A DNA stretch of 64,000 bases from Candidatus Moanabacter tarae (GTDB lineage Bacteria > Verrucomicrobiota > Verrucomicrobiia > Opitutales > UBA2987). The stretch is taken from assembly GCA_003226295.1 (NCBI GenBank), contig CP029803.1, forward strand, positions 62,001-126,000. The letters run 5' to 3'. Positions 1 through 64,000 of this stretch are shown here, in pieces. How positions within the stretch are numbered: position 1 is the stretch's first letter; each line of letters opens with the position of its first letter. A program made the position numbers and the translations under genes. Under the pieces are notes generated by a model. The model had not been told where the DNA came from. It saw nothing but the letters and a program-made list of their open reading frames with translations, and did not search any database.

Positions 1-446
1 GTGCCAGCGGTCGTGGGTACTGCGACGAGAGGCTTAAGCGGACCAGGAACAGGACGTCCTTCGCCAATTGGTGGATTGACATAATCGAGGAAATTAGATG
101 GGTAGCTCGAGTAAAGATTTGCCGCCTTGGCTGTGTCGATGGTGGAACCACCGCCAACAGCGATGAAACCTTCGAAACCACCATTGGTAGCTACGGCGAT
201 CGCTTCTTTAAAGGAGGAATCGCTGGGTTCCACTCGGACTTGATCGTATAATACGGAATCGATGCCTTCGTCCCTCAATGATTTCAGAGTAATCTCGACG
301 GCATCGCTTTGGCTTAGATTGGGATCGGTCAGAACCATTACCCGGCTGGCTCCCAGTTCCGCCACGTCAGATCCGACTTCTTTAGTTACCCCCGGTCCAA
401 ATTTAATGGAGGATGTGTCGAGTGTGAATGCAAACTCTCGTCTCAT
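1..446 (-). CDS. Iron-containing alcohol dehydrogenase, ADHFE1/hydroxyacid-oxoacid transhydrogenase-like (partial)
   Basis: The N-terminal 148 residues of an iron-dependent (group III) alcohol dehydrogenase; the rest lies beyond the left edge. The start is the ATG whose complement is at 444-446. The nucleotide-binding motif GGGSTIDTAK is present, followed by NPPIGEG and VPTTAGT, the arrangement seen in the ADHFE1 subfamily. Known members move hydride between 4-hydroxybutyrate and 2-oxoglutarate or oxidise short alcohols. The metal-binding His/Asp residues would lie in the missing part. It follows thrH on the same strand after about 20 bases, so the two may be cotranscribed. The subfamily assignment is fairly secure; the substrate is inference. 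Confidence 0.85.
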   Translation of the reverse strand, partial: MRREFAFTLDTSSIKFGPGVTKEVGSDVAELGASRVMVLTDPNLSQSDAVEITLKSLRDEGIDSVLYDQVRVEPSDSSFKEAIAVATNGGFEGFIAVGGGSTIDTAKAANLYSSYPSNFLDYVNPPIGEGRPVPGPLKPLVAVPTTAG

Positions 447-466
447 GGAGCAACCAAAATTTCTAG

Positions 467-1069
467 TTATACAAGGAACTTATCGATAAACTCTCTCAGT
501 GCGGTATGATCTTTTGCTACGGGATACTCAGTGTGCTTTTTTATTAAAGAATCAGGAGGGCAAAATAAAATCCCATGATCGGCTGTGTGGAGCATTTGCA
601 CGTCATTGTAGGAGTCGCCCGCGGCGATGACGGTGAAGTTTAGTTTTTTTAGGGCTTCGACTGTTCTTTGCTTGTGGTCATTTTGGCGAAGCTTATAGTC
701 GACGATTTTCCCTTTGCTGTTGATCACCAGGCTATGACAGAAAAGGGTGGGGAATCCGAGCTTCTCCAACAAAGGATCGGCGAATTCGATAAAGGTATCG
801 GAAAGAATAATCAGCCGAGTTTTCGAAACCAGCCACTGCGTGAATTCAACGGCACCTGGAAGAGGATCAAGGGTCTCGATTATTTTTCGAATATCTTCAA
901 TGCCAATATTATTCTTTGAGAGTAGAGCGAGGCGTGAGTGCATGAGTTTCTCGTAGTCTGGTTCATCTCTTGTGGTACACCGCAATTCCCTGATCCCGGT
1001 TGAATCGGAAATCGCAATCCAGATCTCAGGAAGGAGAACGCCTTCCAAGTCGAGGCATACTAAATGCAT
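467..1069 (-). CDS. thrH: ThrH-type HAD phosphatase (phosphoserine phosphatase / homoserine phosphotransferase)
   Basis: A 200-residue cytosolic HAD-superfamily enzyme, the usual ThrH length. The protein opens with CLDLEGVLLPEIW, which is motif I with the nucleophile Asp7 and the LEG variant typical of ThrH. Motif II is LSDTF and motif IV is AAGDSYND. In Pseudomonas, ThrH dephosphorylates phosphoserine and can transfer the phosphate to homoserine, so it may serve serine or threonine synthesis here. It lies about 130 bases after cmk on the same strand and directly before the iron-dependent dehydrogenase. The family call is firm; which activity dominates cannot be told from the sequence. Confidence 0.9.
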   Translation of the reverse strand: MHLVCLDLEGVLLPEIWIAISDSTGIRELRCTTRDEPDYEKLMHSRLALLSKNNIGIEDIRKIIETLDPLPGAVEFTQWLVSKTRLIILSDTFIEFADPLLEKLGFPTLFCHSLVINSKGKIVDYKLRQNDHKQRTVEALKKLNFTVIAAGDSYNDVQMLHTADHGILFCPPDSLIKKHTEYPVAKDHTALREFIDKFLV

Positions 1070-1202
1070 AGGGCTTAGTCGATCTCTGGGAGTTTAGAAA
1101 AGTCAAGTGCTAAGGATTTGGGATCCGCAGTTTAGACCAATAGCGGGAATGGACTATCTGTCCACGTCCAATAAATCGCGAAGATTCTGGATGGCCGAAT
1201 TT

Positions 1203-1853
1203 CTACAATCCGATCTGCTGGCAGATTAGGTTGACGACTTCCTCAAGTGAGATCGTAGTGTTGTTGATGCGGATTGCATCTGGAGGGCATACGAGAGGGG
1301 AGTGTTGCCGTGTTTTGTCTGTATGATCCCGAACTTCAATGGCATCATCAAGCCCCTCTTTTATGCGCCGAAGGGTTCGTGCGTTACTGTTGGCTTCTAG
1401 GAAGAACTTGTAATCGGCTTTTGGGAAAATGACGGAGCCGATATCACGTCCCTCCATAATGATTCCGTTAAATCTGTTTTCTCTGGCAACTTTGGGAAGT
1501 CTGCGTTGATATGATAGAAGTACTTTTCGCAGGCCCGGGAGGGCAGCAAAGCGTGAGACCATACGATTTACTTCAGCACTTTTAAGCTGAGATTGTTCTA
1601 AGACCCCTCGAGGGAGGCTAAGATGGGACTGGTAACCTCTAATTTCGGTTTTTAGTGGAAGGCTGACAAGCTCTGATTCCAATTTCTCCGGCTCCGTTGG
1701 GTTTATCCCAAGATTGAGGCAATGGTGGGTGAGGGCACGATATTGAGAGCCACTGTCGACGTAAAGTAGTTTGCACTCCTCCGCGACCATGCGAGCAGTG
1801 GAGGATTTTCCAGATGCGGCCTCGCCGTCGATTGCGACAATGATAAAATCCAT
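1203..1853 (-). CDS. cmk: Cytidylate kinase
   Basis: A 216-residue (d)CMP kinase that phosphorylates CMP and dCMP with ATP in the cytosol. The P-loop GEAASGKSS lies at residues 10-18, followed by the YVDSGSQYRALT nucleotide-monophosphate-binding segment. The GRDIGSVIFPKADYKFFLEA motif and an Arg-rich lid segment around RTLRRI are also typical. It starts 4 bases after the aroA stop and is evidently the third gene of tyrA-aroA-cmk. The rpsA gene often found after cmk is absent here. Confidence 0.95.
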   Translation of the reverse strand: MDFIIVAIDGEAASGKSSTARMVAEECKLLYVDSGSQYRALTHHCLNLGINPTEPEKLESELVSLPLKTEIRGYQSHLSLPRGVLEQSQLKSAEVNRMVSRFAALPGLRKVLLSYQRRLPKVARENRFNGIIMEGRDIGSVIFPKADYKFFLEANSNARTLRRIKEGLDDAIEVRDHTDKTRQHSPLVCPPDAIRINNTTISLEEVVNLICQQIGL

Positions 1854-1857
1854 AAAA

Positions 1858-3246
1858 TTAGTAAACTTGGTGAATTCCGCTTAAGACTTCGAAGAATTTC
1901 GGAAAAGTTTTCTCAACAGAGTTCGGATTTTTTATGGAGAGCCAGGGCTGCCCATTACCAAGTATGTCATTAGAGCCAAGGATCGAGAAACTCATCGCGA
2001 TGCGATGATCCTGATAGGTTTCGATAGAGATGCCTTCAGTAGCTCTTTCGATTAGCTTGTGGCGGTTGGGCCGGATCGTGATTGCATCTAATTCTTCTTC
2101 GATATTCTGTCCCAGCTTCCTCAATTCCTCTGATACTGCGGCAATCCGGTCTGTTTCCTGGTGCCGGGTATGGCCGATTCCAGTGATACGTGACGGACCT
2201 TCCAGAAGGGGGGCGATTGCGGCCAAGGTGAGAAATGTGTCGGATATCTCACTAAAGTCCAAATTGATTCCTGTAACACCCGGCTTCAAAATTCTACTAC
2301 TGCTGAAGGAAAATGTACGGACCTTTTCCCCAGTAAGTTGATGGAGGTTGGTTAATTGGGCTAGGGTGTCGGCGAATCGAATATCCCCTTGAATCGAATT
2401 GGACGGGAGCGGGATTTTTATTGTGGTTTTCCCCGATGCAAGAGGAAGGACAATGAAATAACTGGCTGCTGTAGCATCTGGTTCGACATTAAATATGCCT
2501 GTCGGGAGGTGATAACCCATACCTTCTTTAATGAAGATGCTCGAATCGGTCTGCTTGATGGACTGTCCGGCACCAAACTTTTCCATCATGCGGAGTGTCA
2601 TGTCGATGAAGGGTTTTGAAACTGTCTTCCCTTTGAGTTCCAGTTCAAGGGAGCTCTTTCCTTTTGGTGCCGCCAAGAGGAATGCGGAGGCGAACTGGCT
2701 GCTTTTTTTGGTATCGATTTGGACACTTCCTCCACTCAGCCCGTTGGTTTGCAAATGAAAGGGAAAGCAGCCAGTTTCTATTTCGTACTCGATTTTGGCT
2801 CCTTGTGAGACAAGAGCTTCAAGTAGTTCCGCCATAGGCCGTGTCCGCATCTCTCGATCACCGTCTAGACGGTAAGAACCTCCTTCTTTTAGGCAGAGAA
2901 AGGCGGTGAGAAAGCGAGCTGCAGTGCCAGCGTTCCCAACATCAAGCTCGGCGGTATTTTTAGGAATATCGCCTCTCTGTCCTATGATCGTAATTCTTGA
3001 GGCCCCTTTCTCTGGTTTCACATCAAAGCCGAGAATGGAGAGAGCTCGAATCATGATATCGGTATCTCGACTAAAGAGGGCATTTCTAATTGTGACCTTT
3101 TGATCCGAGAGAGCAGCTAGTAGGAGAGCCCGATTGGTAATACTCTTAGACCCCGGAAGCTTCACAGAATGACATGAAGGCTGAGTGAATGGAATGATTG
3201 GCAGGATATCTGAAGAGCCGAGACTCATGGTGGATTGGATGGGCAA
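1858..3246 (-). CDS. aroA: 3-phosphoshikimate 1-carboxyvinyltransferase (EPSP synthase)
   Basis: The sixth step of the shikimate pathway, joining phosphoenolpyruvate to shikimate 3-phosphate. At 462 residues it is slightly longer than the 430-440 typical of the family. Hallmarks in order are LPGSKSITNRALLLAAL near the N-terminus, LDVGNAGTAARFLTAFL, GDREMRTRPM, and the C-terminal segment TYQDHRIAMSFSI. The Lys and Arg residues that contact substrate are therefore present. It begins 6 bases after tyrA and ends 4 bases before cmk, so the three genes almost certainly form one transcript. tyrA upstream uses the product of the same pathway. Confidence 0.96.
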   Translation of the reverse strand: MPIQSTMSLGSSDILPIIPFTQPSCHSVKLPGSKSITNRALLLAALSDQKVTIRNALFSRDTDIMIRALSILGFDVKPEKGASRITIIGQRGDIPKNTAELDVGNAGTAARFLTAFLCLKEGGSYRLDGDREMRTRPMAELLEALVSQGAKIEYEIETGCFPFHLQTNGLSGGSVQIDTKKSSQFASAFLLAAPKGKSSLELELKGKTVSKPFIDMTLRMMEKFGAGQSIKQTDSSIFIKEGMGYHLPTGIFNVEPDATAASYFIVLPLASGKTTIKIPLPSNSIQGDIRFADTLAQLTNLHQLTGEKVRTFSFSSSRILKPGVTGINLDFSEISDTFLTLAAIAPLLEGPSRITGIGHTRHQETDRIAAVSEELRKLGQNIEEELDAITIRPNRHKLIERATEGISIETYQDHRIAMSFSILGSNDILGNGQPWLSIKNPNSVEKTFPKFFEVLSGIHQVY

Positions 3247-3252
3247 CGAATT

Positions 3253-4119
3253 CTACGGAATTATATCGTGAGGAGGGAACATACTATCCCGGAAGGTTTT
3301 ACCTTGTTTGAGAGTACTAAGAATTTCTAAACTCTCGTGATTTATGATTGACGATTTGAGAGATCGAAGATCGTCCTCGAAACCGCTGATTGCACGAATG
3401 ATCTCTTCGCGATTCTGCTCGATGATTGCCTTCCACAACTCGGGATTACCCGATGCGATACGGGTGGCATCGCGGAGTCCATTACCTGCGAAGCCCTGCC
3501 AGTTCTGGTTGCGAGTTGAAAGGGAAGAGCACAGGACACTGGCTATTAAATGAGGCAAGTGGCTAATATGAGCGACGATCTCGTCGTGAGTCTCGGGAGA
3601 GACTGTTGCCACATTCATACCGAGTGCTTCCCAGAAGCGAATGATTGATTCCACTGCTTTAGATTTGGAATCCGCCAAAGGCGTTACAAAACAGGTCTTT
3701 CGGGTATAGAGATCAGCTCGAGCATTTGCCATACCGCCCCTTTCCGATCCCGCCATAGGATGAGAACCAATAAATGCGACATTTGCTGGCATGGATGCAT
3801 GACAGTTGTGGGCGATAAAACCTTTGGCGCTTCCAACATCCGTGACCAACCCTCCGGATTTGAAGTTTTTGGCAATACGGCTAACCAAGGGATGAATTGT
3901 CTGTACGGGACAGCAAACAACCGTAAGGTCCGCATTCTCCACTGCTTGTTCCGGTGTTTCTGCTACTTCATCGCACCATGGTTGCATTTTGCACTTTATT
4001 CTTGATTCTGATCTACGTGACCAGACCACGGTTTGCTGAGATAACCCATGGCTCTTGAGTGCAAGAGCGAGGGACGCACCTAAGAGTCCGGGAGCAAGTA
4101 TTGTAATCTGTTCAAACAC
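3253..4119 (-). CDS. tyrA: Prephenate/arogenate dehydrogenase
   Basis: A 288-residue NAD(P)-dependent TyrA, the tyrosine branch of aromatic amino acid synthesis. The N-terminal Rossmann motif reads APGLLGASLALAL. Further TyrA features are VTDVGSAKG and IGSHPMAGSERGG, and the helical dimerisation half contains HISHLPHLIA with the expected substrate-site histidines. There is no chorismate mutase or ACT domain, so it is the short monofunctional form. It is the first gene of the tyrA-aroA-cmk run. Whether prephenate or arogenate is preferred is not decided by the sequence. Confidence 0.93.
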   Translation of the reverse strand: MFEQITILAPGLLGASLALALKSHGLSQQTVVWSRRSESRIKCKMQPWCDEVAETPEQAVENADLTVVCCPVQTIHPLVSRIAKNFKSGGLVTDVGSAKGFIAHNCHASMPANVAFIGSHPMAGSERGGMANARADLYTRKTCFVTPLADSKSKAVESIIRFWEALGMNVATVSPETHDEIVAHISHLPHLIASVLCSSLSTRNQNWQGFAGNGLRDATRIASGNPELWKAIIEQNREEIIRAISGFEDDLRSLKSSIINHESLEILSTLKQGKTFRDSMFPPHDIIP

Positions 4120-4163
4120 AGTATTGAGTTTTCAAATGATTCGCACGATATTATGGTGATACG

Positions 4164-4280
4164 ATGACGAAAAGACGAGATGATGATGAATTACAGAAGA
4201 GGGCTCGCTTCCATTTGATGATTCTCTACCTAGTTATGGCTCTTTTTATCGTATTGCCATTTATCATTTTATTGGCCTAG
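4164..4280 (+). CDS. Possible 38-residue single-pass membrane peptide
   Basis: A short reading frame divergent from tyrA: about 17 charged or polar residues (TKRRDDDELQKRAR) are followed by a hydrophobic helix of about 20 residues (LMILYLVMALFIVLPFIILL) that runs almost to the stop. This charged-then-hydrophobic layout is that of a small C-tail-anchored membrane protein. No convincing Shine-Dalgarno sequence precedes the ATG, so expression is uncertain. It could be a chance frame; its coherent amphipathic design is the only support. No function is proposed. Confidence 0.4.
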   Translation: MTKRRDDDELQKRARFHLMILYLVMALFIVLPFIILLA

Positions 4281-4830
4281 GCGGGGCGAGCTGTAAGTTG
4301 TACGATTGTGTGAATCAGGCTACTTCTAATTTCGTCTATTATTATTTATCTATTTTGACCCTGTAGGTATACCTTTGGTTCTCTCCAAATCAGATCCTGA
4401 TGCTTCCGTGTTCTTATAACTGTTATGTGTGTGAAGGTCGCAGTTATTCTGTTATGATGTTGAGGAGTGGACGGAGTATCATATTCCCTAGTCTTTGAAT
4501 GAGTGAAGCTTTGGCTCCCTCGACATTTTTGTCGATATTTTCCTCAAACGGGTGATGGTTCATTCCGATATCCGATTCCCCTTTTTCTGGCGGTGGAATA
4601 GGCCTTCCCCGCGCCGTTTACCCCCATTAAGCAATGAAACGTTATTGAATCAAAAATCTGAAAAATGGAATTGGGTTATGGAGAGATTCTGCTTGGTGGA
4701 AGACTCTTCAAAATCTTTATGGCAAGGGCTTTCCATCTTGGCAAATAGCGGATTTATTTCGTATTCTTTCGACATCTTACTCAATCGGGGAAAGCTGTTG
4801 TCTTTAATGATCAAAAAACAGGAGAACGTA
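4281..4830. other. Gap before the pilin gene: no gene seen
   Basis: About 550 bases with no convincing gene. The pilin frame is open back to 4552, but that extension has no pilin-like content and the real start at 4831 has its own ribosome binding site. A short inverted repeat (TCGAC at 4520-4524, GTCGA at 4531-4535, T-rich loop) may be a weak hairpin. The promoter for the pilin gene should lie here, but no clear -35/-10 or sigma-54 pair could be assigned. Confidence 0.5.
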
Positions 4831-5178
4831 ATGAATCGTAAATCGGGGAAGGAGGGGTTTACCCTTGTTGAAATTATGATCGTTGTTGTCATCATCGGTC
4901 TTTTAGCGGCGCTGGCGATTCCAGCCTTCAATAAAATTCGAATAACTTCTCAGGACAGAGCGGTTATCAATAATTTGCGTCAATTCGCGTCCGCCGCACA
5001 GCAGCATATGCTCGAAGAGGGTGTTTCTCAGGTGACATCTGCTGACATAGTCGGGGAGGGGCTGCGCATCAATAATTTGCAGCAGGTGGCTAATGAGACC
5101 TACTTATTCACCGTAAGTCCGGAGACTACTCGGTTGACCGCAACGATTAATGGGCGGGAGATCCATTATAATTTCTAA
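4831..5178 (+). CDS. Type IV pilin / type II secretion pseudopilin
   Basis: A 115-residue pilin-like protein. The leader is basic (MNRKSGKEG) and prepilin peptidase would cut after Gly9, exposing FTLVEIMIVVVIIGLLAALAIP with the conserved Glu at mature position 5. This hydrophobic helix serves as membrane anchor and assembly core; a short soluble domain follows and has no disulphide cysteines. The start was chosen because GGAG lies 6 bases before this ATG and the leader has standard length. It stands alone, with a strong terminator after it. Such short orphan pilins are common in Verrucomicrobiota; whether it builds pili or a secretion pseudopilus is not known. Confidence 0.9.
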   Translation: MNRKSGKEGFTLVEIMIVVVIIGLLAALAIPAFNKIRITSQDRAVINNLRQFASAAQQHMLEEGVSQVTSADIVGEGLRINNLQQVANETYLFTVSPETTRLTATINGREIHYNF

Positions 5179-5197
5179 TTAATTAAAGTTTGGAATG

Positions 5198-5230
5198 AGC
5201 CGCCTTCCATAATTCTGGGAGGCGGCTTTT
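5198..5230 (+). terminator. Rho-independent terminator after the pilin gene
   Basis: The stem AGCCGCCT (5198-5205) pairs with AGGCGGCT (5220-5227), with some further pairing inward, and is followed by TTTT. It sits 20 bases after the pilin stop, as expected for a single-gene transcript. Confidence 0.85.
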
Positions 5231-5513
5231 CTGTGGCCAGGTCAAGCGGGGTCAAGAAATCGATTAAGATCAGGAGACTTTTTTCAAAAGTTCCTCGATA
5301 TGCGACGATTATTATACATCATTTTGCCAGAAAAGGTTTCTGATTCATTATAGGTACTACCTTAAGTATTTAGCCTTAATGTTCTTCTGATGTCTCTTCC
5401 CAGGGCCTCTCGTTAAGTTCCTCCGTTGATTTTTCAAGGGAAACCTTAGGAACAAAAGTGCGAATATGAATATTTGATCAAACTTTCCCTGTTACAGATT
5501 TTTTGAATTCGTT

Positions 5514-6191
5514 GTGAAGCCTAGACGCTTATTTATCTTCCTAGTGTTGTTAATAATTGGCGTGATTACCGCGGCTTTCATTGGGATCTTGAACGATGCG
5601 GTTCGCTTGGTCTTTGTTGTTTGGGCGGGGGAAGTCTGCGACTATCTTGGAGATTCGGAACCATGGGTCTTCTTCACAGCTTTCGTGATTTTGCCGCTTC
5701 TGGGGTTTCCTGTTTTCCCTTTCTACCTGATAGCTGCTGAACTCTACGGAAGGGTGCCTAGCATTTTGTTGGTGGGTGCATCTTTGATGGTTCATCTCGT
5801 TATCGCATTTTGGATTGCTTCTAGATTGTTCCGAGGCCTAATTTCTAAGCTGATTTCACGGAGCCGATATCACTTACCTCGGATCCCTTCTTCTGAACAC
5901 GTAAAGCTTACGGTTGTCCTTAGGATTACCCCCGGCATCCCGTTTTTTTTGCAGAATTATCTTCTAGGGTTGGGCGGAATCGCGTTTCGGGTATTCTTTT
6001 TTGTCTCGTGGCCTATCCAGTTCTTATGGGGAATAGCGTTCATTCTTTTGGGTGAGTCTGCTTTTGAAGGAAATTTGAGTATAGGATTGATGAGCGTCTG
6101 TTTCATTATTGCTTTGTTGATCGTAACAAAGATCGTCAGAGAGCGCCTTGCCAATCGTCTTGATGAATATGAAACAGCCACCTTTAGATAG
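5514..6191 (+). CDS. VTT-domain (TVP38/TMEM64, DedA-like) membrane protein
   Basis: A 225-residue inner-membrane protein with about five hydrophobic segments and the SNARE-associated/VTT domain. The stretch LPLLGFPVFPFYLIAAELYG corresponds to the first re-entrant loop, and RITPGIPFFLQNYLLGLGGI is the conserved R-x-x-P-G-x-P-F-x-x-x-N-Y-x-x-G signature of the family. Known relatives take part in lipid or polyprenyl-phosphate movement; the substrate here is unknown. The start is GTG, chosen because no ATG precedes the first membrane segment. Its 3' end overlaps the start of xseA, suggesting cotranscription. Confidence 0.85.
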   Translation: MKPRRLFIFLVLLIIGVITAAFIGILNDAVRLVFVVWAGEVCDYLGDSEPWVFFTAFVILPLLGFPVFPFYLIAAELYGRVPSILLVGASLMVHLVIAFWIASRLFRGLISKLISRSRYHLPRIPSSEHVKLTVVLRITPGIPFFLQNYLLGLGGIAFRVFFFVSWPIQFLWGIAFILLGESAFEGNLSIGLMSVCFIIALLIVTKIVRERLANRLDEYETATFR

Positions 6192-7509
6192 TGAAGTTCT
6201 GACAGTTTCGACTCTTACGCGGCGTATTAAGTCGATGCTCGAAGAAGAACTGCCCGAAGTGTGGGTGCGAGGAGAGGTTTCTAATTTTCGACTCCAGAGC
6301 AGTGGACATGCTTATTTCTCCCTTAAGGATGGGAAAAGTCAGGTGTCGGGGGTGATTTTCCGTGGAGATGCGACACGCCTGGGGCTAGCCTTGGCCGATG
6401 GGATGGCGGTTATCGCCTTCGGCCGTATATCAGTCTATGAACCTCGTGGTTCCTACCAGTTAATTGTAAGATATGCGATTGAAGATGGCAGGGGGCGCCT
6501 CCAACTCGAATTTGAGCGGCTTAAAGCAAAGCTGGCGGCAGAGGATCTCTTCAATCCGGGTCGAAAGCTTCCGCTTCCGACCTTCGCTCGAACTATCGGA
6601 TTTGTAACATCACCGACAGGTGCAGCCATTCAGGATTTTGTCAGTATTCTTCAGCGGAGGGGTTGGCGTGGCCGCCTTATTGTACTCCCGACCAAGGTGC
6701 AAGGAGCAGGTGCGGCAGAAGAGATTGTGCAACGCCTACAATTTGCCGAGGAATTGGGGTTGTTTGACCTAATCGTAGTCGGACGAGGAGGTGGTAGTTT
6801 AGAGGATCTTTGGCCTTTTAATGAAGAGATAGTGGCGCGTGCGGTCGCGCATTGCGGTCTTCCTGTCCTGTCTGCGGTAGGACATGAGATTGACTTCACT
6901 CTAAGCGACCTTGCGGCTTCGAAACGGGCCGAAACTCCATCTGCTGCGGCCGAGATGATATCTAGCGAATATCTTGAAGTTATGGAGAGATTAGGCAGGG
7001 TAGCTAACAATCTCGAGGTGATCCTTGGAGAGGCAATCAATAGATACAGAACTCGGCTCGAATTGCTGAGCAGCAAAATTTCGGGTCTTTCACCTATCCA
7101 GCAGGTAGAGCAATTTTTCATTCGTCTGGATGACCTTGAGAATCGAATTCGATACGGTCTCCTATCTGGGATCGAAGTCAAAAACCGTCTTTTTCAAGAT
7201 CACCGAATCCGGCTTGCCGCCATTGCTCCTAATGCGAGAGTGAGATTAGTATCTGTTAGATTGGAATCTTTACGTAGACGGTTCCAGCGTGCTCAGAGTA
7301 ATTCTTTGGATCGAATAGTTCTGAGATTGAAATTTCTTCTTAGAAGGTTGGAGAATGCCAGTCCCAACTGTATCCTAGAAAGGGGATTCGTTATTGTTAG
7401 TGACGAAAACGGAACGCTTATAGTCCGCAAGGAAGGCGTGAAACCCGGGCAGATATTGATTAACCGATTCGCCGACGGAGAGCTGCCGGTTAAGACATCT
7501 GAGAAGTGA
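6163..7509 (+). CDS. xseA: Exodeoxyribonuclease VII large subunit
   Basis: The large subunit of the single-strand-specific exonuclease VII. The N-terminal OB-fold runs from LTVSTLTRRIKSML through VWVRGEVSNFRLQSSGHAYFSLKD. The catalytic part contains FVTSPTGAAIQDF, VVGRGGGSLEDLWPFNEE and AVGHEIDFTLSDLAASKRAETPSAAAE, all family hallmarks. A long coiled-coil segment follows and ends in an ERGFVIV motif. Length is about 448 residues, normal for XseA. ATG at 6163 or 6169 is preferred over an upstream TTG at 6148. The small subunit gene xseB was not found nearby. Confidence 0.95.
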   Translation: MNMKQPPLDSEVLTVSTLTRRIKSMLEEELPEVWVRGEVSNFRLQSSGHAYFSLKDGKSQVSGVIFRGDATRLGLALADGMAVIAFGRISVYEPRGSYQLIVRYAIEDGRGRLQLEFERLKAKLAAEDLFNPGRKLPLPTFARTIGFVTSPTGAAIQDFVSILQRRGWRGRLIVLPTKVQGAGAAEEIVQRLQFAEELGLFDLIVVGRGGGSLEDLWPFNEEIVARAVAHCGLPVLSAVGHEIDFTLSDLAASKRAETPSAAAEMISSEYLEVMERLGRVANNLEVILGEAINRYRTRLELLSSKISGLSPIQQVEQFFIRLDDLENRIRYGLLSGIEVKNRLFQDHRIRLAAIAPNARVRLVSVRLESLRRRFQRAQSNSLDRIVLRLKFLLRRLENASPNCILERGFVIVSDENGTLIVRKEGVKPGQILINRFADGELPVKTSEK

Positions 7510-7572
7510 TTGGTTGGACCCTATCGTACAGCTTTCGGCTTACAGATATAGTTTCCATCAGACCCTGGTTCC

Positions 7573-8607
7573 TTATTTCTCGAATGCGGCATCGAAGACG
7601 ACACCGCTGGGTTTGAAGTCAACCCGCCGGGTAAAAGCTGCGGCTTCAGCTGCCCCGTGGAAACGATCCATCCGCATATCTTCCCACTCGACAGAGAGGG
7701 GACCTTGATAGTTGATATCGTTTAGAGCGACAATGATTTCCTCGAAATTAACATCGCCATGGCCAAGGGAACGAAAATCCCAGTACCGTCGCGGATCACC
7801 GAAATCAGTGTGCCCTCCAAAGATGCCTGAGGTGCCATCCCCGTGACCCCACCAAGCATCTTTCATGTGGAGATGGTAGATGCGATCCGAGAAAATACGT
7901 AAAAACTTAATATAGTCGACTCCCTGATAACCAAGGTGGGAGGGGTCATAGTTAAATCCGAAGCGCTTGTGGTAATTCACCGATCTAAGGGCTCTTTGAG
8001 AGGAAGCGATGTCAAATGCTATCTCGGTGGGATGAACTTCCAGGCCAAAGTTGACATCTACCTTGTCAAATTCATCGAGGATCGGTGTCCAGCGATGGGC
8101 AAAGTCTTGGAAGCCTCTCTCTAGGAATTCTTGGCTAGTAGGAGGAAATGCATAGACGGCGTGCCAGATACTGGAACCGCTGAATCCATTAACTACCAAG
8201 GGGAATTCAGTTTCACCTTTGATCTTAGGCTTCAAGTCGAAGAATTTGCGACTGGCTCTGGCGGTTTTGATCATCTTCTTGGCGGCCCTCCGCTGCACAC
8301 CAGCCGGATCACCTTTTCCCCAAACATCGGGTGGCAGGATAGCTTTATGTCTCTCGTCAATATGATCGCAAACTGCCTGTCCTACAAGGTGATTGGAGAT
8401 AGAGAAGCAAGACAGGCCGTGATCGAAGAGTAACTCCCAATGCTTTTGGCAGTACCGTTTACTTCGGGTGGCTTGATCAACGTCAAAATGGTCTCCCCAA
8501 CAGGCCAACTCGAGGCCATCGTAGCCCATTTCTTTTGCTTTCGGAGCTAACTCCTCAATAGAAAGATCCGCCCACTGGCCGGTAAATAGAGTAACAGGTC
8601 TTGACAT
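7573..8607 (-). CDS. Sugar phosphate isomerase/epimerase family protein (xylose-isomerase-like TIM barrel)
   Basis: A roughly 344-residue TIM-barrel protein of the AP-endonuclease-2/xylose-isomerase-like fold. Probable metal ligands are in [12 protein letters not shown] (Glu), [11 protein letters not shown] (Asp, His), HLHMKDAWW (His) and LSVEWED (Glu). The start at 8607 ([15 protein letters not shown]) fits the first strand better than an in-frame ATG 14 codons upstream. Relatives isomerise or epimerise free sugars or inositols, but the substrate cannot be inferred. It stands alone, convergent with xseA. Confidence 0.85.
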
Positions 8608-8909
8608 TGTTGTAATCGACAAATCTAGCTTGCTGAAGTACTTCTGCAATGTTTATTCGTAGAAACCTAATCTGATTTCACCGTGGTCTCAGAATGTTGA
8701 AGTGAAGTGCAATGGACAGATTGCTATTTTCACAAAATAGAGGCTTCGAATCCTCTTATATTCCATACAAAAGGGATAACCCGAGTGGAGAAACCAAGTT
8801 TATTCGACTGAGATTTATCACAATGAAGCTGAATATCGGAAAGGGCATATGGACATAGAGACCATTACCCTTAATTCTCAATTTCCCGATTCCCCTACTT
8901 AACCCACTT
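8608..8909. other. Divergent gap between isomerase-like gene and Fpg gene: no gene seen
   Basis: About 300 AT-rich bases between two divergent genes. They should contain both promoters, but no clear operator, riboswitch or RNA gene could be made out. Confidence 0.5.
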
Positions 8910-9725
8910 ATGCCCGAACTAGCTGAAGTTGAGTACTATAGGAAGGTGTGGGATCCTGGGCTGGGGCGCCGGGTTAAGGAGGTGATTTTTAGACCGCATG
9001 TCCGGTGTTTCCGGGAGTGCGATGTTAAAAATCTCCGGCGTAGCCTTTTGGGTCGGACTCTAAAGAGTTCGGAGAGCCACGGCAAACGCATGCTCTTTCG
9101 ATTTTCACGTGATATGTGGCTCGGAGTACATCTAGGGATGACGGGTAAACTGCACTTAGAATCCGATAGATATTTGCCGGATAAGCATGCCCACTTCGTC
9201 ATCGTCCAGACGAAACAGAAGCTAGTCTTTTCAGATTTTCGACAATTTGGAAAGATCCTTTTATCGATCGGTAGAAAGGCTCCGGAATGGTGGAGTAATC
9301 TTCCTCCAGCTCTGGTCTCAGACGGGTTCACTCGCGATCTTTTACGGGACTTTCTTAAGCAGCACGGTCGGTCCCCAATTAAATCAGTCCTTCTCCTTCA
9401 AGAGCGCTTTCCAGGAATTGGGAACTGGATGGCAGATGAGATTCTCTGGCGGGCGCGGATTCGTCCTGACTGTATGGCGGCTAGAATTAATGGAGTCAAA
9501 CTCTCGCATCTCCATTCATCTATCGGGCGAGTGTGTCGAGAAGCTCTCGATGTCGTAGCAACCGACTGGAAAGACCCTCCGGATTCGTGGCTTTTTAACC
9601 ATCGATGGAAGGATGGAGGCCGTTGTCCAAAAACTGGGAGACCTTTGCAGCGCCGAAAAATAAGAGGACGTACTACCTGCTGGAGCCCGGCCTGGCAGAG
9701 GTGGCCCATATCCCGGTCAGGTTGA
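8910..9725 (+). CDS. mutM: Formamidopyrimidine-DNA glycosylase family protein (Fpg/Nei) with degenerate zinc finger
   Basis: A 271-residue base-excision repair glycosylase/AP lyase. The mature N-terminus would be Pro-Glu (MPELAEVE), the catalytic pair of the family. Lys59 in SHGKRM and the helix-two-turns-helix segment around PGIGNWMADEILWRARI are also present. The C-terminal zinc-finger region keeps the loop Arg (IRGRTT, about residue 254) but only two of the four zinc cysteines (about 239 and 257). The positions of the second and fourth are Thr and Ala or Trp, so zinc binding is doubtful and a zincless finger is likely. It is most likely active on oxidised purines. Confidence 0.85.
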   Translation: MPELAEVEYYRKVWDPGLGRRVKEVIFRPHVRCFRECDVKNLRRSLLGRTLKSSESHGKRMLFRFSRDMWLGVHLGMTGKLHLESDRYLPDKHAHFVIVQTKQKLVFSDFRQFGKILLSIGRKAPEWWSNLPPALVSDGFTRDLLRDFLKQHGRSPIKSVLLLQERFPGIGNWMADEILWRARIRPDCMAARINGVKLSHLHSSIGRVCREALDVVATDWKDPPDSWLFNHRWKDGGRCPKTGRPLQRRKIRGRTTCWSPAWQRWPISRSG

Positions 9726-9958
9726 GCATTTGGCAACTCTAATTTTGTTTTCCAACCTGTGTCTTAAGAACAACGAACGAATCAATCAGTTTTCTTGCCA
9801 CTAACAGTTGTTGATTTTGATTATTTCTATGTGTTTTTAGAATCCTATTTAGTTTGCAGCTCCTGTGCTCGAAATTGTTAATCCTAGTACTAAAGTTTGG
9901 CGTTGGCAGGGAGTCTCGGAGTTTTATTCTAATTTTCTGACAAATCCAATAATCGATA

Positions 9959-11125
9959 GTGTCACAATTTTCTACAGCACCATTTGATTCCGTCGAAGAA
10001 GCGGTAAATGAAATCGCGAAGGGTAACCTTGTGATCGTGACAGATGACAAGAATCGCGAAAATGAGGGTGATATTGTAATGGCCGCGTCAGAGGCGACCC
10101 CCGAAAAGGTCAATATGATGATTCAGCACGCTCGGGGTTTAGTTTGTGTTCCGACCCAGGGACACCAGCTGAGAATGCTTGGCCTGAATCCTATGGTGCA
10201 GGAAAACCTAGAGGTACATAGTACCGACTTTACTGTTTCAGTGGACGCGGCAGACGGAATCACAACAGGAATCAGCGCCTATGATCGAGCGGTGACGATT
10301 CGGCTTCTGGCAGATTCAAAGACTACTCCAGAGATGCTTGTTCGACCTGGGCATGTGTTCCCACTGAGGGCGAGATCCGGAGGAGTCCTCGAGCGGGCTG
10401 GGCACACAGAGGCGATCGTAGATCTAGCTTCCCTGGCGGGTCTCCCTCCGGCAGGTGTAATCTGTGAAATCCTCAATGAAGACGGGAGCTGTGCTCGGTT
10501 GCCGCAGCTGGTTGATTTCAAGCAGAGATTCGGGTTGAAGATGATTTCAATCGCCGATTTAATTATTTTTCGGCATCAGAGAGAGAGGCTTGTAGAGGAG
10601 GTGGCAAATCAGCCATTCTTATCTGACTTTGGTGAGTTTCAGTTGAGGATCTTTCGAAATGTAATCGATGGTGCGATGTACTATGCTTTGGTGAAGGGAG
10701 AAGTCGATGAGGAGCCGACGTTAGTGAGGGTGCAGGCCGAAAATCTCCTCAGCGACTTATTTAGAGAAAGTGGTCGAAACGGCGGTCGTGATCTGATTCT
10801 TTCACTGGATAGAATCGAGGAAGAAGGGTGTGGAGTAGTTCTCTATTTAGAGAAGCCGAATGGTGGACTTAGCTTCGATAGAGGAGTAGAAGAGGGAGTT
10901 AAAAGTTTGAATACGACACCGTTTGATTTCCGAGATTATGGTATGGGTGCCCAAATCTTAGCTGAGCTCGGGTTAAAGAAAATTCGCCTCCTCTCAAATA
11001 CTACAAGAAAGATCGTAGCACTAGAAGGCTATGGATTGGAGATAGTGGAAAATGTTTCCCTGGAAGACAGAGGAAATAAATCGAAAGATATAGCTGGATT
11101 AGGGAGAGTCCGAGACTTTTCATGA
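9959..11125 (+). CDS. ribBA: RibBA-type protein: intact DHBP synthase fused to a degenerate GTP cyclohydrolase II domain
   Basis: Riboflavin synthesis. Residues 1-200 form a complete 3,4-dihydroxy-2-butanone-4-phosphate synthase: DDKNRENEGD at 29-38, QHARGLVCVP, then TDFTVSVDAADGITTG and the RSGGVLERAGHTEA segment. Residues 205-370 have the GTP cyclohydrolase II fold (DYGMGAQILAELGLKKIRLLSNTTRK). However, the zinc motif normally SxRCDCGxQL reads ESGRNGGRDLI, with no cysteines, and the EGRGIGL loop is replaced by EKPNGG. The second domain is therefore probably inactive in GTP hydrolysis, as reported for RibBX-type proteins. The start is GTG. ribH overlaps its end by 4 bases. No FMN riboswitch was recognised upstream. 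Confidence 0.92.
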   Translation: MSQFSTAPFDSVEEAVNEIAKGNLVIVTDDKNRENEGDIVMAASEATPEKVNMMIQHARGLVCVPTQGHQLRMLGLNPMVQENLEVHSTDFTVSVDAADGITTGISAYDRAVTIRLLADSKTTPEMLVRPGHVFPLRARSGGVLERAGHTEAIVDLASLAGLPPAGVICEILNEDGSCARLPQLVDFKQRFGLKMISIADLIIFRHQRERLVEEVANQPFLSDFGEFQLRIFRNVIDGAMYYALVKGEVDEEPTLVRVQAENLLSDLFRESGRNGGRDLILSLDRIEEEGCGVVLYLEKPNGGLSFDRGVEEGVKSLNTTPFDFRDYGMGAQILAELGLKKIRLLSNTTRKIVALEGYGLEIVENVSLEDRGNKSKDIAGLGRVRDFS

Positions 11126-11628
11126 GCCGGGATTATCTCAGCGAAAGCTTGGTCGATGGGTCCGGGCTTTCCTTCGCTATTGTAGCCGCGAGGTACAATT
11201 GTAAGTTTGTCGAACCTTTGCTAGAAAGGGTCATAACGACCCTAGTTGGGGCTTCGGTTGAAGAATCGGATATTACGACGATTAGAGTTCCCGGATCACA
11301 TGAAATTCCGTTTGCGGCTAATCTTCTGGCGGGAACAGGGGACTTTCAGTGCGTGATCGGACTTGGAGTTGTAATTGCAGGTGAGACTGATCACCATAAT
11401 GTTATCGGAATGAATGTTTCAAAAGCTTTGATACAGATTGGCCTTGATTCCGGTATCCCTGTAATCAATGGGATTCTTGTAGTTGCAACTAAAGCCCAAG
11501 CAGCGGCTCGTTGTGGTGAGGAGATTGATAGAGGGGCAGATTTCGGAGTCGCTGCGCTTGAAATGGCAACTCTATCGAGTCGATGGGAGTCTGGATCAGA
11601 TGAAGAGATGGTTCAGGAGGATAGATGA
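11122..11628 (+). CDS. ribH: 6,7-dimethyl-8-ribityllumazine synthase
   Basis: The penultimate step of riboflavin synthesis, condensing 5-amino-6-ribitylaminouracil with the butanone phosphate made by RibB. Recognisable motifs are FAIVAARYN, VPGSHEIPFAANLLA and LGVVIAGETDHHNVI with the active-site His. The distal segment GILVVATKAQAAARCG replaces the common GVLTxxTxEQAxxRxG. At 168 residues it is slightly longer than usual, with an acidic tail. It overlaps ribBA and nusB by 4 bases each (ATGA), so translation is likely coupled. Confidence 0.95.
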   Translation: MSRDYLSESLVDGSGLSFAIVAARYNCKFVEPLLERVITTLVGASVEESDITTIRVPGSHEIPFAANLLAGTGDFQCVIGLGVVIAGETDHHNVIGMNVSKALIQIGLDSGIPVINGILVVATKAQAAARCGEEIDRGADFGVAALEMATLSSRWESGSDEEMVQEDR

Positions 11629-12056
11629 GCCGCCGACGCGACAATCGAGTGGCTGTGGTGCAGTTTCTTTATATGTGGGAGATCAACCCTTCAGGAGAGC
11701 TAAAGGAAGAAATCAACGGTTTTTTGCAAAGTCTTCAAGGGGATCTCGATTACTACCGTTTCGCGGAGGAGTTAATTTGGGGAGGGATTGAACGACGTGA
11801 TAAGATTGACGCAGTGATTAAAGAGCATGCTCAGAATTGGGACTTCAATAGAATTGCTAAAATCGATCTCTCTATTCTGCGACTAGCGATATACGAAATG
11901 CTCTATCGGGATGACATTCCACCGATTGTCACGATTAATGAAGCAATCGAACTGAGCAAGCTGTTCTCGATAGAAGATGCCAAGAGGTTTATTAATGGAA
12001 TTCTCGATGAATTTAAGCTGAAGCTTCAACGCCCCTTAAGAGAAGCCACAAGGTGA
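11625..12056 (+). CDS. nusB: Transcription antitermination factor NusB
   Basis: A 143-residue all-helical NusB. It begins SRRRDNRVAVVQFLYMWE and contains WDFNRIAKIDLSILRLAIYEMLYRDDIPPIVTINEAIELSKLF, the hallmark of the family. NusB binds boxA RNA with NusE (S10) to prevent early termination in rRNA operons. The ribH-nusB order is common in bacteria. It overlaps both neighbours by 4 bases. Confidence 0.96.
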   Translation: MSRRRDNRVAVVQFLYMWEINPSGELKEEINGFLQSLQGDLDYYRFAEELIWGGIERRDKIDAVIKEHAQNWDFNRIAKIDLSILRLAIYEMLYRDDIPPIVTINEAIELSKLFSIEDAKRFINGILDEFKLKLQRPLREATR

Positions 12057-12982
12057 TGATTGGAGTCGTCTCTAAATTTCGAGCTGGCTTGCGGCGAACT
12101 GCTCAGTCGATTTCCCATATCACAGACCGAATACTTCCTTCCAGTTCCCTGGAGCCCGGATCGATAGATATCCTTGAGGAAGCCCTTTTTAACGCCGATT
12201 TTGACGTAGAAACAGCGTCAGAAATTATCTCTGCTATCGGTCGTGAGTCCCATCGGAAAGGGAGAATCGAGGGGAAGGAAGTCTCCCAATTAGGTGTTGA
12301 TATTCTCAGACAAACGCTTAGAGGCGCCGAAGGAAGATTGGACTCGGTAGACATGACCCCCAAAGTAATTACCCTCATGGGTGTAAATGGATCGGGCAAG
12401 ACGACGACGGCGGCTAAGCTTGGTTCCCATTTCCGGGAGCTAGGGTTAAATCCCTTGTTGGCAGCATGCGACACATTTAGGGCTGCGGCAAATGAACAGA
12501 TTGGAATCTGGGCAGAGCGACTCCATTTGGATCTAATTGGGAGTCACGAAGGTGCTGATGCGGCAGCCGTGGCATTTGATGCCTTTCAGGCTTTTCGCAG
12601 CCGATCTAGAGATGTCCTCCTTTTGGATACAGCTGGCCGGCTTCACACTAAGTCCAATCTCATGAGTGAATTGGTGAAGATTCGACGAGTCTTGGATAAG
12701 CAAGACTGCGATGTTGAGCAACACCGGTGGCTGGTGGTTGATGGAACCCTTGGATCAAATTCGGTGGAACAGGCGAGAGTTTTCAATTCAGAGATAGGGG
12801 TTACCGGAATCGTGGTAACCAAACTAGATGGATCTAGTAGAGGTGGTGCCCTGGTGGGTATCTTCAGAGAACTGAGAATCCCAATCTATTACGTTGGGCT
12901 TGGGGAGGAAGTCGACGATTTGCAGGAGTTCTCGGTGACACGATATTCTAATGCGATTTTTGGAGTCGGAGATGAAAGATAA
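12053..12982 (+). CDS. ftsY: Signal recognition particle receptor FtsY (NG domains only)
   Basis: A 309-residue SRP receptor GTPase for cotranslational membrane targeting. It has a short N domain and the G domain: G1 GVNGSGKTTTAAKL, the DTFRAAANEQ insertion-box region, G3 DTAGRLHTKSNLM and G4 VVTKLDGSSRGG, ending in the GLGEEVDDLQEF closing segment. The acidic A domain of the E. coli protein is missing, as in many bacteria, so membrane contact must rely on the N-terminal helix. It overlaps nusB by 4 bases and aroB by 11. Confidence 0.95.
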   Translation: MMIGVVSKFRAGLRRTAQSISHITDRILPSSSLEPGSIDILEEALFNADFDVETASEIISAIGRESHRKGRIEGKEVSQLGVDILRQTLRGAEGRLDSVDMTPKVITLMGVNGSGKTTTAAKLGSHFRELGLNPLLAACDTFRAAANEQIGIWAERLHLDLIGSHEGADAAAVAFDAFQAFRSRSRDVLLLDTAGRLHTKSNLMSELVKIRRVLDKQDCDVEQHRWLVVDGTLGSNSVEQARVFNSEIGVTGIVVTKLDGSSRGGALVGIFRELRIPIYYVGLGEEVDDLQEFSVTRYSNAIFGVGDER

Positions 12983-14066
12983 TCTGAGTGTGGATCTTGG
13001 TCCGCGGAGCTACAGCATTCAATTCGGCTACGAGTTGAATCATCGGCTTAGAGCCAAGATTGGGCAGCTCACATTAGAAGATCGACGTGGTGTTTTGCTG
13101 GTCGATTCTCTTGTAGCAGAGAAGCAGTACGAATATATAAGAAGTGCGTTTGGAAACCTTCCCACTTTCGTGATTCCCAATGGGGAGGGTAATAAAAATT
13201 TTGAAACACTTAGGAGAGTGATCGATTATCTGGCCGAATCCCAAGTGGACCGAGCGGGATTTTTATTCGCCTTTGGTGGCGGGGTAACTGGCGATCTCGG
13301 CGGTTTTGCTGCCGCGAGTTTCCTACGGGGTATAGACTACTATCAGGTTCCGACGACCCTTTTGGCAATGGTAGACAGTTCGGTGGGCGGAAAGACAGGA
13401 GTCAATATAAGGGCGGGTAAGAATTTGGCGGGGGCTTTTCATCAGCCGCGAGGAGTCTTTATCGATACGGGGCTGCTTGAGACTTTGCCATTAAATGAAT
13501 TCTCTTCCGGGATGGCGGAGGTGATTAAAACTGCCTTACTTGCGGACGAAGAGTTCTATCGGGTTTTGTTTAAAACGCAGCGACTCAGTCCAGACAATGG
13601 AGAGCTGCTGTCGGATATAGTGAAGAGATGCTGTCGCATCAAGGCAAGTGTGGTAATAGGGGATGAGAAGGAACTTGCTGTACAAGGGGGTAGGGCACTT
13701 TTGAATTTGGGTCACACCTTCGGACATGCGATTGAAGTAGCAACGAACTATAGCTGCTACTTGCATGGAGAGGCAGTCTCGGTTGGTTTGGGTTTAGCGG
13801 CCCGGTTATCAGAGGAATTAGGGTTGATAGAAACAGCCGAAGTGGAATCCATTATTGAACTACTAGCCCGCTATGATCTTCCTACCAAAATGCTGGAACC
13901 AATCTCGAAAGATCGGCTTATTGAAGCAATGACACGGGACAAGAAAGTAAAGAAAGGCAAATTGAGATTTGTGGTATTGAACCGAATCGGACGGGCGGAG
14001 TTGAGGGACGACATTCCCGAAGTGTTGATTCGTAAACTTCTCGCCGACGCCGGGGCGACCATTTAG
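12972..14066 (+). CDS. aroB: 3-dehydroquinate synthase
   Basis: The second step of the shikimate pathway, NAD- and zinc-dependent. Hallmarks are PNGEGNKNFETL, the glycine-rich GGGVTGDLGGFAAASFLRGI, QVPTTLLAMVDSSVGGKTGVN, and the metal-binding His residues in NLGHTFGHAIE and YLHGEAVSVG. Length is about 364 residues, as expected. The start at 12972 (MKDNLSVDLG) has GGAG just upstream and lies inside the end of ftsY; an in-frame ATG at 12951 is less likely. It supplies the same pathway as aroA and tyrA near the left end. Confidence 0.95.
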   Translation: MKDNLSVDLGPRSYSIQFGYELNHRLRAKIGQLTLEDRRGVLLVDSLVAEKQYEYIRSAFGNLPTFVIPNGEGNKNFETLRRVIDYLAESQVDRAGFLFAFGGGVTGDLGGFAAASFLRGIDYYQVPTTLLAMVDSSVGGKTGVNIRAGKNLAGAFHQPRGVFIDTGLLETLPLNEFSSGMAEVIKTALLADEEFYRVLFKTQRLSPDNGELLSDIVKRCCRIKASVVIGDEKELAVQGGRALLNLGHTFGHAIEVATNYSCYLHGEAVSVGLGLAARLSEELGLIETAEVESIIELLARYDLPTKMLEPISKDRLIEAMTRDKKVKKGKLRFVVLNRIGRAELRDDIPEVLIRKLLADAGATI

Positions 14067-14075
14067 AAAAGAGAC

Positions 14076-14690
14076 ATGGCTGGATTCGACGAAAACATAG
14101 TTCGGGAATATTTCGAGTTACATGGATTCTTGGTACGACAAGTTCGTAAATACCAGGTGCAGTCTAGAAAGAAGTTGGCAGAAGAGGAGATCGATTTGAT
14201 TGTCTTCAATCCCTCCTGCGTAAAAGAGGATGGACGGCCTGAATTCCTTATATTTTCGAGCGAACTGCCTTTTGTTCAAAGAGCTGTTGTCGTTGTTAAG
14301 GGCTGGCATACTACTCTGCGATTTACACCGACAATGCTCAAGAACAGTTCGGAAGTCCTTAGATTTTTGGAGAAAAACGTCCTCAAAAAGGCTGAGGATC
14401 TTTTTGGAGAGAACAAGGAAGAGTATGAAGACGGTGGTTTCCTTAAGATCCTCGTCCTTCCAGGATTGCCCACGTCTGATCCCCATCGGACGGAGAGCAT
14501 TCAACTTTTGCGGGAACATGGTGTGGACGGAATCATTTCATTCCGTTCCATGCTGCAGGATATTTTGGCCAAAGTGGAGACAAACCTAAACTATCAAAAA
14601 TCTGAAACGCTCCAAATTCTGCGAATTCTGAAGAACTATGATATGATCAAAGATCCCCAAATGGAACTTTTCTCAAATGGGAGACGTTAG
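14076..14690 (+). CDS. Conserved-looking hypothetical protein between aroB and pdxA; possible restriction-fold protein
   Basis: A 204-residue cytosolic protein I do not recognise. It starts 9 bases after aroB with a GAGACATGG context, so it is probably cotranscribed. The N-terminal half has a pattern that could fit a PD-(D/E)XK-like fold: an early helix with a glutamate, then EEEIDLIVFNP, a strand with FLIFSSELP, and the hydrophobic AVVVVKGWHT with Lys. The C-terminal half is helical (SMLQDILAKVETNLNYQ) and ends near ILKNYDMI. The nuclease-fold idea is only a pattern match; no catalytic activity is claimed. Confidence 0.6.
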   Translation: MAGFDENIVREYFELHGFLVRQVRKYQVQSRKKLAEEEIDLIVFNPSCVKEDGRPEFLIFSSELPFVQRAVVVVKGWHTTLRFTPTMLKNSSEVLRFLEKNVLKKAEDLFGENKEEYEDGGFLKILVLPGLPTSDPHRTESIQLLREHGVDGIISFRSMLQDILAKVETNLNYQKSETLQILRILKNYDMIKDPQMELFSNGRR

Positions 14691-14781
14691 AATTTTACTT
14701 CCCAAGAGTACTCGAAGTTGTGCAATGAAGAAATTTGTATGCGTTAGCTTTCGATTAGCGATTGAATGGATAGAATCCTAA

Positions 14782-15708
14782 ATGGGGACAATCGCGATAA
14801 CTTGTGGTGATCCTTCGGGAGTAGGTCCTGAGATTATCGAGGAATGGATGGGCCGGAGGCGGAAAGATTGTGTCGATGTCTGTTTGATTGGACCAAGTCC
14901 CTGGCTAGAAAAATTGGATACAGGAAATAGCTGTTCAACATTGGCGGTAGGCCCCGATGATTTTCGAATGATTCCAGGAAAACCCTTGGAGATGGGGGCA
15001 AAACTCGCCTTAGAGGCGCTTGAGAAGGCAGCAGAGGGGTGTCGTGCGGGGCAGTTTTCAGCAGTTGTCACTGGACCGGTAAGTAAGGAGCGTATGCGAG
15101 CGGTCGGGTTCTCATATCCTGGACAGACGGAATTCTTTGCGGATCGCTGGGGAGGCCAACCAACAATGGCATTTGTCGGTACCCGTATGAGGTTAGTACT
15201 CATGACCTGGCATGTTCCTCTCAGAGAAATATTTGACCATTTGACTCCGGAAAATATTGAGCGAGCGGTGATTCATGCGGTTGAGATGGCTCATGCTTTA
15301 GGCGTCCAGAAACCGCGAATCGGAATTTGCGGGCTCAATCCGCATGCGGGTGAAGAAGGCTTATTGGGAGATGAGGAAAAGGATATTATCAATCCAGTTT
15401 TAGAAGAATTGAGGCAGAAGATCCCTGGGCTCTCATTTGCACAACCTGCAGATACACTGTTTCATAGGCATCTGAATGGGGAATTTGATGTCGTAGTTGC
15501 CATTTATCATGATCAGGGGTTAGTTGCGGTGAAGACCTTGGAATTCGAGACAACCGTCAACTTGACTCTAGGTCTACCTTGGTTAAGAACTAGTCCGGAC
15601 CATGGGACCGCCTTCCCCATAGCGGGTAAAGGGCTGGCGTCTTCATCTAGCTTTGAATGCGCGGTTTCTTTGGCAAACAGCTTTCAGAGATTGACCCCTA
15701 CAACTTGA
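14782..15708 (+). CDS. pdxA: 4-hydroxythreonine-4-phosphate dehydrogenase
   Basis: The pyridoxal 5'-phosphate synthesis enzyme of the DXP-dependent route. It opens GTIAITCGDPSGVGPEI and shows VTGPVSKERM, YPGQTEFFADRWGG, NPHAGEEGLLGDEE and the divalent-metal residues in IYHDQGLVAVK and RTSPDHGTAFPIAGKG. At 308 residues it is a little shorter than the E. coli enzyme (329). It lies about 90 bases after the preceding hypothetical gene on the same strand. Confidence 0.94.
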   Translation: MGTIAITCGDPSGVGPEIIEEWMGRRRKDCVDVCLIGPSPWLEKLDTGNSCSTLAVGPDDFRMIPGKPLEMGAKLALEALEKAAEGCRAGQFSAVVTGPVSKERMRAVGFSYPGQTEFFADRWGGQPTMAFVGTRMRLVLMTWHVPLREIFDHLTPENIERAVIHAVEMAHALGVQKPRIGICGLNPHAGEEGLLGDEEKDIINPVLEELRQKIPGLSFAQPADTLFHRHLNGEFDVVVAIYHDQGLVAVKTLEFETTVNLTLGLPWLRTSPDHGTAFPIAGKGLASSSSFECAVSLANSFQRLTPTT

Positions 15709-15752
15709 ATTAAAAAGAGTTACGATTGATTTAATCTTTACTGCATTTTAGT

Positions 15753-16130
15753 ATGAATGATTCAAAAGCAAGTGGCCTTCCCGAAGGTGTTCGGGTTGGA
15801 AGCGAAATGCTGATACAGCTATCAGAGTTGGCTGGCGATAAGATCAACGAGTTAGCAATTCTCGAGGACAAGGCTGATCTCTTGCGGGTGGCAATTACGG
15901 GAGGTGGTTGCAACGGACTATCCTACCGATTGCGATTCGAGCGAGAACCGAAAAGGGGAGATATCTATGTAGAGTCTAGTGGGGCGAGGTTGTTGGTTGA
16001 CTCAAAGAGTGCCCTCTATCTTAAGGGGACGGAGCTAGACTATTCGGCGGAAATGGTAGGGGGAGGATTCAAATTCACCAATCCAAATGCAAAAAGTAGT
16101 TGTTCTTGTGGCGAAAGTTTCAGTGTGTAA
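15753..16130 (+). CDS. A-type iron-sulfur carrier protein (HesB/IscA/ErpA family)
   Basis: A 125-residue Fe-S assembly accessory protein. The three conserved cysteines are present: one in GGGCNGLSYRL and two in the C-terminal SSCSCGESF (C-x-C). Such carriers pass [4Fe-4S] or [2Fe-2S] clusters from SUF or ISC scaffolds to apoproteins. The suf operon lies about 3-7 kb away on the opposite strand, which makes it a likely partner. The N-terminal 20 residues are an extension before the IscA core. IscA, SufA or ErpA subtype cannot be assigned. Confidence 0.93.
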   Translation: MNDSKASGLPEGVRVGSEMLIQLSELAGDKINELAILEDKADLLRVAITGGGCNGLSYRLRFEREPKRGDIYVESSGARLLVDSKSALYLKGTELDYSAEMVGGGFKFTNPNAKSSCSCGESFSV

Positions 16131-16381
16131 TGTGCGATCGACCCTTTCTGGCTGGCCTAGCAATGCTAAATCAAAAGAAGAGTTTAGTGGAAGGTATCAG
16201 TTTGTTTACCGAACTGAAAAAGATTGTAAACAGGTAGAGATGTAGCTTTAATGTGGGTTTATGATAGATCAATCCGTAAGCCAGGCCGAACGTAGCGGAG
16301 ACCTCGACGAAAGTAACGGGAACTAGTACACGAACAGTCAATGTCTTCCCTTTTCAATCCCGATCTGGTGACTTCTCGTTG

Positions 16382-16981
16382 ATGGCCAATTATTTCAATT
16401 CCGGTGGCCGCAATCGAGGAAGACGGTTCAGTCGCCAGCCAAGTGTGCGTAAGAATGAGCGGATTCGAGCTCGTGAGATTCGTGTAATCGGCCCTGATTC
16501 CCGGCAGATCGGAATACTATCGACACCCGAGGCACTCAACATGGCCCGAAAAATGGGTCTGGATCTCGTTGAGATATCGGCAACGGCACAACCTCCAGTT
16601 TGTCGAATCCTTGATTTCGGGAAGTATCAGTACGAGATTGCTAAGAAGGGTAAGGATCAGAAACGTCAGTCCAAAACAAAGCTCAAGGAAGTAAAATTTC
16701 GTGTCCGTATTGAACAACATGACTACTTGGTGAAATTGAAGAGGGCGGAGGAGTTTCTGGACAAGGGGAACAAGGTGAAATTGACCCTGTCTTTCCGAGG
16801 GAGAGAGATGGAGCACAAAGAGTTGGGATTTGATGTCGTCCATAAGGCGGTTAAAGACCTTACCCATATTGGTGTAGGAGATGGGCAACCTAAAATGGCT
16901 GGGAGGAACATTACCCTTCTCATGAACCCACTGCCAGAGAGTAGGCGGATTCTGAAATACAACGATCCGGACGAGGAATAG
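16382..16981 (+). CDS. infC: Translation initiation factor IF-3
   Basis: A 199-residue IF-3. The N domain holds RKNERIRAREIRVIGPDSRQIGI and GLDLVEISATAQPPVCRILDFGKYQYE; after a Lys-rich linker the C domain carries LKEVKFRVRIEQHDYLVKLKRAEEFL, KVKLTLSFRGREMEHKELG and the closing helix. It starts with ATG at 16382, with an in-frame TTG immediately before it, rather than the AUU used for autoregulation in enterobacteria. Unusually, rpmI and rplT do not follow. A hairpin and a cell-wall amidase gene come next instead. Confidence 0.96.
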   Translation: MANYFNSGGRNRGRRFSRQPSVRKNERIRAREIRVIGPDSRQIGILSTPEALNMARKMGLDLVEISATAQPPVCRILDFGKYQYEIAKKGKDQKRQSKTKLKEVKFRVRIEQHDYLVKLKRAEEFLDKGNKVKLTLSFRGREMEHKELGFDVVHKAVKDLTHIGVGDGQPKMAGRNITLLMNPLPESRRILKYNDPDEE

Positions 16982-17021
16982 GACTAGTACTATTTTCGCC
17001 GGTTAAGAGATTATTGGGCCG

Positions 17022-17047
17022 AATCCTACCTTTTAAGAGGTAGGATT
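17022..17047 (+). terminator. Probable hairpin terminator after infC
   Basis: A perfect 9-base inverted repeat, AATCCTACC at 17022-17030 and GGTAGGATT at 17039-17047, with an 8-base loop, about 40 bases after the infC stop. The run of T after it is short (TTTCG), so termination may be partial. Confidence 0.6.
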
Positions 17048-17116
17048 TCGCCATTTAGTATTGGATCTGGAAGCCCCGTCGCCGCCCAGAAATTCAGATT
17101 TTTAGAAAGGAGAAAG

Positions 17117-18103
17117 ATGAGGATTGGATACATAGTAGTAGTATTTTTCTTTTTCCTTATTCAGACAGAGTCTTGGGGCGGACTGGGGCTGAAAGTTAAT
17201 GGAACTGAGTACGTCAGTCTCAAGGAAGTTGCAGGTAAATTGGGATTGAAGAGGGACTGGATTCAGCGGCGGAACAGGATTTTGCTGCAGAGTAAATGGA
17301 CACGAATGGAATTCGAGGTTCATCAGAGAGATATTAGGATCAATAAAGTCCGGGTCTTTTTAGGATTTCCAGTGACCTACCACCGATCCGATCTGTATAT
17401 CAGTCGACTCGACTTAAAGGATACGATATATCCGATTCTCACGCCTCAAATAGGATTGCCTGTTCCAAACCTCAAACGAATTGCGATTGATGCCGGTCAT
17501 GGCGGAAAGGATCCCGGGACACAAAATGCGAAACTAGGTCTTCTGGAAAAACATCTGGTATTAGATGTTTCACGGAGACTCGGTGTGATTCTCGAAGGGA
17601 AAGGATACGAGGTAGTGTACACACGCGAGCGAGATCGATATATCGGACTTACAGATCGGGTTCAGAATGCTAATCGGCGGGGGGTTGATCTTTTCCTTAG
17701 CATCCATTTTAACGGGATTGACTCGCCAAGGGTGGCGGGATCTGAGACCTATGTTTTCACCCCAAGAAATCAGCCTTCAACACGAAACAAATCGGTAGGG
17801 GCAAGTGCTCGAAAATACTATGCTGGGAATAAAAACAACAATTGGAGCACCTTGATTGCTTTTTATGTTCAGGATGAAATGATCAGGCAACTGGGAACCG
17901 TTGATCGGGGAGTGAAACGAGCACGATGGACCGTTCTCCGTGATCTGACCTGTCCGGGGATTATGATCGAAGCCGGATTTATCACTAATCCGACAGAAGG
18001 TAGAAAGATCAAAGAGGCGGCTTATAGGCAAAAAATTGCAAAAGTGGTGTCTGAAGGTATCCTTCGATACCATAAGACGCTTGTTCGCCTCCGGAAACGT
18101 TAA
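17117..18103 (+). CDS. N-acetylmuramoyl-L-alanine amidase (Amidase_3), exported
   Basis: A 328-residue periplasmic peptidoglycan amidase that cuts the MurNAc to L-Ala bond. A signal peptide covers about the first 21 residues (basic start, then VVVFFFFLIQ, ending near SWG). Residues 25-110 resemble a copper-amine-oxidase-N-like wall-binding module. The catalytic domain runs from about 118 with AIDAGHGGKDPG (zinc His), a Glu in LLEKHL, SIHFN (zinc His) and IMIEAGFITNP (catalytic Glu). AAAGGAGAAAG lies just upstream of the ATG. It probably acts in cell separation or wall turnover. Confidence 0.92.
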   Translation: MRIGYIVVVFFFFLIQTESWGGLGLKVNGTEYVSLKEVAGKLGLKRDWIQRRNRILLQSKWTRMEFEVHQRDIRINKVRVFLGFPVTYHRSDLYISRLDLKDTIYPILTPQIGLPVPNLKRIAIDAGHGGKDPGTQNAKLGLLEKHLVLDVSRRLGVILEGKGYEVVYTRERDRYIGLTDRVQNANRRGVDLFLSIHFNGIDSPRVAGSETYVFTPRNQPSTRNKSVGASARKYYAGNKNNNWSTLIAFYVQDEMIRQLGTVDRGVKRARWTVLRDLTCPGIMIEAGFITNPTEGRKIKEAAYRQKIAKVVSEGILRYHKTLVRLRKR

Positions 18104-18274
18104 TAGACAAAGTTCCCAACCTCAAATCGATAGTTGGAAACGGGGACCGTAGAGCACTGTACAACTGTGCTTATTCTGGAAGGCTGTGAGATATTTAGCG
18201 ACTCAGATTAGAACCCTTTATGGGAAGGATAAACCAGTAACGATTACAATCGCAGAGTTTTATAAGAAAAACGG

Positions 18275-18865
18275 CTATGATTCTTTTTTGACGATTGCAT
18301 CGCCAAGGCCGTAATCGATTGCTTCTCTTGCTGACATGTAAAAGTCTCGATCCGTATCTTTTTGAATTTTCTCAATGGGTTGCTTTGAGGAATCGGAGAG
18401 GATCTGATTTAATTCTGCTCGGAGTTTTTCCATCTCTTGGGCCTGAATATTGATATCGACTGCCGCACCCAACATGCGTCCTGTAATAAGAGGTTGATGG
18501 ATAAGAACACGAGAATGGGGATAAAGGAGGCGTTTGCCCTTTGCTGCTGCGCATAGGAGGATCGACCCCATGCTAGCAGCCATGCCGGTGACAATCACTT
18601 TAATGGGAGAACTTATCAGTTTCATCGTGTCGTAGAGTGCCATACCAGCCGTTATGGATCCTCCGGGGGTATTGAGGTAAAAGGAAATCTCCTTTCCTCC
18701 ATTGACGGACTCCAGATAGAGAAGTTTCTCAGTTGCTTCACTACACGTTTCGTCAGTTACCTCTCCCCACAAGAAGACTTTTCTCTTTTCGAGAAAACGC
18801 TTCTGCATGATGTGATTTATACTCTGGGGGGGGGCTAGTGATTCTTCTTCTTTCAGCAGATTCAT
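18275..18865 (-). CDS. clpP: ATP-dependent Clp protease proteolytic subunit
   Basis: A 196-residue ClpP peptidase that degrades proteins unfolded by ClpA, ClpX or ClpC. The catalytic triad is visible: Ser98 in TGMAASMGS, His123 in LIHQPL and Asp172 in KDTDRD. Also present are YLNTPGGSITAGMALYDTM and the C-terminal MSAREAIDYGLGDAIV. The N-terminal 20 residues (SINHIMQKRFLEKRKVF) are the axial-pore segment. No ClpX gene is adjacent. It lies 92 bases after sufT on the same strand, so it may be read from the suf operon or from its own promoter. Confidence 0.94.
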   Translation of the reverse strand: MNLLKEEESLAPPQSINHIMQKRFLEKRKVFLWGEVTDETCSEATEKLLYLESVNGGKEISFYLNTPGGSITAGMALYDTMKLISSPIKVIVTGMAASMGSILLCAAAKGKRLLYPHSRVLIHQPLITGRMLGAAVDINIQAQEMEKLRAELNQILSDSSKQPIEKIQKDTDRDFYMSAREAIDYGLGDAIVKKES

Positions 18866-18957
18866 TGTTAAGGTTCTTCTCGCATTACATGTTATTTCTA
18901 CGGTACCTTCCTAGTTATAACACCAAGAAAAATTACCTGAATTCGCAAAATGTTGGG

Positions 18958-19515
18958 CTAGATGAGCCCAAGCTCCATTTTTCCGACCTCGGAAATCATC
19001 TCTTGGTGCCAAGGAGGGTCCCAGACTATTTCAACATGAGCTCGACTTACTCCGGGAACTTGCTCAACGCGAGATTGGGCATCCTCGGCGATTGCGGGAC
19101 CCATCCCGCAGCCCGGTGCAGTGAGTGTCATGTCGACTTGGATCTCGTATTCTCCATTCTCATCGGGATCAATAATTTTCATCGAATATACTAGTCCTAG
19201 ATCGACAATATTAACCGGAATCTCAGGATCAAAGACAGTTTTTAGTTCCTCCCAGATTGCCTCTTCGTCTGGTGGGCCCTGGTGAGAGAGTGCGGTGGAG
19301 TTCGCTGACCGAGCAGGGGCTTGCACTTCTTCTCCTAGAGCATCGGCGTCGATTCCAGCGATTCGGGCCATTCCCATATCCCATTGAACGGTAAAGTTCC
19401 CACCCAGGCGATGGGTGATGAAGATCTCAGTTCCATTAGGTATTGTGATCTGCTCACCAGAAGGAACAATGGTGGCAGAGCAGTCACGGTTCAGAGTGTG
19501 GCTCTCAGGTTGCAT
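18958..19515 (-). CDS. sufT: Putative Fe-S cluster assembly protein SufT
   Basis: A 185-residue SufT-type protein. The N-terminal half (RDCSATIVPSGEQITIPNGTE and LGGNFTVQ) is specific to SufT; the C-terminal half is a DUF59/MIP18 domain with DPEIPVNIVDLGLVY, TLTAPGCGMG and the invariant Cys, then VEIVWDPPW. SufT is linked to Fe-S maturation under high demand in other bacteria. Its ATG overlaps the sufD stop by one base (TAATG), which indicates translational coupling. Confidence 0.93.
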   Translation of the reverse strand: MQPESHTLNRDCSATIVPSGEQITIPNGTEIFITHRLGGNFTVQWDMGMARIAGIDADALGEEVQAPARSANSTALSHQGPPDEEAIWEELKTVFDPEIPVNIVDLGLVYSMKIIDPDENGEYEIQVDMTLTAPGCGMGPAIAEDAQSRVEQVPGVSRAHVEIVWDPPWHQEMISEVGKMELGLI

Positions 19516-20858
19516 TATTGGTCTTGGAGCTTCCGCCGAATTAATTCTCGAAGCTGGTTTTGTAGTTTTTCGCTTTCGACTTTGGTTATAACCTCTTCGA
19601 GGAAGCCAAAGACTAGAAGTTCTTGTGCCAAGGGTTTGCGGATTCCCCGGGCACGAAGATAGTAAAGTTGCTCGTCGTCGATCTTCCCAGTCGTGGCACC
19701 ATGGCTACACCTGACGTCGTTGGCGAGGATCTCAAGACCGGGCAGAGCGTTGGCCTCAGCTTCGCTGCTTAACAGAAGGTTGCGATTGGTTTGGTAGGCA
19801 TTTGTTTGCTGGGCAATTTCATCGACTTTGATCAGGCCGGAGAATATCGAGCGCGAACTGTCACTAAGGGCATTCTTGAACAGAAGGTTTGAACGGGAAT
19901 TAGGTGCATAGTGAGATTGGAGAGTGCGCTGGTCGAGTTCTTGCTCCCCAGTTGGTACGCTAATGGAATAATTTTCAACATTACATCCTTCACCAACTAT
20001 ACGTGTATGTTGTTCGTTTCGTGTGTGTGAGGATCCAAGGTTGAGAGCCACAGTTTTAACCTCAGCATCTCGATCCGCAGTCACCGAGTTGAGATGGAAG
20101 GAGATGGTATCCATGCCCCAGTTTTGAAGCGCTTTGTAGGAGACACGAGATCCTTGGCGGGCAAATATACTTGCTGTGGCACAGACAAGGCTGGAACTGC
20201 TCCCTGGGGAGTTGTGGAAAGACTCCTCAAGGTCAACGGATGAATTGGTGTCGGCAATCACCAAAGTGCAGGGGAATCCAGCTAGGTTTTGTCCCCCGAT
20301 CGAAGTACTGGTTATGAACGGTAATTTAATCTCAAGACCAGGAGGAACATAAAGAAGGGTGCCGTTCTGGACAAAGGCGGCATGAAGCGCTTGGTATTTT
20401 TCGGACCCTAGGTTGGGTCCAACTTGGGGAAGGTATTCCTGAAGAATGTCGGGATGATGACGTTGTGCATCCTCAAGGGTCATCCAGATCAGACCCTTTT
20501 TGTGGAAATCTTGATGGGCTTCTATAAAATTGAGAGTACTATCATTTCTCAGTTCAATCTTACCGGATGAATTGATAGAGAGATCTTCAGATGGAGGTAT
20601 AGCATTGGACGGAGCAGACCGATTGCCAGAAGCAAGAGAATAACCTTTTGGCGATAAGTCATCGGTTTTTGCAAAACGCCAACTTTCAGTTTCCTTAGTA
20701 GGGAGGGGAAGCTCTTTAAAGTATGCCCAATTCGATTCCTTTAGTTCCCGCAACCAAAGCGGTGTTACATTTTTGACCTGTTTCTGGAAGGTCGAATCAC
20801 TCTGAATATCGTGTTCATTTTCCACCGGTTTCGGATCAATATTAGGGCTTCGAATCAT
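19515..20858 (-). CDS. sufD: Fe-S cluster assembly protein SufD
   Basis: The 447-residue partner of SufB in the SufBC2D scaffold. A helical N-terminal region (LWLRELKESNWAYFKELPLPT) leads into the beta-helix core. The C-terminal FKNALSDSSRSIFSGLIKVDEIAQQTNAYQTNRNLLLS and VRCSHGATTGKIDDEQLYYLRARGI contain the conserved His that works with the SufB Cys. It lies 65 bases after sufB. Confidence 0.95.
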   Translation of the reverse strand: MIRSPNIDPKPVENEHDIQSDSTFQKQVKNVTPLWLRELKESNWAYFKELPLPTKETESWRFAKTDDLSPKGYSLASGNRSAPSNAIPPSEDLSINSSGKIELRNDSTLNFIEAHQDFHKKGLIWMTLEDAQRHHPDILQEYLPQVGPNLGSEKYQALHAAFVQNGTLLYVPPGLEIKLPFITSTSIGGQNLAGFPCTLVIADTNSSVDLEESFHNSPGSSSSLVCATASIFARQGSRVSYKALQNWGMDTISFHLNSVTADRDAEVKTVALNLGSSHTRNEQHTRIVGEGCNVENYSISVPTGEQELDQRTLQSHYAPNSRSNLLFKNALSDSSRSIFSGLIKVDEIAQQTNAYQTNRNLLLSSEAEANALPGLEILANDVRCSHGATTGKIDDEQLYYLRARGIRKPLAQELLVFGFLEEVITKVESEKLQNQLRELIRRKLQDQ

Positions 20859-20923
20859 GTCGATCCTGTTGGATTCAGGCTAATAAAATGGTCTGTGATC
20901 AAGTGTTAGAATTTGACTGGACT

Positions 20924-22330
20924 CTATCCGATAGAGTCTTCCATTTCCATTTCAATTAGACGTTTGAGTTCGACACTATACTCCAAGGGAAACTCTCTTA
21001 CAAGATCGTTGACGAAGCCATTTACGGCCAGGCTCATTGCCTCCCCCTCGGAAAGGCCTCTCTGGCGCATGTAAAAAATTTGTTCAGCGCTTACTTTGGA
21101 AACACTAGCCTCGTGTTGGACGGAGTTCCCATCACCGCGAACAGTGATTGCAGGATAGGTGTCGGTGCGACTGTTAGAATTGATAAGGAGAGCATCACAT
21201 TCAGTATTGTTGCGACAATTTCTGAGGTGCTTGGGCATTTCGACAATGCCTCGATAGGAGGAACGTCCTTCCCCAACGCTGATACTTTTGGCGACGATAT
21301 TTGATGTTGTCTCGTCAGCGACGTGAGTCATTTTCGCTCCCGTATCTTGATGTTGGCCATCTCCAGCCAGGGCAATCGAAAGAACTTCGCCCCGCGATTT
21401 ACGTCCCTTAAGGACAACTCCAGGGTATTTCATAGTTAATCGACTTCCGATATTACAGTCGATCCACTTTATCTCCGCTTCGTCGAGTGCCATCCCACGT
21501 TTTGTTACAAGATTGAAGACGTTGTTCGACCAATTTTGAACCGTGATATATTGGATTTTAGCGCCTGGCAGAGCGACTAGCTCGACTACGGCGCTATGGA
21601 GGGTGGTCGTCTCAAACTTTGGGGCTGTACAGCCTTCCATATAAGTTACTTCAGCGCCCTCGTCGGCAATGATGAGGGTACGTTCAAACTGCCCAAAATT
21701 CTCTGCGTTGATACGAAAATAGGCTTGAAGAGGTTGACTTACCTTTACCCCGGGAGGGACATATATAAAGCTGCCCCCACTGAACACGGCACTGTTTAGA
21801 GCACTGAATTTGTTGTCTGCTACGGGAATGACCCTTCCAAAATACTTCCGAAATATATCGGGATACTCCTTGAGGCCTTCTGTAGAACCCACGAATATAA
21901 CCCCTTCTTCGGCCAATCGATCTTTAACATTGGAATAGGCAGCCTCGCTGTCGAACTGTGCTTCTACTCCGGCTAGGAATCGACGCTCCTGCTCAGGGAT
22001 CCCAAGTCGCTCAAAGGTCTCTTTAACATCACCTGGTACTTCGTCCCAGCTTCGGCTGGGTTGCTGCCCTTTGGCGAGATAATAGCGAATCTTATCGAAA
22101 TCAATATTGCCAAGATCTTTTGAGGCCCAGTGAGTTGGTAGCGGCTTGTTCTCGAAAACCTTGAGAGCCTTGAGGCGGAATTTTCGAATCCAGTCCTCTT
22201 CCTCTTTGACCTCGGATATATAGTTAACTGTTTTTTCATTCAAGCCATGACCAGCGTCGAAACTGTAATCTTCGGCGAAGCGAAAGTTACCTTTGTCGCG
22301 ATCAATATCAAGTGTCTTTGTCGAAACCAT
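20924..22330 (-). CDS. sufB: Fe-S cluster assembly protein SufB
   Basis: A 468-residue cluster scaffold. The order [74 protein letters not shown] and [21 protein letters not shown] matches SufB throughout. The Cys in TECDALLI corresponds to the E. coli cluster-assembly cysteine (C405). The N-terminal [18 protein letters not shown] is also typical. It lies between sufC (55 bases upstream) and sufD. Confidence 0.97.
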
Positions 22331-22385
22331 ATTTAGACTCCTAGCTGCTAATTGAATTACCTTGTACTCCTGGATGCAGATTTAT

Positions 22386-23144
22386 TTAAATCGCTTCGGC
22401 GAACTCTGCCTTTACCCAGTCGTATCCCTTTTTTTCCAGATCGAGAGCTAAGTCTTTCCCTCCACTTCTCACAATCCGTCCATCCCAGAGAACATGCACA
22501 TGATCTGGGACTATATAGTTCAGAAGTCGCTGGTAGTGAGTGATCACTAGGACCCCAATCTGGGGGCCTCGCATTGCATTAACTCCATCGGCAACTATCT
22601 TGAGTGCGTCTATATCCAGGCCGCTATCGGTCTCGTCCATGATGGAGTAACTTGGTTCAAGCATAGCCATTTGTAGGACTTCGCTCCGCTTCTTTTCCCC
22701 TCCTGAAAACCCTTCATTGACTGAACGGGAAGTGAATTTTCGATCGATTTTAAGACTGTCCATTTTTTCGTAAAGCCGCCGGTAAAATTGGGCCGCATCG
22801 AGTTCCTCACCCGTCGCTAATCTTGATTTGACGGCTGCGCGAATGAAGTTGGCGATGCTTACTCCCGGAATCTCACAGGGATACTGAAATGCCAGGAACA
22901 ATCCGGCGCGGGCCACCTGATCCGACTCTAGGCCAATAATCGACTTTCCATCTAAGAGCGCCGAACCGGCTGTGATCTCATAGTCATCATGACCGGCCAG
23001 TGCTTTAGCGAGTGTGCTTTTGCCGGTTCCGTTGGGGCCCATTAAAGCATGGACCTCTCCTTTCGGGATGCTCAACGAGAAGTCCTTCAGGATTTCTCGG
23101 CCGTCTACTGTAACTGTAAGATTTTCGAGTTCAAGTTTGCCCAT
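22386..23144 (-). CDS. sufC: SUF system ATPase SufC
   Basis: A 252-residue ABC-type ATPase that drives conformational change in SufBCD. Walker A is [16 protein letters not shown], the signature is [16 protein letters not shown], and Walker B is [17 protein letters not shown]. The [11 protein letters not shown] motif, with D-E-T in place of the usual D-E-P, is the SufC fingerprint. It begins 4 bases after the Fur-family regulator gene and is the first structural gene of the operon. Confidence 0.96.
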
Positions 23145-23148
23145 AGTT

Positions 23149-23574
23149 CTAACCTTTGCTCTTCTTTCCCCTGAAACTCAGATTGACCTGCGATGCCTCA
23201 AATCCTTCCGGCAATACCATCTTCATTTCAGCGAGAAAATTATTTGGTAAATCAATGTCGTATATACGGTCATGACTATCATCGTAAAAGTGTGCGTGTT
23301 CGGCGAGATTGGGGCAAAACCTTGAGGATTCTCTTTCAAAGTTAACCTGGCGAACAAGCGAGCAGTCAACAAGTGTTTCAAGACAATTATAGACTGTTGC
23401 TAAGGAAATCGAAGGCATCCCTAGTTTGGCCCTGGCATGAATCTCAACCGCCGTGGGATGGTCGCTCTGGCCCAACAAAACACTGAATACATGTTCCCGT
23501 TGCTTCGTAGAGCGGAGCCCTTCCCTGTTCAATGCACCATTTAGTAATGCGGTTGTTCTTTTATTCAGTTTCAT
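23149..23574 (-). CDS. Fur-family transcriptional regulator of the suf operon, without zinc cysteine motifs
   Basis: A 141-residue Fur-family repressor heading the suf operon. The winged-helix part contains [28 protein letters not shown] and [19 protein letters not shown]. The dimerisation half keeps [17 protein letters not shown], aligning with the usual HHHFxCxxCGxxxDI, but both cysteines are replaced (Tyr and Ser or His), and there is no second CxxC. The only cysteines (about 64, 71, 87) are elsewhere. It may respond to iron or peroxide through His/Asp residues, or to haem like Irr. Its promoter carries a Fur/PerR-like palindrome. PerR, Fur or Irr type is not decided. Confidence 0.9.
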
Positions 23575-23613
23575 TGACCTTATTTAATTTAAAGGGAGCA
23601 AGTACCACAGTAA

Positions 23614-23630
23614 TTTAGAATGAGTCTAAA
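23614..23630. promoter_or_regulatory. Fur/PerR-like operator upstream of the suf operon
   Basis: A perfect palindrome, TTTAGA then ATGAG then TCTAAA, lies 40 bases before the start of the Fur-family gene. The inner 15 bases match the PerR box TTAGAATnATTCTAA at 13 of its 14 specified positions. On the minus strand it would fall between a possible -35 (TTGATC) and -10 (TACTGT), a good place for a repressor. The likely binder is the adjacent regulator, giving autoregulation of suf. The -35 and -10 are tentative. Confidence 0.7.
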
Positions 23631-23676
23631 GATCAATAAAAAAGGATAGTGCTATGATACTAGAAAGGGAAGAGCT

Positions 23677-24477
23677 ATGGGCAGAGTATTAATCACGGGT
23701 GCCTCAATGGGGATTGGATTCGAGATGGCGAAGGTATTTAGCAGAGAAGGTGTGGATTTGGTCCTGGTGTCACGGAACGAAAAGGCCCTCAGAGAAATTG
23801 CAGAGGAGCTGGAGTGCAAAGAAGGTATCGAGGTAAAAATTATAGCCAAAGATCTAAGTTTGAAGCACGCCGCCGAGGAGATTTTTAGAGAATTAGAGGA
23901 AGAGGGGATCGAGGTAGATGAATTGGTTAATAATGCGGGATTTGGTGCACTAGGAGCAATTGTTAACTTGGAGAATGAGCTGCAACTGGATATGGTAGAG
24001 GTCAATATTTCTGCTGTGACGGAACTGACTCGCCTCTTTCTTCCGGGTATGTTGCAGAGGGACAGGGGTGGTGTTCTCAATGTAGGATCGGTGGCAGGAT
24101 TCCAACCAGGGCCGAATATGGCTGTTTACTTCGCCACCAAGGCTTATGTTCTTTCGTTTACTGAAGCATTGGCTGAGGAAGTTAGGGGATCAGGGGTGCG
24201 AGTAACCTGTCTTGCTCCGGGTCCAACCAGGACGGGATTTGGAAAAAGATCAGGAATGGGGGAAATCCGTATCTTCGAAATGTGGATGATGAATGCTGAT
24301 AAAGTGGCAAGGGCAGGGGTTGAGGGATTTCGGAGAGGTGATGTGATTATCATTCCCTCAATTACTAACAAAATCGGAACCTTCCTGATCCGATTACTCC
24401 CTCGCTTTGCGGTGAGACGATTCGTTTATTGGCTCCAGGCGCGGCGCCGGACCGACGGGATTGGAGAAGGAGGATAG
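23677..24477 (+). CDS. Short-chain dehydrogenase/reductase (SDR)
   Basis: A 266-residue classical SDR. The cofactor motif is TGASMGIGFEMAK (TGxxxGIG) at about residues 7-13, followed by NNAGFG, a catalytic Ser in NVGSVAGFQ, and YFATKAYVLSF (YxxxK). The sequence VSRNE after the second strand, with Arg and no acidic residue, suggests NADP preference. A C-terminal tail (IRLLPRFAVRRFVYWLQ) resembles membrane-associated SDRs such as DltE/YqjQ-like proteins acting on lipids, but the substrate is unknown. It is divergent from the suf operon and convergent with the AI-2E-type transporter. Confidence 0.88.
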   Translation: MGRVLITGASMGIGFEMAKVFSREGVDLVLVSRNEKALREIAEELECKEGIEVKIIAKDLSLKHAAEEIFRELEEEGIEVDELVNNAGFGALGAIVNLENELQLDMVEVNISAVTELTRLFLPGMLQRDRGGVLNVGSVAGFQPGPNMAVYFATKAYVLSFTEALAEEVRGSGVRVTCLAPGPTRTGFGKRSGMGEIRIFEMWMMNADKVARAGVEGFRRGDVIIIPSITNKIGTFLIRLLPRFAVRRFVYWLQARRRTDGIGEGG

Positions 24478-24502
24478 ATGCACCCTGAAGCCCAGTTAAC
24501 TT

Positions 24503-25531
24503 CTAGCCCGTAGCATGGATGCGCCCGGCAAGAAGATTGGCGATGGGACGGGTTATCTCCACTTTTTCGAGTAGAATTTTGGTGATCGCAGCGATGGGCG
24601 TTGCGAGAAACATACCTACAATGCCCCAGATTAGCCCGAAGAAAATGAGAGCGGATAAGACGGCTACGGGATGAAGGTCAAGAGAGTCTCCCATGACCTT
24701 TGGAGTGAGGAGGTTCCCAATTCCGAATTGAACGAGACCTGGTATTACAATGGCCAGGGTCTTAAGAGTAACACTCAAATCTGGATTGAGAAGAACCACC
24801 GGAAGTGGCAGTAGGGTTGCGATCATCGATCCAATACTAGGAATAAAATTGAGTACAAACGCAGAAAATCCAAAAACGAGAGCAAACTCTACTCCAATTA
24901 GAGTAAGAGAGGTCCCAACAATCAGACCAGTTGCAGCGGAAATAAGGATCATGTTGATAATATAACGTCGAACCCGGAGCTCTACTTCGCCCCAGATTCC
25001 TGCGTTGGGATCTATTCCATCCTTTCTCCCTAGGAACATAAAGATCATGAAAATGAGGACCAGTATCCCTTTAGAAAGAACGTTGATAAGGGCGCTGGCC
25101 GTAGATCCCAACATTCCTCCCACAGTATCCTGGAGGTTACGCACAATTGAAGAGGTAAATGCTTGGGGTTGGATGCCGAAACGGTCAAACGGGATGGCTA
25201 CTATAGCGCTATCAAGAAGTCGCTGAAAACGCTTCTGGTATTCGTCGGCATGAGTCGCCATTTCGCTTGCTGATGCCGAGACGATGAGAGAGAGCAGGAA
25301 AAGCAGGAGGCATCCGAGCAGGATCGTGGTCAGAACAGCCAGGAATCGGGGCATTCTGAAGCAATTCCTCTGAAGGTCGATTATTGGTGTGAGTGAATAA
25401 GTTAGGAAGATGGCCAGTATAAAGGGAATGAGGACGGGGCGGAGGAAGAAAAGGGCGGTCCCAAGGCAGAAAGCACTGAGAATGAGAAGGCATGTGGTTT
25501 GAATTCGACTCTCGTTAATCACGTTACTCAT
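24503..25531 (-). CDS. AI-2E family (PerM-like) transporter
   Basis: A 342-residue inner-membrane protein with about eight hydrophobic segments: a pair at the start (LLILSAFCLGTALFFLRPVLIPFILAIFLTYSLTPI), a soluble middle region, and a C-terminal cluster with FVLNFIPSIGSMIATLLPLPVVLL and LTPKVMGDSLDLHPVAVLSALIFFGLIWGIVGMFLATPIAA. The last segment, with the D-L-H-P element and GxxGMxLAxP, is the hallmark of the AI-2E/PerM family. Members export autoinducer 2, sodium or small organics; the cargo here is unknown. It is transcribed alone. Confidence 0.9.
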   Translation of the reverse strand: MSNVINESRIQTTCLLILSAFCLGTALFFLRPVLIPFILAIFLTYSLTPIIDLQRNCFRMPRFLAVLTTILLGCLLLFLLSLIVSASASEMATHADEYQKRFQRLLDSAIVAIPFDRFGIQPQAFTSSIVRNLQDTVGGMLGSTASALINVLSKGILVLIFMIFMFLGRKDGIDPNAGIWGEVELRVRRYIINMILISAATGLIVGTSLTLIGVEFALVFGFSAFVLNFIPSIGSMIATLLPLPVVLLNPDLSVTLKTLAIVIPGLVQFGIGNLLTPKVMGDSLDLHPVAVLSALIFFGLIWGIVGMFLATPIAAITKILLEKVEITRPIANLLAGRIHATG

Positions 25532-25822
25532 GGTTGATATTTCCTATGTGAATAGAGCATCTGAAGGAATTTGAGGGACCGGGTTACTGGGATTATAATA
25601 AAAATACTCCAATAGGTGAATCTGAAAGCACGTGTCAATAGTGACGAAGAACCTGCTCCACATGCAAATCGACAGAGGGCAAATAATGGAAATTGGCACT
25701 TCATCATTCCCAATAATTCCATCGCCTGATCTTGTCGATGCTTCTTAACTCTCCCCATTAGTTCCAACTGTGATCAATAATAGAGATGTAGAATTTAGTG
25801 TGTCTTAGCCATTATAATTTTG

Positions 25823-26683
25823 TCACTCTTTCTTTCCTGTTCCGTCGAGTAGAAACTGCGATGCGACCGATGTGTAGAAATTTGCTTCCTGGAGTTTTCC
25901 TCTCTTGCGGGCGCCGTTTGCAAAAATCTTACATTTTTCCGTTAGGATTGCCAGCGCGGCGACGTATTCTTCGCCTCTGAGGTACGGAGATTTAAGGATC
26001 TTTTCTAGGGCTCTGATTCGGTAACGATCAATGCCCCACTGATGAGAAAGTTGTTCGGAATGGCCATCGAATTTGATAGTGAGAAGGTCAGGTAAATAGA
26101 GAATGGGATATCGAACACTTATTCTCAACCACATGTCGTAATCTTCTGCAGCTTGCAAAGAAGCGTCGAACAGACCAATCGTAGCAAAGATATTTCGATG
26201 AATAATAACGGTTGATGGAGAGATCATGCAGACCGGTAGACATTCCTTGAAAATGTATCCTCCCGACTTAGCATATCTGGCGGGGGGGGCAACGCGTTTG
26301 CCTTTTCGGATCCAGATTTCTCCACTGTGACAGATTAGGTAATCGGGGTTTTGGTTCAGAGCCTCAAATGCAATTTCTAGTTTTTGTGGGAGCCATTCAT
26401 CGTCGGAGTCGAGGAAGGCAATCCATTCCCCGGCAGCTTTTTTGATTCCTCGATTGCGCGCTTGGCTTACGCCTTGGTTCTCCTGTTCAATCAGGCGGAC
26501 CGAGGAATATTTTGTTTGGATGAGGTCCCTCGTCCCATCGCTAGAACCATCGTCGACTACAATGATTTCGGAAGGCAAAGCCGTTTGGTTGAGGACCGAA
26601 TCCAACGCTCGAGGCAGCAGGGAACGCCGGTTGTAAGTCGGGATGATGACAGTAACAGACTCTAGGGATCGATGAGACTTCAT
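25823..26683 (-). CDS. Family 2 glycosyltransferase
   Basis: A 286-residue cytosolic GT-A glycosyltransferase. The N-terminus is VTVIIPTYNRRSLLPRALDSVLNQ, then IIVVDDGSSDGTRD (nucleotide Asp residues), QARNRGIKKAAGEWIAFLDSDDEW with the metal-binding DxD, and DYDMWLRIS in the acceptor region. There is no membrane segment. Such enzymes build cell-surface polysaccharides or glycolipids. It has no glycan-cluster neighbours, so the product cannot be named. Confidence 0.92.
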   Translation of the reverse strand: MKSHRSLESVTVIIPTYNRRSLLPRALDSVLNQTALPSEIIVVDDGSSDGTRDLIQTKYSSVRLIEQENQGVSQARNRGIKKAAGEWIAFLDSDDEWLPQKLEIAFEALNQNPDYLICHSGEIWIRKGKRVAPPARYAKSGGYIFKECLPVCMISPSTVIIHRNIFATIGLFDASLQAAEDYDMWLRISVRYPILYLPDLLTIKFDGHSEQLSHQWGIDRYRIRALEKILKSPYLRGEEYVAALAILTEKCKIFANGARKRGKLQEANFYTSVASQFLLDGTGKKE

Positions 26684-27233
26684 CGAATTTCATGTTTTGT
26701 TGTAGGCGACCATTAGTCGCTGCCATAGTAGCCAATCCAGAAAGGCTCGAAAATTTATCGCATTAGAACAATCCAATTGTTGTCCTGTCCCTTCTCCAGT
26801 TTCCAGTGTTCTAATTACCTTTCCGATAGTTTTGGTATTCCTGTGTTCGCGACTTAATTATCTCCCATCTTTACCTTTTGCCTTATCCATGGTCAATCCT
26901 ACTTAACACTGCCTTGTGCTTGAATTGCCTCTTGTTTTTCGCCTCTTTGTGGTAATCCACGGACCCTCTATATATCATCGGTTACCCCAGTCCTATCCAA
27001 ATAGTGATGGCAAGCTGCTTTCCTTGTTTCTGTCCGATCTTGTTCGCTGATGATTCTCCGGGACTTACTGCTTCCCCTTGATTTTTCAATGTCACGAGCA
27101 TTCTGCCACAACAAGAAGCCTCCGATCGCATCTAGACGAATACAGGGTGCTTGGCAGATTCCAATTGCGCAGAACGCAAATCTTAGTGAAGTTTCCGGTC
27201 AAATTATTCAGTATTCAAACGAGTTTAAAGAAA
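26684..27233. other. Gap between glycosyltransferase and aminotransferase-like genes: no gene seen
   Basis: About 550 AT-rich bases between divergent genes. Only small imperfect inverted repeats were noticed (for example GCGAC/GTCGC near 26710), and no RNA gene or reading frame with protein-like content. Both neighbours' promoters must lie here. Confidence 0.5.
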
Positions 27234-28487
27234 ATGTCCCTATCTAGCCAAGATCGATCGGAAAGAAGTGAAATGAAGTTTGGCGAGAGCGTTCGAAAGC
27301 GAGCCCTCTCTCTGACCGCCGAGGGAAGAGACGCCAACCAAATCGCTAAGATTCTCTGCGACACCGATGCTGTCGGCCACAACTACGGAATTGGCATCGT
27401 CCTCGATGCTGATGGTCGAGCGATGACCTCTTCAGAGACTATCCTTAAATACACTCTAGAAGAGATTGAAGACAGTCGGCGCGGTAACTACCAGAGCTCT
27501 ACGGCGATCATCGACGATCTCAAAACCGCTGTTTTGAAATGGCAGCGGATTCCAGAAGCCCTTTGGGGTCAATTTCTTCTCTTCCTTCCTTCTGATGCTG
27601 GAACTGGTGCTGTTAAGTCGGCTGTTGATCTTGCCCTTAGACTGAATAACAAGGTGATTTCGATTGGCGTAGAGGAGCTAGGGTGGCCGGCCTATTCTGC
27701 TATTGCACAAAGTTGTCGTATAGGCTGCCAGAAGTTTCCCACCGACTGTGTTATCGAAAGCGATGAGATCCTCCCCATTTATCAAGCCGGGCCCATGAAT
27801 ACTACAGGTCGAGTGACTGCAGCTTCAGTTCTACGCGAACGAGCTACCGCCGCTGCCGCGAGGAGCTGCCCTGTAATCTTGGATCGGGCCTATCCTGGTT
27901 TCGAATTCTCTGGACGATTAGAAGCGAAGGGTTATGACGCCGTCATGAAAATGAGCTACCAACGGCAGATTGCTCCTTTTGTTGGGACGCAAACACCTTT
28001 TCTCATCGCCATCAGCCCAACAAAATGCTTCCGAAGCTTTGCCCTTCGGCCAGCTGGAATGCTTCTTGCCTATATTCCCGACGAAGCAACACGCGGCGAA
28101 ATTTCAACTCTTGCCGCAGTTCTTATGAGGGCCCGTGGTTGTTCTTTTGAACATCCCGTAACCCGAGCCTTCGCTAAGGCCCTAGTATCTGACCTCCCTG
28201 CTCTCGAAAGAGAGCATACTCAGGTCCTAAATCGCCTGGCTAAAACCGAAGGCCTCTGGGCGAGTTTAACTCGCAATACTCCCATCGAACATCTTTTCTC
28301 CGAATCCTACTCAGGTCTTTTCCGTAATCCCCGATGTCATCAAGATTCTGACATAGTCCTTTACGGCCAACACATCTATCCCGTTTTCACTGATGGAAGA
28401 TGCCGAATTAACGTTACTGGGTTACCCGGAGCCGAAGAATTACAGCGAGAACACATCGGCGTATTTGCCCGGACCTGCTTCGAGTAA
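27234..28487 (+). CDS. Divergent aspartate/aromatic aminotransferase-like PLP enzyme
   Basis: A protein of about 417 residues with the layout of a fold-type I aminotransferase close to AspC/TyrB. FLPSDAGTGAVKSAVDLAL corresponds to the GTGALR loop, ELGWPAYSAIAQ to the PTWxNH segment, MNTTG to the HNPTG Asn, ILDRAYPGFEF to DxAYQGF, and ISPTKCFRSFALRPAG to SxSKxFxLYxxRxG, with the probable PLP Lys. The motifs are degraded, so activity or substrate may differ from the parent family. The start is ATG at 27234 or 27273; neither has a strong ribosome site. It stands alone. Confidence 0.75.
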   Translation: MSLSSQDRSERSEMKFGESVRKRALSLTAEGRDANQIAKILCDTDAVGHNYGIGIVLDADGRAMTSSETILKYTLEEIEDSRRGNYQSSTAIIDDLKTAVLKWQRIPEALWGQFLLFLPSDAGTGAVKSAVDLALRLNNKVISIGVEELGWPAYSAIAQSCRIGCQKFPTDCVIESDEILPIYQAGPMNTTGRVTAASVLRERATAAAARSCPVILDRAYPGFEFSGRLEAKGYDAVMKMSYQRQIAPFVGTQTPFLIAISPTKCFRSFALRPAGMLLAYIPDEATRGEISTLAAVLMRARGCSFEHPVTRAFAKALVSDLPALEREHTQVLNRLAKTEGLWASLTRNTPIEHLFSESYSGLFRNPRCHQDSDIVLYGQHIYPVFTDGRCRINVTGLPGAEELQREHIGVFARTCFE

Positions 28488-28690
28488 GTAGAGCGATTAA
28501 AGAACAGGATTTTGTGTTGTTGTGTATTGTGGGTTTTGTGGGATAAGGTGCCTGATCCTAGTCGGTTGGTGTTGTGGTGCGGCAGTTCCATCACCAAACG
28601 GAGTATTGGATTAGGGCTGAATCGTCCAGGAGTCGGCTTGCTGAGAAATAAACAGGAGCACCGTATGCGAGGGAATTTTTCTGCCTTTCC

Positions 28691-29257
28691 TCACTTATAG
28701 TACACGGCGACATGGGCGTGATAAAGAGCGATGATGATCGTGAGCGCGGCCAGGGTTACGTGGAGGAGTATCCATACTGTTCTGTAAGAGTAAGACCAAA
28801 CAGGAATTCTCAAGCTGGTTGGATTGGCTAATCCCACAACAATATTGATCAAGAAAACCCAGCTGAGTACAGCAAGGTATCCATATCCGAATTCAGTACT
28901 GTGGAGATAAAAAAGAATCGGAGCAAAGGTCCCTGTTCTTTGATGGAAGGCCAACAGGCGGAGGAGTTTTTTTCTTCGAATGCGTGCTAGGAAAAGGTAC
29001 CACTGGTATCCCACAAACAAGAGCAAGCAGGTGCCGGTTGCGTATTTGTATTCGTCCAATGCCTGTAAGCTATGGAGCCAATCACAGTGAAAACCGGCCA
29101 CATCTTGGACAAAATAAAGTAAAACTAAGGCGATGCCAACCAATCTCCATTTCCATTCGCGCGGCATTCGTTCCGGTGGTCGGCTCGAAAAATTCCCAGA
29201 CGACAAGAGGCGACGCCCCCGCTCAATTAAAAGCTGGGATCTCCTAATCTGATTCAT
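28691..29257 (-). CDS. Four-helix membrane protein with di-haem b histidine pattern
   Basis: A 188-residue inner-membrane protein with four hydrophobic segments (about 38-55, 73-92, 108-142 and 160-186). Histidines 105 and 119 on one segment and 166 and 180 on the last are each 14 residues apart, the spacing used in cytochrome b and ferric-reductase-like proteins to hold two stacked b haems between two helices. It follows a single-haem DUF3365 protein by 31 bases and a pentahaem cytochrome before that. The inferred role is moving electrons across the membrane between quinones and periplasmic cytochromes. I cannot name its family. Confidence 0.75.
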   Translation of the reverse strand: MNQIRRSQLLIERGRRLLSSGNFSSRPPERMPREWKWRLVGIALVLLYFVQDVAGFHCDWLHSLQALDEYKYATGTCLLLFVGYQWYLFLARIRRKKLLRLLAFHQRTGTFAPILFYLHSTEFGYGYLAVLSWVFLINIVVGLANPTSLRIPVWSYSYRTVWILLHVTLAALTIIIALYHAHVAVYYK

Positions 29258-29288
29258 GGACTAGGCTCATGAATTTGCCTTTTCGGAA

Positions 29289-30104
29289 TCATTCCATCCC
29301 CCGTTGAAACTCGATAATAGTTTGCAATGTTATGGGAGAGGCTCGTTCCCCCACCTTGGCTATAAAGACATCTGTGGACGGAAGATAGTAACCATCCGTT
29401 GGCCAATTCTTTCCGACCTTGGGCGGATTGGCAAAGGTGGCTACTTTTTCAATGTATTGATCGTAGCTCTCACGAAATCCTATCCGAAGTGCTTGTACCA
29501 TTGAGATAGCCTCATCGAGGCTAACCGAACTCGCTGGATAAGACCAGGTTGAGGCACCCATGATGTCACCTAGTTTCCAATCGGATTTTGTAGTTTCTGG
29601 TTCTTTGTTGTGGCATCTTACGCAGGTCTCAGCGACGGCAACATCCGGAAACATGGCAATTTGAAAACTCGTGTCATCATCATAAAAAAATTGTGGCTCG
29701 CCAGTTTCTCTAATTTCCGCAAAGCGGGAGTTCTGAAGGCCGGTGAATTGATTGGCATCGTTGATTGGAAAGTCTGAGCCGAGAAATAGATAGAGGCGCA
29801 AGGGACTTCGGCGGAGGCTTTCTGCAGTTTCCCGTAGGAAAAGGGCGGGAAGGGGTCCTGCTTCGAGTTCGGGGTTGCGCCAACTCTTGTTGAATTCCAA
29901 ACCTCTTTTTTGACCAGCGCCCACAATTTCCTCCGTCCAGAGTTTGCGAACTGTGTCATTTTCTGCTTCTAGGACCTCGAAAACTTTAGAGATTGGGATT
30001 GGTCGCGCGGCGTCTAGGGCAGAGTCTTCCGGCGGCGCGTTAACGATTATCAAAACGACGAAACATAGCGTGACTGCAATAGAAATAACGATGGTCTTCC
30101 TCAT
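29289..30104 (-). CDS. DUF3365 (Tll0287-like) single-haem c-type protein
   Basis: A 271-residue exported protein with an N-terminal membrane anchor or signal (IVISIAVTLCFVVLIIV). The middle and end carry the DUF3365/Tll0287-like haem sensor fold: WRNPELEAGPLPA, a ligand region, and CVRCH at 161-165 followed by GDIMGASTWSYP. The domain is known from a cyanobacterial c-haem protein with a PAS-like fold. It overlaps the pentahaem cytochrome gene by 4 bases and precedes the di-haem b-like protein, so the three probably work as one redox unit on the periplasmic face. Confidence 0.85.
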   Translation of the reverse strand: MRKTIVISIAVTLCFVVLIIVNAPPEDSALDAARPIPISKVFEVLEAENDTVRKLWTEEIVGAGQKRGLEFNKSWRNPELEAGPLPALFLRETAESLRRSPLRLYLFLGSDFPINDANQFTGLQNSRFAEIRETGEPQFFYDDDTSFQIAMFPDVAVAETCVRCHNKEPETTKSDWKLGDIMGASTWSYPASSVSLDEAISMVQALRIGFRESYDQYIEKVATFANPPKVGKNWPTDGYYLPSTDVFIAKVGERASPITLQTIIEFQRGME

Positions 30105-30832
30105 TTATGGCTTGATGGATTACTTGAGGATTTAATTTTTGAAGGGAAAGCAAATTTTTCGAGCGAGTAGGGAGATGGGGCTCCGTTGAAATACTCCCAA
30201 ATTCGTTGTTCTGAAACGCCATCCTCGATGCGGTGAGGTGTTGTCATCTTATGATTTCCGTGAAAGTCATGGCACTGAAGACAGGTATTCCACAATTCGT
30301 CACGAACCAAAATGGCATGGGTGGGGGAGATTGGGTCATTTTTGAGGTCGGTGTCTTTATGGCAGTGGGTGCAATATCCAATAGTCGGGAGGGTTACCCG
30401 TTTCCCCCGGTGTTCGGTGTGGCAGGTGATACATTGGTAGACCTTGAACTCTTTCCGAACTGCGGCAAAACGCGGTTCGAGAAAGCGGGAGATTGGGTGT
30501 CGGTCGTCCGGGCGTTCGTGACACTCAAGGCAGGACTCGCTGGATACATCTTCGGACCCGAATCCAATAGCGGATTTGCGTAGGCCGAGCCAGTAATGGA
30601 CGTTGGAACTAAATTCCTGTGCCACTGTACCCTCAATAGGAATATGGCATTCGTGGCAGCTAATTTCTTCATGTCCAGTATTCATAGGACCCTTGGCAAC
30701 CCACTTGTTCTGCTCTGGGAAAGAGAGAAGAGAAGTAAACAGAATACCAAGAGAAATCCCCAGAAACACCCCTAAATAGCGTCGCTTTTTCGTTCCTTTT
30801 AAATAGTCTGAAATGATTGATTTGATTCTCAA
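30101..30832 (-). CDS. Membrane-anchored pentahaem cytochrome c
   Basis: A 243-residue protein with an N-terminal signal anchor (YLGVFLGISLGILFTSLLSF) and five c-haem sites: CHECH at 59, CLECH at 101, CITCH at 134, CTHCH at 154 and CLQCH at 184. Additional histidines near each site could be distal ligands. The last 40 residues are Ser/Pro/Lys-rich and haem-free. It resembles the multihaem cytochromes that act in quinol oxidation or extracellular electron transfer, but no catalytic subunit such as nitrite reductase is adjacent. First gene of the three-gene redox module; the start overlaps nothing upstream. Confidence 0.88.
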   Translation of the reverse strand: MRIKSIISDYLKGTKKRRYLGVFLGISLGILFTSLLSFPEQNKWVAKGPMNTGHEEISCHECHIPIEGTVAQEFSSNVHYWLGLRKSAIGFGSEDVSSESCLECHERPDDRHPISRFLEPRFAAVRKEFKVYQCITCHTEHRGKRVTLPTIGYCTHCHKDTDLKNDPISPTHAILVRDELWNTCLQCHDFHGNHKMTTPHRIEDGVSEQRIWEYFNGAPSPYSLEKFAFPSKIKSSSNPSSHK

Positions 30833-31029
30833 AATTTAGTTCGAAACATTAAATTTCGAGACCTCCTTAATTATTACTCGCGGTCATAAAATCGGAAATA
30901 TTAATGGGATTTCTGTACAACAAGGAAGCAGCTTTCGAGTTTGGTATCGTTCAAATGGTCTTCCCAAGGTTGCAAATTTGGTTTTGCGCACAACATGGCG
31001 TCCATCATACCATAACGGTGCTTCCCAAA

Positions 31030-32091
31030 TCATTCGATCAACCACTCATCATCGAGATCTTTGTTTGGCTGTAAGGAAGATAAGCTTATATCAAATTTGC
31101 GTCTTATCTTGTTCTTGTGGTCACGTACCTGAAGAGAAATGGTTGGATCTTCCTTTTCCCAGTCAATGACAATGAAACCGAAACCAAGATCTTTGTAGAA
31201 CGAGCCAATCCTATAACGGTTTTTCTCCGCTTTGAGCCTTGTCGCAGAAATGTTCATTCCACTGGAGGTAAAGTCAATTAATGGATAATGCACGGTCTCG
31301 TCATTCACTATTGAAATCTCATGGAAATGCCGGTCCCCTGAAAGCAGGATTATACCACCTTTTTGGCTCGCACGAATTAAATCCAAGAGCCGCTGGCGGC
31401 TGCGGGGGAAATTTCCCCAGTTTTCGAACGTCTGATCGAACGCGAGTATCTGAGTTCCCGAACAGATAAAGATTAACTGAGCGGTGGAAGCTTGCAGCTC
31501 CGACCGGAGGAATTCCCATTGGCTTTCTCCCAGAATATCTGACTCTGGTCCTGGGATGTCAGCGAAATAGCGGTTGTCGAGGAGGATGAACTTCAACTGC
31601 TTTCCTTTTGGACCAAAGGTATGGCTAGTAAAGACCCCTTCGCGGGTACGGCGAGGCGAGTCATCCGGTTCTTCGAGAAAATCGAGCAGAAGCTGCTGAC
31701 TTTCTCGTTTTTTCGGGTACCACCTCCCCGAGTTGTTTTCTCCATAGTCATGGTCGTCCCAAACACCTATAATTGGTACAGTTTCTCGAAATCTGGCATA
31801 TCGAACATGGTTGAACTGACTTGCGTAGATGTTTCTCATTCTAGCCATATCTTCTGTATCGCAATAGACGTTGTCTCCGAGCCACACCCAGAGCTCGACT
31901 TTGGCATCTGTAAGTACATCCCAGTACGGCTGTGGTTTTTCCTGGTCGTTACAAGAGCCGATACCGATAAGAGAGACTGGTTCGGCTGTCTGATAAGGAA
32001 AATAGGCGGATGCTGACTCTGCTTCGAGTGCCAGTACAACAATGATCATGAGTCGATATTTCTTAAAAAACATGGCTAACTTGGATAGCAT
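31030..32091 (-). CDS. PhoD-like (alkaline phosphatase D family) metallophosphatase, exported
   Basis: A 353-residue protein. The N-terminus has a signal peptide (KKYRLMIIVVLALEAESASA) with probable cleavage after ASA; an in-frame ATG at 32073 is an alternative start. The metal-binding segments are SCNDQ, WLGDNVYCD, IGVWDDHDYGENN and LLSGDRHFHEIS, matching the PhoD catalytic core. The usual N-terminal beta domain of PhoD is missing, as in the shorter eukaryote-like subgroup. It probably hydrolyses phosphodiesters or monoesters in the periplasm for phosphate scavenging. It stands alone. Confidence 0.9.
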   Translation of the reverse strand: MLSKLAMFFKKYRLMIIVVLALEAESASAYFPYQTAEPVSLIGIGSCNDQEKPQPYWDVLTDAKVELWVWLGDNVYCDTEDMARMRNIYASQFNHVRYARFRETVPIIGVWDDHDYGENNSGRWYPKKRESQQLLLDFLEEPDDSPRRTREGVFTSHTFGPKGKQLKFILLDNRYFADIPGPESDILGESQWEFLRSELQASTAQLIFICSGTQILAFDQTFENWGNFPRSRQRLLDLIRASQKGGIILLSGDRHFHEISIVNDETVHYPLIDFTSSGMNISATRLKAEKNRYRIGSFYKDLGFGFIVIDWEKEDPTISLQVRDHKNKIRRKFDISLSSLQPNKDLDDEWLIE

Positions 32092-32312
32092 TAGATTTCC
32101 CTCATCAATTCACGCGTTTGTTTAATGAATCTGAGACGCCGTTGCTCTCGAGAACAAACAAATTGTCCTGTGGAAATTGCATAAGGATCTTAACTAAGGT
32201 TGAGCATTAAAAGACGGATATCACTACTGGGGCCCATGTGGCTCGTATCCATTATTTCACGAGTGATCGCTGGCTTCCTCCGATTCTCACTTTCTCTAGC
32301 ATTGAAAAGAAT

Positions 32313-33440
32313 TTAAACCGAATAGGCAACTGAACCATCACTCCTAAGTAGGGTTTTTGCCGCATTCATCGGAATGTAAGGAGTCTGTTCAACAAGGCGA
32401 TCGTCTAATTCTACTCCTAGCCCAGGTGTTGAAGATATCGGCATGTATCCTCCAACTCTCTTCCAGCTGCTTTTGAAGACAGCTTGGTCTTCGCTTTCAT
32501 CTGCCTTGGTGTACTCCTGAGTAACAAAATTGGGGATACAGGTGTCCAGATGGTAAGATGCTGCGCTAATCAGTGGGCCTAGAAAATTGTGTGTTACTAC
32601 AGCACAGTGATAGGCCTCGGCGATTGCAGCAATCTTTTTACAATGGGTCAACCCGCCAGCAAGAGCGACATCCGGGCGGACATATTGGGGACCTCCTCGG
32701 GTTAGCAATTCACTGAATTCCCATATTGTGCAAAGCCGCTCGCCGTTACCGACAGGAACGTTGATACGCCGAGCGATGTCGGATTGAGCAGTGATGCTGT
32801 CAATCTGGATAGGATCCTCCAGGAAATATAGGTTGAACTCATTCAGGGCCTCGGCTACGGTGACTGCAGTGAGGGGCGTGAGTTTGCGGTGGATTTCGAT
32901 GATTAAGTCCAGATCTGGACCACCTCCTTCACGGGCAGCAGCAGTAAGGTCTCTAGCCGTTTTGACCAATCGATCTACCGCCATGTTTTGATAGTCTCCA
33001 ACTAAAGGGTCAAACTTTAGAGCAGTAAAACCTTCTTCGACCGCTTCCCTAGCTACCTTGAGCATGCCCTCAGGAGTGCTGCTTCCATTCATTAAGTGCA
33101 GGCGTAACTTATCGCGGCAGTTTCCTCCTAAAAGTTCCCAGATGGGAACGTTGAAGTGCTTACCTTTGATATCCCACAGGGCCATATCTATCGCGCTTAC
33201 GGCCCCGGATATAGCAGTTCCCCTAAATGGAGACATTCGATAAAGATATTGCCAATGGTGCTCGATACGTAGCGGGTCTTGCCCAATGAGGTAGTCCTTG
33301 AATTTGTCGACGATTCGCTCGACCGCTTCGGGATAACCCCAGCAAGCTGTTTTACCTAATCCATGGAGGCCACTATCGGTATGAATTCGAACGACATATC
33401 CGTTGCCCATAAAAATGGGCTCGATTTTTTCTATATTCAT
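32313..33440 (-). CDS. Enolase-superfamily sugar-acid dehydratase (mandelate racemase/galactonate dehydratase-like)
   Basis: A protein of about 375 residues; the start at 33440 (MNIEKIEPIF) fits the family better than an ATG 12 codons upstream. The N-terminal capping domain ends near SAIDMALWDIKGK; the barrel contains FTALKFDP, IIEIHRKLTP, FLEDPI, GNGERL and THNFLGPL, the order of metal ligands (E, E, E) and catalytic His of the D-galactonate dehydratase group. Substrates in this family include galactonate, gluconate, fuconate and rhamnonate, and the exact one is not shown. It is divergent from an SDR gene 57 bases away, possibly sharing a control region. Confidence 0.87.
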   Translation of the reverse strand: MNIEKIEPIFMGNGYVVRIHTDSGLHGLGKTACWGYPEAVERIVDKFKDYLIGQDPLRIEHHWQYLYRMSPFRGTAISGAVSAIDMALWDIKGKHFNVPIWELLGGNCRDKLRLHLMNGSSTPEGMLKVAREAVEEGFTALKFDPLVGDYQNMAVDRLVKTARDLTAAAREGGGPDLDLIIEIHRKLTPLTAVTVAEALNEFNLYFLEDPIQIDSITAQSDIARRINVPVGNGERLCTIWEFSELLTRGGPQYVRPDVALAGGLTHCKKIAAIAEAYHCAVVTHNFLGPLISAASYHLDTCIPNFVTQEYTKADESEDQAVFKSSWKRVGGYMPISSTPGLGVELDDRLVEQTPYIPMNAAKTLLRSDGSVAYSV

Positions 33441-33497
33441 GGGATGTTTTAGCCTTAAATTCGCAAGAAATTTCAAGATTAAAAACGAATTAAAAAA

Positions 33498-34253
33498 ATG
33501 TCTAAATTACGATTTGCCGCATCGGTTGAGCGACGGGTTGCCTTTGTAACTGGTGGTGCTCGAGGTTTGGGGCGTGCCTGTGCGCTCCGAATTGCTGAAG
33601 AGGGAAGGGATATCGCGATTATTGATATTCTTGAGGAAGAGGCTAATGATGCCGTGAAAGCTGTTAAAGACTTCGGTCAAAAGGCTATCTTTATCCGAGC
33701 TGATGTCAGCAAAGAAGCACAGGTTCGAGCGGCGGTTTCGAAGACCGTCGAGATCTTTGGGCGCTTGGATATTCTTGTTTGTTGTGCCGGAATACTAGGC
33801 CTAGAAGCACCTTTTCTTGAGCAATCCTCCTCCGATTTCGACAAGGTGATGAAGATTAATCTCTACGGCAGCTACTATGCTCATCAAGCGGTGTTGCCCC
33901 ATATGCTAAAACGGGGCTGGGGTCGGTGTGCCAGTATCACATCGGGAGCGAGGCGTGCGGCGTCCAATCAGGTCCCGTATGGTGTTTCGAAAGGGGCGCT
34001 CCATTCTTTTATAGGCGCTTTAGGAAATCCCTATGCGCGCCAGGGGGTTTTTGTCAATGGAGTGGAACCGGGACGCGCGCTCACCGATATGGTAGTCCCG
34101 CGATTTTCAAAGAGATTTTTATCTGACCCGGGCAATCCTTTGGGACGTTATTCCGATGCCGAAGAGGTGGCTGAAGTAGTTGAATTTTTGTGCTCCGAAC
34201 GCAACACCTATACTACTGGTTCAGTGTGGAGCGTCAAAGGCTCGACTGGGTAA
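33498..34253 (+). CDS. Short-chain dehydrogenase/reductase, sugar or sugar-acid type
   Basis: A 251-residue classical SDR: cofactor motif TGGARGLGRA, then DIL after the second strand (Asp, favouring NAD), CCAGILG, catalytic Ser in ITSGARRA and YGVSKGALH (YxxxK). The C-terminal segment ends VEFLCSERNTYTTGSVWSVKGSTG. Such SDRs oxidise sugars, sugar acids or 2-keto-3-deoxy acids. It is divergent from the sugar-acid dehydratase gene, which suggests the two serve one pathway. The start at 33498 is ATG with no clear Shine-Dalgarno sequence. Confidence 0.88.
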   Translation: MSKLRFAASVERRVAFVTGGARGLGRACALRIAEEGRDIAIIDILEEEANDAVKAVKDFGQKAIFIRADVSKEAQVRAAVSKTVEIFGRLDILVCCAGILGLEAPFLEQSSSDFDKVMKINLYGSYYAHQAVLPHMLKRGWGRCASITSGARRAASNQVPYGVSKGALHSFIGALGNPYARQGVFVNGVEPGRALTDMVVPRFSKRFLSDPGNPLGRYSDAEEVAEVVEFLCSERNTYTTGSVWSVKGSTG

Positions 34254-34629
34254 AATCTTGGAAACTCTAGGATCGAACAAGCGCTCCTAATCAAACAGAA
34301 CGAGACAATTTTCTTTTCCAGTGTTTACTGGGACCTTTTCCTATCACCAAGAAACTTCCCTTTTAACACTATCTAAGATTAACCTTTCCTATGCATGAAG
34401 TGAGAATCCTATCTTGAAGGACGATAATCAGCTCCAATTGTCTGTTGCCACCACTTTGGAATTTGCGGCAATCAAGGGTGGAGTTCTCGGGCTTTCATCT
34501 TTTGGTCGATTTTCCTGAGTCGCAAATGGCCCGGGGACTTTTGCATGGCATTTAAGTTGCGGATTAGGTAATTTTGCTTGCCCGTTTTGACCGGCAGACC
34601 CAACAATTAAAAGAATCTAAATTAAGGAA
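34254..34629. other. Gap before the PmoA-like gene: no gene seen
   Basis: About 375 AT-rich bases with no protein-like frame on either strand and no recognisable RNA gene. An AAGGA element just before 34630 is the probable ribosome site for the next gene. Confidence 0.5.
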
Positions 34630-35529
34630 ATGATCGAAATCGAATTGATGCCGGAGGAGAATAAGGTAGCTGTTACCATCGATGGTGCGCTTTTTACGGA
34701 ATACCGTTACGGACACTACGTCTGTCGGCCGTTCTTCTATCCCGTTTTGACTAGTGATAGGCAGCATCTCACTCGAAGGTATCCTATGGAATCCGTAGAG
34801 GGTGAAACTCAAGACCACTACCACCACCGTGGTGTGTATGTGGCTCATGGGCTTGTTAATGGATTTGATCTGTGGTCAGAGTCTACCGACCACGGTTCCA
34901 TGTTGCAGTGTGGCGAACCGGTAGTGTCAAGTAATGGAGAGATTGCCACAATCGAAGGTCGAATCGATTGGGTTGGCCCTGAAGGGCAGAAGATTCTGCA
35001 GGAGCAACGCAGCATCCAGATTCGCCCAGAGGAGGATTTCCGTATTATAGATCATCAAAGCGAAGTTTGGGCAAAGTATGGTAATGTGTCCTTTGGAGAT
35101 ACTAAAGAGGGTGGCCTATTTTCGATTCGGGTGCCAACCTCTATGGATGCCAAAGACAAGGGGCGAATTGAGAATTCCGAGGGTCTGCTCTATGATAGTG
35201 GTAGAGCAGAAGAGGTTACATGGGGCAAACAAGCTGTTTGGGTCGACTATTCTGGTCCGTTGGCAAACGGTGACGAGTGGGGCCATACCGTAATCGACCA
35301 TAAGGATAATCCACGGCATCCGACCTATTGGCATGTGCGAGGCTACGGCCTCTTCACTGCTAATCCTTTCGGGGTCCACGATTTCAAAGGTGATAAGAGC
35401 ATCGATGAAAGCATGACCATTCTCGATGGGGATAAAAAGATCTTCCGCTACCGTTGGATTGTTCATCCAGGGCGCGGAGTGATCAACCCGCGTGTAACTG
35501 AGTTGATTGACGAATTTCTAGAGGCTTGA
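34630..35529 (+). CDS. DUF6807/PmoA-family protein
   Basis: A 299-residue soluble, beta-rich protein. It contains RPFFYPVLTSDRQHLTRRYPM, the conserved DHYHHRGVYVAHG and WSESTDHG, and ends with HPGRGVINPRV. This pattern is that of proteins annotated 'PmoA family' (DUF6807), unrelated to methane monooxygenase despite the name and common in sugar-degrading clusters of Planctomycetota and Verrucomicrobiota. The His-rich DHYHHRG suggests a metal site. It follows an SDR gene, so it may act on sugars; no activity is established. Confidence 0.85.
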   Translation: MIEIELMPEENKVAVTIDGALFTEYRYGHYVCRPFFYPVLTSDRQHLTRRYPMESVEGETQDHYHHRGVYVAHGLVNGFDLWSESTDHGSMLQCGEPVVSSNGEIATIEGRIDWVGPEGQKILQEQRSIQIRPEEDFRIIDHQSEVWAKYGNVSFGDTKEGGLFSIRVPTSMDAKDKGRIENSEGLLYDSGRAEEVTWGKQAVWVDYSGPLANGDEWGHTVIDHKDNPRHPTYWHVRGYGLFTANPFGVHDFKGDKSIDESMTILDGDKKIFRYRWIVHPGRGVINPRVTELIDEFLEA

Positions 35530-35793
35530 CAATTATAAAGGTCGTTCCCGTTTCCCTATCTTCTCTTGGGTTGGGTACTGTACTAAATTAGGGAAAACTT
35601 GTTGCCCAATCCTTTTCTAGGCTAGGATACAAGTTCCTGAATCACCACCAGTATCGCCGAGAATCCTTAGATGTGTGAATTCATCTAAAATTAGACGCAG
35701 ATGGTTTTTATTGGTACGGAAAGAGATTATGGATGTTCTAATCGAAGCTTTTTTAACTCTCAGACTGTGTAAGACGAATAGCCCTTGTGCCTC

Positions 35794-36627
35794 CTAAATA
35801 GCTAGCGCAACTCCCGTTCCCCCTTCATCAGGTGGAAGGTATTCAATTCGCCGTAGAAAGCGTTCTCCAAAATCATAATTCGGCTGACCAGAAACGAAAC
35901 GCCAGAGGCGGACACGACGCATCATTTCGTAGCGGTGTTCATTGCCTTCCCAGCCGTGGTTAGTCGATAGAATTTCTGCGATTTTCGGATCATCCAGATC
36001 GGAGGTGTCGAAATTGCGAATCTGAGGTCGCGTTGGGTTGAGTCGCAACTTGTACATGAAACGGTCTCGACGCGTGTGATTGCTACGGGCCCCGTGCCAA
36101 ACGCGAGTGTTCCAAACATACATGGAGCCGGCATTGCATGATGCCCAGACCTTGCCCCGCATATGCTGGTAGAAAGTGATTTCACTGGTACGCACATTGC
36201 GAAACTGTGTGCCTGGTATCAGAAATGTGCCCCCCATCTCGTCCGGTGTATCAGCAGGAAAAAAGGAGAGCTGGATATCGAAGTAATTTTCGCGAAAATC
36301 AATCACCGAGTCCTGATGAGTATTGGGGCCATACATCTTTTTCGCTCCCACGAAATGAGCAGCGTGGTGATCATAAAGGGGACGTGGCCCAACTAGGGAA
36401 TCGATCAGACCTTTAACCTTCGGTAGCCGGAAGGCGTCGCCCAGAGCTGTACCTTTTGGCCAAGTTTCTTCAAAGGGTGTGCCAACGGTGTAGTACCCGC
36501 GCTTCTTTTTTGCCATTTCGACCAAACAGGCTTTGCACAGCTTTTTCGGTATCATGCTATCAAATTTAAGATAGCCAGATGCCACGAATTGAGCCATCTG
36601 TTTCGAATTTATTAAATACTTGTTCAC
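35794..36627 (-). CDS. Phytanoyl-CoA dioxygenase family protein (1)
   Basis: A 277-residue Fe(II)/2-oxoglutarate oxygenase of the PhyH type. The facial triad is complete: His104 and Asp106 in NTHQDSV and His178 in VWHGARSNHT, with Arg residues near 186-189 for 2-oxoglutarate. GGTFLIPGTQFRNV is the usual PGSH-like strand. It hydroxylates an unknown small molecule. Its ATG overlaps the stop of an upstream 100-residue gene by 4 bases (ATGA), indicating coupled translation. One of five PhyH-like genes in the window. Confidence 0.88.
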   Translation of the reverse strand: MNKYLINSKQMAQFVASGYLKFDSMIPKKLCKACLVEMAKKKRGYYTVGTPFEETWPKGTALGDAFRLPKVKGLIDSLVGPRPLYDHHAAHFVGAKKMYGPNTHQDSVIDFRENYFDIQLSFFPADTPDEMGGTFLIPGTQFRNVRTSEITFYQHMRGKVWASCNAGSMYVWNTRVWHGARSNHTRRDRFMYKLRLNPTRPQIRNFDTSDLDDPKIAEILSTNHGWEGNEHRYEMMRRVRLWRFVSGQPNYDFGERFLRRIEYLPPDEGGTGVALAI

Positions 36628-36926
36628 TTTTTTAATTTGGCTTTTTCGTCTTGCAGTTCGCGGTTTTTAGCTAGCACTGTTTGGTAGGGAAGGGGACCAT
36701 CTTCGTAGGCATCATCTGCAGAGCGAGGCTTGACTTCCGACATTTGGATGACTTGCCATCCATCCCTCATGGCCTCCATGGCATTGAGATAGGGTGGATC
36801 CGCCTCATCCGCAAGGTCGCTTATCCGGATACCCTTGGAGGCCTCGTAACGAGACCAACCAATTGCATCCGAGTCAAGTCCTGGTGTAGTTTGGAACAGA
36901 ACGAGAATATCTTGTACCAGGGGCAT
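36624..36926 (-). CDS. Small PhyH-coupled protein of unknown function
   Basis: A 100-residue protein with no recognised domain. A short core near residues 46-62, PYLNAMEAMRDGWQVIQ, matches PYKSVLDAIKDGWRVIS in the partial protein starting at 63650, so the two belong to one family. The C-terminus (KNRELQDEKAKLKK) looks like a short charged helix. It is translationally coupled to the PhyH gene through a 4-base overlap. It is probably a partner or regulator of the oxygenase; this is inferred only from position. Confidence 0.75.
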   Translation of the reverse strand: MPLVQDILVLFQTTPGLDSDAIGWSRYEASKGIRISDLADEADPPYLNAMEAMRDGWQVIQMSEVKPRSADDAYEDGPLPYQTVLAKNRELQDEKAKLKK

Positions 36927-37429
36927 CTTTCTACTCTTAAATACGAACGATTCTAAGATATCTGATCAAAAATGTCTATTAGAAGCCACCAGAACAGTGG
37001 AACTCTCCAGACCTTCGATTTCAGACACGATTGTGAATTACAACGCAAGTTGCAACAGGTTTCCTCCTTTCTATTTGCTATGTGTTTGTTATCTAGTGTC
37101 GAAGATGCCAGACAGGAACCCCAAGATCGGAGCTGGACGGAGCCTCTAGAGCTCTAAACAATGTTGACGTAAAGGTCGCGCAACATTGGCCTGTATCGGC
37201 CCTAGTGCAAATTAATAAAGAAGAGGCTAAGAGAAATTTCGATAGGGTCATGCATATTCAAGCCTCTGATAACTAGTGAAATATACTAATGAATTATCAG
37301 AAAGGGATAAATACTGATTTCGGTTATTTATTCTTTGAGTCCTGAACAACCAAGACATTTCCAGCGGCTCTCTGCGGTGTCACGGAACAGGAGGGATGAG
37401 ATAGTTCCCGGTTCCATGGAATTACTAAG
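36927..37429. other. Gap between two PhyH genes: no gene seen
   Basis: About 500 bases without a convincing gene. Short frames here have no homologous look or ribosome site. Confidence 0.5.
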
Positions 37430-38233
37430 CTAATCGTAGTTACTGCTGATATGGTTACCCATCAGGCGTAGTTGGCGAGGCGAGGATTGCTCTAGGATTT
37501 GTTTGTCGAATTGGAACTTATTAAGATAGGGTGGATATTTCTGAGTGATCATACGTTGGGCGTAATGGACCTGAAGGAGGTATCGAGTACGTCCGCTTGT
37601 ATTAGGAGTACCTCGGTGCCACACTTCACAGCGAAAGACGATGCAGTCACCAGCATTGCAGAGAATGCTCTGTTCACCAGTTCCATTGAATTTTGTTTCT
37701 CCTTCTCTGGGCTGACGTCCGGATCGATGGCTGCCGGGCACGAAATTTGTTGGCCCCAATTCCTCGGTCAGGTCGTCGAGATAATAATGTGCGGTGGTAA
37801 TATAGATTGGGATCTTGATCTCCGGCATTTTCATCACGGATTCTGGCAAAGTCAGTGGTTGCCAGTCGGTATGGAGTTTTTGCGGTGGTCGGCCTGTTCC
37901 TGTCATCCAGGCTGTCATCCCGATGCAGTGGCAATCATCTCCATGCACCATCTCGATAAGGTCGATGATCTCGGGTCGGTCTAGGTAAGAAAGGAAGATT
38001 GGGTCTCGGTTAAAGACATTGTTGATACTCTTGTTGAGAAAGGGTTGTTCAGGAGGTTCGGTATGCCTGTCGAAACTTTCCTCTATCGCGGTCAACCGAT
38101 CCATTGCCGCACGCAAATCTGAGATTTCTGAATTTCTAAGAACTTTGGGGAAGTAGGCGAAACCTTCCTCCTCCATCGCCTGAACATAATCCGCTAGATT
38201 TTCTCTTGGGGACAGGGGTAACGACGTTTCCAT
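37430..38233 (-). CDS. Phytanoyl-CoA dioxygenase family protein (2)
   Basis: A 267-residue PhyH-type 2-oxoglutarate oxygenase. His121 and Asp123 (KLHTDWQ) and His206 (EVWHRGTP) form the iron site, and Arg215 or 217 (SGRTRY) would bind 2-oxoglutarate. NFVPGSHRSGRQP is the conserved PGSH segment. It has lower similarity to the 35794 protein than expected for a recent duplicate, so it probably has its own substrate. It is divergent from the next PhyH gene. Confidence 0.88.
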   Translation of the reverse strand: METSLPLSPRENLADYVQAMEEEGFAYFPKVLRNSEISDLRAAMDRLTAIEESFDRHTEPPEQPFLNKSINNVFNRDPIFLSYLDRPEIIDLIEMVHGDDCHCIGMTAWMTGTGRPPQKLHTDWQPLTLPESVMKMPEIKIPIYITTAHYYLDDLTEELGPTNFVPGSHRSGRQPREGETKFNGTGEQSILCNAGDCIVFRCEVWHRGTPNTSGRTRYLLQVHYAQRMITQKYPPYLNKFQFDKQILEQSSPRQLRLMGNHISSNYD

Positions 38234-38379
38234 AGGATTTTGAATTCTTCCGGAAGGAACTTAAGGAGTCCAGTTTTAATCAATTTTGAAATGTAGGATT
38301 ACAGTGGTCCAGTCTCCGTCTTCGTTTCGACCAAGACGGTTGACCTATTTTAGTTCTCTGATATAAGTATGTATTAACA

Positions 38380-39240
38380 ATGAGTGTATCACTGGGTACA
38401 GAGCAGCCCCTTTATAAATATCACTTTCAGCCTGAAGACCACTCCGAGGCTATCAGTTGTCTTTTAGAGAATGGGTTCTGCGTTATTCGCTGTTTGATTG
38501 GGGAAGGGGTGATCCAGGCCCTTAAAGACTCCATTGACGAGCACCTGGATCAAGATCGGACACTTCCTTTGGCCTCTAATCGGTATCACGTTGCTTTTGT
38601 AGAGGTTTGTGAAACTCTCTGGAACTTAGTCGACAATGGTCCTTATTGGGATTTTATCTGCGCAGTTCACGGTACGTCCAATCTGTGCCTCCATCGTTCG
38701 GCAGCGATTCTCCGGACGGCTGGAGAATCAATGGGTAAGTGGCACAGCGATTTTCGTGGAGACATTAAAAATCCAAGAAATGTTAACGAGGTGCTAAATC
38801 GATTTCCTATACCCAGTGGGCTCTGGTTTTACCTGAATGGCAGCCACCCAGATCGGGGTGGCATTGCAGTGATCGAGAAGTCCCATTTACCTGGTTGGAA
38901 ACCGCTTGGCTATGAGTTCTCCCCAGAGGGGGGCATTTACCGAATTGGGGAAGATGAAAACAAAGTTTGTAGTGACATGGATGTGCCAGGGTGCGTAGCG
39001 ATTAGGGCGGAGCCAGGAGATTTAATCTGCTTTGCGGATCGGACCTATCATGCAAATATGACAACGAATGAACGTCGCTATTCCTGTGGGATCGGCTGGC
39101 GCCCTAAGAGTTATCGGGTCATAGCTCCGTGGCCTTTAACGAAGTCCGCAATCACAATGATTGATCGACTTCCCGAGCGTCTGAAGACCTACACCGAGGG
39201 TTACACGGGACTGGATACGAATTGGAAGGGAAGTGGGTGA
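38380..39240 (+). CDS. Phytanoyl-CoA dioxygenase family protein (3)
   Basis: A 286-residue PhyH-like oxygenase. His122 and Asp124 lie in GKWHSDFRGD, His224 in RTYHANMTTN, with Arg232-233 nearby, so the iron and 2-oxoglutarate sites are intact. The segment SGLWFYLNGSHPDRGGIAVIEKSHLPGW replaces the standard PGSH strand (here EKSH). Divergent from the previous PhyH gene by about 145 bases. No substrate is known. Confidence 0.85.
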   Translation: MSVSLGTEQPLYKYHFQPEDHSEAISCLLENGFCVIRCLIGEGVIQALKDSIDEHLDQDRTLPLASNRYHVAFVEVCETLWNLVDNGPYWDFICAVHGTSNLCLHRSAAILRTAGESMGKWHSDFRGDIKNPRNVNEVLNRFPIPSGLWFYLNGSHPDRGGIAVIEKSHLPGWKPLGYEFSPEGGIYRIGEDENKVCSDMDVPGCVAIRAEPGDLICFADRTYHANMTTNERRYSCGIGWRPKSYRVIAPWPLTKSAITMIDRLPERLKTYTEGYTGLDTNWKGSG

Positions 39241-39407
39241 AACTTTGGAATATCGGCGCCGTTTAATAACGGGAGTTTGAATGGTTGGGATGTAGAAGAT
39301 GTCGAGAAGGCTGTGAACAATAAGCAAATGTATTCAAGTAATTTCCTTCATTGTAGCTTGGCTCAATGACCGAGTTCTGACATTTCTATGCTAGAAGGCG
39401 GAAAATA

Positions 39408-40058
39408 ATGGCAACTGAAGAAAGAGTACTCTGTTTCAAGAGAAAGTTATTTGATCAATTGGGGGAGTTTCAGGGAATTTGCCTTGATGTAGAAAGATAC
39501 CTGCCTGTTATAACTTCATCGAATAATCTTTGCTACCTTAATCGGAGTGATGCTGAAGTTGACAGGTCCTTTAAGCAACTGATTCCTTACGTTTTGATTT
39601 TCTGGGGAAGAAAAATACTGCGCTATAGGCGCGGTAAAAAGGGGCAAGAGTCACGATTGCATGGTCTCTATTCCATAGGGATTGGCGGACATATTTCAGA
39701 GGACGATCACGGGTTGTTTTCTAGCGACCAGGGTTACCAAGAAGGCATGCGGCGTGAGCTCATGGAAGAGGTGGCGATTGGTGAAGTTAAGGATGCTGCT
39801 GTTGGACTTATTAACGATGATGATACCGATGTAGGTGCCGTTCATTTTGGAGTCGTTCACGTCTTGACGATTCCTGATCCCAAAGTCGCGCGTGGTCGTG
39901 ATGGGATTACTGGGCTGGAGTTTGTTTCCTTGGATAGGGCGGTGAGTGAGATTTCTAGCTATGAGTCATGGTCGCAGATCTGCATTGAAAATATCGATAA
40001 GCTCCTATCGAGAGCTGCAGACAGGGGAATCGATGTTCTTGGGCAGTTGTTGATCTAG
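39408..40058 (+). CDS. Nudix-domain protein (COG4112-like)
   Basis: A 216-residue cytosolic protein. The Nudix helix is visible at about 109-122: GYQEGMRRELMEEV, with the RExxEE core. It follows IGIGGHISEDD, where GGH starts the Nudix loop. An N-terminal extension of about 60 residues and the LRYRRGKKGQESRLHGLYSIG segment resemble the predicted phosphoesterases of COG4112. Nudix enzymes hydrolyse nucleoside diphosphates linked to another group; the substrate is not known. Confidence 0.85.
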   Translation: MATEERVLCFKRKLFDQLGEFQGICLDVERYLPVITSSNNLCYLNRSDAEVDRSFKQLIPYVLIFWGRKILRYRRGKKGQESRLHGLYSIGIGGHISEDDHGLFSSDQGYQEGMRRELMEEVAIGEVKDAAVGLINDDDTDVGAVHFGVVHVLTIPDPKVARGRDGITGLEFVSLDRAVSEISSYESWSQICIENIDKLLSRAADRGIDVLGQLLI

Positions 40059-40097
40059 GAGAGTCAGATCGAACTATTACTCGATCGCGAGCTATTG

Positions 40098-43000
40098 CTA
40101 ATTTGTCTCATCATGTCCTTCGAGGACCGTGTTTCCCTCTCGTACTTTCTCAGGTGTTCTGATTTCCACCGAACCCTCGGCTAATGGTAGGCCATAGAGT
40201 TTTCTGAAGGCGATGCCGATATCGTTGAAAATAAGGGCCACAGTGGGAACAAGAATCAAAGTTATGAAGGTCGCGAAGAGTACTCCCCACCCTAATGAGA
40301 TACCCATGGGTACCATGAACTGTGCTTGCCGGCTCTCTTCGAACATGAGTGGCATCAGGCCTACGAAGGTAGTTAAGGAAGTTAATATTACAGGACGGAA
40401 GCGCCGCGCTCCGGCGAGGCGGACTGCCTCTGGCAGTGACATTCCCTCGCGTCGCTGCCTATTCACAAAATCTACTAATACTAGACTGTCGTTAACAACT
40501 ACGCCAGACAGGGCGAGCATACCGAGGACAGACATCATGCTAATAACATGATTTTGCGAGGGGAATAAGGACATGATGACATGCCCTAAAATGGAGCCAA
40601 CAACCCCGAAAGGTATGACCGACATGATAATTAAAGGCTGGCTGTAACTTTTGAACGGGATTGCTAATAGGACGTAAATAAGGACGAGGACAAATATTAT
40701 TCCACGTTGGAATTCTACAAAATTATCACGGACTTCGCGCGCCCTCCCTCTAAGCCCATACTCTAGACCTGGGTATCTTCCAAAGAGTTCTGGAAGATAG
40801 TTTTCTTCAATTTCGGTCTGGATGGTTTCGACATCTACTTCATCTTCGTCTGCATCCGCCCTCACTTCAATGACTCGTTTGCGGTCGACACGGAGAATCG
40901 AAGGCGGACTCTTGCCGGGTACGATCTCAGCAACGGTCTCAAATGGCACTTCTGTCCCGTTGCCGGTTCGTATCATCATAGTATGGAGACTGGCTATAGA
41001 TTTCCGTTGCTTTTCAGGGTAACGTACCATTACCCGTACGTCATCGCGACCCCTCTGGATCCGTTGTGCTTCAGAACCAAAGAAAGCCTGTCGAACTTGC
41101 CTGGCTAACTGCGTAGCTGTTACCCCTAAGTGCTCTGCCTCGCGCTTCAATTTCAATTCAAATTCATCGGTTGCCCGGTCGAAGGAGTCCTCGATGTCAT
41201 AGAGTCCATTATAGGTTGCCAGCTTCTTCTGGAGCTCGTTTGATGCCGTTTTCAAATCTTCTACGTTTGGACCGATAAGTGTAAAAGAGAGTGCCGAGCC
41301 GCTCCTCCAACCAAAGGAAAAGCTGAGTTGTTCCGCCTCTGGAATTGGCGGTACGCGGTTTCGCAGAGCCATTGTCAACTGCATGCTGCCGTAGTTTATA
41401 CCGCTCTGCTCTGTGGGAATCATCTCCACGATCACCTCCCCTTTTTCCGCTACACCGGCATTGTTTCTGGACCTAGAACGGCCTTGGAAAGGGTGACCTC
41501 CAGTAGCCGCGAAGATGTTTTTAATTATCTTGCGTCCGTGTTCCTCTTCTAGCTCCTTCTCTAAGGAAAGGGCCGCAGACTCAATTTTTTCAATATGCCC
41601 ATTGGTGGTTTCAAAGGTCGTCCCCGGTGGCATAATCAAGGAAATACTCACCGTATCCCGTGGTATGCGCGGGAAATTTCTCCAAGCAATTCTCCCACTT
41701 AGGATAAGGCAAATGAAGATAAGCAATATTGCTAAAAAGGTAGCTAGAGTTGCATAGCGGTAGTTAAGGCAGCAATGCAATGTCGGCCGATAGATTTTAT
41801 CCACGAAGTTCTCCAAACCATTGGCAAAAAGTCGCTGAAAGCGAATGAGGGCATTCAGATTCGTCGTCCCTTCTCTCAGGTTTTTGCAATGTTTTAGGTG
41901 GGCAGGAAGAATCAGCTTTGATTCCACTAAGGAAAATATTAGAACGGGTATTACTACGATGGGTATCTGTTTGAAAAAAGTCCCGCGTATACCGGTCATG
42001 GCCGCGAGTGGATAGAACGCAACCATAGTAGTGAGGATACCGAATGTTACGGGAATGGCCACTTCCTGCGTGCCTCTTATAGAAGCAGTTAGGGAATCTT
42101 CCCCACGTTGCATGTGTTGAAATACGTTCTCGCCAGTTACGATGGCATCATCTACCACGATTCCCAAAACCAAGATAAAGGAAAAAAGAGTGATAAGATT
42201 TAGAGAAACCCCTAGCAGTGGGAGAAGCATGAAGGCACCAGAGAAGGCTATAGGTATTCCCCATGCTACCCAAAAAGCTAACATCGGTCGGAGAAATAGA
42301 GCCAGTACTAACATGACGAGGATGAATCCAAAGGTGGCACTACCCTTGAGTGTCAGCAGACGTTGCTGGATGCGTTCTGAATCGTCGTCCCAGTAATCAA
42401 TTACGACTCTCGAAGGCAGCGTTTCGCGAATGCCGCTTATATAATTTCTAACCGAATGGCCGATCTCGATAGCGTCTTGATTTCCTGATCGGTAGACATT
42501 GATTCCAATAGCTCGACGACCGTTAAATCGAGCTACGATCGGGGTCTCGTCAAAACCGTCCGTTACAGAAGCAATATCTCCAACCGAAATACGTGTGCCG
42601 TCTTCTCTAGTTAGAACTACGATGCGAGAGAATTCTTCGGTGGTATAGGCCTGCTCATTTGTTCGCAAGAGGATGCTTCCGCCCTCGGCCATAATCCTCC
42701 CTGCCGAAAGATTGATGGAGGAATTCCGAATTGACTGGACAACTGAATCAAAGGTCAGTCCGTACCGTTTCAAAGTTATTTCCGAAACCTCAAGACCGAT
42801 TTCGTAAGGCCGTACCGCTTGTAGTGAGGCCAGGGAAATATTAGGTAACGACATTAATTCGTCGCGGAGGCGCTCTCCGAGACGCTTCAGGTGCATCTCA
42901 CTCATGTCAGCGGCGAGAACTACGGTGATCACACGTTCCTGATAGTCTACCAAGGAAACTTGGGGGCGTTCCGCGTCAACCGGGAAGTTGGGAATTGCAT

Positions 43001-43343
43001 CAATCAAGTTCTTTATCTCATCGAGCGTCTTTCCCAGGTCGTAACCATCCTCGATTTCGATGGACACAGTACCGGAATTTGATGAAGCACGACTCTCAAT
43101 CTCCTTAATGCCTTGGACACTGTAGATTGCTTCCTCAATACGCGTGAGAATCGCCTTTTCGACTTCCGTAGGAGTTGACCCTCGATAGGGGACGGCGACT
43201 ACGACCCTCCGCAGAGGAAAATCGGGAAATTCCCGCAGTACGATCTTGTAAACTGCCGCATAGACTCCTAATGCCAGGATGGCAACCATCAGCAGATTGG
43301 CGGCTACCCCGTTACGGGCAAACCATTCAATGATGCTTTTCAT
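40098..43343 (-). CDS. RND efflux transporter permease (HAE1/AcrB-like)
   Basis: A 1081-residue inner-membrane proton-driven exporter with 12 membrane segments and two large periplasmic loops. Motifs include the N-terminal IIEWFARNGVAANLLM, GIVVDDAIVTGENVFQHMQRGE on segment 4 with the paired Asp of the proton path, and LSGVVVNDSLVLVDFVNRQRREG in the second half. It starts 7 bases after the adaptor gene. No TolC-type outer-membrane gene is adjacent. The cargo, such as lipids, metals or toxins, is unknown; sequence features place it in the HAE rather than the heavy-metal HME branch. Confidence 0.95.
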   Translation of the reverse strand: MKSIIEWFARNGVAANLLMVAILALGVYAAVYKIVLREFPDFPLRRVVVAVPYRGSTPTEVEKAILTRIEEAIYSVQGIKEIESRASSNSGTVSIEIEDGYDLGKTLDEIKNLIDAIPNFPVDAERPQVSLVDYQERVITVVLAADMSEMHLKRLGERLRDELMSLPNISLASLQAVRPYEIGLEVSEITLKRYGLTFDSVVQSIRNSSINLSAGRIMAEGGSILLRTNEQAYTTEEFSRIVVLTREDGTRISVGDIASVTDGFDETPIVARFNGRRAIGINVYRSGNQDAIEIGHSVRNYISGIRETLPSRVVIDYWDDDSERIQQRLLTLKGSATFGFILVMLVLALFLRPMLAFWVAWGIPIAFSGAFMLLPLLGVSLNLITLFSFILVLGIVVDDAIVTGENVFQHMQRGEDSLTASIRGTQEVAIPVTFGILTTMVAFYPLAAMTGIRGTFFKQIPIVVIPVLIFSLVESKLILPAHLKHCKNLREGTTNLNALIRFQRLFANGLENFVDKIYRPTLHCCLNYRYATLATFLAILLIFICLILSGRIAWRNFPRIPRDTVSISLIMPPGTTFETTNGHIEKIESAALSLEKELEEEHGRKIIKNIFAATGGHPFQGRSRSRNNAGVAEKGEVIVEMIPTEQSGINYGSMQLTMALRNRVPPIPEAEQLSFSFGWRSGSALSFTLIGPNVEDLKTASNELQKKLATYNGLYDIEDSFDRATDEFELKLKREAEHLGVTATQLARQVRQAFFGSEAQRIQRGRDDVRVMVRYPEKQRKSIASLHTMMIRTGNGTEVPFETVAEIVPGKSPPSILRVDRKRVIEVRADADEDEVDVETIQTEIEENYLPELFGRYPGLEYGLRGRAREVRDNFVEFQRGIIFVLVLIYVLLAIPFKSYSQPLIIMSVIPFGVVGSILGHVIMSLFPSQNHVISMMSVLGMLALSGVVVNDSLVLVDFVNRQRREGMSLPEAVRLAGARRFRPVILTSLTTFVGLMPLMFEESRQAQFMVPMGISLGWGVLFATFITLILVPTVALIFNDIGIAFRKLYGLPLAEGSVEIRTPEKVREGNTVLEGHDETN

Positions 43344-43350
43344 ATTCCTA

Positions 43351-44802
43351 TCATCTCATTCTGCTTGGTCTTTGTCCTTGTTTGCTAGAAAGGTTGATCC
43401 CTTGGCTTTTAGCCCAATCTCTTATTTCTCTCGTCGCAAGTTGGATCCCTTGTAGATCGCCTTTGCTGACAGCCTCGTCTAGCTTCTGTTTAAGATTTTC
43501 GGGCAAGGCCTTGTCCGCGGGAATTTTTGCCATCAAGTGAGCAACAAGGGATCCATGTCCCCTATCCATAATCGGCTTCTGTCTTGCCGGTTCGATCACA
43601 TTGGTATCCATCAAGGAGTCACCGTTTTGCGCAAAGTCTTCTTGTTCTTTCGCGAGGACTGGGAGCCCCTCAAGCACTAGAGGGAGGTCTGTCAGGTTCA
43701 GGAGATCACCTGCAGTAATTCCTTCCCCAACCACGATGTGCTCATCATCATGCCAAAGGATCTCCACGTCCGTTCGTCTCAAACGGTTCTCGTTGTCCAC
43801 TGTTAGCACATATTGATTTTCTTTTAAGAGTTTTCGTGGCAGGACGAATACTTCCGTTATGGTTTTCCCAGTAATCTCAGCCAACACAAATGTTCCCACT
43901 TTAAGGGGCGGTTTTTTGCTCTCTGTTCGACCATATGGATTACTTATTTGGGCGATGACGAATAATTGTCGGCTGCGTGTGTCGATGGCCCCCTCGGCCC
44001 GCACAACACGACCTTCCCATTGATAGGTGGCACCAGCCGAAGTGTGTCTCAAAAAAACCACAGGGCTATCAGGGAAATCCGGATTCTCTCCCCGATAGAC
44101 TTCTTCGAGGTTGAGATATCGAAGTTGATTCTCCGTCAGTGGCAGACGTACTTCGGCAAAATCTACCGCGTAAATACGAGCCAGTTGGATTCCCTGCGAA
44201 ACGAATTGACCAACATCTACATTTTTCTGTAGCACCCGCCCGGCGAAGGGCGCACGTATACTAGTCCTCTCAAGATTTTTCCTAGCGGTTGCCACTCTTG
44301 ATTGAGCTGCAGCTACCTTTGCCTTCGCCAATTGATAATACGGTTCTCGTCGTGCAAGAGATGAAGGTGTACCCAGGTTTAATCTTTCGAGATCCAATTG
44401 GGCTTGTTCGTAGCGGGCCTTTTCTTCCTCTAATTCGAGTTCTCTCTGAATTAGAGTCGACTCTGCCACAGTCAATTCCATCGCATAGTCACTGGGATCG
44501 ATTTTCAATAGTATATCACCTTCCTCGAAGAATCCTCCTTCCCTGAAGCTGGGGGATATGGATATAATCCGACCTCGGACTTCAGTTGCCAACGCACTTT
44601 GCGTTCGTGCCCTTACCGTGCCCTGAGACTTCAGAATTACGGTGTACTCCCTTGGCTTTGCGACTAGAACATCAACTTCCGGGGTTGTCGAACGGGTAGG
44701 GCGCTGCCGGGGTTCGGGTTTTGTCGCAATCAGGTACCACCCCATGGATATGGCGATCCCGAGAATCAAAAACGGCAATGAAATCCTAATAACTCTCATC
44801 AC
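43351..44802 (-). CDS. RND efflux periplasmic adaptor (HlyD/MFP family) with C-terminal extension
   Basis: A 483-residue membrane-fusion protein. A single N-terminal anchor (VIRISLPFLILGIAISMGWYLI) is followed by the barrel-sandwich hairpin: VRARTQSALATEVRGRIISISPSFREGG, a coiled coil of about 60 residues, and ERTSIRAPFAGRVLQKNVDVGQFV, a standard lipoyl-type hybrid motif. The last 80 residues or so (from about 400) are not part of the usual adaptor: they are charged and helical (LKQKLDEAVSKGDLQGIQ) and of unknown role. It precedes the permease gene by 7 bases. Confidence 0.93.
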   Translation of the reverse strand: MMRVIRISLPFLILGIAISMGWYLIATKPEPRQRPTRSTTPEVDVLVAKPREYTVILKSQGTVRARTQSALATEVRGRIISISPSFREGGFFEEGDILLKIDPSDYAMELTVAESTLIQRELELEEEKARYEQAQLDLERLNLGTPSSLARREPYYQLAKAKVAAAQSRVATARKNLERTSIRAPFAGRVLQKNVDVGQFVSQGIQLARIYAVDFAEVRLPLTENQLRYLNLEEVYRGENPDFPDSPVVFLRHTSAGATYQWEGRVVRAEGAIDTRSRQLFVIAQISNPYGRTESKKPPLKVGTFVLAEITGKTITEVFVLPRKLLKENQYVLTVDNENRLRRTDVEILWHDDEHIVVGEGITAGDLLNLTDLPLVLEGLPVLAKEQEDFAQNGDSLMDTNVIEPARQKPIMDRGHGSLVAHLMAKIPADKALPENLKQKLDEAVSKGDLQGIQLATREIRDWAKSQGINLSSKQGQRPSRMR

Positions 44803-45157
44803 TTAACTCTAAACCGAAAATACAGTAGGGCTGGGCTTTTAATAAGAGCGCAAATCTTTAGTTCGGCCCTTTTGTAACTATGGTAATTGAAATTGGTCAT
44901 TTGCGTGTGCATGTAAATATTGAGGGACGAAGTTGAGGATCTGAGAATTCTCTGAAGGGGGATGCTGTAGGGAAATATCCTAGCTAAGGAAGGGTTGCCG
45001 ATGGTGTACTGAATTGCTACTGTATCAGGTAAGCGAGTAGGATAGGGAACGACGCTTCCAATGTGGGCGGGGTTGTGTCTTGTAGTAGAAGGTCTTTGGC
45101 GAATATCGGGTCAATCTCGGATTGCTGAGAAGTTGGAATAGTCGCTGAAATTCCAGG
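44803..45157. other. Gap upstream of the RND operon: no gene seen
   Basis: About 355 bases with no convincing gene or RNA. It should hold the promoter of the efflux operon and the end of the next PhyH transcript; no clear repressor palindrome or TetR/MarR gene was found beside it. Confidence 0.5.
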
Positions 45158-46363
45158 TTAACTCAGAGTCTGAAAAGGTTCCCACTTTTCTCCTGCCTCT
45201 ACTGCTTGCCGTTCCAGCTCTCCTCGCCATCCCACTAGCTCACCACCCTTAATACGTTCGATGTCGAACTCCGTGTACCGATCTTCAAGTGTTTCACCTA
45301 GCTTCTGTTTTTCTGCCCAGCGATCCCAGGCAATTTTCATCCATTTGTGAGGTAAGGCTTCTCGAACCGCCGGGTCGAGTTGCCAGGCGTATCGTGCATC
45401 TGCTACCATGGGTTCTTTGGTGTTGGGATCCTCCCATTTAGACCAACCAATAGATAAAGTGTTCCGCTCCTGTTCGGGAACCGTGTGTCCTGTATGAATG
45501 TTAGAGCCGATACGAATTAGTGCTTCACCTGCTTTTAGGCGGATCGCCACTTGATCCGGGAGAGGATCTATTCCGTTCCAACTAGGTGTGTATGGCACCC
45601 CCATATCCTTCATCTTTTTGGGAAGGAGAACGTCATGTTCGAAGGGTGTTCGCCATCTTTTATGGCTGCCTGGAACTAGCTCGTGACACTCTTCGTCAAC
45701 CAAAGCCAAAAAAAGGCTCACTCCATTCCGTTCCTGTAGAGACTTTGCATTCTTTTCCTGAATTTCTTTCCAACGGATTTTTTCTACTTCTTCCGAATAG
45801 TCGTCGAGCGTTGATCCTCGGTCAACTCGTTGTGCTCTATGAGGCTCGCCAGTACCCCACCAGGTTGCATCACGGTGCCAGCCTAGTTTGTGCTCATTTT
45901 TGCGCGGATTACACCATAAAAGCATAGCAGTCATCTCCAATTCATGGGGCTTAAGGTCGCACCAGGAATCGACAAAATTCAAAAAATCTGGCGATCCAAG
46001 GAACTGTGCGAAGCACGGTTCCCCAAAGGCTGGGTGGATGAGTCCCCGGATAGCCCAAGCTTCGTCCGCTTTCGCTCGATGGACATAGCCTTTTGAACAA
46101 TCGAGTTTACTGTAACCGTATTCTGGAGCACATGCCTCAGTGATCCGACGACCAGCTTCGCGGAGGACGGGAATCCATGGATTCCCGACAAAATCTGTGA
46201 TTATTACAAACCCATGCTCCTCTAAATGAGCTAGTCGCTGTGAAGTTGCCCCAGGCGCAGCAAGTCCGGGCATAGAATCGGCGAAAGCAGTGGAGTGGTA
46301 ATTGATACGAGAGGTAACAGAGGAGGAATCTTGAAACACACCTGATTTCTGCCTCGAGCTCAT
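45158..46363 (-). CDS. Phytanoyl-CoA dioxygenase family protein (4), long form
   Basis: A 401-residue PhyH-like oxygenase, much longer than the others. His163 and Asp165 lie in LGWHRDATWWG; His290 or 293 lies in NIHTGHTVPEQER with Arg300 for 2-oxoglutarate. LVPGSHKRWRTP at about 229-240 is the PGSH segment. A loop between the two parts (about 175-215) and the C-terminal 60 residues are additions. It stands alone. Confidence 0.87.
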   Translation of the reverse strand: MSSRQKSGVFQDSSSVTSRINYHSTAFADSMPGLAAPGATSQRLAHLEEHGFVIITDFVGNPWIPVLREAGRRITEACAPEYGYSKLDCSKGYVHRAKADEAWAIRGLIHPAFGEPCFAQFLGSPDFLNFVDSWCDLKPHELEMTAMLLWCNPRKNEHKLGWHRDATWWGTGEPHRAQRVDRGSTLDDYSEEVEKIRWKEIQEKNAKSLQERNGVSLFLALVDEECHELVPGSHKRWRTPFEHDVLLPKKMKDMGVPYTPSWNGIDPLPDQVAIRLKAGEALIRIGSNIHTGHTVPEQERNTLSIGWSKWEDPNTKEPMVADARYAWQLDPAVREALPHKWMKIAWDRWAEKQKLGETLEDRYTEFDIERIKGGELVGWRGELERQAVEAGEKWEPFQTLS

Positions 46364-46655
46364 ATTTTAAACCTAGGAAAGTTGGATAATATGGTCAAGG
46401 ATCTTAACGAATTATGATGACACATGAAAGTATCGGCTAAATAATACCAATGAGAATTGGACCCTAATATCTCTCTCTGGTCCCCCTTCGCTTGACCCAG
46501 TACCCAAAAAATTACTTTATCGTAAAGAGTTCTCTGCAATTAACTCAGGAATCAGGATTAGAAGTGGAGTCCCTTTAAGCTGGGATAAAGTCCTGGAACA
46601 GAGATCCTTCAGCGTCGAAGATTTATGTAAGCATCATCAAACAAGGAGCCTATTC

Positions 46656-47732
46656 ATGACTGACTCAACCCGAAAGAATATTCAACCAGATGACCTAAGG
46701 AGATTTTGTACTGCTGCTATGGTCGAAGCCGGTCTCAGCGAAGAGGACGCCGCGCTTAGTTCCAACGTCTTCGTAAAAACTGATACATGGGGTACTTTCA
46801 CTCATGGTACAAGGCAGATACGGGGGCTGATGAAGAATGCTCGTCGCGGCCGACTGGTTGTGAAAGCCAGGGAGAAAATTGTGAATGAAGGACCGTCTTG
46901 GGCTATTATTGATGCCTGTGACGGGATGCCTCCATCCATTTGTTGCCGTGCCATTCAGTTGGCCGTAAAAAAAGCCCAAGATAGCGGCATGTGTTACATC
47001 GGTATTCGAGGAAGTAGCCATTACGGTGCTGCTGGATTTTATGCCAATCTAATTGCCGAAAACGGGATGATTGGTCTATCTATGTGCAACGTAGAACCCT
47101 GCATGACCGTGCCGGGAGGGAAGAGCAAAATTCTGGGGACTAATCCGATAGCCTATGCTGCTCCCACGGGTACAGATCGTACAATTATGCTGGATATTGC
47201 TACCAGTGCAGTTGCGGCCACAAAAATATTCGCAGCTAAGAATGAAGGTCGAGACATACCGGATACATGGCTGGTGGATGAGGATGGAATCCCCACTACC
47301 AATCCCAACGAGTTTCCGGAAAAAGGGGCGCAACTTCCCATGGCTGGTCACAAAGGATACGGGTTGGCGGTGTTAGTGGAGTTGCTAACTGCAACCCTTT
47401 CGGGCGCGGCAATGATGAGTGGAGTTCAGAGTTGGGTTGCGGATACTGATGAGTCATCTAATCAGGGGCACGCTTTCCTAGCCATTAACGTTGGATCCAT
47501 GATGCCGCTTGCCGAATTTTGTGCCCGGATTGCCTCCTTGAGTGACGAGATAAAGGGAGCTTCCATGGCTAAGGGGGGAAGGATCTTTTTGCCGGGTGAA
47601 ATCGAGTGGAACAATCGCGAGAAAGCCCTTATCGAAGGCATTTCGATGCCTGAGGATGTTTTGATCAGTTTGCGGGGTCTGGCCGAAGACAGCGGGATAA
47701 ACCCCGCTGATTTCAATTTGGATCTGGGTTAA
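46656..47732 (+). CDS. Ldh-family (malate/L-lactate/ureidoglycolate) oxidoreductase
   Basis: A 358-residue NAD(P)-dependent dehydrogenase of the YlbC/AllD fold, unrelated to the classical Rossmann lactate dehydrogenases. IRGSSHYGAAGFYANLIAENGMIG with the catalytic His, GTNPIAYAAPTG and MAGHKGYGLAVLVELLTATLSGA are family signatures. Members oxidise 2-hydroxyacids such as ureidoglycolate, 2,3-diketogulonate or sulfolactate; the substrate is not known. AAGGAG lies 8 bases before the ATG. It is not in an obvious operon. Confidence 0.9.
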   Translation: MTDSTRKNIQPDDLRRFCTAAMVEAGLSEEDAALSSNVFVKTDTWGTFTHGTRQIRGLMKNARRGRLVVKAREKIVNEGPSWAIIDACDGMPPSICCRAIQLAVKKAQDSGMCYIGIRGSSHYGAAGFYANLIAENGMIGLSMCNVEPCMTVPGGKSKILGTNPIAYAAPTGTDRTIMLDIATSAVAATKIFAAKNEGRDIPDTWLVDEDGIPTTNPNEFPEKGAQLPMAGHKGYGLAVLVELLTATLSGAAMMSGVQSWVADTDESSNQGHAFLAINVGSMMPLAEFCARIASLSDEIKGASMAKGGRIFLPGEIEWNNREKALIEGISMPEDVLISLRGLAEDSGINPADFNLDLG

Positions 47733-47994
47733 AAATTCGGACATTCCTCTTTGAGACGTTGCCCAAAGATCTTTGCTTATCCGGGGTTTAATGTCATGGG
47801 GTCAACGCTGATCCGACCTCTAGAAAAACCGATTGCAATAGAGGGATTGCCTTGAAGTAGAGCTGCAGCGATTCGGCACGCTCTCGTTTAACCTTGGCTA
47901 ACCGGGACGATTGAATAGTCCGGTATTGAACGCATTGGGATCTTCCCTTCTTCGCGCTACTCAGGCGGGTTAAATCTGTGCTAGCTCTTCCATA

Positions 47995-48765
47995 TTAGAG
48001 GCTTAAAGAGCCTTCCTTTTCTAAGGATGACACAGTGTAAGTATGAGAAATGGATCTTTCCAGGACGGGGTCATATATTTCAAAGTGAAAATCGGATGGG
48101 AAGGTGACCTCACTTAAAGTTGACTGGCCCTGATAAATACGAGGTGGAACAGATGGCAGTACATCGCCGGATCCGCTTAAAAGAATGCTACCCTCCTCGC
48201 TGAGCCACGAATATTGGTCTAAGTAATAATCTGGATCGAGTAATTCTTCTAGTCCAAATTCTTGATAAGCAATCTCTCGCCCGGATTCCGTGATAAAACT
48301 TTTTAGGACGAGAGCATTCCAGTGTCCCTTTACATCGTCGTACAGCCAGGCTTCGCTCGCAACGATTGTCGGCACCATTTGCTTTGACTTAGCCGTATCG
48401 AAAACCTTGCCCAACATGCTTGTCCAAAGTTTTTCTAGAGACCTGTCATTGTGGTCGCTGCCGACAGAAATGTAGATTTCCCCCTTGTTCGCGATGACTA
48501 CGAATTCCACCTCGCCAGAGGTTTGAGATCCTTGCACTTCTATCTCATCTTCAACAGTTATAAGGTAACGGCTTTTCAAGCAGATACCGGCTGCTGGATG
48601 AATCTGGTAACCCTTCTCTCTGATTTCATCCAGTAACTGATTTGTTGAATCAATGTCGCGTGCGGCATGACGAGAGCAGCCTAACTTCTTTACTTCGATG
48701 TTAATTGAGTATGGGTCGTTCCCAACAGGGTAAATTTTCAACGGAAGTTTATTTTTCATTAGCAT
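47995..48765 (-). CDS. DUF2848 family protein
   Basis: A 256-residue soluble protein of the DUF2848 family, related in fold to fumarylacetoacetate hydrolases. The marker segment VGSDHNDRSLE is present, as are a Glu-rich strand (EVEFVVIANKGEIYISVG) and VASEAWLYDDVKGHWN. The family is found with genes for amino acid or organic acid breakdown. No enzyme activity has been established. It is convergent with the Ldh-like gene. Confidence 0.8.
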   Translation of the reverse strand: MLMKNKLPLKIYPVGNDPYSINIEVKKLGCSRHAARDIDSTNQLLDEIREKGYQIHPAAGICLKSRYLITVEDEIEVQGSQTSGEVEFVVIANKGEIYISVGSDHNDRSLEKLWTSMLGKVFDTAKSKQMVPTIVASEAWLYDDVKGHWNALVLKSFITESGREIAYQEFGLEELLDPDYYLDQYSWLSEEGSILLSGSGDVLPSVPPRIYQGQSTLSEVTFPSDFHFEIYDPVLERSISHTYTVSSLEKEGSLSL

Positions 48766-49069
48766 GTGAGGTAGTCTCCGGGATTACAACGATGTCAAGC
48801 AAGTGTTATCCTGCGGTCATTGGATCTGAAACAAAGGGTTTTCTTAGAAGGAATTTGTAATCAATTTGGCCCTCTGAGTTTTGACTTTTCGGGCCTCCGG
48901 TGGCACCCTAGGCGGATTAGGAGGACGGCAAATACATCTGCTATACGGGCTTCAATCCTTCAGCCTATTAGCTGGAACGGAGGAGAACGGGTCACGTTTT
49001 CGGTGTATGTAGTCTTTTGTTGGGTTTCAGGAAAGATTATGTGTCCCTTTCCGGAAATCATATCATTAA
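48766..49069. other. Gap between DUF2848 gene and the next gene: no gene seen
   Basis: About 300 bases. A plus-strand frame crosses it but has no protein-like composition or ribosome site and runs into the antisense of the next gene, so it is not called. Confidence 0.5.
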
Positions 49070-50266
49070 CTAATACTCTTTTGGATCAAAAGGTGATAAA
49101 CTTGCACCTTTTGGTGAAACAATGGTCGGACGTATGGGCATCTTATCTGGAGCCCGGTAGGTTATACTAAGGTGTGGGGTTTCTAGACGCACATGGCCAA
49201 GATGTCTTGATTCCATAAGGGCATCTAATCCTCCTGATACCAATAAGGTGCGTTCTACTGGGTATGGAGGTTCATGGCTAAGGAACATTTCTTGAATATT
49301 CAGGCCCAGATAGCTGAAATGTGGGTAGGGTGGACCTGGCAGTCGTATTGCTGTCGCCTCTATCCGCCCATTCGTTTTTGCAGCATAAGACCACTCCTCC
49401 TTTATGAAGCCGTTGAGTTGGAGTAGAGTGGCTCTAAACCCATCACGGTACTCCAGCAGAAAGGCAATCGGATGTTCACAGGCTTCTTCCATCGGCCCGC
49501 TTTCAGTATTGGCCCTCTCGGCCGCCGCATTGGCCAGCGACTGCGACCAAAGGCCTTCCACACCAGCCTGCCAGACCGAATCGCCTTCTAAACATTGCAC
49601 AGTTGCGATACCACATTCGCCACCTTGTCGTCGTTCGACCATGGCTTGCAAGGCTTCGAAACCGTGGTAGCCGTAGGATTCTATCCCTCCGTAGCCTATC
49701 ATAAGTGCCTCTTCGATAGGTGCATTAAGATCATGTTCAAGCCAAGGGTCGCGCCACCCCAGAGGGAGCGACGAACCAGCCATCAAGGGTATGTTAAGTT
49801 CAACGGCTCGATCATAAATCCACTTTGAGTCGATCCAATTGTAAGAGAGGTGCTTGTCGCTGAAAACGGGAACAGACCGACCACTTGTTGCCATAACTCC
49901 ACTGATTTGTTCAAAGAAATGTCGTCGGGGGTAGAGTTGCTGTCCCTTCTCGTTAAAGGCATAGTTGCCATGTTCACCTATCGAGATCACTCCGTCCACA
50001 GCTAGTTTATCGCCTCCGAGGCAGAGGGCTTTGGGAATACTCAGGAAGATAGGGATATTATATTTCTCCGAAACCTTAATGCCGATATCGTTATCGGGAA
50101 TCTGGTCTAAGTACATTGAGGCGATGTCTACCCGAGGTTCTTGCATTCCCTCGTCGGTCGGAAATCCTTTAATAAATTTGCCTACGATGACGTCGGCATG
50201 AGCAGGCACACGGTATTCTGTAATAATGGCAGCTATTTTCTTTCGGTCAGACATGGATTTGCTCAA
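49070..50266 (-). CDS. Conserved-looking protein of unknown function
   Basis: A 398-residue soluble protein that I cannot assign. It begins KKIAAIITEYRVPAHADVIVGKF, lacks a GxGxxG motif, and contains DIGIKVSEKYNIPIF, DGVISIGEHGNYAFNEKGQQLYPRRHFFEQISGVM, SDKHLSYNWIDSKWIYDRA, and IGYGGIESYGYHGFEALQAMVERRQGGE. Related proteins in Planctomycetota and Verrucomicrobiota, as far as I recall, are annotated only as hypothetical, and may descend from Gfo/Idh-like folds. The conserved His, Tyr and Glu residues suggest an enzyme. Neighbours do not reveal its role. Confidence 0.7.
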   Translation of the reverse strand: MSKSMSDRKKIAAIITEYRVPAHADVIVGKFIKGFPTDEGMQEPRVDIASMYLDQIPDNDIGIKVSEKYNIPIFLSIPKALCLGGDKLAVDGVISIGEHGNYAFNEKGQQLYPRRHFFEQISGVMATSGRSVPVFSDKHLSYNWIDSKWIYDRAVELNIPLMAGSSLPLGWRDPWLEHDLNAPIEEALMIGYGGIESYGYHGFEALQAMVERRQGGECGIATVQCLEGDSVWQAGVEGLWSQSLANAAAERANTESGPMEEACEHPIAFLLEYRDGFRATLLQLNGFIKEEWSYAAKTNGRIEATAIRLPGPPYPHFSYLGLNIQEMFLSHEPPYPVERTLLVSGGLDALMESRHLGHVRLETPHLSITYRAPDKMPIRPTIVSPKGASLSPFDPKEY

Positions 50267-50817
50267 TTTCTCTTTTCCTCGTTTTCTCTGAGCCTTTTCT
50301 TATACTTCCCAAAACATTGGTTTTATTGAAGTCATAATTTCTTATGAAGTCTACACTATGTTGTACAAATGGGTTGGTATTGAGATTCCCCAACCATTAT
50401 TCATCAGGTAATACGAAATGACTTTCAGCTTAACTGATACTGGTTTTGGAATGATTAATATCCAATTATATCCTGGTCGCGAACAGGTTAAATATTGTCC
50501 TCTCATCCCTTTGACCGGAAAGCAAGAATGCGGTTGGCGGACATACCTAAGATACTCGGCTTTGTCAGTGTTTAAGGCCCTTCCATTGGCATTTTGAGTT
50601 CTTGATGATAAGGGAGGTTGCATTAGGCTACTTCGGTTCTAATTAAAACTTCTATTTCCCAGGGAATGTGACAGAATTTAGGGGTCGTATTAATGGAGCT
50701 CAGATTTGTGAAAGAGGATTCTTGATGTCCCGCCCCATAGGGCAAATGATTGAAGTAGATTTGTTAACGGGTTAATCTCCGTGATCTTTTAAAACTTAAG
50801 GAAATGAGGAGAATACA
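50267..50817. other. Gap upstream of PhyH gene (5): no gene seen
   Basis: About 550 AT-rich bases with no convincing gene. It ends with the ribosome site GAGGAG (50806-50811) for the next gene. Confidence 0.5.
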
Positions 50818-51744
50818 TTGAGGGTAGGGAAAAAACAGATGGGAAAGGATGCATCCGACGAGTCCAGCTCCCAATCCATTCCAGGCTTTAAATTGAGCCC
50901 TGAACAGAAATATGAATTCGATATTCATGGCTACATTGTACTACGAAGACATTATGATGGGAAGGCCCTTGAGGATTTCCATGCTGGTATTGACGAACTG
51001 CAGGCTATCCCCATCGACTACGAGACCTACAAGCGCATCGGCATAGCTAGCTACTCCCTGGCGTCAGCTATGGAGGATCCAGACCATCCTTTTTGGCACG
51101 GGAAACACCGCATAGATCGGCAACCAAATCCCGAAACCGGAGGGATAGGCCGAGTGGATCACGCTTTATGTGGCACTGAAAAGTTCGATCGTATAGCGCG
51201 TGATCCAATCCTGAGGGCCGTCCATACCGAGCTAGCGGGTGGCCCAATTATGCTTTCGGCAACCTATTACATTGAAAAGGTGGGCCCTTGCTGCGGAGGC
51301 GGGCTTCACAGCGCTGGCTATCCGGTGAATCGGGACGCCCGCTACGACTTTGATCATACTAACCAGCGCTTTCTGTGCGCGAGTACAAAGAGCGTAGTGA
51401 TCCTCTCAGACATGAGCAGAATCGAAGATGGCCCCTTCGCGGCTATCCCTGGGAGTCACAAGGCTAATCTTACGTGTCCCTTTGAGTTGAGTGATGCTAC
51501 CAAGAACCCTTTAGCCGTCCCTGTTTTCACAGAACCAGGGGATGTCATAATTTTTTCAGAAGGGATGACGCATAACGCCTATCCAGTTACAAATAGGTCT
51601 GTCCGCCGGTCTGTGTTTTTCAACTATATACCAGCGATTAGACCCGATAACCTTCCGCAACAGCGTATGTCAATCTATCCCGATCACGTGCTCCATCGCT
51701 TGGGTGACCTTCGTGATATACTGACAACGCCTGGATACATATAA
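50818..51744 (+). CDS. Phytanoyl-CoA dioxygenase family protein (5) with HxA instead of HxD
   Basis: A 308-residue PhyH-superfamily protein. The PGSHKANLTCP segment and distal His252 (GMTHNAYP) with Arg residues near 260-264 are intact, but the proximal motif reads GGLHSAGYP: His164, Ser165, Ala166. The Asp that normally completes the iron triad is missing. Small residues at this position are the hallmark of Fe/2-oxoglutarate halogenases such as SyrB2, where halide takes the vacant site. A related subfamily with HxG is common in Planctomycetota, function unknown. The start is TTG at 50818, chosen because GAGGAG lies 6 bases before it. Confidence 0.85.
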   Translation: MRVGKKQMGKDASDESSSQSIPGFKLSPEQKYEFDIHGYIVLRRHYDGKALEDFHAGIDELQAIPIDYETYKRIGIASYSLASAMEDPDHPFWHGKHRIDRQPNPETGGIGRVDHALCGTEKFDRIARDPILRAVHTELAGGPIMLSATYYIEKVGPCCGGGLHSAGYPVNRDARYDFDHTNQRFLCASTKSVVILSDMSRIEDGPFAAIPGSHKANLTCPFELSDATKNPLAVPVFTEPGDVIIFSEGMTHNAYPVTNRSVRRSVFFNYIPAIRPDNLPQQRMSIYPDHVLHRLGDLRDILTTPGYI

Positions 51745-51860
51745 CGCCAATTCCGTTAGGTTTGATAATAAATCTGTTCGGTAGAAGTGCTTCCTGGAAG
51801 GTGGTGGTAGATGTGGTCTTATAAAAAGAGTGCTTTTTTTGACGTCTTCCGACTAACGGA

Positions 51861-52925
51861 TTACCGATTTAATGTTTCCACCAGTACCTTGCAGCACCTG
51901 TGCGGATCACAGGCTAATTCGAAGGCCTTTTCTGCGTCTTCCAGAGGAAATCGATGAGTGATTAGCTTCGCTGCGTCCTTGTTTCTAGAGCTAAGAATCC
52001 GAGCCGCTTCCATAGCGTATTTGTGCAAAGGTGCACCGATTGTTCCTTTCACAGTAAGTTTCTTTGTTACTACCTTTATCACGTCGATGCCTAAATTGGT
52101 TCGTGTGAGTGCCACCATGATCAGTTGGCTCTGGAGAGCAGAAATCTCAACCGCTTGGACAACTGAATCTGCTGTGCCTGCGCATTCGAATACCATGTCG
52201 GCACCTTCACCGGCTTTCCCGGGGCATTTGGATACGGCTGAACGTAATCGATCGACACCCTCTGGACCAGAAGGATCCACAGTGATCGCGCCTATGGATT
52301 CTGCAATCTCGCGTCGCAGGGGGGAAGGTTCACTCACGACAATGTGGTTATAACCTCTAGTTTGAGCAGCCAACAGTACAGAGAGGCCAATCGTTCCACT
52401 TCCCACAATCACTAATTTCGGAAGACTCTTAACGTCTTTTGAAATAATTTCCTCGGAACGGTCAAGGGCCTGGAGTGCCACGGTCAGGGGTTCTATAAGG
52501 GTAACCAAATCTGGTTCGATAACGGAGTACTTATTGGCTTTGCCTGAACCATCGACTGATATCAAATTTCGATCTGCTTCCGGGATTAACACATATTCGG
52601 CAAATGCTCCCCCAAATTGAACCCATTGTGGATGTCCGGTAACTCGCTGGTCAGGACTAATGTTGGTAACGCGCTCCCCTACGGATACGACCTGAGCGGC
52701 AAATTCGTGCCCCGAGTTTAGAGGGTAACGGAATCGGCTGCCGTAGGCGTCCATTAGGTATCGATGGACGTCCGATCCACAAATGCCGCAGACTTGAATC
52801 CTTAACAGAGCGTCGTCTGGCCCCAATTTTGGGACTGGCACCTGATGCACCCGTACTCGGCGAGGCTCATAAACCTCAGCTGCTAACATCGTCTTAGGAA
52901 CTTGGGGATGTTGGGGACTTCTCAC
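51861..52925 (-). CDS. Zinc-type MDR alcohol/polyol dehydrogenase lacking the structural zinc lobe
   Basis: A 354-residue medium-chain dehydrogenase. The catalytic zinc region has CGICGSDVHRY (Cys) and NSGHEFAAQVV (His, Glu); LIVGSGTIGLS in LVIVGSGTIGLSVLLAAQ is the NAD-binding glycine motif. The structural-zinc loop with four cysteines is replaced by GHPQWVQFGGAFAEY with none. The closing half is similar to threonine/sorbitol dehydrogenases. It probably oxidises a polyol or secondary alcohol; no neighbours give the substrate. Confidence 0.87.
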   Translation of the reverse strand: MRSPQHPQVPKTMLAAEVYEPRRVRVHQVPVPKLGPDDALLRIQVCGICGSDVHRYLMDAYGSRFRYPLNSGHEFAAQVVSVGERVTNISPDQRVTGHPQWVQFGGAFAEYVLIPEADRNLISVDGSGKANKYSVIEPDLVTLIEPLTVALQALDRSEEIISKDVKSLPKLVIVGSGTIGLSVLLAAQTRGYNHIVVSEPSPLRREIAESIGAITVDPSGPEGVDRLRSAVSKCPGKAGEGADMVFECAGTADSVVQAVEISALQSQLIMVALTRTNLGIDVIKVVTKKLTVKGTIGAPLHKYAMEAARILSSRNKDAAKLITHRFPLEDAEKAFELACDPHRCCKVLVETLNR

Positions 52926-53350
52926 TTAACCATCTGCTGATCGATTGTCTGAATAATTTTTGATTAGTCGCAAAAAGCGGCAACCCACTATGCCTATTAT
53001 TCATCGGAGGAATCTTGATCGACTAAAAGTTAATTGCACCTATCCTTACCGGGACGATTCGTTTATTCTGAAGACTACCTGGGATTGACCTCCTAAGGGA
53101 ACCTTGCGGAGCACAGTCGCAAGGCGAGTTTAAGCAAGAAACAGACCCGAATCCTTAACAGCAATTCCGCTTTAAGCAATGGAAAATTTAATACCGTATA
53201 TTGCAGTTCTATAGATCAAGCCTCTAAAGACATTCTAGGCTAACTTCTCTATGATTGAGTGTCTAAAAGAATTCGATTAATAAGTGAACTTTCCTGGCGC
53301 TTGACAGTTACAAAGTTGCATTCTGCCACCTCTTTTAACAAAACATAACT
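52926..53350. other. Gap with one inverted repeat: no gene seen
   Basis: About 425 bases between divergent genes. The only structured element is CCTTGCG (53102-53108) and CGCAAGG (53118-53124), a perfect 7-base inverted repeat with a 9-base loop and no T run, so an operator or small hairpin is more likely than a terminator. Confidence 0.5.
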
Positions 53351-54127
53351 ATGGAATTATCCTGTTGCATATGGGCATTGTCAGAGTCTCCGGGAAATGC
53401 ACTCGAGCAAGTCTCGTTTGCCGGATTTAAGTCAATCGATGTTTGTCCTGGTTTTTTGGATACCTATGAGCAGATTGTCCGGTCTCAGGCTCTTGAACTA
53501 GATGTCTCCTGCTTTGGCGCATCCTTTGGACTTCCGGATGGAATTTCCTTGGATCATGAGGAAACTTTTCTGCGAAGCCAAGCGGTTTCCTACCTTGAAC
53601 AAGGGATCCAAACTAGTGGTGAATTGGGCGCTAATACTGTCTATGTCGTTCCCGATAAGTCGGAAGATCGCAGGAATCTTTCACGCTATGCTCATTCGCT
53701 TACCTTAGCAGCAGATCAAGCTGCGGCCTTTGGGGTAAAACTGTGCGTGGAGCATTTTCCTGGAAGCGCGCTCTCAACCGCTCTCGGCACTATTCAATAT
53801 TTGAGAAACATCGATCATCCCAATCTTTTTCTTCTTCTGGATCTCGGTCACTTGCAAATATCCGATGAAAATCCTGCCGCCATCATTGATGCTGCCGGTT
53901 CTCTTCTCGGATACGTTCATCTTGACGACAACGATGGGAAAGACGATTTGCATCTTCCCCTTTGCGATGGGATCTTAAATCTGGAAACATTGGAGACTAC
54001 TTTTCAAGCTCTTTATGACAATGAGTATGTCGGCAACGTCAGCTTAGAGCTAAGCCCAAACCTCGATGACCCTCTCGATGGCCTAATCCGCAGCCGTCGA
54101 GTAGTTGAGGAGTTTCTGAATAGGTGA
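53351..54127 (+). CDS. Sugar phosphate isomerase/epimerase family protein (2)
   Basis: A 258-residue TIM-barrel protein of the AP-endonuclease-2 fold. Probable metal ligands are CVEHFPGS (Glu, His), LLDLGHLQIS (Asp, His), YVHLDDNDGKDDLHLPLCDG (His, Asp) and VSLELSP (Glu). It is similar in layout to hydroxypyruvate isomerase or tagatose epimerase-like enzymes, but the substrate is unknown. It stands apart from the isomerase-like gene near 8 kb and is clearly a different subgroup. Confidence 0.87.
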   Translation: MELSCCIWALSESPGNALEQVSFAGFKSIDVCPGFLDTYEQIVRSQALELDVSCFGASFGLPDGISLDHEETFLRSQAVSYLEQGIQTSGELGANTVYVVPDKSEDRRNLSRYAHSLTLAADQAAAFGVKLCVEHFPGSALSTALGTIQYLRNIDHPNLFLLLDLGHLQISDENPAAIIDAAGSLLGYVHLDDNDGKDDLHLPLCDGILNLETLETTFQALYDNEYVGNVSLELSPNLDDPLDGLIRSRRVVEEFLNR

Positions 54128-54404
54128 TATGGATTATCGGTCGCCCTATTCATTATTCTTGATGGAGAAAAGAGGGAGATCGAGTATTCCTATTTTGGAT
54201 GTTCTCCTTTATGGGAACCCTATTCCCTGGAGGGCGCGGGGTGGATTGTCCAACTAATCTGTTTCAATAGTCCACAAATTTGCTCAGCCAATAGGTGAGA
54301 GTTATTCCAACATGAACGGATTTGCTTGAAACAAACCAAAGACGGATGAAGTAATTCCAATCAGAGGGATCGCCTCATCCTGTAACCTGATCCAAGTCTA
54401 CCAA

Positions 54405-54731
54405 TCACTGCATCGGAGAGTAGGTTGTTGGCTCAAGAAGCTGATTCTTTACATTCTTAACAATGACTCCGAATTTGTGGGATTGCTCAAAGACTCGCTG
54501 CCATTCCGGATCAGCTCGGAATTTAGCCCACGCCTCTTGTCGATGGTTGGCATCGGGGAAGGCGACCAGATACGTTAATTCATGGTTGCTATCCCCTACG
54601 GCCGTAGTCCAGTAACCGATACTTTGAATACCATGTTTTTCAAAAAGTTTCATGGTGTGAGCAGCAAATCGTTTGTTTAAGGCCGGAAGCATACCGGGGT
54701 TACATTCGTAAATCCTCAGTTCGTAAAGCAT
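54405..54731 (-). CDS. NIPSNAP family protein
   Basis: A 108-residue protein with the ferredoxin-like NIPSNAP fold. It opens MLYELRIYECNPGMLPALNKRF and contains HGIQSIGYWTTAVGDSNHELTYLVAF and EAWAKFRADPEWQRVF, all typical. NIPSNAP proteins are small dimeric proteins of unclear role, often next to sugar or aromatic degradation genes in these phyla. No catalytic residues can be assigned. Confidence 0.9.
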   Translation of the reverse strand: MLYELRIYECNPGMLPALNKRFAAHTMKLFEKHGIQSIGYWTTAVGDSNHELTYLVAFPDANHRQEAWAKFRADPEWQRVFEQSHKFGVIVKNVKNQLLEPTTYSPMQ

Positions 54732-55209
54732 AGCATATTCCCTCTCAATATTCGATTTTCAATTTTACTTTAAAAGGTTTTAACGAACGCCTAGAGTAGG
54801 GTTTACCATCACAGCCCTGAACCAGGCGATACATTTTTGTTTGTTCGCGGTTAGCCTCCGAAAGAAATTTTTATTTCCTTTATATGAACGAATTGGAAGG
54901 ATTAAGTTTAGCTTACGGGATGTGATAACTCAGCTTGATTCTTCCTAAATTTGAATCCTGTTACCCAAATCCTGAGAAATTGTGTCAATTTCTAATCCAA
55001 ACTCTAAAAGAAAGGGGACCTCACCAAATTAGGACACACGGGAGAACCTTATGATGCAACTTATCTCAAGCTCGTTATTCGATGAGCCCTCGCCTATGTT
55101 CTTAGTAGATGTTTGATTGGAATCCTGTTTTAAGAGCAGGGAATGTCTTGCAATCATTGCTCTTGAATATTCAATCCAATTGTCTCAGCCCGTTGCGGAG
55201 GCCTATGTT
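54732..55209. other. Gap upstream of the RraA-family gene: no gene seen
   Basis: About 475 AT-rich bases. The RraA frame is open back to 55117, but the extension has no family character, so this stretch is treated as non-coding. No RNA or operator was identified. Confidence 0.5.
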
Positions 55210-55917
55210 ATGTCCGAAGCTCTATCCCCATCCGTAATCGAATCCCTTCGCGATTTTGACAGTGCAACTATAGCGAATGCCATCGAATATTTTGAAGCAC
55301 GCGACCGGACTACCGGTTACGCTACTGGCGATTTAGTTTGTCAGACCCCTGAGATTACCCAGTCGATGGTTGGTTGTGCAATTACCTGTAAGTTTGATTC
55401 CACGACTCCTGGTGACCGACGTCCTTCCGGGCTCGGGGAACTGATAGAGTTGGTCAATTCTGCCCCCAAACCATCCGTGCTCGTTGTCGAACATTTAGGA
55501 CATGACCGAAAGCGATCTTGTTTATTTGGAGACATGTTTTGTACTTCTCTGGAAAAACTCGGCTGCACCGGGATCGTTACTGACTCTAACGGCCGTGATC
55601 GGAAATCGATTCGTAAGCGCACACCTAAGTTTCAAATTTTTTGCACAGGGTGGGTTGTTTCGCATGGTTACGGTGTATTTCTTGATCTGAACGTCACAGT
55701 GTCGATCTGTGGGTTGACCATTCAACCAGGTGATTTGCTCCATGGTGACGAAAGTGGTCTGGTTTCCATTCCCAAAGAGATCGTTGGAGGGATTGTACAA
55801 AGGGCCACGAAGGTTGGGCGTGAAGAGGCTGAATTCTTCAAATTTTTGGAGAGCAAAAGATTTACGGTCGAAGAACTAAAACGCCGGATCACACCCCATT
55901 TACGGTCGAAGAATTGA
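55210..55917 (+). CDS. RraA/HMG-aldolase family protein with altered C-terminus
   Basis: A protein of about 235 residues; the start at 55210 (MSEALSPSVIESLRDFDSATIANAIEY) is the natural one. Family features are the GxxxT-like core in LGCTGIVTDSNGRDRKSI, with the metal-binding D/RD pair, and GLTIQPGDLLHGDESGLVSIP. RraA-fold proteins include 4-hydroxy-4-methyl-2-oxoglutarate/4-carboxy-4-hydroxy-2-oxoadipate aldolases and the RNase E inhibitor; catalysis here is likely but unproven. Its last codons are changed by a 38-base tandem duplication that shifts the frame. Confidence 0.85.
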   Translation: MSEALSPSVIESLRDFDSATIANAIEYFEARDRTTGYATGDLVCQTPEITQSMVGCAITCKFDSTTPGDRRPSGLGELIELVNSAPKPSVLVVEHLGHDRKRSCLFGDMFCTSLEKLGCTGIVTDSNGRDRKSIRKRTPKFQIFCTGWVVSHGYGVFLDLNVTVSICGLTIQPGDLLHGDESGLVSIPKEIVGGIVQRATKVGREEAEFFKFLESKRFTVEELKRRITPHLRSKN

Positions 55918-55936
55918 AACACCAAATCTTACCCAC
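55861..55936 (+). repeat. Imperfect 38-base tandem duplication at the RraA gene end
   Basis: Copy 1 occupies 55861-55898 and copy 2 55899-55936. Both start with the same 15 bases (TTTACGGTCGAAGAA) and then diverge slowly. Because 38 is not a multiple of 3, the second copy is read in another frame and gives HLRSKN then stop. Read in the original frame, copy 2 would encode a plausible FTVEELKHQILPTPA ending at 55946, probably the ancestral C-terminus. Confidence 0.85.
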
Positions 55937-56104
55937 CCCCGCATGAATAGAAACGGGCTAGCTTTCCTGGGAGGATACTCAAGCCATGGGGGTATTTATT
56001 TTTATCTTAGGAAAACACAAGCCCTAATCTGGGGAAACACGAAAGCTCTATGGTTTTCTCCATCATCCAATATGGACATGATATAATATGATCGTAGAAG
56101 ACGG

Positions 56105-56515
56105 TTACTCCATTAGAAATACCATTTCCGTCTCCATCCAATGTTCCTCTGGCTTACGATTGGGCAGAGGAATTTGGCAGGGCAAGCATTCTTCCCACCA
56201 GAGCTTTGTCACAGGGTCTTCGGCGATTGCTTTCATATCGGTATCGTAGTTTGCCCCAGTGTACTCCCAGTAGCTGAATAAGTATTTCTTACCGTCCAGT
56301 TTGGCTGTATAGATGGAATAGTTCCTGATGTGGGAATTTTTCAAGCGCTCTAGAACTTCCGGCCATGTCCCAGAATGCAGTTTCCGATAGTACTGCTCTT
56401 TTTCCGATACCAGACCAATAATAAATCCAAATCGCTTAACTTTTGTTTTGTGGCGTTCTTCTGGTGAAGGATTAGTGGGTCCGTAGACCGGCTCAACTCC
56501 GCTAGAGATGCCCAT
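56105..56515 (-). CDS. L-rhamnose mutarotase family protein
   Basis: A 136-residue RhaM-type dimeric ferredoxin-like protein that interconverts alpha and beta anomers of L-rhamnose or L-fucose. After an extra 25-residue N-terminal stretch, the core KRFGFIIGLVSEKEQYYRKLHSGTWPEVLERLKNSHIRNYSIY and YLFSYWEYTGANYDTDMKAI match the family, including the His (KLHSGTWPEVL), Tyr and Trp residues of the active site. It lies near the amidohydrolase and aldo/keto reductase genes, which fits a deoxysugar pathway. Confidence 0.9.
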   Translation of the reverse strand: MGISSGVEPVYGPTNPSPEERHKTKVKRFGFIIGLVSEKEQYYRKLHSGTWPEVLERLKNSHIRNYSIYTAKLDGKKYLFSYWEYTGANYDTDMKAIAEDPVTKLWWEECLPCQIPLPNRKPEEHWMETEMVFLME

Positions 56516-56793
56516 GGTGTTTCTTTCGATTTAGTTCGGAACTTGTTTCGATATCCGAGATTCTAAGCTCATTTAATCGAAGAAAATTGTCAAGAATCTC
56601 GGAGGCTCACGGTTGGCTCTTTGAGCATTAAGAAAGTCGATTCCAGAAACGGCGTTTCTTTGAAACTTCGATTCAGATGGTTCGAAGTCGGTCGGTTTCA
56701 TTTTCCTCATCCTTTGAATTAATTAGCCGAAAAATCAATTTGGTGGTAACAAAGTACCCTTTAGGAGAATTTCAAAAAGAGGAAAGATAAAGA

Positions 56794-57690
56794 TTAGGTG
56801 AGCTTGTATAACCTTTGGGCGTTCTTATGGAATAGTCGTCTTTGTTCCTCCTGGGGTTTGGAGCTGACAATCTGTCGCAGACCGCTGATCCAGTCAGCTA
56901 AGGGTGCTCCAAAGGTACAGACTGGCCAGTCACCGCCGAATACAACACGATCTGGCCCGAAGGAATCGAGGCAGTGCTCAACGGTCGGCGCTAGAATTTC
57001 TGGGTGCCACCCGCTGGGAGCGCGAGCTACAACACCAGAAATTTTACAGACCGTATTTTTACGTTTTGCTAGCGCTGCTATATCTCTTCGCCATTGGCTT
57101 GCGTTGTGAAAATATGGATCATTCGGATCGGGAGAAACGGATCCATTAACAACCATTGGGTCCGCGTTACCGCAGTGATCCACAATAATGAGCGTATCTG
57201 GACAGCGATCAACCAATTGAACCCCATCTGAGAGTTCAGAAGGACGCATACACAAATCGAAACTCTTATCGATTTCTCCTAGCGCGCGAACTCCTCGAAC
57301 GAATTTTGGGCCCAAGCAATGTCCTCGTGGTGTTTTTGGGGTTTGCAGGACCTGGCGAAAGCCTTTGACATAGGGGTTCTCCTTAAACCGGGTTGCATAT
57401 GCGGCAAAGCCATCATCGTCCGGATTGCCTCCGAGTACCGCACCGGCCATGGGATTATCTTCTTGGCGACATATCTCTATGATAAAATCTGCTTCCTCCT
57501 CCCGTTGTGTCGGATCGACGTCAACTTCCATATATACCGTAGCCGAGATTTCAGATTCGGAGGATGCTTTAAGGTAGTCACTCATTGAAAAGTTTTTTTT
57601 CAACTGTTTTAAAGAGGGATCTTTCAGCCAGGACAGTGAAAACTGTTCCAGATCCCACATGTGTTGGTGAGTGTCTACTAGTGGTAACAT
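56794..57690 (-). CDS. Amidohydrolase_2 family protein, L-fuconolactonase-like
   Basis: A 298-residue TIM-barrel metal-dependent hydrolase. HxH is in VDTHQHMWD, followed by YMEVDVDP, GFRQVLQ, IIVDHCGNAD and VVFGGDWPVC with the late Asp. The sequence HxH-Q, DHCG and GGDWPV pattern resembles L-fuconolactonase and 2-pyrone-4,6-dicarboxylate lactonase. In oxidative deoxysugar pathways such an enzyme opens the lactone made by the dehydrogenase, consistent with the aldo/keto reductase gene beyond it. The exact lactone is inferred. Confidence 0.87.
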   Translation of the reverse strand: MLPLVDTHQHMWDLEQFSLSWLKDPSLKQLKKNFSMSDYLKASSESEISATVYMEVDVDPTQREEEADFIIEICRQEDNPMAGAVLGGNPDDDGFAAYATRFKENPYVKGFRQVLQTPKTPRGHCLGPKFVRGVRALGEIDKSFDLCMRPSELSDGVQLVDRCPDTLIIVDHCGNADPMVVNGSVSPDPNDPYFHNASQWRRDIAALAKRKNTVCKISGVVARAPSGWHPEILAPTVEHCLDSFGPDRVVFGGDWPVCTFGAPLADWISGLRQIVSSKPQEEQRRLFHKNAQRLYKLT

Positions 57691-58049
57691 TAGAAAAGTA
57701 AGGGGGAGCGAAATCTTTTGAACAAGTCAGAAATGACGGGAAAGATTATTTCGTTATAACCCATCAGAGGACTCCCTTTGCCGATCCTTCTCAGATGGGA
57801 TAGAATTAATTTCCTCGAACTCAAAGCGCATCAAACCTTAGGATAAAGATTTAGACTCGCAACTGAATTCCCGAAAAGCGAGGTTTGGTTTTCCAAGAGG
57901 GTTGCTTCGGATTGGTGAAGCCTCACGCAAGAAACGGCTCTCAGAATGAAAAGGGATCCACAAAGTGGTCATCACGATCTTGCGCTAAATACTTAACGAC
58001 CACATGACAGATACGAACATACAAGAATGATGAAAGAGGGATGTTGAAT
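57691..58049. other. Divergent gap between amidohydrolase and aldo/keto reductase genes: no gene seen
   Basis: About 360 bases between divergent genes. It must hold both promoters; no strong palindrome or RNA was seen. GAGGG at 58036-58040 is the ribosome site of the reductase gene. Confidence 0.5.
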
Positions 58050-58940
58050 ATGGACAATAAATTGGAAAAGAGAACTCTCGGTCTCACTGGCCTGAAATTG
58101 ACAAAGCTTGGCTATGGATCAGCCGTAGGTATGGGGCGCAGCGACGGTCCAAGTAGTGAAGATGCAGAACGATTACTCAATGCGGTTCTCGATGCAGGAA
58201 TCAACTTTATCGATACGGCGCCGGACTACGGGGATGCCGAAAAGTTTATCGGGAACTCCATCAGCCATAGGCGGAGTGAGTACTTCTTAGCAACAAAATG
58301 CGGCTGTAATATTGATGCCAACGGGCAGCGTATGGATCCAGGGCATCTCTGGACGGCTGACCGGATCCGCATAAATATCGAACAGAGTTTAGAGCGAATG
58401 AAAACCGATTACGTCGATTTGTTACAGATGCATAACCCGACTGTTGAGGATGTTGAAAAGGGTGAGCTTGTTGATATACTACAGGAAATTCGGCAAGCCG
58501 GTAAAACGCGTTTTATCGGGGTCTCCTCCACTGCTCCGCACCTTCTCACGTTCGCGCGAATGGGTGTTTTTGATAGCTTCCAGATCCCCTACTCAGCTTT
58601 GGAGAGACAGCATGAGCGGATGATCGAGGAGGCAGCTCTTCTGGGGGCGGGAATCATTATCCGAGGTGGAATAGCTCAAGGCCATAAAATGAGGGAGGAG
58701 CGATCTTCAGTTTGGGAAAAGGCCCAACTTGATGAATTGATTGGGGGGATGAGTCGGCACGAATTTGTGCTCCGTTTCACCCTGACGCATCCTGAATGTC
58801 ACACCACCATCGTGGGGACGGGGAATGCCAATCACCTCCAGGCTAATATCGCTACAGCCAAGAACGGTACGCTGCCTTCTGGTATTTACGAGGAGGCCAA
58901 GAGGCGTCTTTCTCAGATTGGGGAAGGGCCGGAGGGGTAA
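58050..58940 (+). CDS. Aldo/keto reductase, L-fucose/D-threo-aldose dehydrogenase-like
   Basis: A 296-residue (beta/alpha)8 AKR. The tetrad is visible: Asp in FIDTAPDYG, Tyr of the same segment, Lys in FLATKCG and His in LLQMHNP. ERRTLG-like start (EKRTLGLTGLKLTKLGYG) and the C-terminal TIVGTGNANHLQANI fit the D-threo-aldose 1-dehydrogenase branch, which oxidises L-fucose and related sugars with NAD(P). The start at 58050 is chosen because GAGGG is 9 bases upstream; an ATG at 58041 is too close. Confidence 0.87.
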   Translation: MDNKLEKRTLGLTGLKLTKLGYGSAVGMGRSDGPSSEDAERLLNAVLDAGINFIDTAPDYGDAEKFIGNSISHRRSEYFLATKCGCNIDANGQRMDPGHLWTADRIRINIEQSLERMKTDYVDLLQMHNPTVEDVEKGELVDILQEIRQAGKTRFIGVSSTAPHLLTFARMGVFDSFQIPYSALERQHERMIEEAALLGAGIIIRGGIAQGHKMREERSSVWEKAQLDELIGGMSRHEFVLRFTLTHPECHTTIVGTGNANHLQANIATAKNGTLPSGIYEEAKRRLSQIGEGPEG

Positions 58941-59222
58941 CGAGGTAATTAATCTAAATAGGGGGTTTGAGCAAAAGCTGATATCGTGTAACTACAATGC
59001 CCGGTAGTGTTGTCCCTTAGACCCCATTTCCGGAGTGCTTCTGCGAAGGATAGAGTTGCTGGGTTCAGGAGCGACTAGATTGGAGAGGCAACAAACCTAT
59101 TTATTGAAAACTCTGAAACTCTTTTTTTCTAACTCGAGATTCACAACTCCGGGTTGTTCTATCTACATGTCATTAGATCTTGCCACGCACAGTATAGTTC
59201 TTAGAGACTTGCGGTAGTCTTA
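58941..59222. other. Gap after the aldo/keto reductase: no gene seen
   Basis: About 280 AT-rich bases before the structured locus at 59.2-59.4 kb. No frame with protein-like content. Confidence 0.5.
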
Positions 59223-59287
59223 CCGGGCCGGGTTCAAATCGGGGGACCTGATCTGGTTGTGTTATACCCCGGAAAGGAGGTGGTCCT

Positions 59288-59329
59288 ATGTCTAATTTGA
59301 TTAATGGAACCTCCGGAGCAATGCCATAA
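59288..59329 (+). CDS. Possible 13-residue peptide MSNLINGTSGAMP
   Basis: The ATG follows AAAGGAGGTGGTCC (59273-59286), which matches the complement of the 16S 3' end at 13 of 14 bases, an exceptional ribosome site with GGAGG 7 bases before the start. The peptide is MSNLINGTSGAMP. Its own mRNA can mask this site by pairing. Such a strong site before so short a frame suggests either a leader peptide or that the SD is a decoy for ribosomes. Confidence 0.45.
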   Translation: MSNLINGTSGAMP

Positions 59330-59360
59330 GACCAAGTTGACGGAGGCTCCAGAGTTTACT

Positions 59361-59400
59361 GGCCCCGAAGCAAGGCAATACCTCTGCTTCGGGGCCTTTT
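59361..59400 (+). terminator. Strong Rho-independent terminator after the mini-ORF
   Basis: A perfect 12-base stem, GGCCCCGAAGCA (59361-59372) and TGCTTCGGGGCC (59385-59396), with partial further pairing in the loop, followed by TTTTC and an AT-rich stretch. It should end most transcription from the mini-ORF locus. Confidence 0.9.
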
Positions 59401-59527
59401 CATTTACTTAGGAGGTTGCGGAGTAATTTGAATGAAAAAAGGTCAGTCTGGCTTCCGTTTTTACAATTGGAATTATAATTATTTGCGGCACAATGAGGTT
59501 GCCTCAATGAGGAGGCCGTGACCTTTT

Positions 59528-60310
59528 ATGGTTTTCCACCCTTTGAAGATTATGACAAAATCACTTAAATTTCGGGTTGTAGCCTTCGCTCTGCCGACGA
59601 TGTTGCTAGGGCTTAATTCATTGTTTTCAACAGAGAATGCAATGATTCCTAAGGAAACGGAACTTGCTTACCGCGTTAAAGCTCTCGAGGAGCGGCTGGA
59701 GCAGTTGGAGAAAACATTAGGACAAAAAAACACAAAAGAGGAATTAGAGGCCAGGGCCAGAATAGATTTCTCTGCCATTAGAGCTCTTGTTGCAGAAGAT
59801 AAATTCGATAACGCGAAGTCGGAACTGGAACGATTTCTAAGAAGTTACGATGATCCTCGTACTACTCCAGCAGCTCAGTCTTTGGCTAAGGAATTATCTG
59901 TTATAGGCTCTCATGTCCCTGCGACATGGGGAATTGACAAATGGTTTCAAGGTGGAGAATCAGCCTTAAAAAGCCGCCAGGAACCAACCCTCCTTGTTTT
60001 TTGGGAAACCTGGTGTGTTTATTGCCGACAGCAGTTGCCTGAAATCCAAGCTCTTTATGAAGAATTGAAAGCAGAAGGCTTGGAGATCGTTGGGCTAACA
60101 ACTGTGAGCGGAAGCGCTACCGAGCGAGGTGTGCAGAAAATAATTAACCGATTTAATCTATCTTTTCCTGTCGCGAAGGAAGATGGTAGCATAGGGAAGA
60201 CATTCGTAGTGTCAGGAATTCCGATGGCGGCAGTCTTCAAGGAGGGTACAATCATTTGGCGAGGCCACCCTGGTCGTCTTACTCAGAAAAAGATCAGATC
60301 CTGGCTTTGA
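59528..60310 (+). CDS. Exported thioredoxin-like (TlpA/ResA-type) protein
   Basis: A 260-residue protein with an N-terminal membrane signal (FRVVAFALPTMLLGLNSLF), probably starting at the inner ATG of the first residues. A helical region with a heptad-like KALEERLEQLEKTLG (about 50-65) resembles a coiled coil, then a helical middle part. The thioredoxin domain begins near 150: WETWCVYCRQQLPEIQ with the redox pair Cys163 and Cys166, and a cis-Pro in VSGIPMAAVF. It likely reduces or oxidises periplasmic disulphides or serves haem maturation. Its gene lies about 130 bases after the 59361-59400 terminator. Confidence 0.88.
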   Translation: MVFHPLKIMTKSLKFRVVAFALPTMLLGLNSLFSTENAMIPKETELAYRVKALEERLEQLEKTLGQKNTKEELEARARIDFSAIRALVAEDKFDNAKSELERFLRSYDDPRTTPAAQSLAKELSVIGSHVPATWGIDKWFQGGESALKSRQEPTLLVFWETWCVYCRQQLPEIQALYEELKAEGLEIVGLTTVSGSATERGVQKIINRFNLSFPVAKEDGSIGKTFVVSGIPMAAVFKEGTIIWRGHPGRLTQKKIRSWL

Positions 60311-60400
60311 GTTGGGGGGGTGATTCCCAGTTCGACTCAAGCGTTATAGATTGGGCACTATGGAAACAGGATCCATTCCCGTGAGCTTGATCCGATGGGC

Positions 60401-61843
60401 TCAGGTACCGCAGAATGTATGATGGACAATTTCCTCGGGTTTGGGCGGCGTTTCGAGGTCAGCATAATCCGGCTGCTCGACGTAGGGATGTGCTAAGGCG
60501 TCGACAATCCGGTGAAAAGGAGCGAAGTTCCCAGAGTACGCCTTTTGGATGGCTTGCTCAACGCGATGGTTGCGCGGAATCAAAATTGGATTATTGGCAC
60601 GCATATGGGTAAGGCAATTAACAGGATCAGCTAAATTCTTCCACTTTGTGAGCCAGGATTCGAAATCGGGGCGGGTTTTAAATAGTGCGGCTAAAGTCTC
60701 CGGATTGTCGCCCGCAGCGACCAGGGTAAGGTGCCGAAAGAACAGGGTGAAGTCCACCTTCTGATCTTCAAGGGTCTTCAAGGTTTCAGTGATGAAGCTA
60801 TCCTCGTCATTCCTTAGACCAAGCTTGGCTCGAAATGTTTTGGACAAATGCCGCTGAACCTGTCCAGAAAATGCAACGAGAGCCTTTTCGGCCATTTTCG
60901 TTGCTTCGCTGCCGTTGGCATCGAGCAGACCTAGGATGGACTCAGCAAAGCGAGCTAGATTCCATTGAGCTATTGCCGGTTGATTGCCCCATGCGTAACG
61001 GGAGTTGCGGTCGATTGAGCTGAATACGCAACCTGGATAAAAGGCTTCCATAAATGCGCAGGGGCCGAAATCAATCGTTTCGCCCGAGATAGCTGTGTTA
61101 TCTGTGTTCATTACACCGTGGATGAATCCGACTGACATCCATCGGGCAATCAGTTTAGATTGGGTAGTGATGACGGCCTCCAAAAATGACAGATAGGGAT
61201 TGTTTGCTCCTAGAGCCTCTGGGTAGTGCCGGGCAATGGCATAATCCGCAAGAAGGCGCACGGCATCTATGTCATTCCGAGCTTGGAAATACTGAAAAGT
61301 GCCAATCCGAAGATGGCTTGCCGCAATTCGTGTAAATACTCCTCCAGGCAGGCGCATTTCCCGCTCTACTGTTTCACCAGTGCTTACGGCAGCAAGGGCA
61401 CGGGTTGTGGGAATTCCAAGCGCGTGCATCGCTTCGCTTACTAGATACTCGCGGAGTACCGGTCCTAGTGCGGATTTCCCATCTCCGTTACGGGAAAATC
61501 GAGTTCTTCCCGATCCTTTCAATTGCATGTCACGCAGCACGCCATCGACCCCGTGGATCTCCCCCAGCAGAATTGCTCGTCCATCTCCAAGTTGAGGTAC
61601 AAACCCTCCGAATTGGTGTCCCGCATAGGCTTGAGCCAATGGATCGGCTCCTTGTGGAATTGAATTGCCCGCCAACATGGCTATCCCTTCGTCCGATTCT
61701 AGCCAGTCGGGGTCTAGAGAGAGTGTGGCGGCAAGCTCGCGATTTAGACGGATGAGATTCGGGTTGGGTACCTTAGCCGGTTCTGTCCTTTCGAATAGCC
61801 TTTCTGGCAACCGTGCGTAAGAATTGTCAAAAGGGAGGATCAT
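60401..61843 (-). CDS. selO: Protein adenylyltransferase SelO (YdiU, UPF0061)
   Basis: A 480-residue pseudokinase-fold AMPylator. YAGHQFGGFVPQLGDGRAILLGE, LKGSGRTRFSRNGDGKSALGPVLREYLVSEAMHALGIPTTRALAAVSTGETV and GVMNTDNTAISGETIDFGPCAFMEAF are family blocks with the nucleotide-binding Lys and Asp residues. The protein ends in Phe-Cys-Gly-Thr, so a Cys sits third from the C-terminus, where eukaryotic SELO has selenocysteine. In E. coli the enzyme transfers AMP to proteins under oxidative stress. It stands alone on the minus strand. Confidence 0.95.
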   Translation of the reverse strand: MILPFDNSYARLPERLFERTEPAKVPNPNLIRLNRELAATLSLDPDWLESDEGIAMLAGNSIPQGADPLAQAYAGHQFGGFVPQLGDGRAILLGEIHGVDGVLRDMQLKGSGRTRFSRNGDGKSALGPVLREYLVSEAMHALGIPTTRALAAVSTGETVEREMRLPGGVFTRIAASHLRIGTFQYFQARNDIDAVRLLADYAIARHYPEALGANNPYLSFLEAVITTQSKLIARWMSVGFIHGVMNTDNTAISGETIDFGPCAFMEAFYPGCVFSSIDRNSRYAWGNQPAIAQWNLARFAESILGLLDANGSEATKMAEKALVAFSGQVQRHLSKTFRAKLGLRNDEDSFITETLKTLEDQKVDFTLFFRHLTLVAAGDNPETLAALFKTRPDFESWLTKWKNLADPVNCLTHMRANNPILIPRNHRVEQAIQKAYSGNFAPFHRIVDALAHPYVEQPDYADLETPPKPEEIVHHTFCGT

Positions 61844-61918
61844 TCTAGTTTCACTTGTCAGTTAAAGACATCAAATTTGGGGAATAGTTTAACTAGAACT
61901 TGACCAGTTGAGCATTTG

Positions 61919-63163
61919 TTAAAGGTTGCTAAGATGTCCGGACGAATTGAATTCCAGGGGAAACTCTCCTAACACCTTAATTGAAGGGGCCAGCGATTCG
62001 AGCAGCGATTGGCTCACGACCAAATTCTCAAGTTGCAATGTGCTACGAATAATCGCCACTCTCGGGCGGTTCCGGTGAGGTCCCTGGATACAGGATAGAG
62101 CAGTTTCAATCAATTCGCGATCGTTTCCCATTGCAATCGGGGTCTTCCCCCGCTGAACAAAGTTCGAGGTGATGGTGTTCAGAAGAGTCTTTTGTTTATT
62201 TGAGGCATTGAGTAATCTCTGAGTCACAAAATCGGCTAGCCCCATCCCACAAGCATTCCCCTCGGACTCCTTGGTTAATTCGAGAACGCCAACCAATTGA
62301 ATATTCGGCGTTGTGGGCTCGGATTCCCCTTCGATATAGAGCCGACCCAAAACATTAGGATCCATTCCAGTACCACTTATATTCTTACCCATTTCTTGAA
62401 CTAGAAGCAACTCGGCTTCTTCAAATGGAAGACGGGGGAAGAATTGGTATGATTCTTTCAGGATCTCCTTTTCCGTATCGGGTATTTCTTCTGCACTCAT
62501 ACCTCTGAGCATAGCGGTTTGGCCAAGCCGGTTTTCGACAATGGCTAGACCGCCCACGATTTTTCCGGTCTGGATCATAACGCGAGCCAGTGATTCCAGC
62601 ACCTGCGAGTGATCGCCAACCTTGTTGGCGTGGATAAGATCTGCTTGTTTTACCTTGCCAAGCCCTAAGGCCATCATCTTGCAGAGACCACTTTCAATAG
62701 CGCCATGGAAATCGGTGTGTTTTTTGATGCGGTTCACTATAAAGACGCCGTCTGCTTTATCGACCAACTCATCGATATAGACCGGCATCCCTTTATCAGT
62801 TTTCCCTATCTGTCGTGTCTGCATGGTTGATCGGACCGGCATTCCGACACTTTCTTCGGTGATCCCTAGCTCCTTTAGGACCTTCAACTGCCCTTCCTCC
62901 GTGGCTCCTCCATGGCTTCCCATGGCAGTGATTACGAAGGGATCCATCCCTAGATCTGCGAAAGTATTGCCTACTGTACGCAGAATCTCTGGTATTTTCC
63001 AGACCCCTCGGCTGCCTCCCGTGATCGCGATCTTTGCACCAGTTTCTAACTGATCTCGGATTCCCGAAGCGAGGACTTCGCGTCGAATTGTGGCGGAGAG
63101 AGGGGCAACTGCCATGTCATTCGCGAAGTCTTGTTTGATTTTGTAAAAAGTCGTGTGGTTCAT
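61919..63163 (-). CDS. LarA-like (DUF2088) lactate-racemase-domain protein
   Basis: A 414-residue protein related to the nickel-pincer lactate racemase LarA. GSHGGATEEGQLKVLKELGI has the His of the first metal-site region; NRIKKHTDFHGAIESGLCKMMALGLGK contains His and Lys at places matching LarA His174 and Lys184. The larB, larC and larE genes needed for cofactor synthesis are not nearby. It may racemise another hydroxyacid or use a different cofactor. No operon partners. Confidence 0.75.
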   Translation of the reverse strand: MNHTTFYKIKQDFANDMAVAPLSATIRREVLASGIRDQLETGAKIAITGGSRGVWKIPEILRTVGNTFADLGMDPFVITAMGSHGGATEEGQLKVLKELGITEESVGMPVRSTMQTRQIGKTDKGMPVYIDELVDKADGVFIVNRIKKHTDFHGAIESGLCKMMALGLGKVKQADLIHANKVGDHSQVLESLARVMIQTGKIVGGLAIVENRLGQTAMLRGMSAEEIPDTEKEILKESYQFFPRLPFEEAELLLVQEMGKNISGTGMDPNVLGRLYIEGESEPTTPNIQLVGVLELTKESEGNACGMGLADFVTQRLLNASNKQKTLLNTITSNFVQRGKTPIAMGNDRELIETALSCIQGPHRNRPRVAIIRSTLQLENLVVSQSLLESLAPSIKVLGEFPLEFNSSGHLSNL

Positions 63164-63649
63164 CCAGAGTTAGCTGATAGGCAATTTTTTAACAGAATGC
63201 TGAACCGATGGGAATACCAATAAGATCAATGAGGGAAATGGTCGCGATCAATGTTTCAGTTCTCAAGAATAAACTGGCTGTGATGAATATATCTGCTGTC
63301 CAATATCCAACCAATATAGAAGGATGCATGCTTCTATATGAGGGACGTGTCGTTGAATTCCTGAGATTTATAACTCTAGAAATTGTGTTCTTGCTCGATC
63401 CTTTAATGTGTGACGGCCTAGATAATCCTGTTGGGTCAGATTATCTCGACCCTAGAATACGCAGTGATAAACTTTCCTGCTAATCCTCAGACTTTCAGCG
63501 CATGTTAAATGTCGCAGTACAACACTAAATTCGCACGAGTGAATTCCTCTTGCCAAGAACTGATTTTAAGGAGTTAAAATTTAAAGCTTCAAGCAGAGGA
63601 TAAAGTTCTGCAGATTATTCTAGCGATTGCCCTTTAAGAATTGCGTGTT
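63164..63649. other. Gap before the right-edge gene: no gene seen
   Basis: About 485 AT-rich bases. A 91-codon plus-strand frame at 63208-63483 has no family likeness and is not called; it is the only candidate. Confidence 0.4.
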
Positions 63650-64000
63650 ATGAGAAGCCAACAAACTGAACACATGGAAGTGCTTGTGACTGACCTTAAG
63701 AGAGGTGGATTGACTGAGCAGTCTTTACGAGAGGGTATTGCCAAAATTGTGGCCAGTAACAAACTTTGTCAGGATCTCCTGTACCTCCATGGTCGGTCAA
63801 CGTCGCTAAGCGCTGAGATATTGGGAATGTCCCTGATCGAAGGTGGTAAAGAAGTTATTTTGGACTCTGATCCGGAGGAGTGGCCCTATAAGTCGGTGTT
63901 GGACGCCATAAAGGATGGTTGGCGAGTTATCTCCTTCCCTAGTATGTCGTTGTTAACGATGAGCGATGATGAATTTCATGGATTGGGCTTTCAATTTGTA
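63650..64000 (+). CDS. Small PhyH-associated family protein (partial at the right edge)
   Basis: The first 117 codons of a gene that continues past the window. The N-terminal 60 residues are a helical, charged region; then PYKSVLDAIKDGWRVIS matches the core of the 100-residue protein at 36624-36926, with a following LTMSDDEFHGLGFQFV. The same core next to a PhyH gene there suggests that a PhyH gene may follow here beyond the edge. Function unknown. Confidence 0.7.
   Translation, partial: MRSQQTEHMEVLVTDLKRGGLTEQSLREGIAKIVASNKLCQDLLYLHGRSTSLSAEILGMSLIEGGKEVILDSDPEEWPYKSVLDAIKDGWRVISFPSMSLLTMSDDEFHGLGFQFV

Follow-up and report, generated by a model that had tools for sequence, protein, structure and literature searches.

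Three adjacent genes on the reverse strand of the window, the 64,000-nucleotide stretch of DNA analysed in this study, probably constitute a horizontally mobile electron relay that crosses the membrane from the cytosolic side to the periplasm. The genes encode a membrane-anchored pentahaem cytochrome c (30101..30832; 243 aa beginning at TTG, with a single N-terminal TM helix and five CxxCH motifs), a Tll0287-like/sCache_haem (DUF3365) mono-haem c protein, termed here the haem-Cache protein (29289..30104; 271 aa, CxxCH at residues 161-165), and a small, hydrophobic b-type membrane protein (28691..29257; 188 aa, with H105, H119, H166, and H180). The pentahaem and haem-Cache genes overlap by 4 bases, the b gene follows after a 31-base gap, and the three genes are one operon-like unit. 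An earlier note on this DNA had given the same spacing, which matches the coordinates, and had reported the five CxxCH sites, the DUF3365 protein with one CxxCH, and the His pairs 14 residues apart, all of which were found as stated. It had also noticed no known terminal enzyme in the unit, and we found none either. The parts are of known kinds, and the sequences directly show that the gene set is conserved, that the histidines are invariant, and that relatives carry fusions; a description of the three-gene assembly, its spread, or its architectures was not found in the limited literature searched.

When GTDB genomes were searched with a profile of the pentahaem/decahaem alignment, 80 loci emerged, 50 of which carried the wider gene set. 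The loci L076-L105 (mostly Sphingomonadaceae) were set aside because their match to the pentahaem protein is partial and they contain neither haem-Cache nor b. The bare unit, in the order pentahaem, haem-Cache, and b, was identified in the window, in loci from Dehalococcoidia and class-mates (L026 and L152), and in loci from Gammaproteobacteria and class-mates (L027, L155, and L157); two further bare-type loci (L153 and L154) are interrupted by contig ends. The window proteins were 67-69% (pentahaem), 62-64% (haem-Cache), and 49-53% (b) identical to those of L026, L027, and L152. Separate trees of the pentahaem, haem-Cache, and b proteins, in which some other rows stand on long branches, each grouped the window with these three loci (support 96/98, 97/94, and 93/93). 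The grouping spans Verrucomicrobiota-like, Chloroflexota, and Gammaproteobacteria records, as if the three-gene unit moves together and is horizontally mobile; the phylum of the window was judged from its gene content and the class-mates detected. The trees imply an older transfer, and the GC content of the unit (0.477) equals that of the window (0.471), so that any transfer was not recent by the GC measure. The earlier note had staked its reading on the three genes being kept together in relatives, and the gene-neighbourhood analysis revealed that they stay together. This recurrence, along with the four histidines conserved in 49 of 49 homologues, exceeds what chance would give.

Additional genes accompany the set in other lineages. 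All 12 Flavobacteriaceae loci have the order Crp/Fnr, globin, haem-Cache, b, FAD/NAD/2Fe-2S reductase (FNR), and pentahaem, a separate FAD/NAD/Fer2 reductase gene thus sitting between b and the pentahaem gene. The 36 wider loci, which come from Proteobacteria, Acidobacteriota, Verrucomicrobiota, Binatia, and others, all have a NirB-like/b fusion directly upstream of a decahaem c gene; the haem-Cache gene comes next in 34 of them, the other 2 lying at contig ends, and a globin gene is also found in 19. These NirB-type fusions are mostly 640-710 residues long and join the NADH/FAD/BFD half of NirB to a C-terminal membrane b domain. Their N-terminal part scored 390-436 bits against TIGR02374 (NirB) over approximately 465 residues, and the stand-alone b protein is homologous to their C-terminal TM domain (hhalign E 3e-7, probability 93). 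In L156, a single protein (7800-9194) combines BFD, FAD_binding_6, NAD_binding_1, and b, and the pentahaem and haem-Cache genes then follow; a winged-helix-like regulator was also observed at this locus. Side observations on the decahaem loci were a small mono-haem c gene after haem-Cache, sometimes before the globin gene, in L043, L045, L052, and L057 (about 8000-8480), which is possibly a further carrier, and response-regulator-like genes (possibly of the NasT/ANTAR type) near loci among L045, L063, L064, and L068.

We modelled the b protein with AlphaFold2 by using a 49-sequence alignment (pLDDT 89.4). The earlier note had described a four-helix protein; the model instead predicts five membrane helices (32-54, 68-94, 98-119, 127-143, and 156-186) plus an N-terminal helix. 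All 49 homologues share H105, H119, H166, H180, G75, G124, L131, and G142, and the b proteins of L152, L155, L156, and L157, added after this set, also keep the invariant residues. The pair H105/H119 lies on TM3 and the pair H166/H180 on TM5, the members of each pair being 14 residues apart. In the predicted model, TM3 and TM5 run in the same direction, so that H105 and H166 share one side of the membrane and H119 and H180 the opposite one. With 4.7 K+R per sequence and hardly any acidic residues, the TM2-TM3 loop is strongly positive, which indicates that the loop and the N-terminus are inside and that H119 and H180 are on the outer side. An N-terminus inside is in line with the cytosolic reductase fused N-terminally in relatives. 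H119 and H180 are accordingly predicted to face the periplasm, where the pentahaem protein resides.

The conserved histidines suggest that the b protein binds haem. Topology and spacing fit His105/His166 and His119/His180 as the presumed haem partners: the codons of His105 (28943..28945) and His119 (28901..28903), both on TM3, would serve the predicted cytosolic-side and periplasmic-side b haems, respectively, and those of their presumed partners on TM5, His166 and His180, lie at 28760..28762 and 28718..28720 (all four on the reverse strand). No Pfam or NCBIfam family matched the b protein at threshold; its Ferric_reduct (PF01794) score was 12.8 bits against a cut-off of 28 (E 0.12). The Foldseek comparison of the model with the PDB gave no significant match (best E 0.6), STEAP2 appearing at rank 41 (E 5.2, TM 0.27). 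The b protein is too divergent for a single-sequence search, which returned no relatives from 52 related genomes and none from the wider genome-contig set.

Two His pairs 14 residues apart on two parallel helices, together with a cytosolic flavin reductase that is either fused or separate, characterise the ferric reductase/NOX/MsrQ kind. The b protein resembles such two-haem transmembrane reductases (Ferric_reduct, DUF4405, and cytochrome b561) in its His pairs and helices and in the flavin reductase of its relatives, and some members of the b family give weak Pfam matches to Ferric_reduct and DUF4405. However, the window b protein falls below every Pfam cut-off and has five helices, and its gene partner is a pentahaem c rather than a direct metal or O2 acceptor. 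The likeness to the cytochrome b of bc1/b6f complexes is limited to the His spacing, the b protein having 188 aa and five helices; no cytochrome b Pfam match was obtained for it, and no Rieske gene was found in the unit. The fused relatives share with NirB (TIGR02374) the N-terminal NADH/FAD/BFD part, but they carry the b membrane domain in place of the sirohaem nitrite-reducing half, and the window contains no such protein.

We then considered which donor might serve the window copy. Neither a globin nor a Fer2_BFD protein was found in the window genome, and its only PF00175 protein is NqrF-like and sits in an Nqr gene run; the donor of the relatives is therefore missing or unlinked in this genome. 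A Pyr_redox_2 donor search of the genome returned 15 matches and was not discriminating. This absence of BFD and globin proteins, together with the bare three-gene form without a linked reductase in six genomes, would suit a quinol:cytochrome c oxidoreductase in which b takes (mena)quinol electrons and feeds the pentahaem protein without any cytosolic donor, and the residues W60, L61, Q65, Q85, and W86, conserved in 15 stand-alone b proteins but variable in at least some fusions, might be the trace of an altered site. We nevertheless regard such an enzyme as unlikely, since flavobacterial b proteins with the same W/L/Q residues adjoin the FNR reductase and each additional cytosolic partner found is a flavoprotein. 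The earlier note had proposed a compact unit, including a membrane protein with two b haems, that moves electrons between quinones and periplasmic or extracellular acceptors. The invariant His pairs, the conserved gene set, and the reductase fusions strongly support such a unit. The relatives do not support the quinone partner, since any cytosolic partner of b in them is a flavoprotein reductase; in the window genome, which lacks a linked reductase, quinones may still be the partner.

The pentahaem protein scored above the Pfam cut-offs of Cytochrom_CIII and Cytochrom_c3_2, which places it in the class III/c3 multihaem group. All its CxxCH motifs and His 54, 112, 141, 172, 191, and 194 are invariant among 15 homologues, and these histidines are likely the distal haem ligands. 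The N-terminal half of the decahaem c can be aligned with the pentahaem protein so that all five haems correspond. No NapC/NirT Pfam match was obtained, the NrfH model gave 11 bits vs 134 (E 0.28), PDB sequence searches with the three proteins and two profiles provided nothing useful, and no outer-membrane porin-cytochrome gene, as the idea of extracellular electron transfer would suggest, was found in the unit. The window genome contains cytochrome c assembly genes.

The probable translation-start region of the pentahaem gene (30829..30868, reverse strand) was read directly from the sequence. An AAGGAGG (30868-30862) lies upstream of a 6-codon leader ORF, ATG TTT CGA ACT AAA TTT TGA (30849-30829), the stop of which overlaps the TTG start (30832-30830). 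This TTG is possibly a coupled start, or the run of T may differ by one base; the flavobacterial homologues begin MFKVSPLRKRQ. A promoter and terminator scan revealed nothing exceeding shuffles. Elsewhere in the window, visual inspection suggested five phytanoyl-CoA dioxygenase-type genes (35794-36627, 37430-38233, 38380-39240, 45158-46363, and 50818-51744), unusually densely packed into 16 kb.

The haem-Cache protein reached 30.7 bits for Pfam PF11845 (Tll0287-like), above the cut-off of 24.1. Its AlphaFold model (pLDDT 88.9) had as its top Foldseek match 5b82 (Tll0287; prob 1.00, TM 0.60 on target). In an alignment of 30 module proteins, C161, C164, and H165 are invariant and no distal Cys was found, the conserved Cys being confined to the CxxCH and the N-terminal signal/lipobox. 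Tll0287 and a P. putida protein have a distal Cys ligand (C59 in the latter) and behave as redox proteins, whereas a PF11845 member without the distal Cys binds NO (PMC12889525). The absence of a distal Cys in the module proteins suggests that their haem site may be open; the split between redox and NO-binding members in that preprint alone assigns no role to them. The second gene of the unit is hence a member of the Tll0287-like/sCache_haem family by Pfam score, CxxCH, and fold, but it differs in lacking the distal Cys, in its fixed redox gene partners, and in a C-terminal extension of approximately 80 aa, which is common only to penta-type modules.

When joined to signalling modules, PF11845 domains bind NO (PMC12889525), and the module protein lacks the distal Cys as the NO-binding member does; on these grounds the haem-Cache protein could be a sensor of NO or of the redox state, the two cytochromes only setting its oxidation state. 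We give this reading hardly any credence. No signalling domain was found in the protein or adjoining it, six c haems and a membrane conduit exceed the needs of a sensor, and stand-alone members show redox properties (PMC12889525). The signalling branch of the family was observed in two genomes of the same class, L012 and L008, in which haem-Cache forms part of a PAS/histidine-kinase-like protein and of a chemoreceptor-like protein. Inspection by eye also revealed a second recurrent company of the domain: in the same-class genomes L005, L007, L009, and L013 (with L018, L020, and L021), a stand-alone haem-Cache gene lies directly after, overlapping, or near an FG-GAP/ASPIC-UnbV-like repeat gene, which replaces the multihaem c.

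Genes of nitrogen metabolism recur near the set in relatives. Searches with haem-Cache and pentahaem identified four same-class genomes with a decahaem c before the haem-Cache gene, and in L014, L015, and L017 the decahaem and haem-Cache pair lies, as judged by eye, within a nitrate-assimilation-like cluster. Nitrate transporter genes were present in the fetched flank of 9 of the 12 Flavobacteriaceae loci and of several fusion loci, and a NasA-like molybdoenzyme (810-3476) precedes the fusion of L063. These transporters, this NasA-like protein, and the resemblance of the NirB-like half of the fusions to assimilatory flavoproteins might suggest an inward flow, in which periplasmic cytochromes feed, via b, cytosolic nitrate/nitrite assimilation enzymes or globin. 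Inward electron movement opposes the membrane potential, however, and no nitrate gene set was found in the places examined in the window genome, whose NIR_SIR protein, a sulfite/nitrite-type reductase, is located near sirohaem/cysteine-type genes, away from the unit; we consider the inward route highly improbable. A PF00384 protein of the window genome resembles, by eye, a subunit of formate dehydrogenase or of a related enzyme. Since no linked genes were found, we abandoned the idea that the window copy serves nitrate assimilation.

In Bradyrhizobium, the nitrate-assimilation operon of the Bjgb-Flp-NasC system encodes a single-domain globin and, next to it, an FAD/NAD(P)H reductase, and Flp and the globin protect against NO (PMC4724949, PMC6965051). 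The relatives of the module combine the same kinds of genes, with a globin and an NAD(P)H flavoprotein in Flavobacteriaceae; by contrast, Flp is described as cytoplasmic, its operon as described has neither a b membrane domain nor a multihaem c, and the window genome has no globin and only the NqrF-like PF00175 protein. Globin and nitrate genes keep recurring beside the set, a pattern that points, as in Bjgb-Flp, to nitrogen oxides or NO, which are the best lead for the final acceptor of the relatives and a weaker lead for that of the window.

In the outward relay favoured here, the small b protein would take up electrons at its cytosolic face and lead them across the inner membrane through two b haems, held by His105/His166 and then by His119/His180. 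The b protein would pass them to the membrane-anchored periplasmic pentahaem c, which would hand them to the haem-Cache protein; the latter, without a distal Cys, may bind a small ligand or pass the electrons on. In most relatives an NAD(P)H flavoprotein that contains a 2Fe-2S centre, and that is either part of a fusion with b or the product of a neighbouring gene, would be the donor, and gene fusion and gene order suggest both the donor chemistry and the carriers there. In the bare three-gene genomes, including that of the window, the donor would be encoded by an unlinked gene. We infer the haem loading, the order of the carriers, the final acceptor, and the outward direction, the last from the membrane potential and the reductase half.

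Only tentatively, as a possibility and not as the expected outcome, do we suggest that b, a multihaem c, and haem-Cache together define a widespread and hitherto undescribed NAD(P)H-to-periplasm reductase class with four or more architectures (bare, separate FNR, BFD-FNR-b, and NirB-type-b). In such a class an open-sited haem-Cache protein would be the terminal site, at which NO or another nitrogen oxide is reduced or scavenged, and the window would hold a minimal form running on another donor.

The proposed three-gene relay occurs as a unit in Verrucomicrobiota, Chloroflexota, and Gammaproteobacteria, and with added genes in Bacteroidota. In the fusions, the flavoprotein half of NirB would be reused to drive a membrane b cytochrome. 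Stand-alone haem-Cache members show redox properties, and the role of such proteins was left open beyond 'redox-related roles' in the preprint (PMC12889525). The relay would link haem-Cache proteins to constant partners in electron transfer and, through these, to cytosolic NAD(P)H, which would turn their role into a question that may be addressed at the bench.
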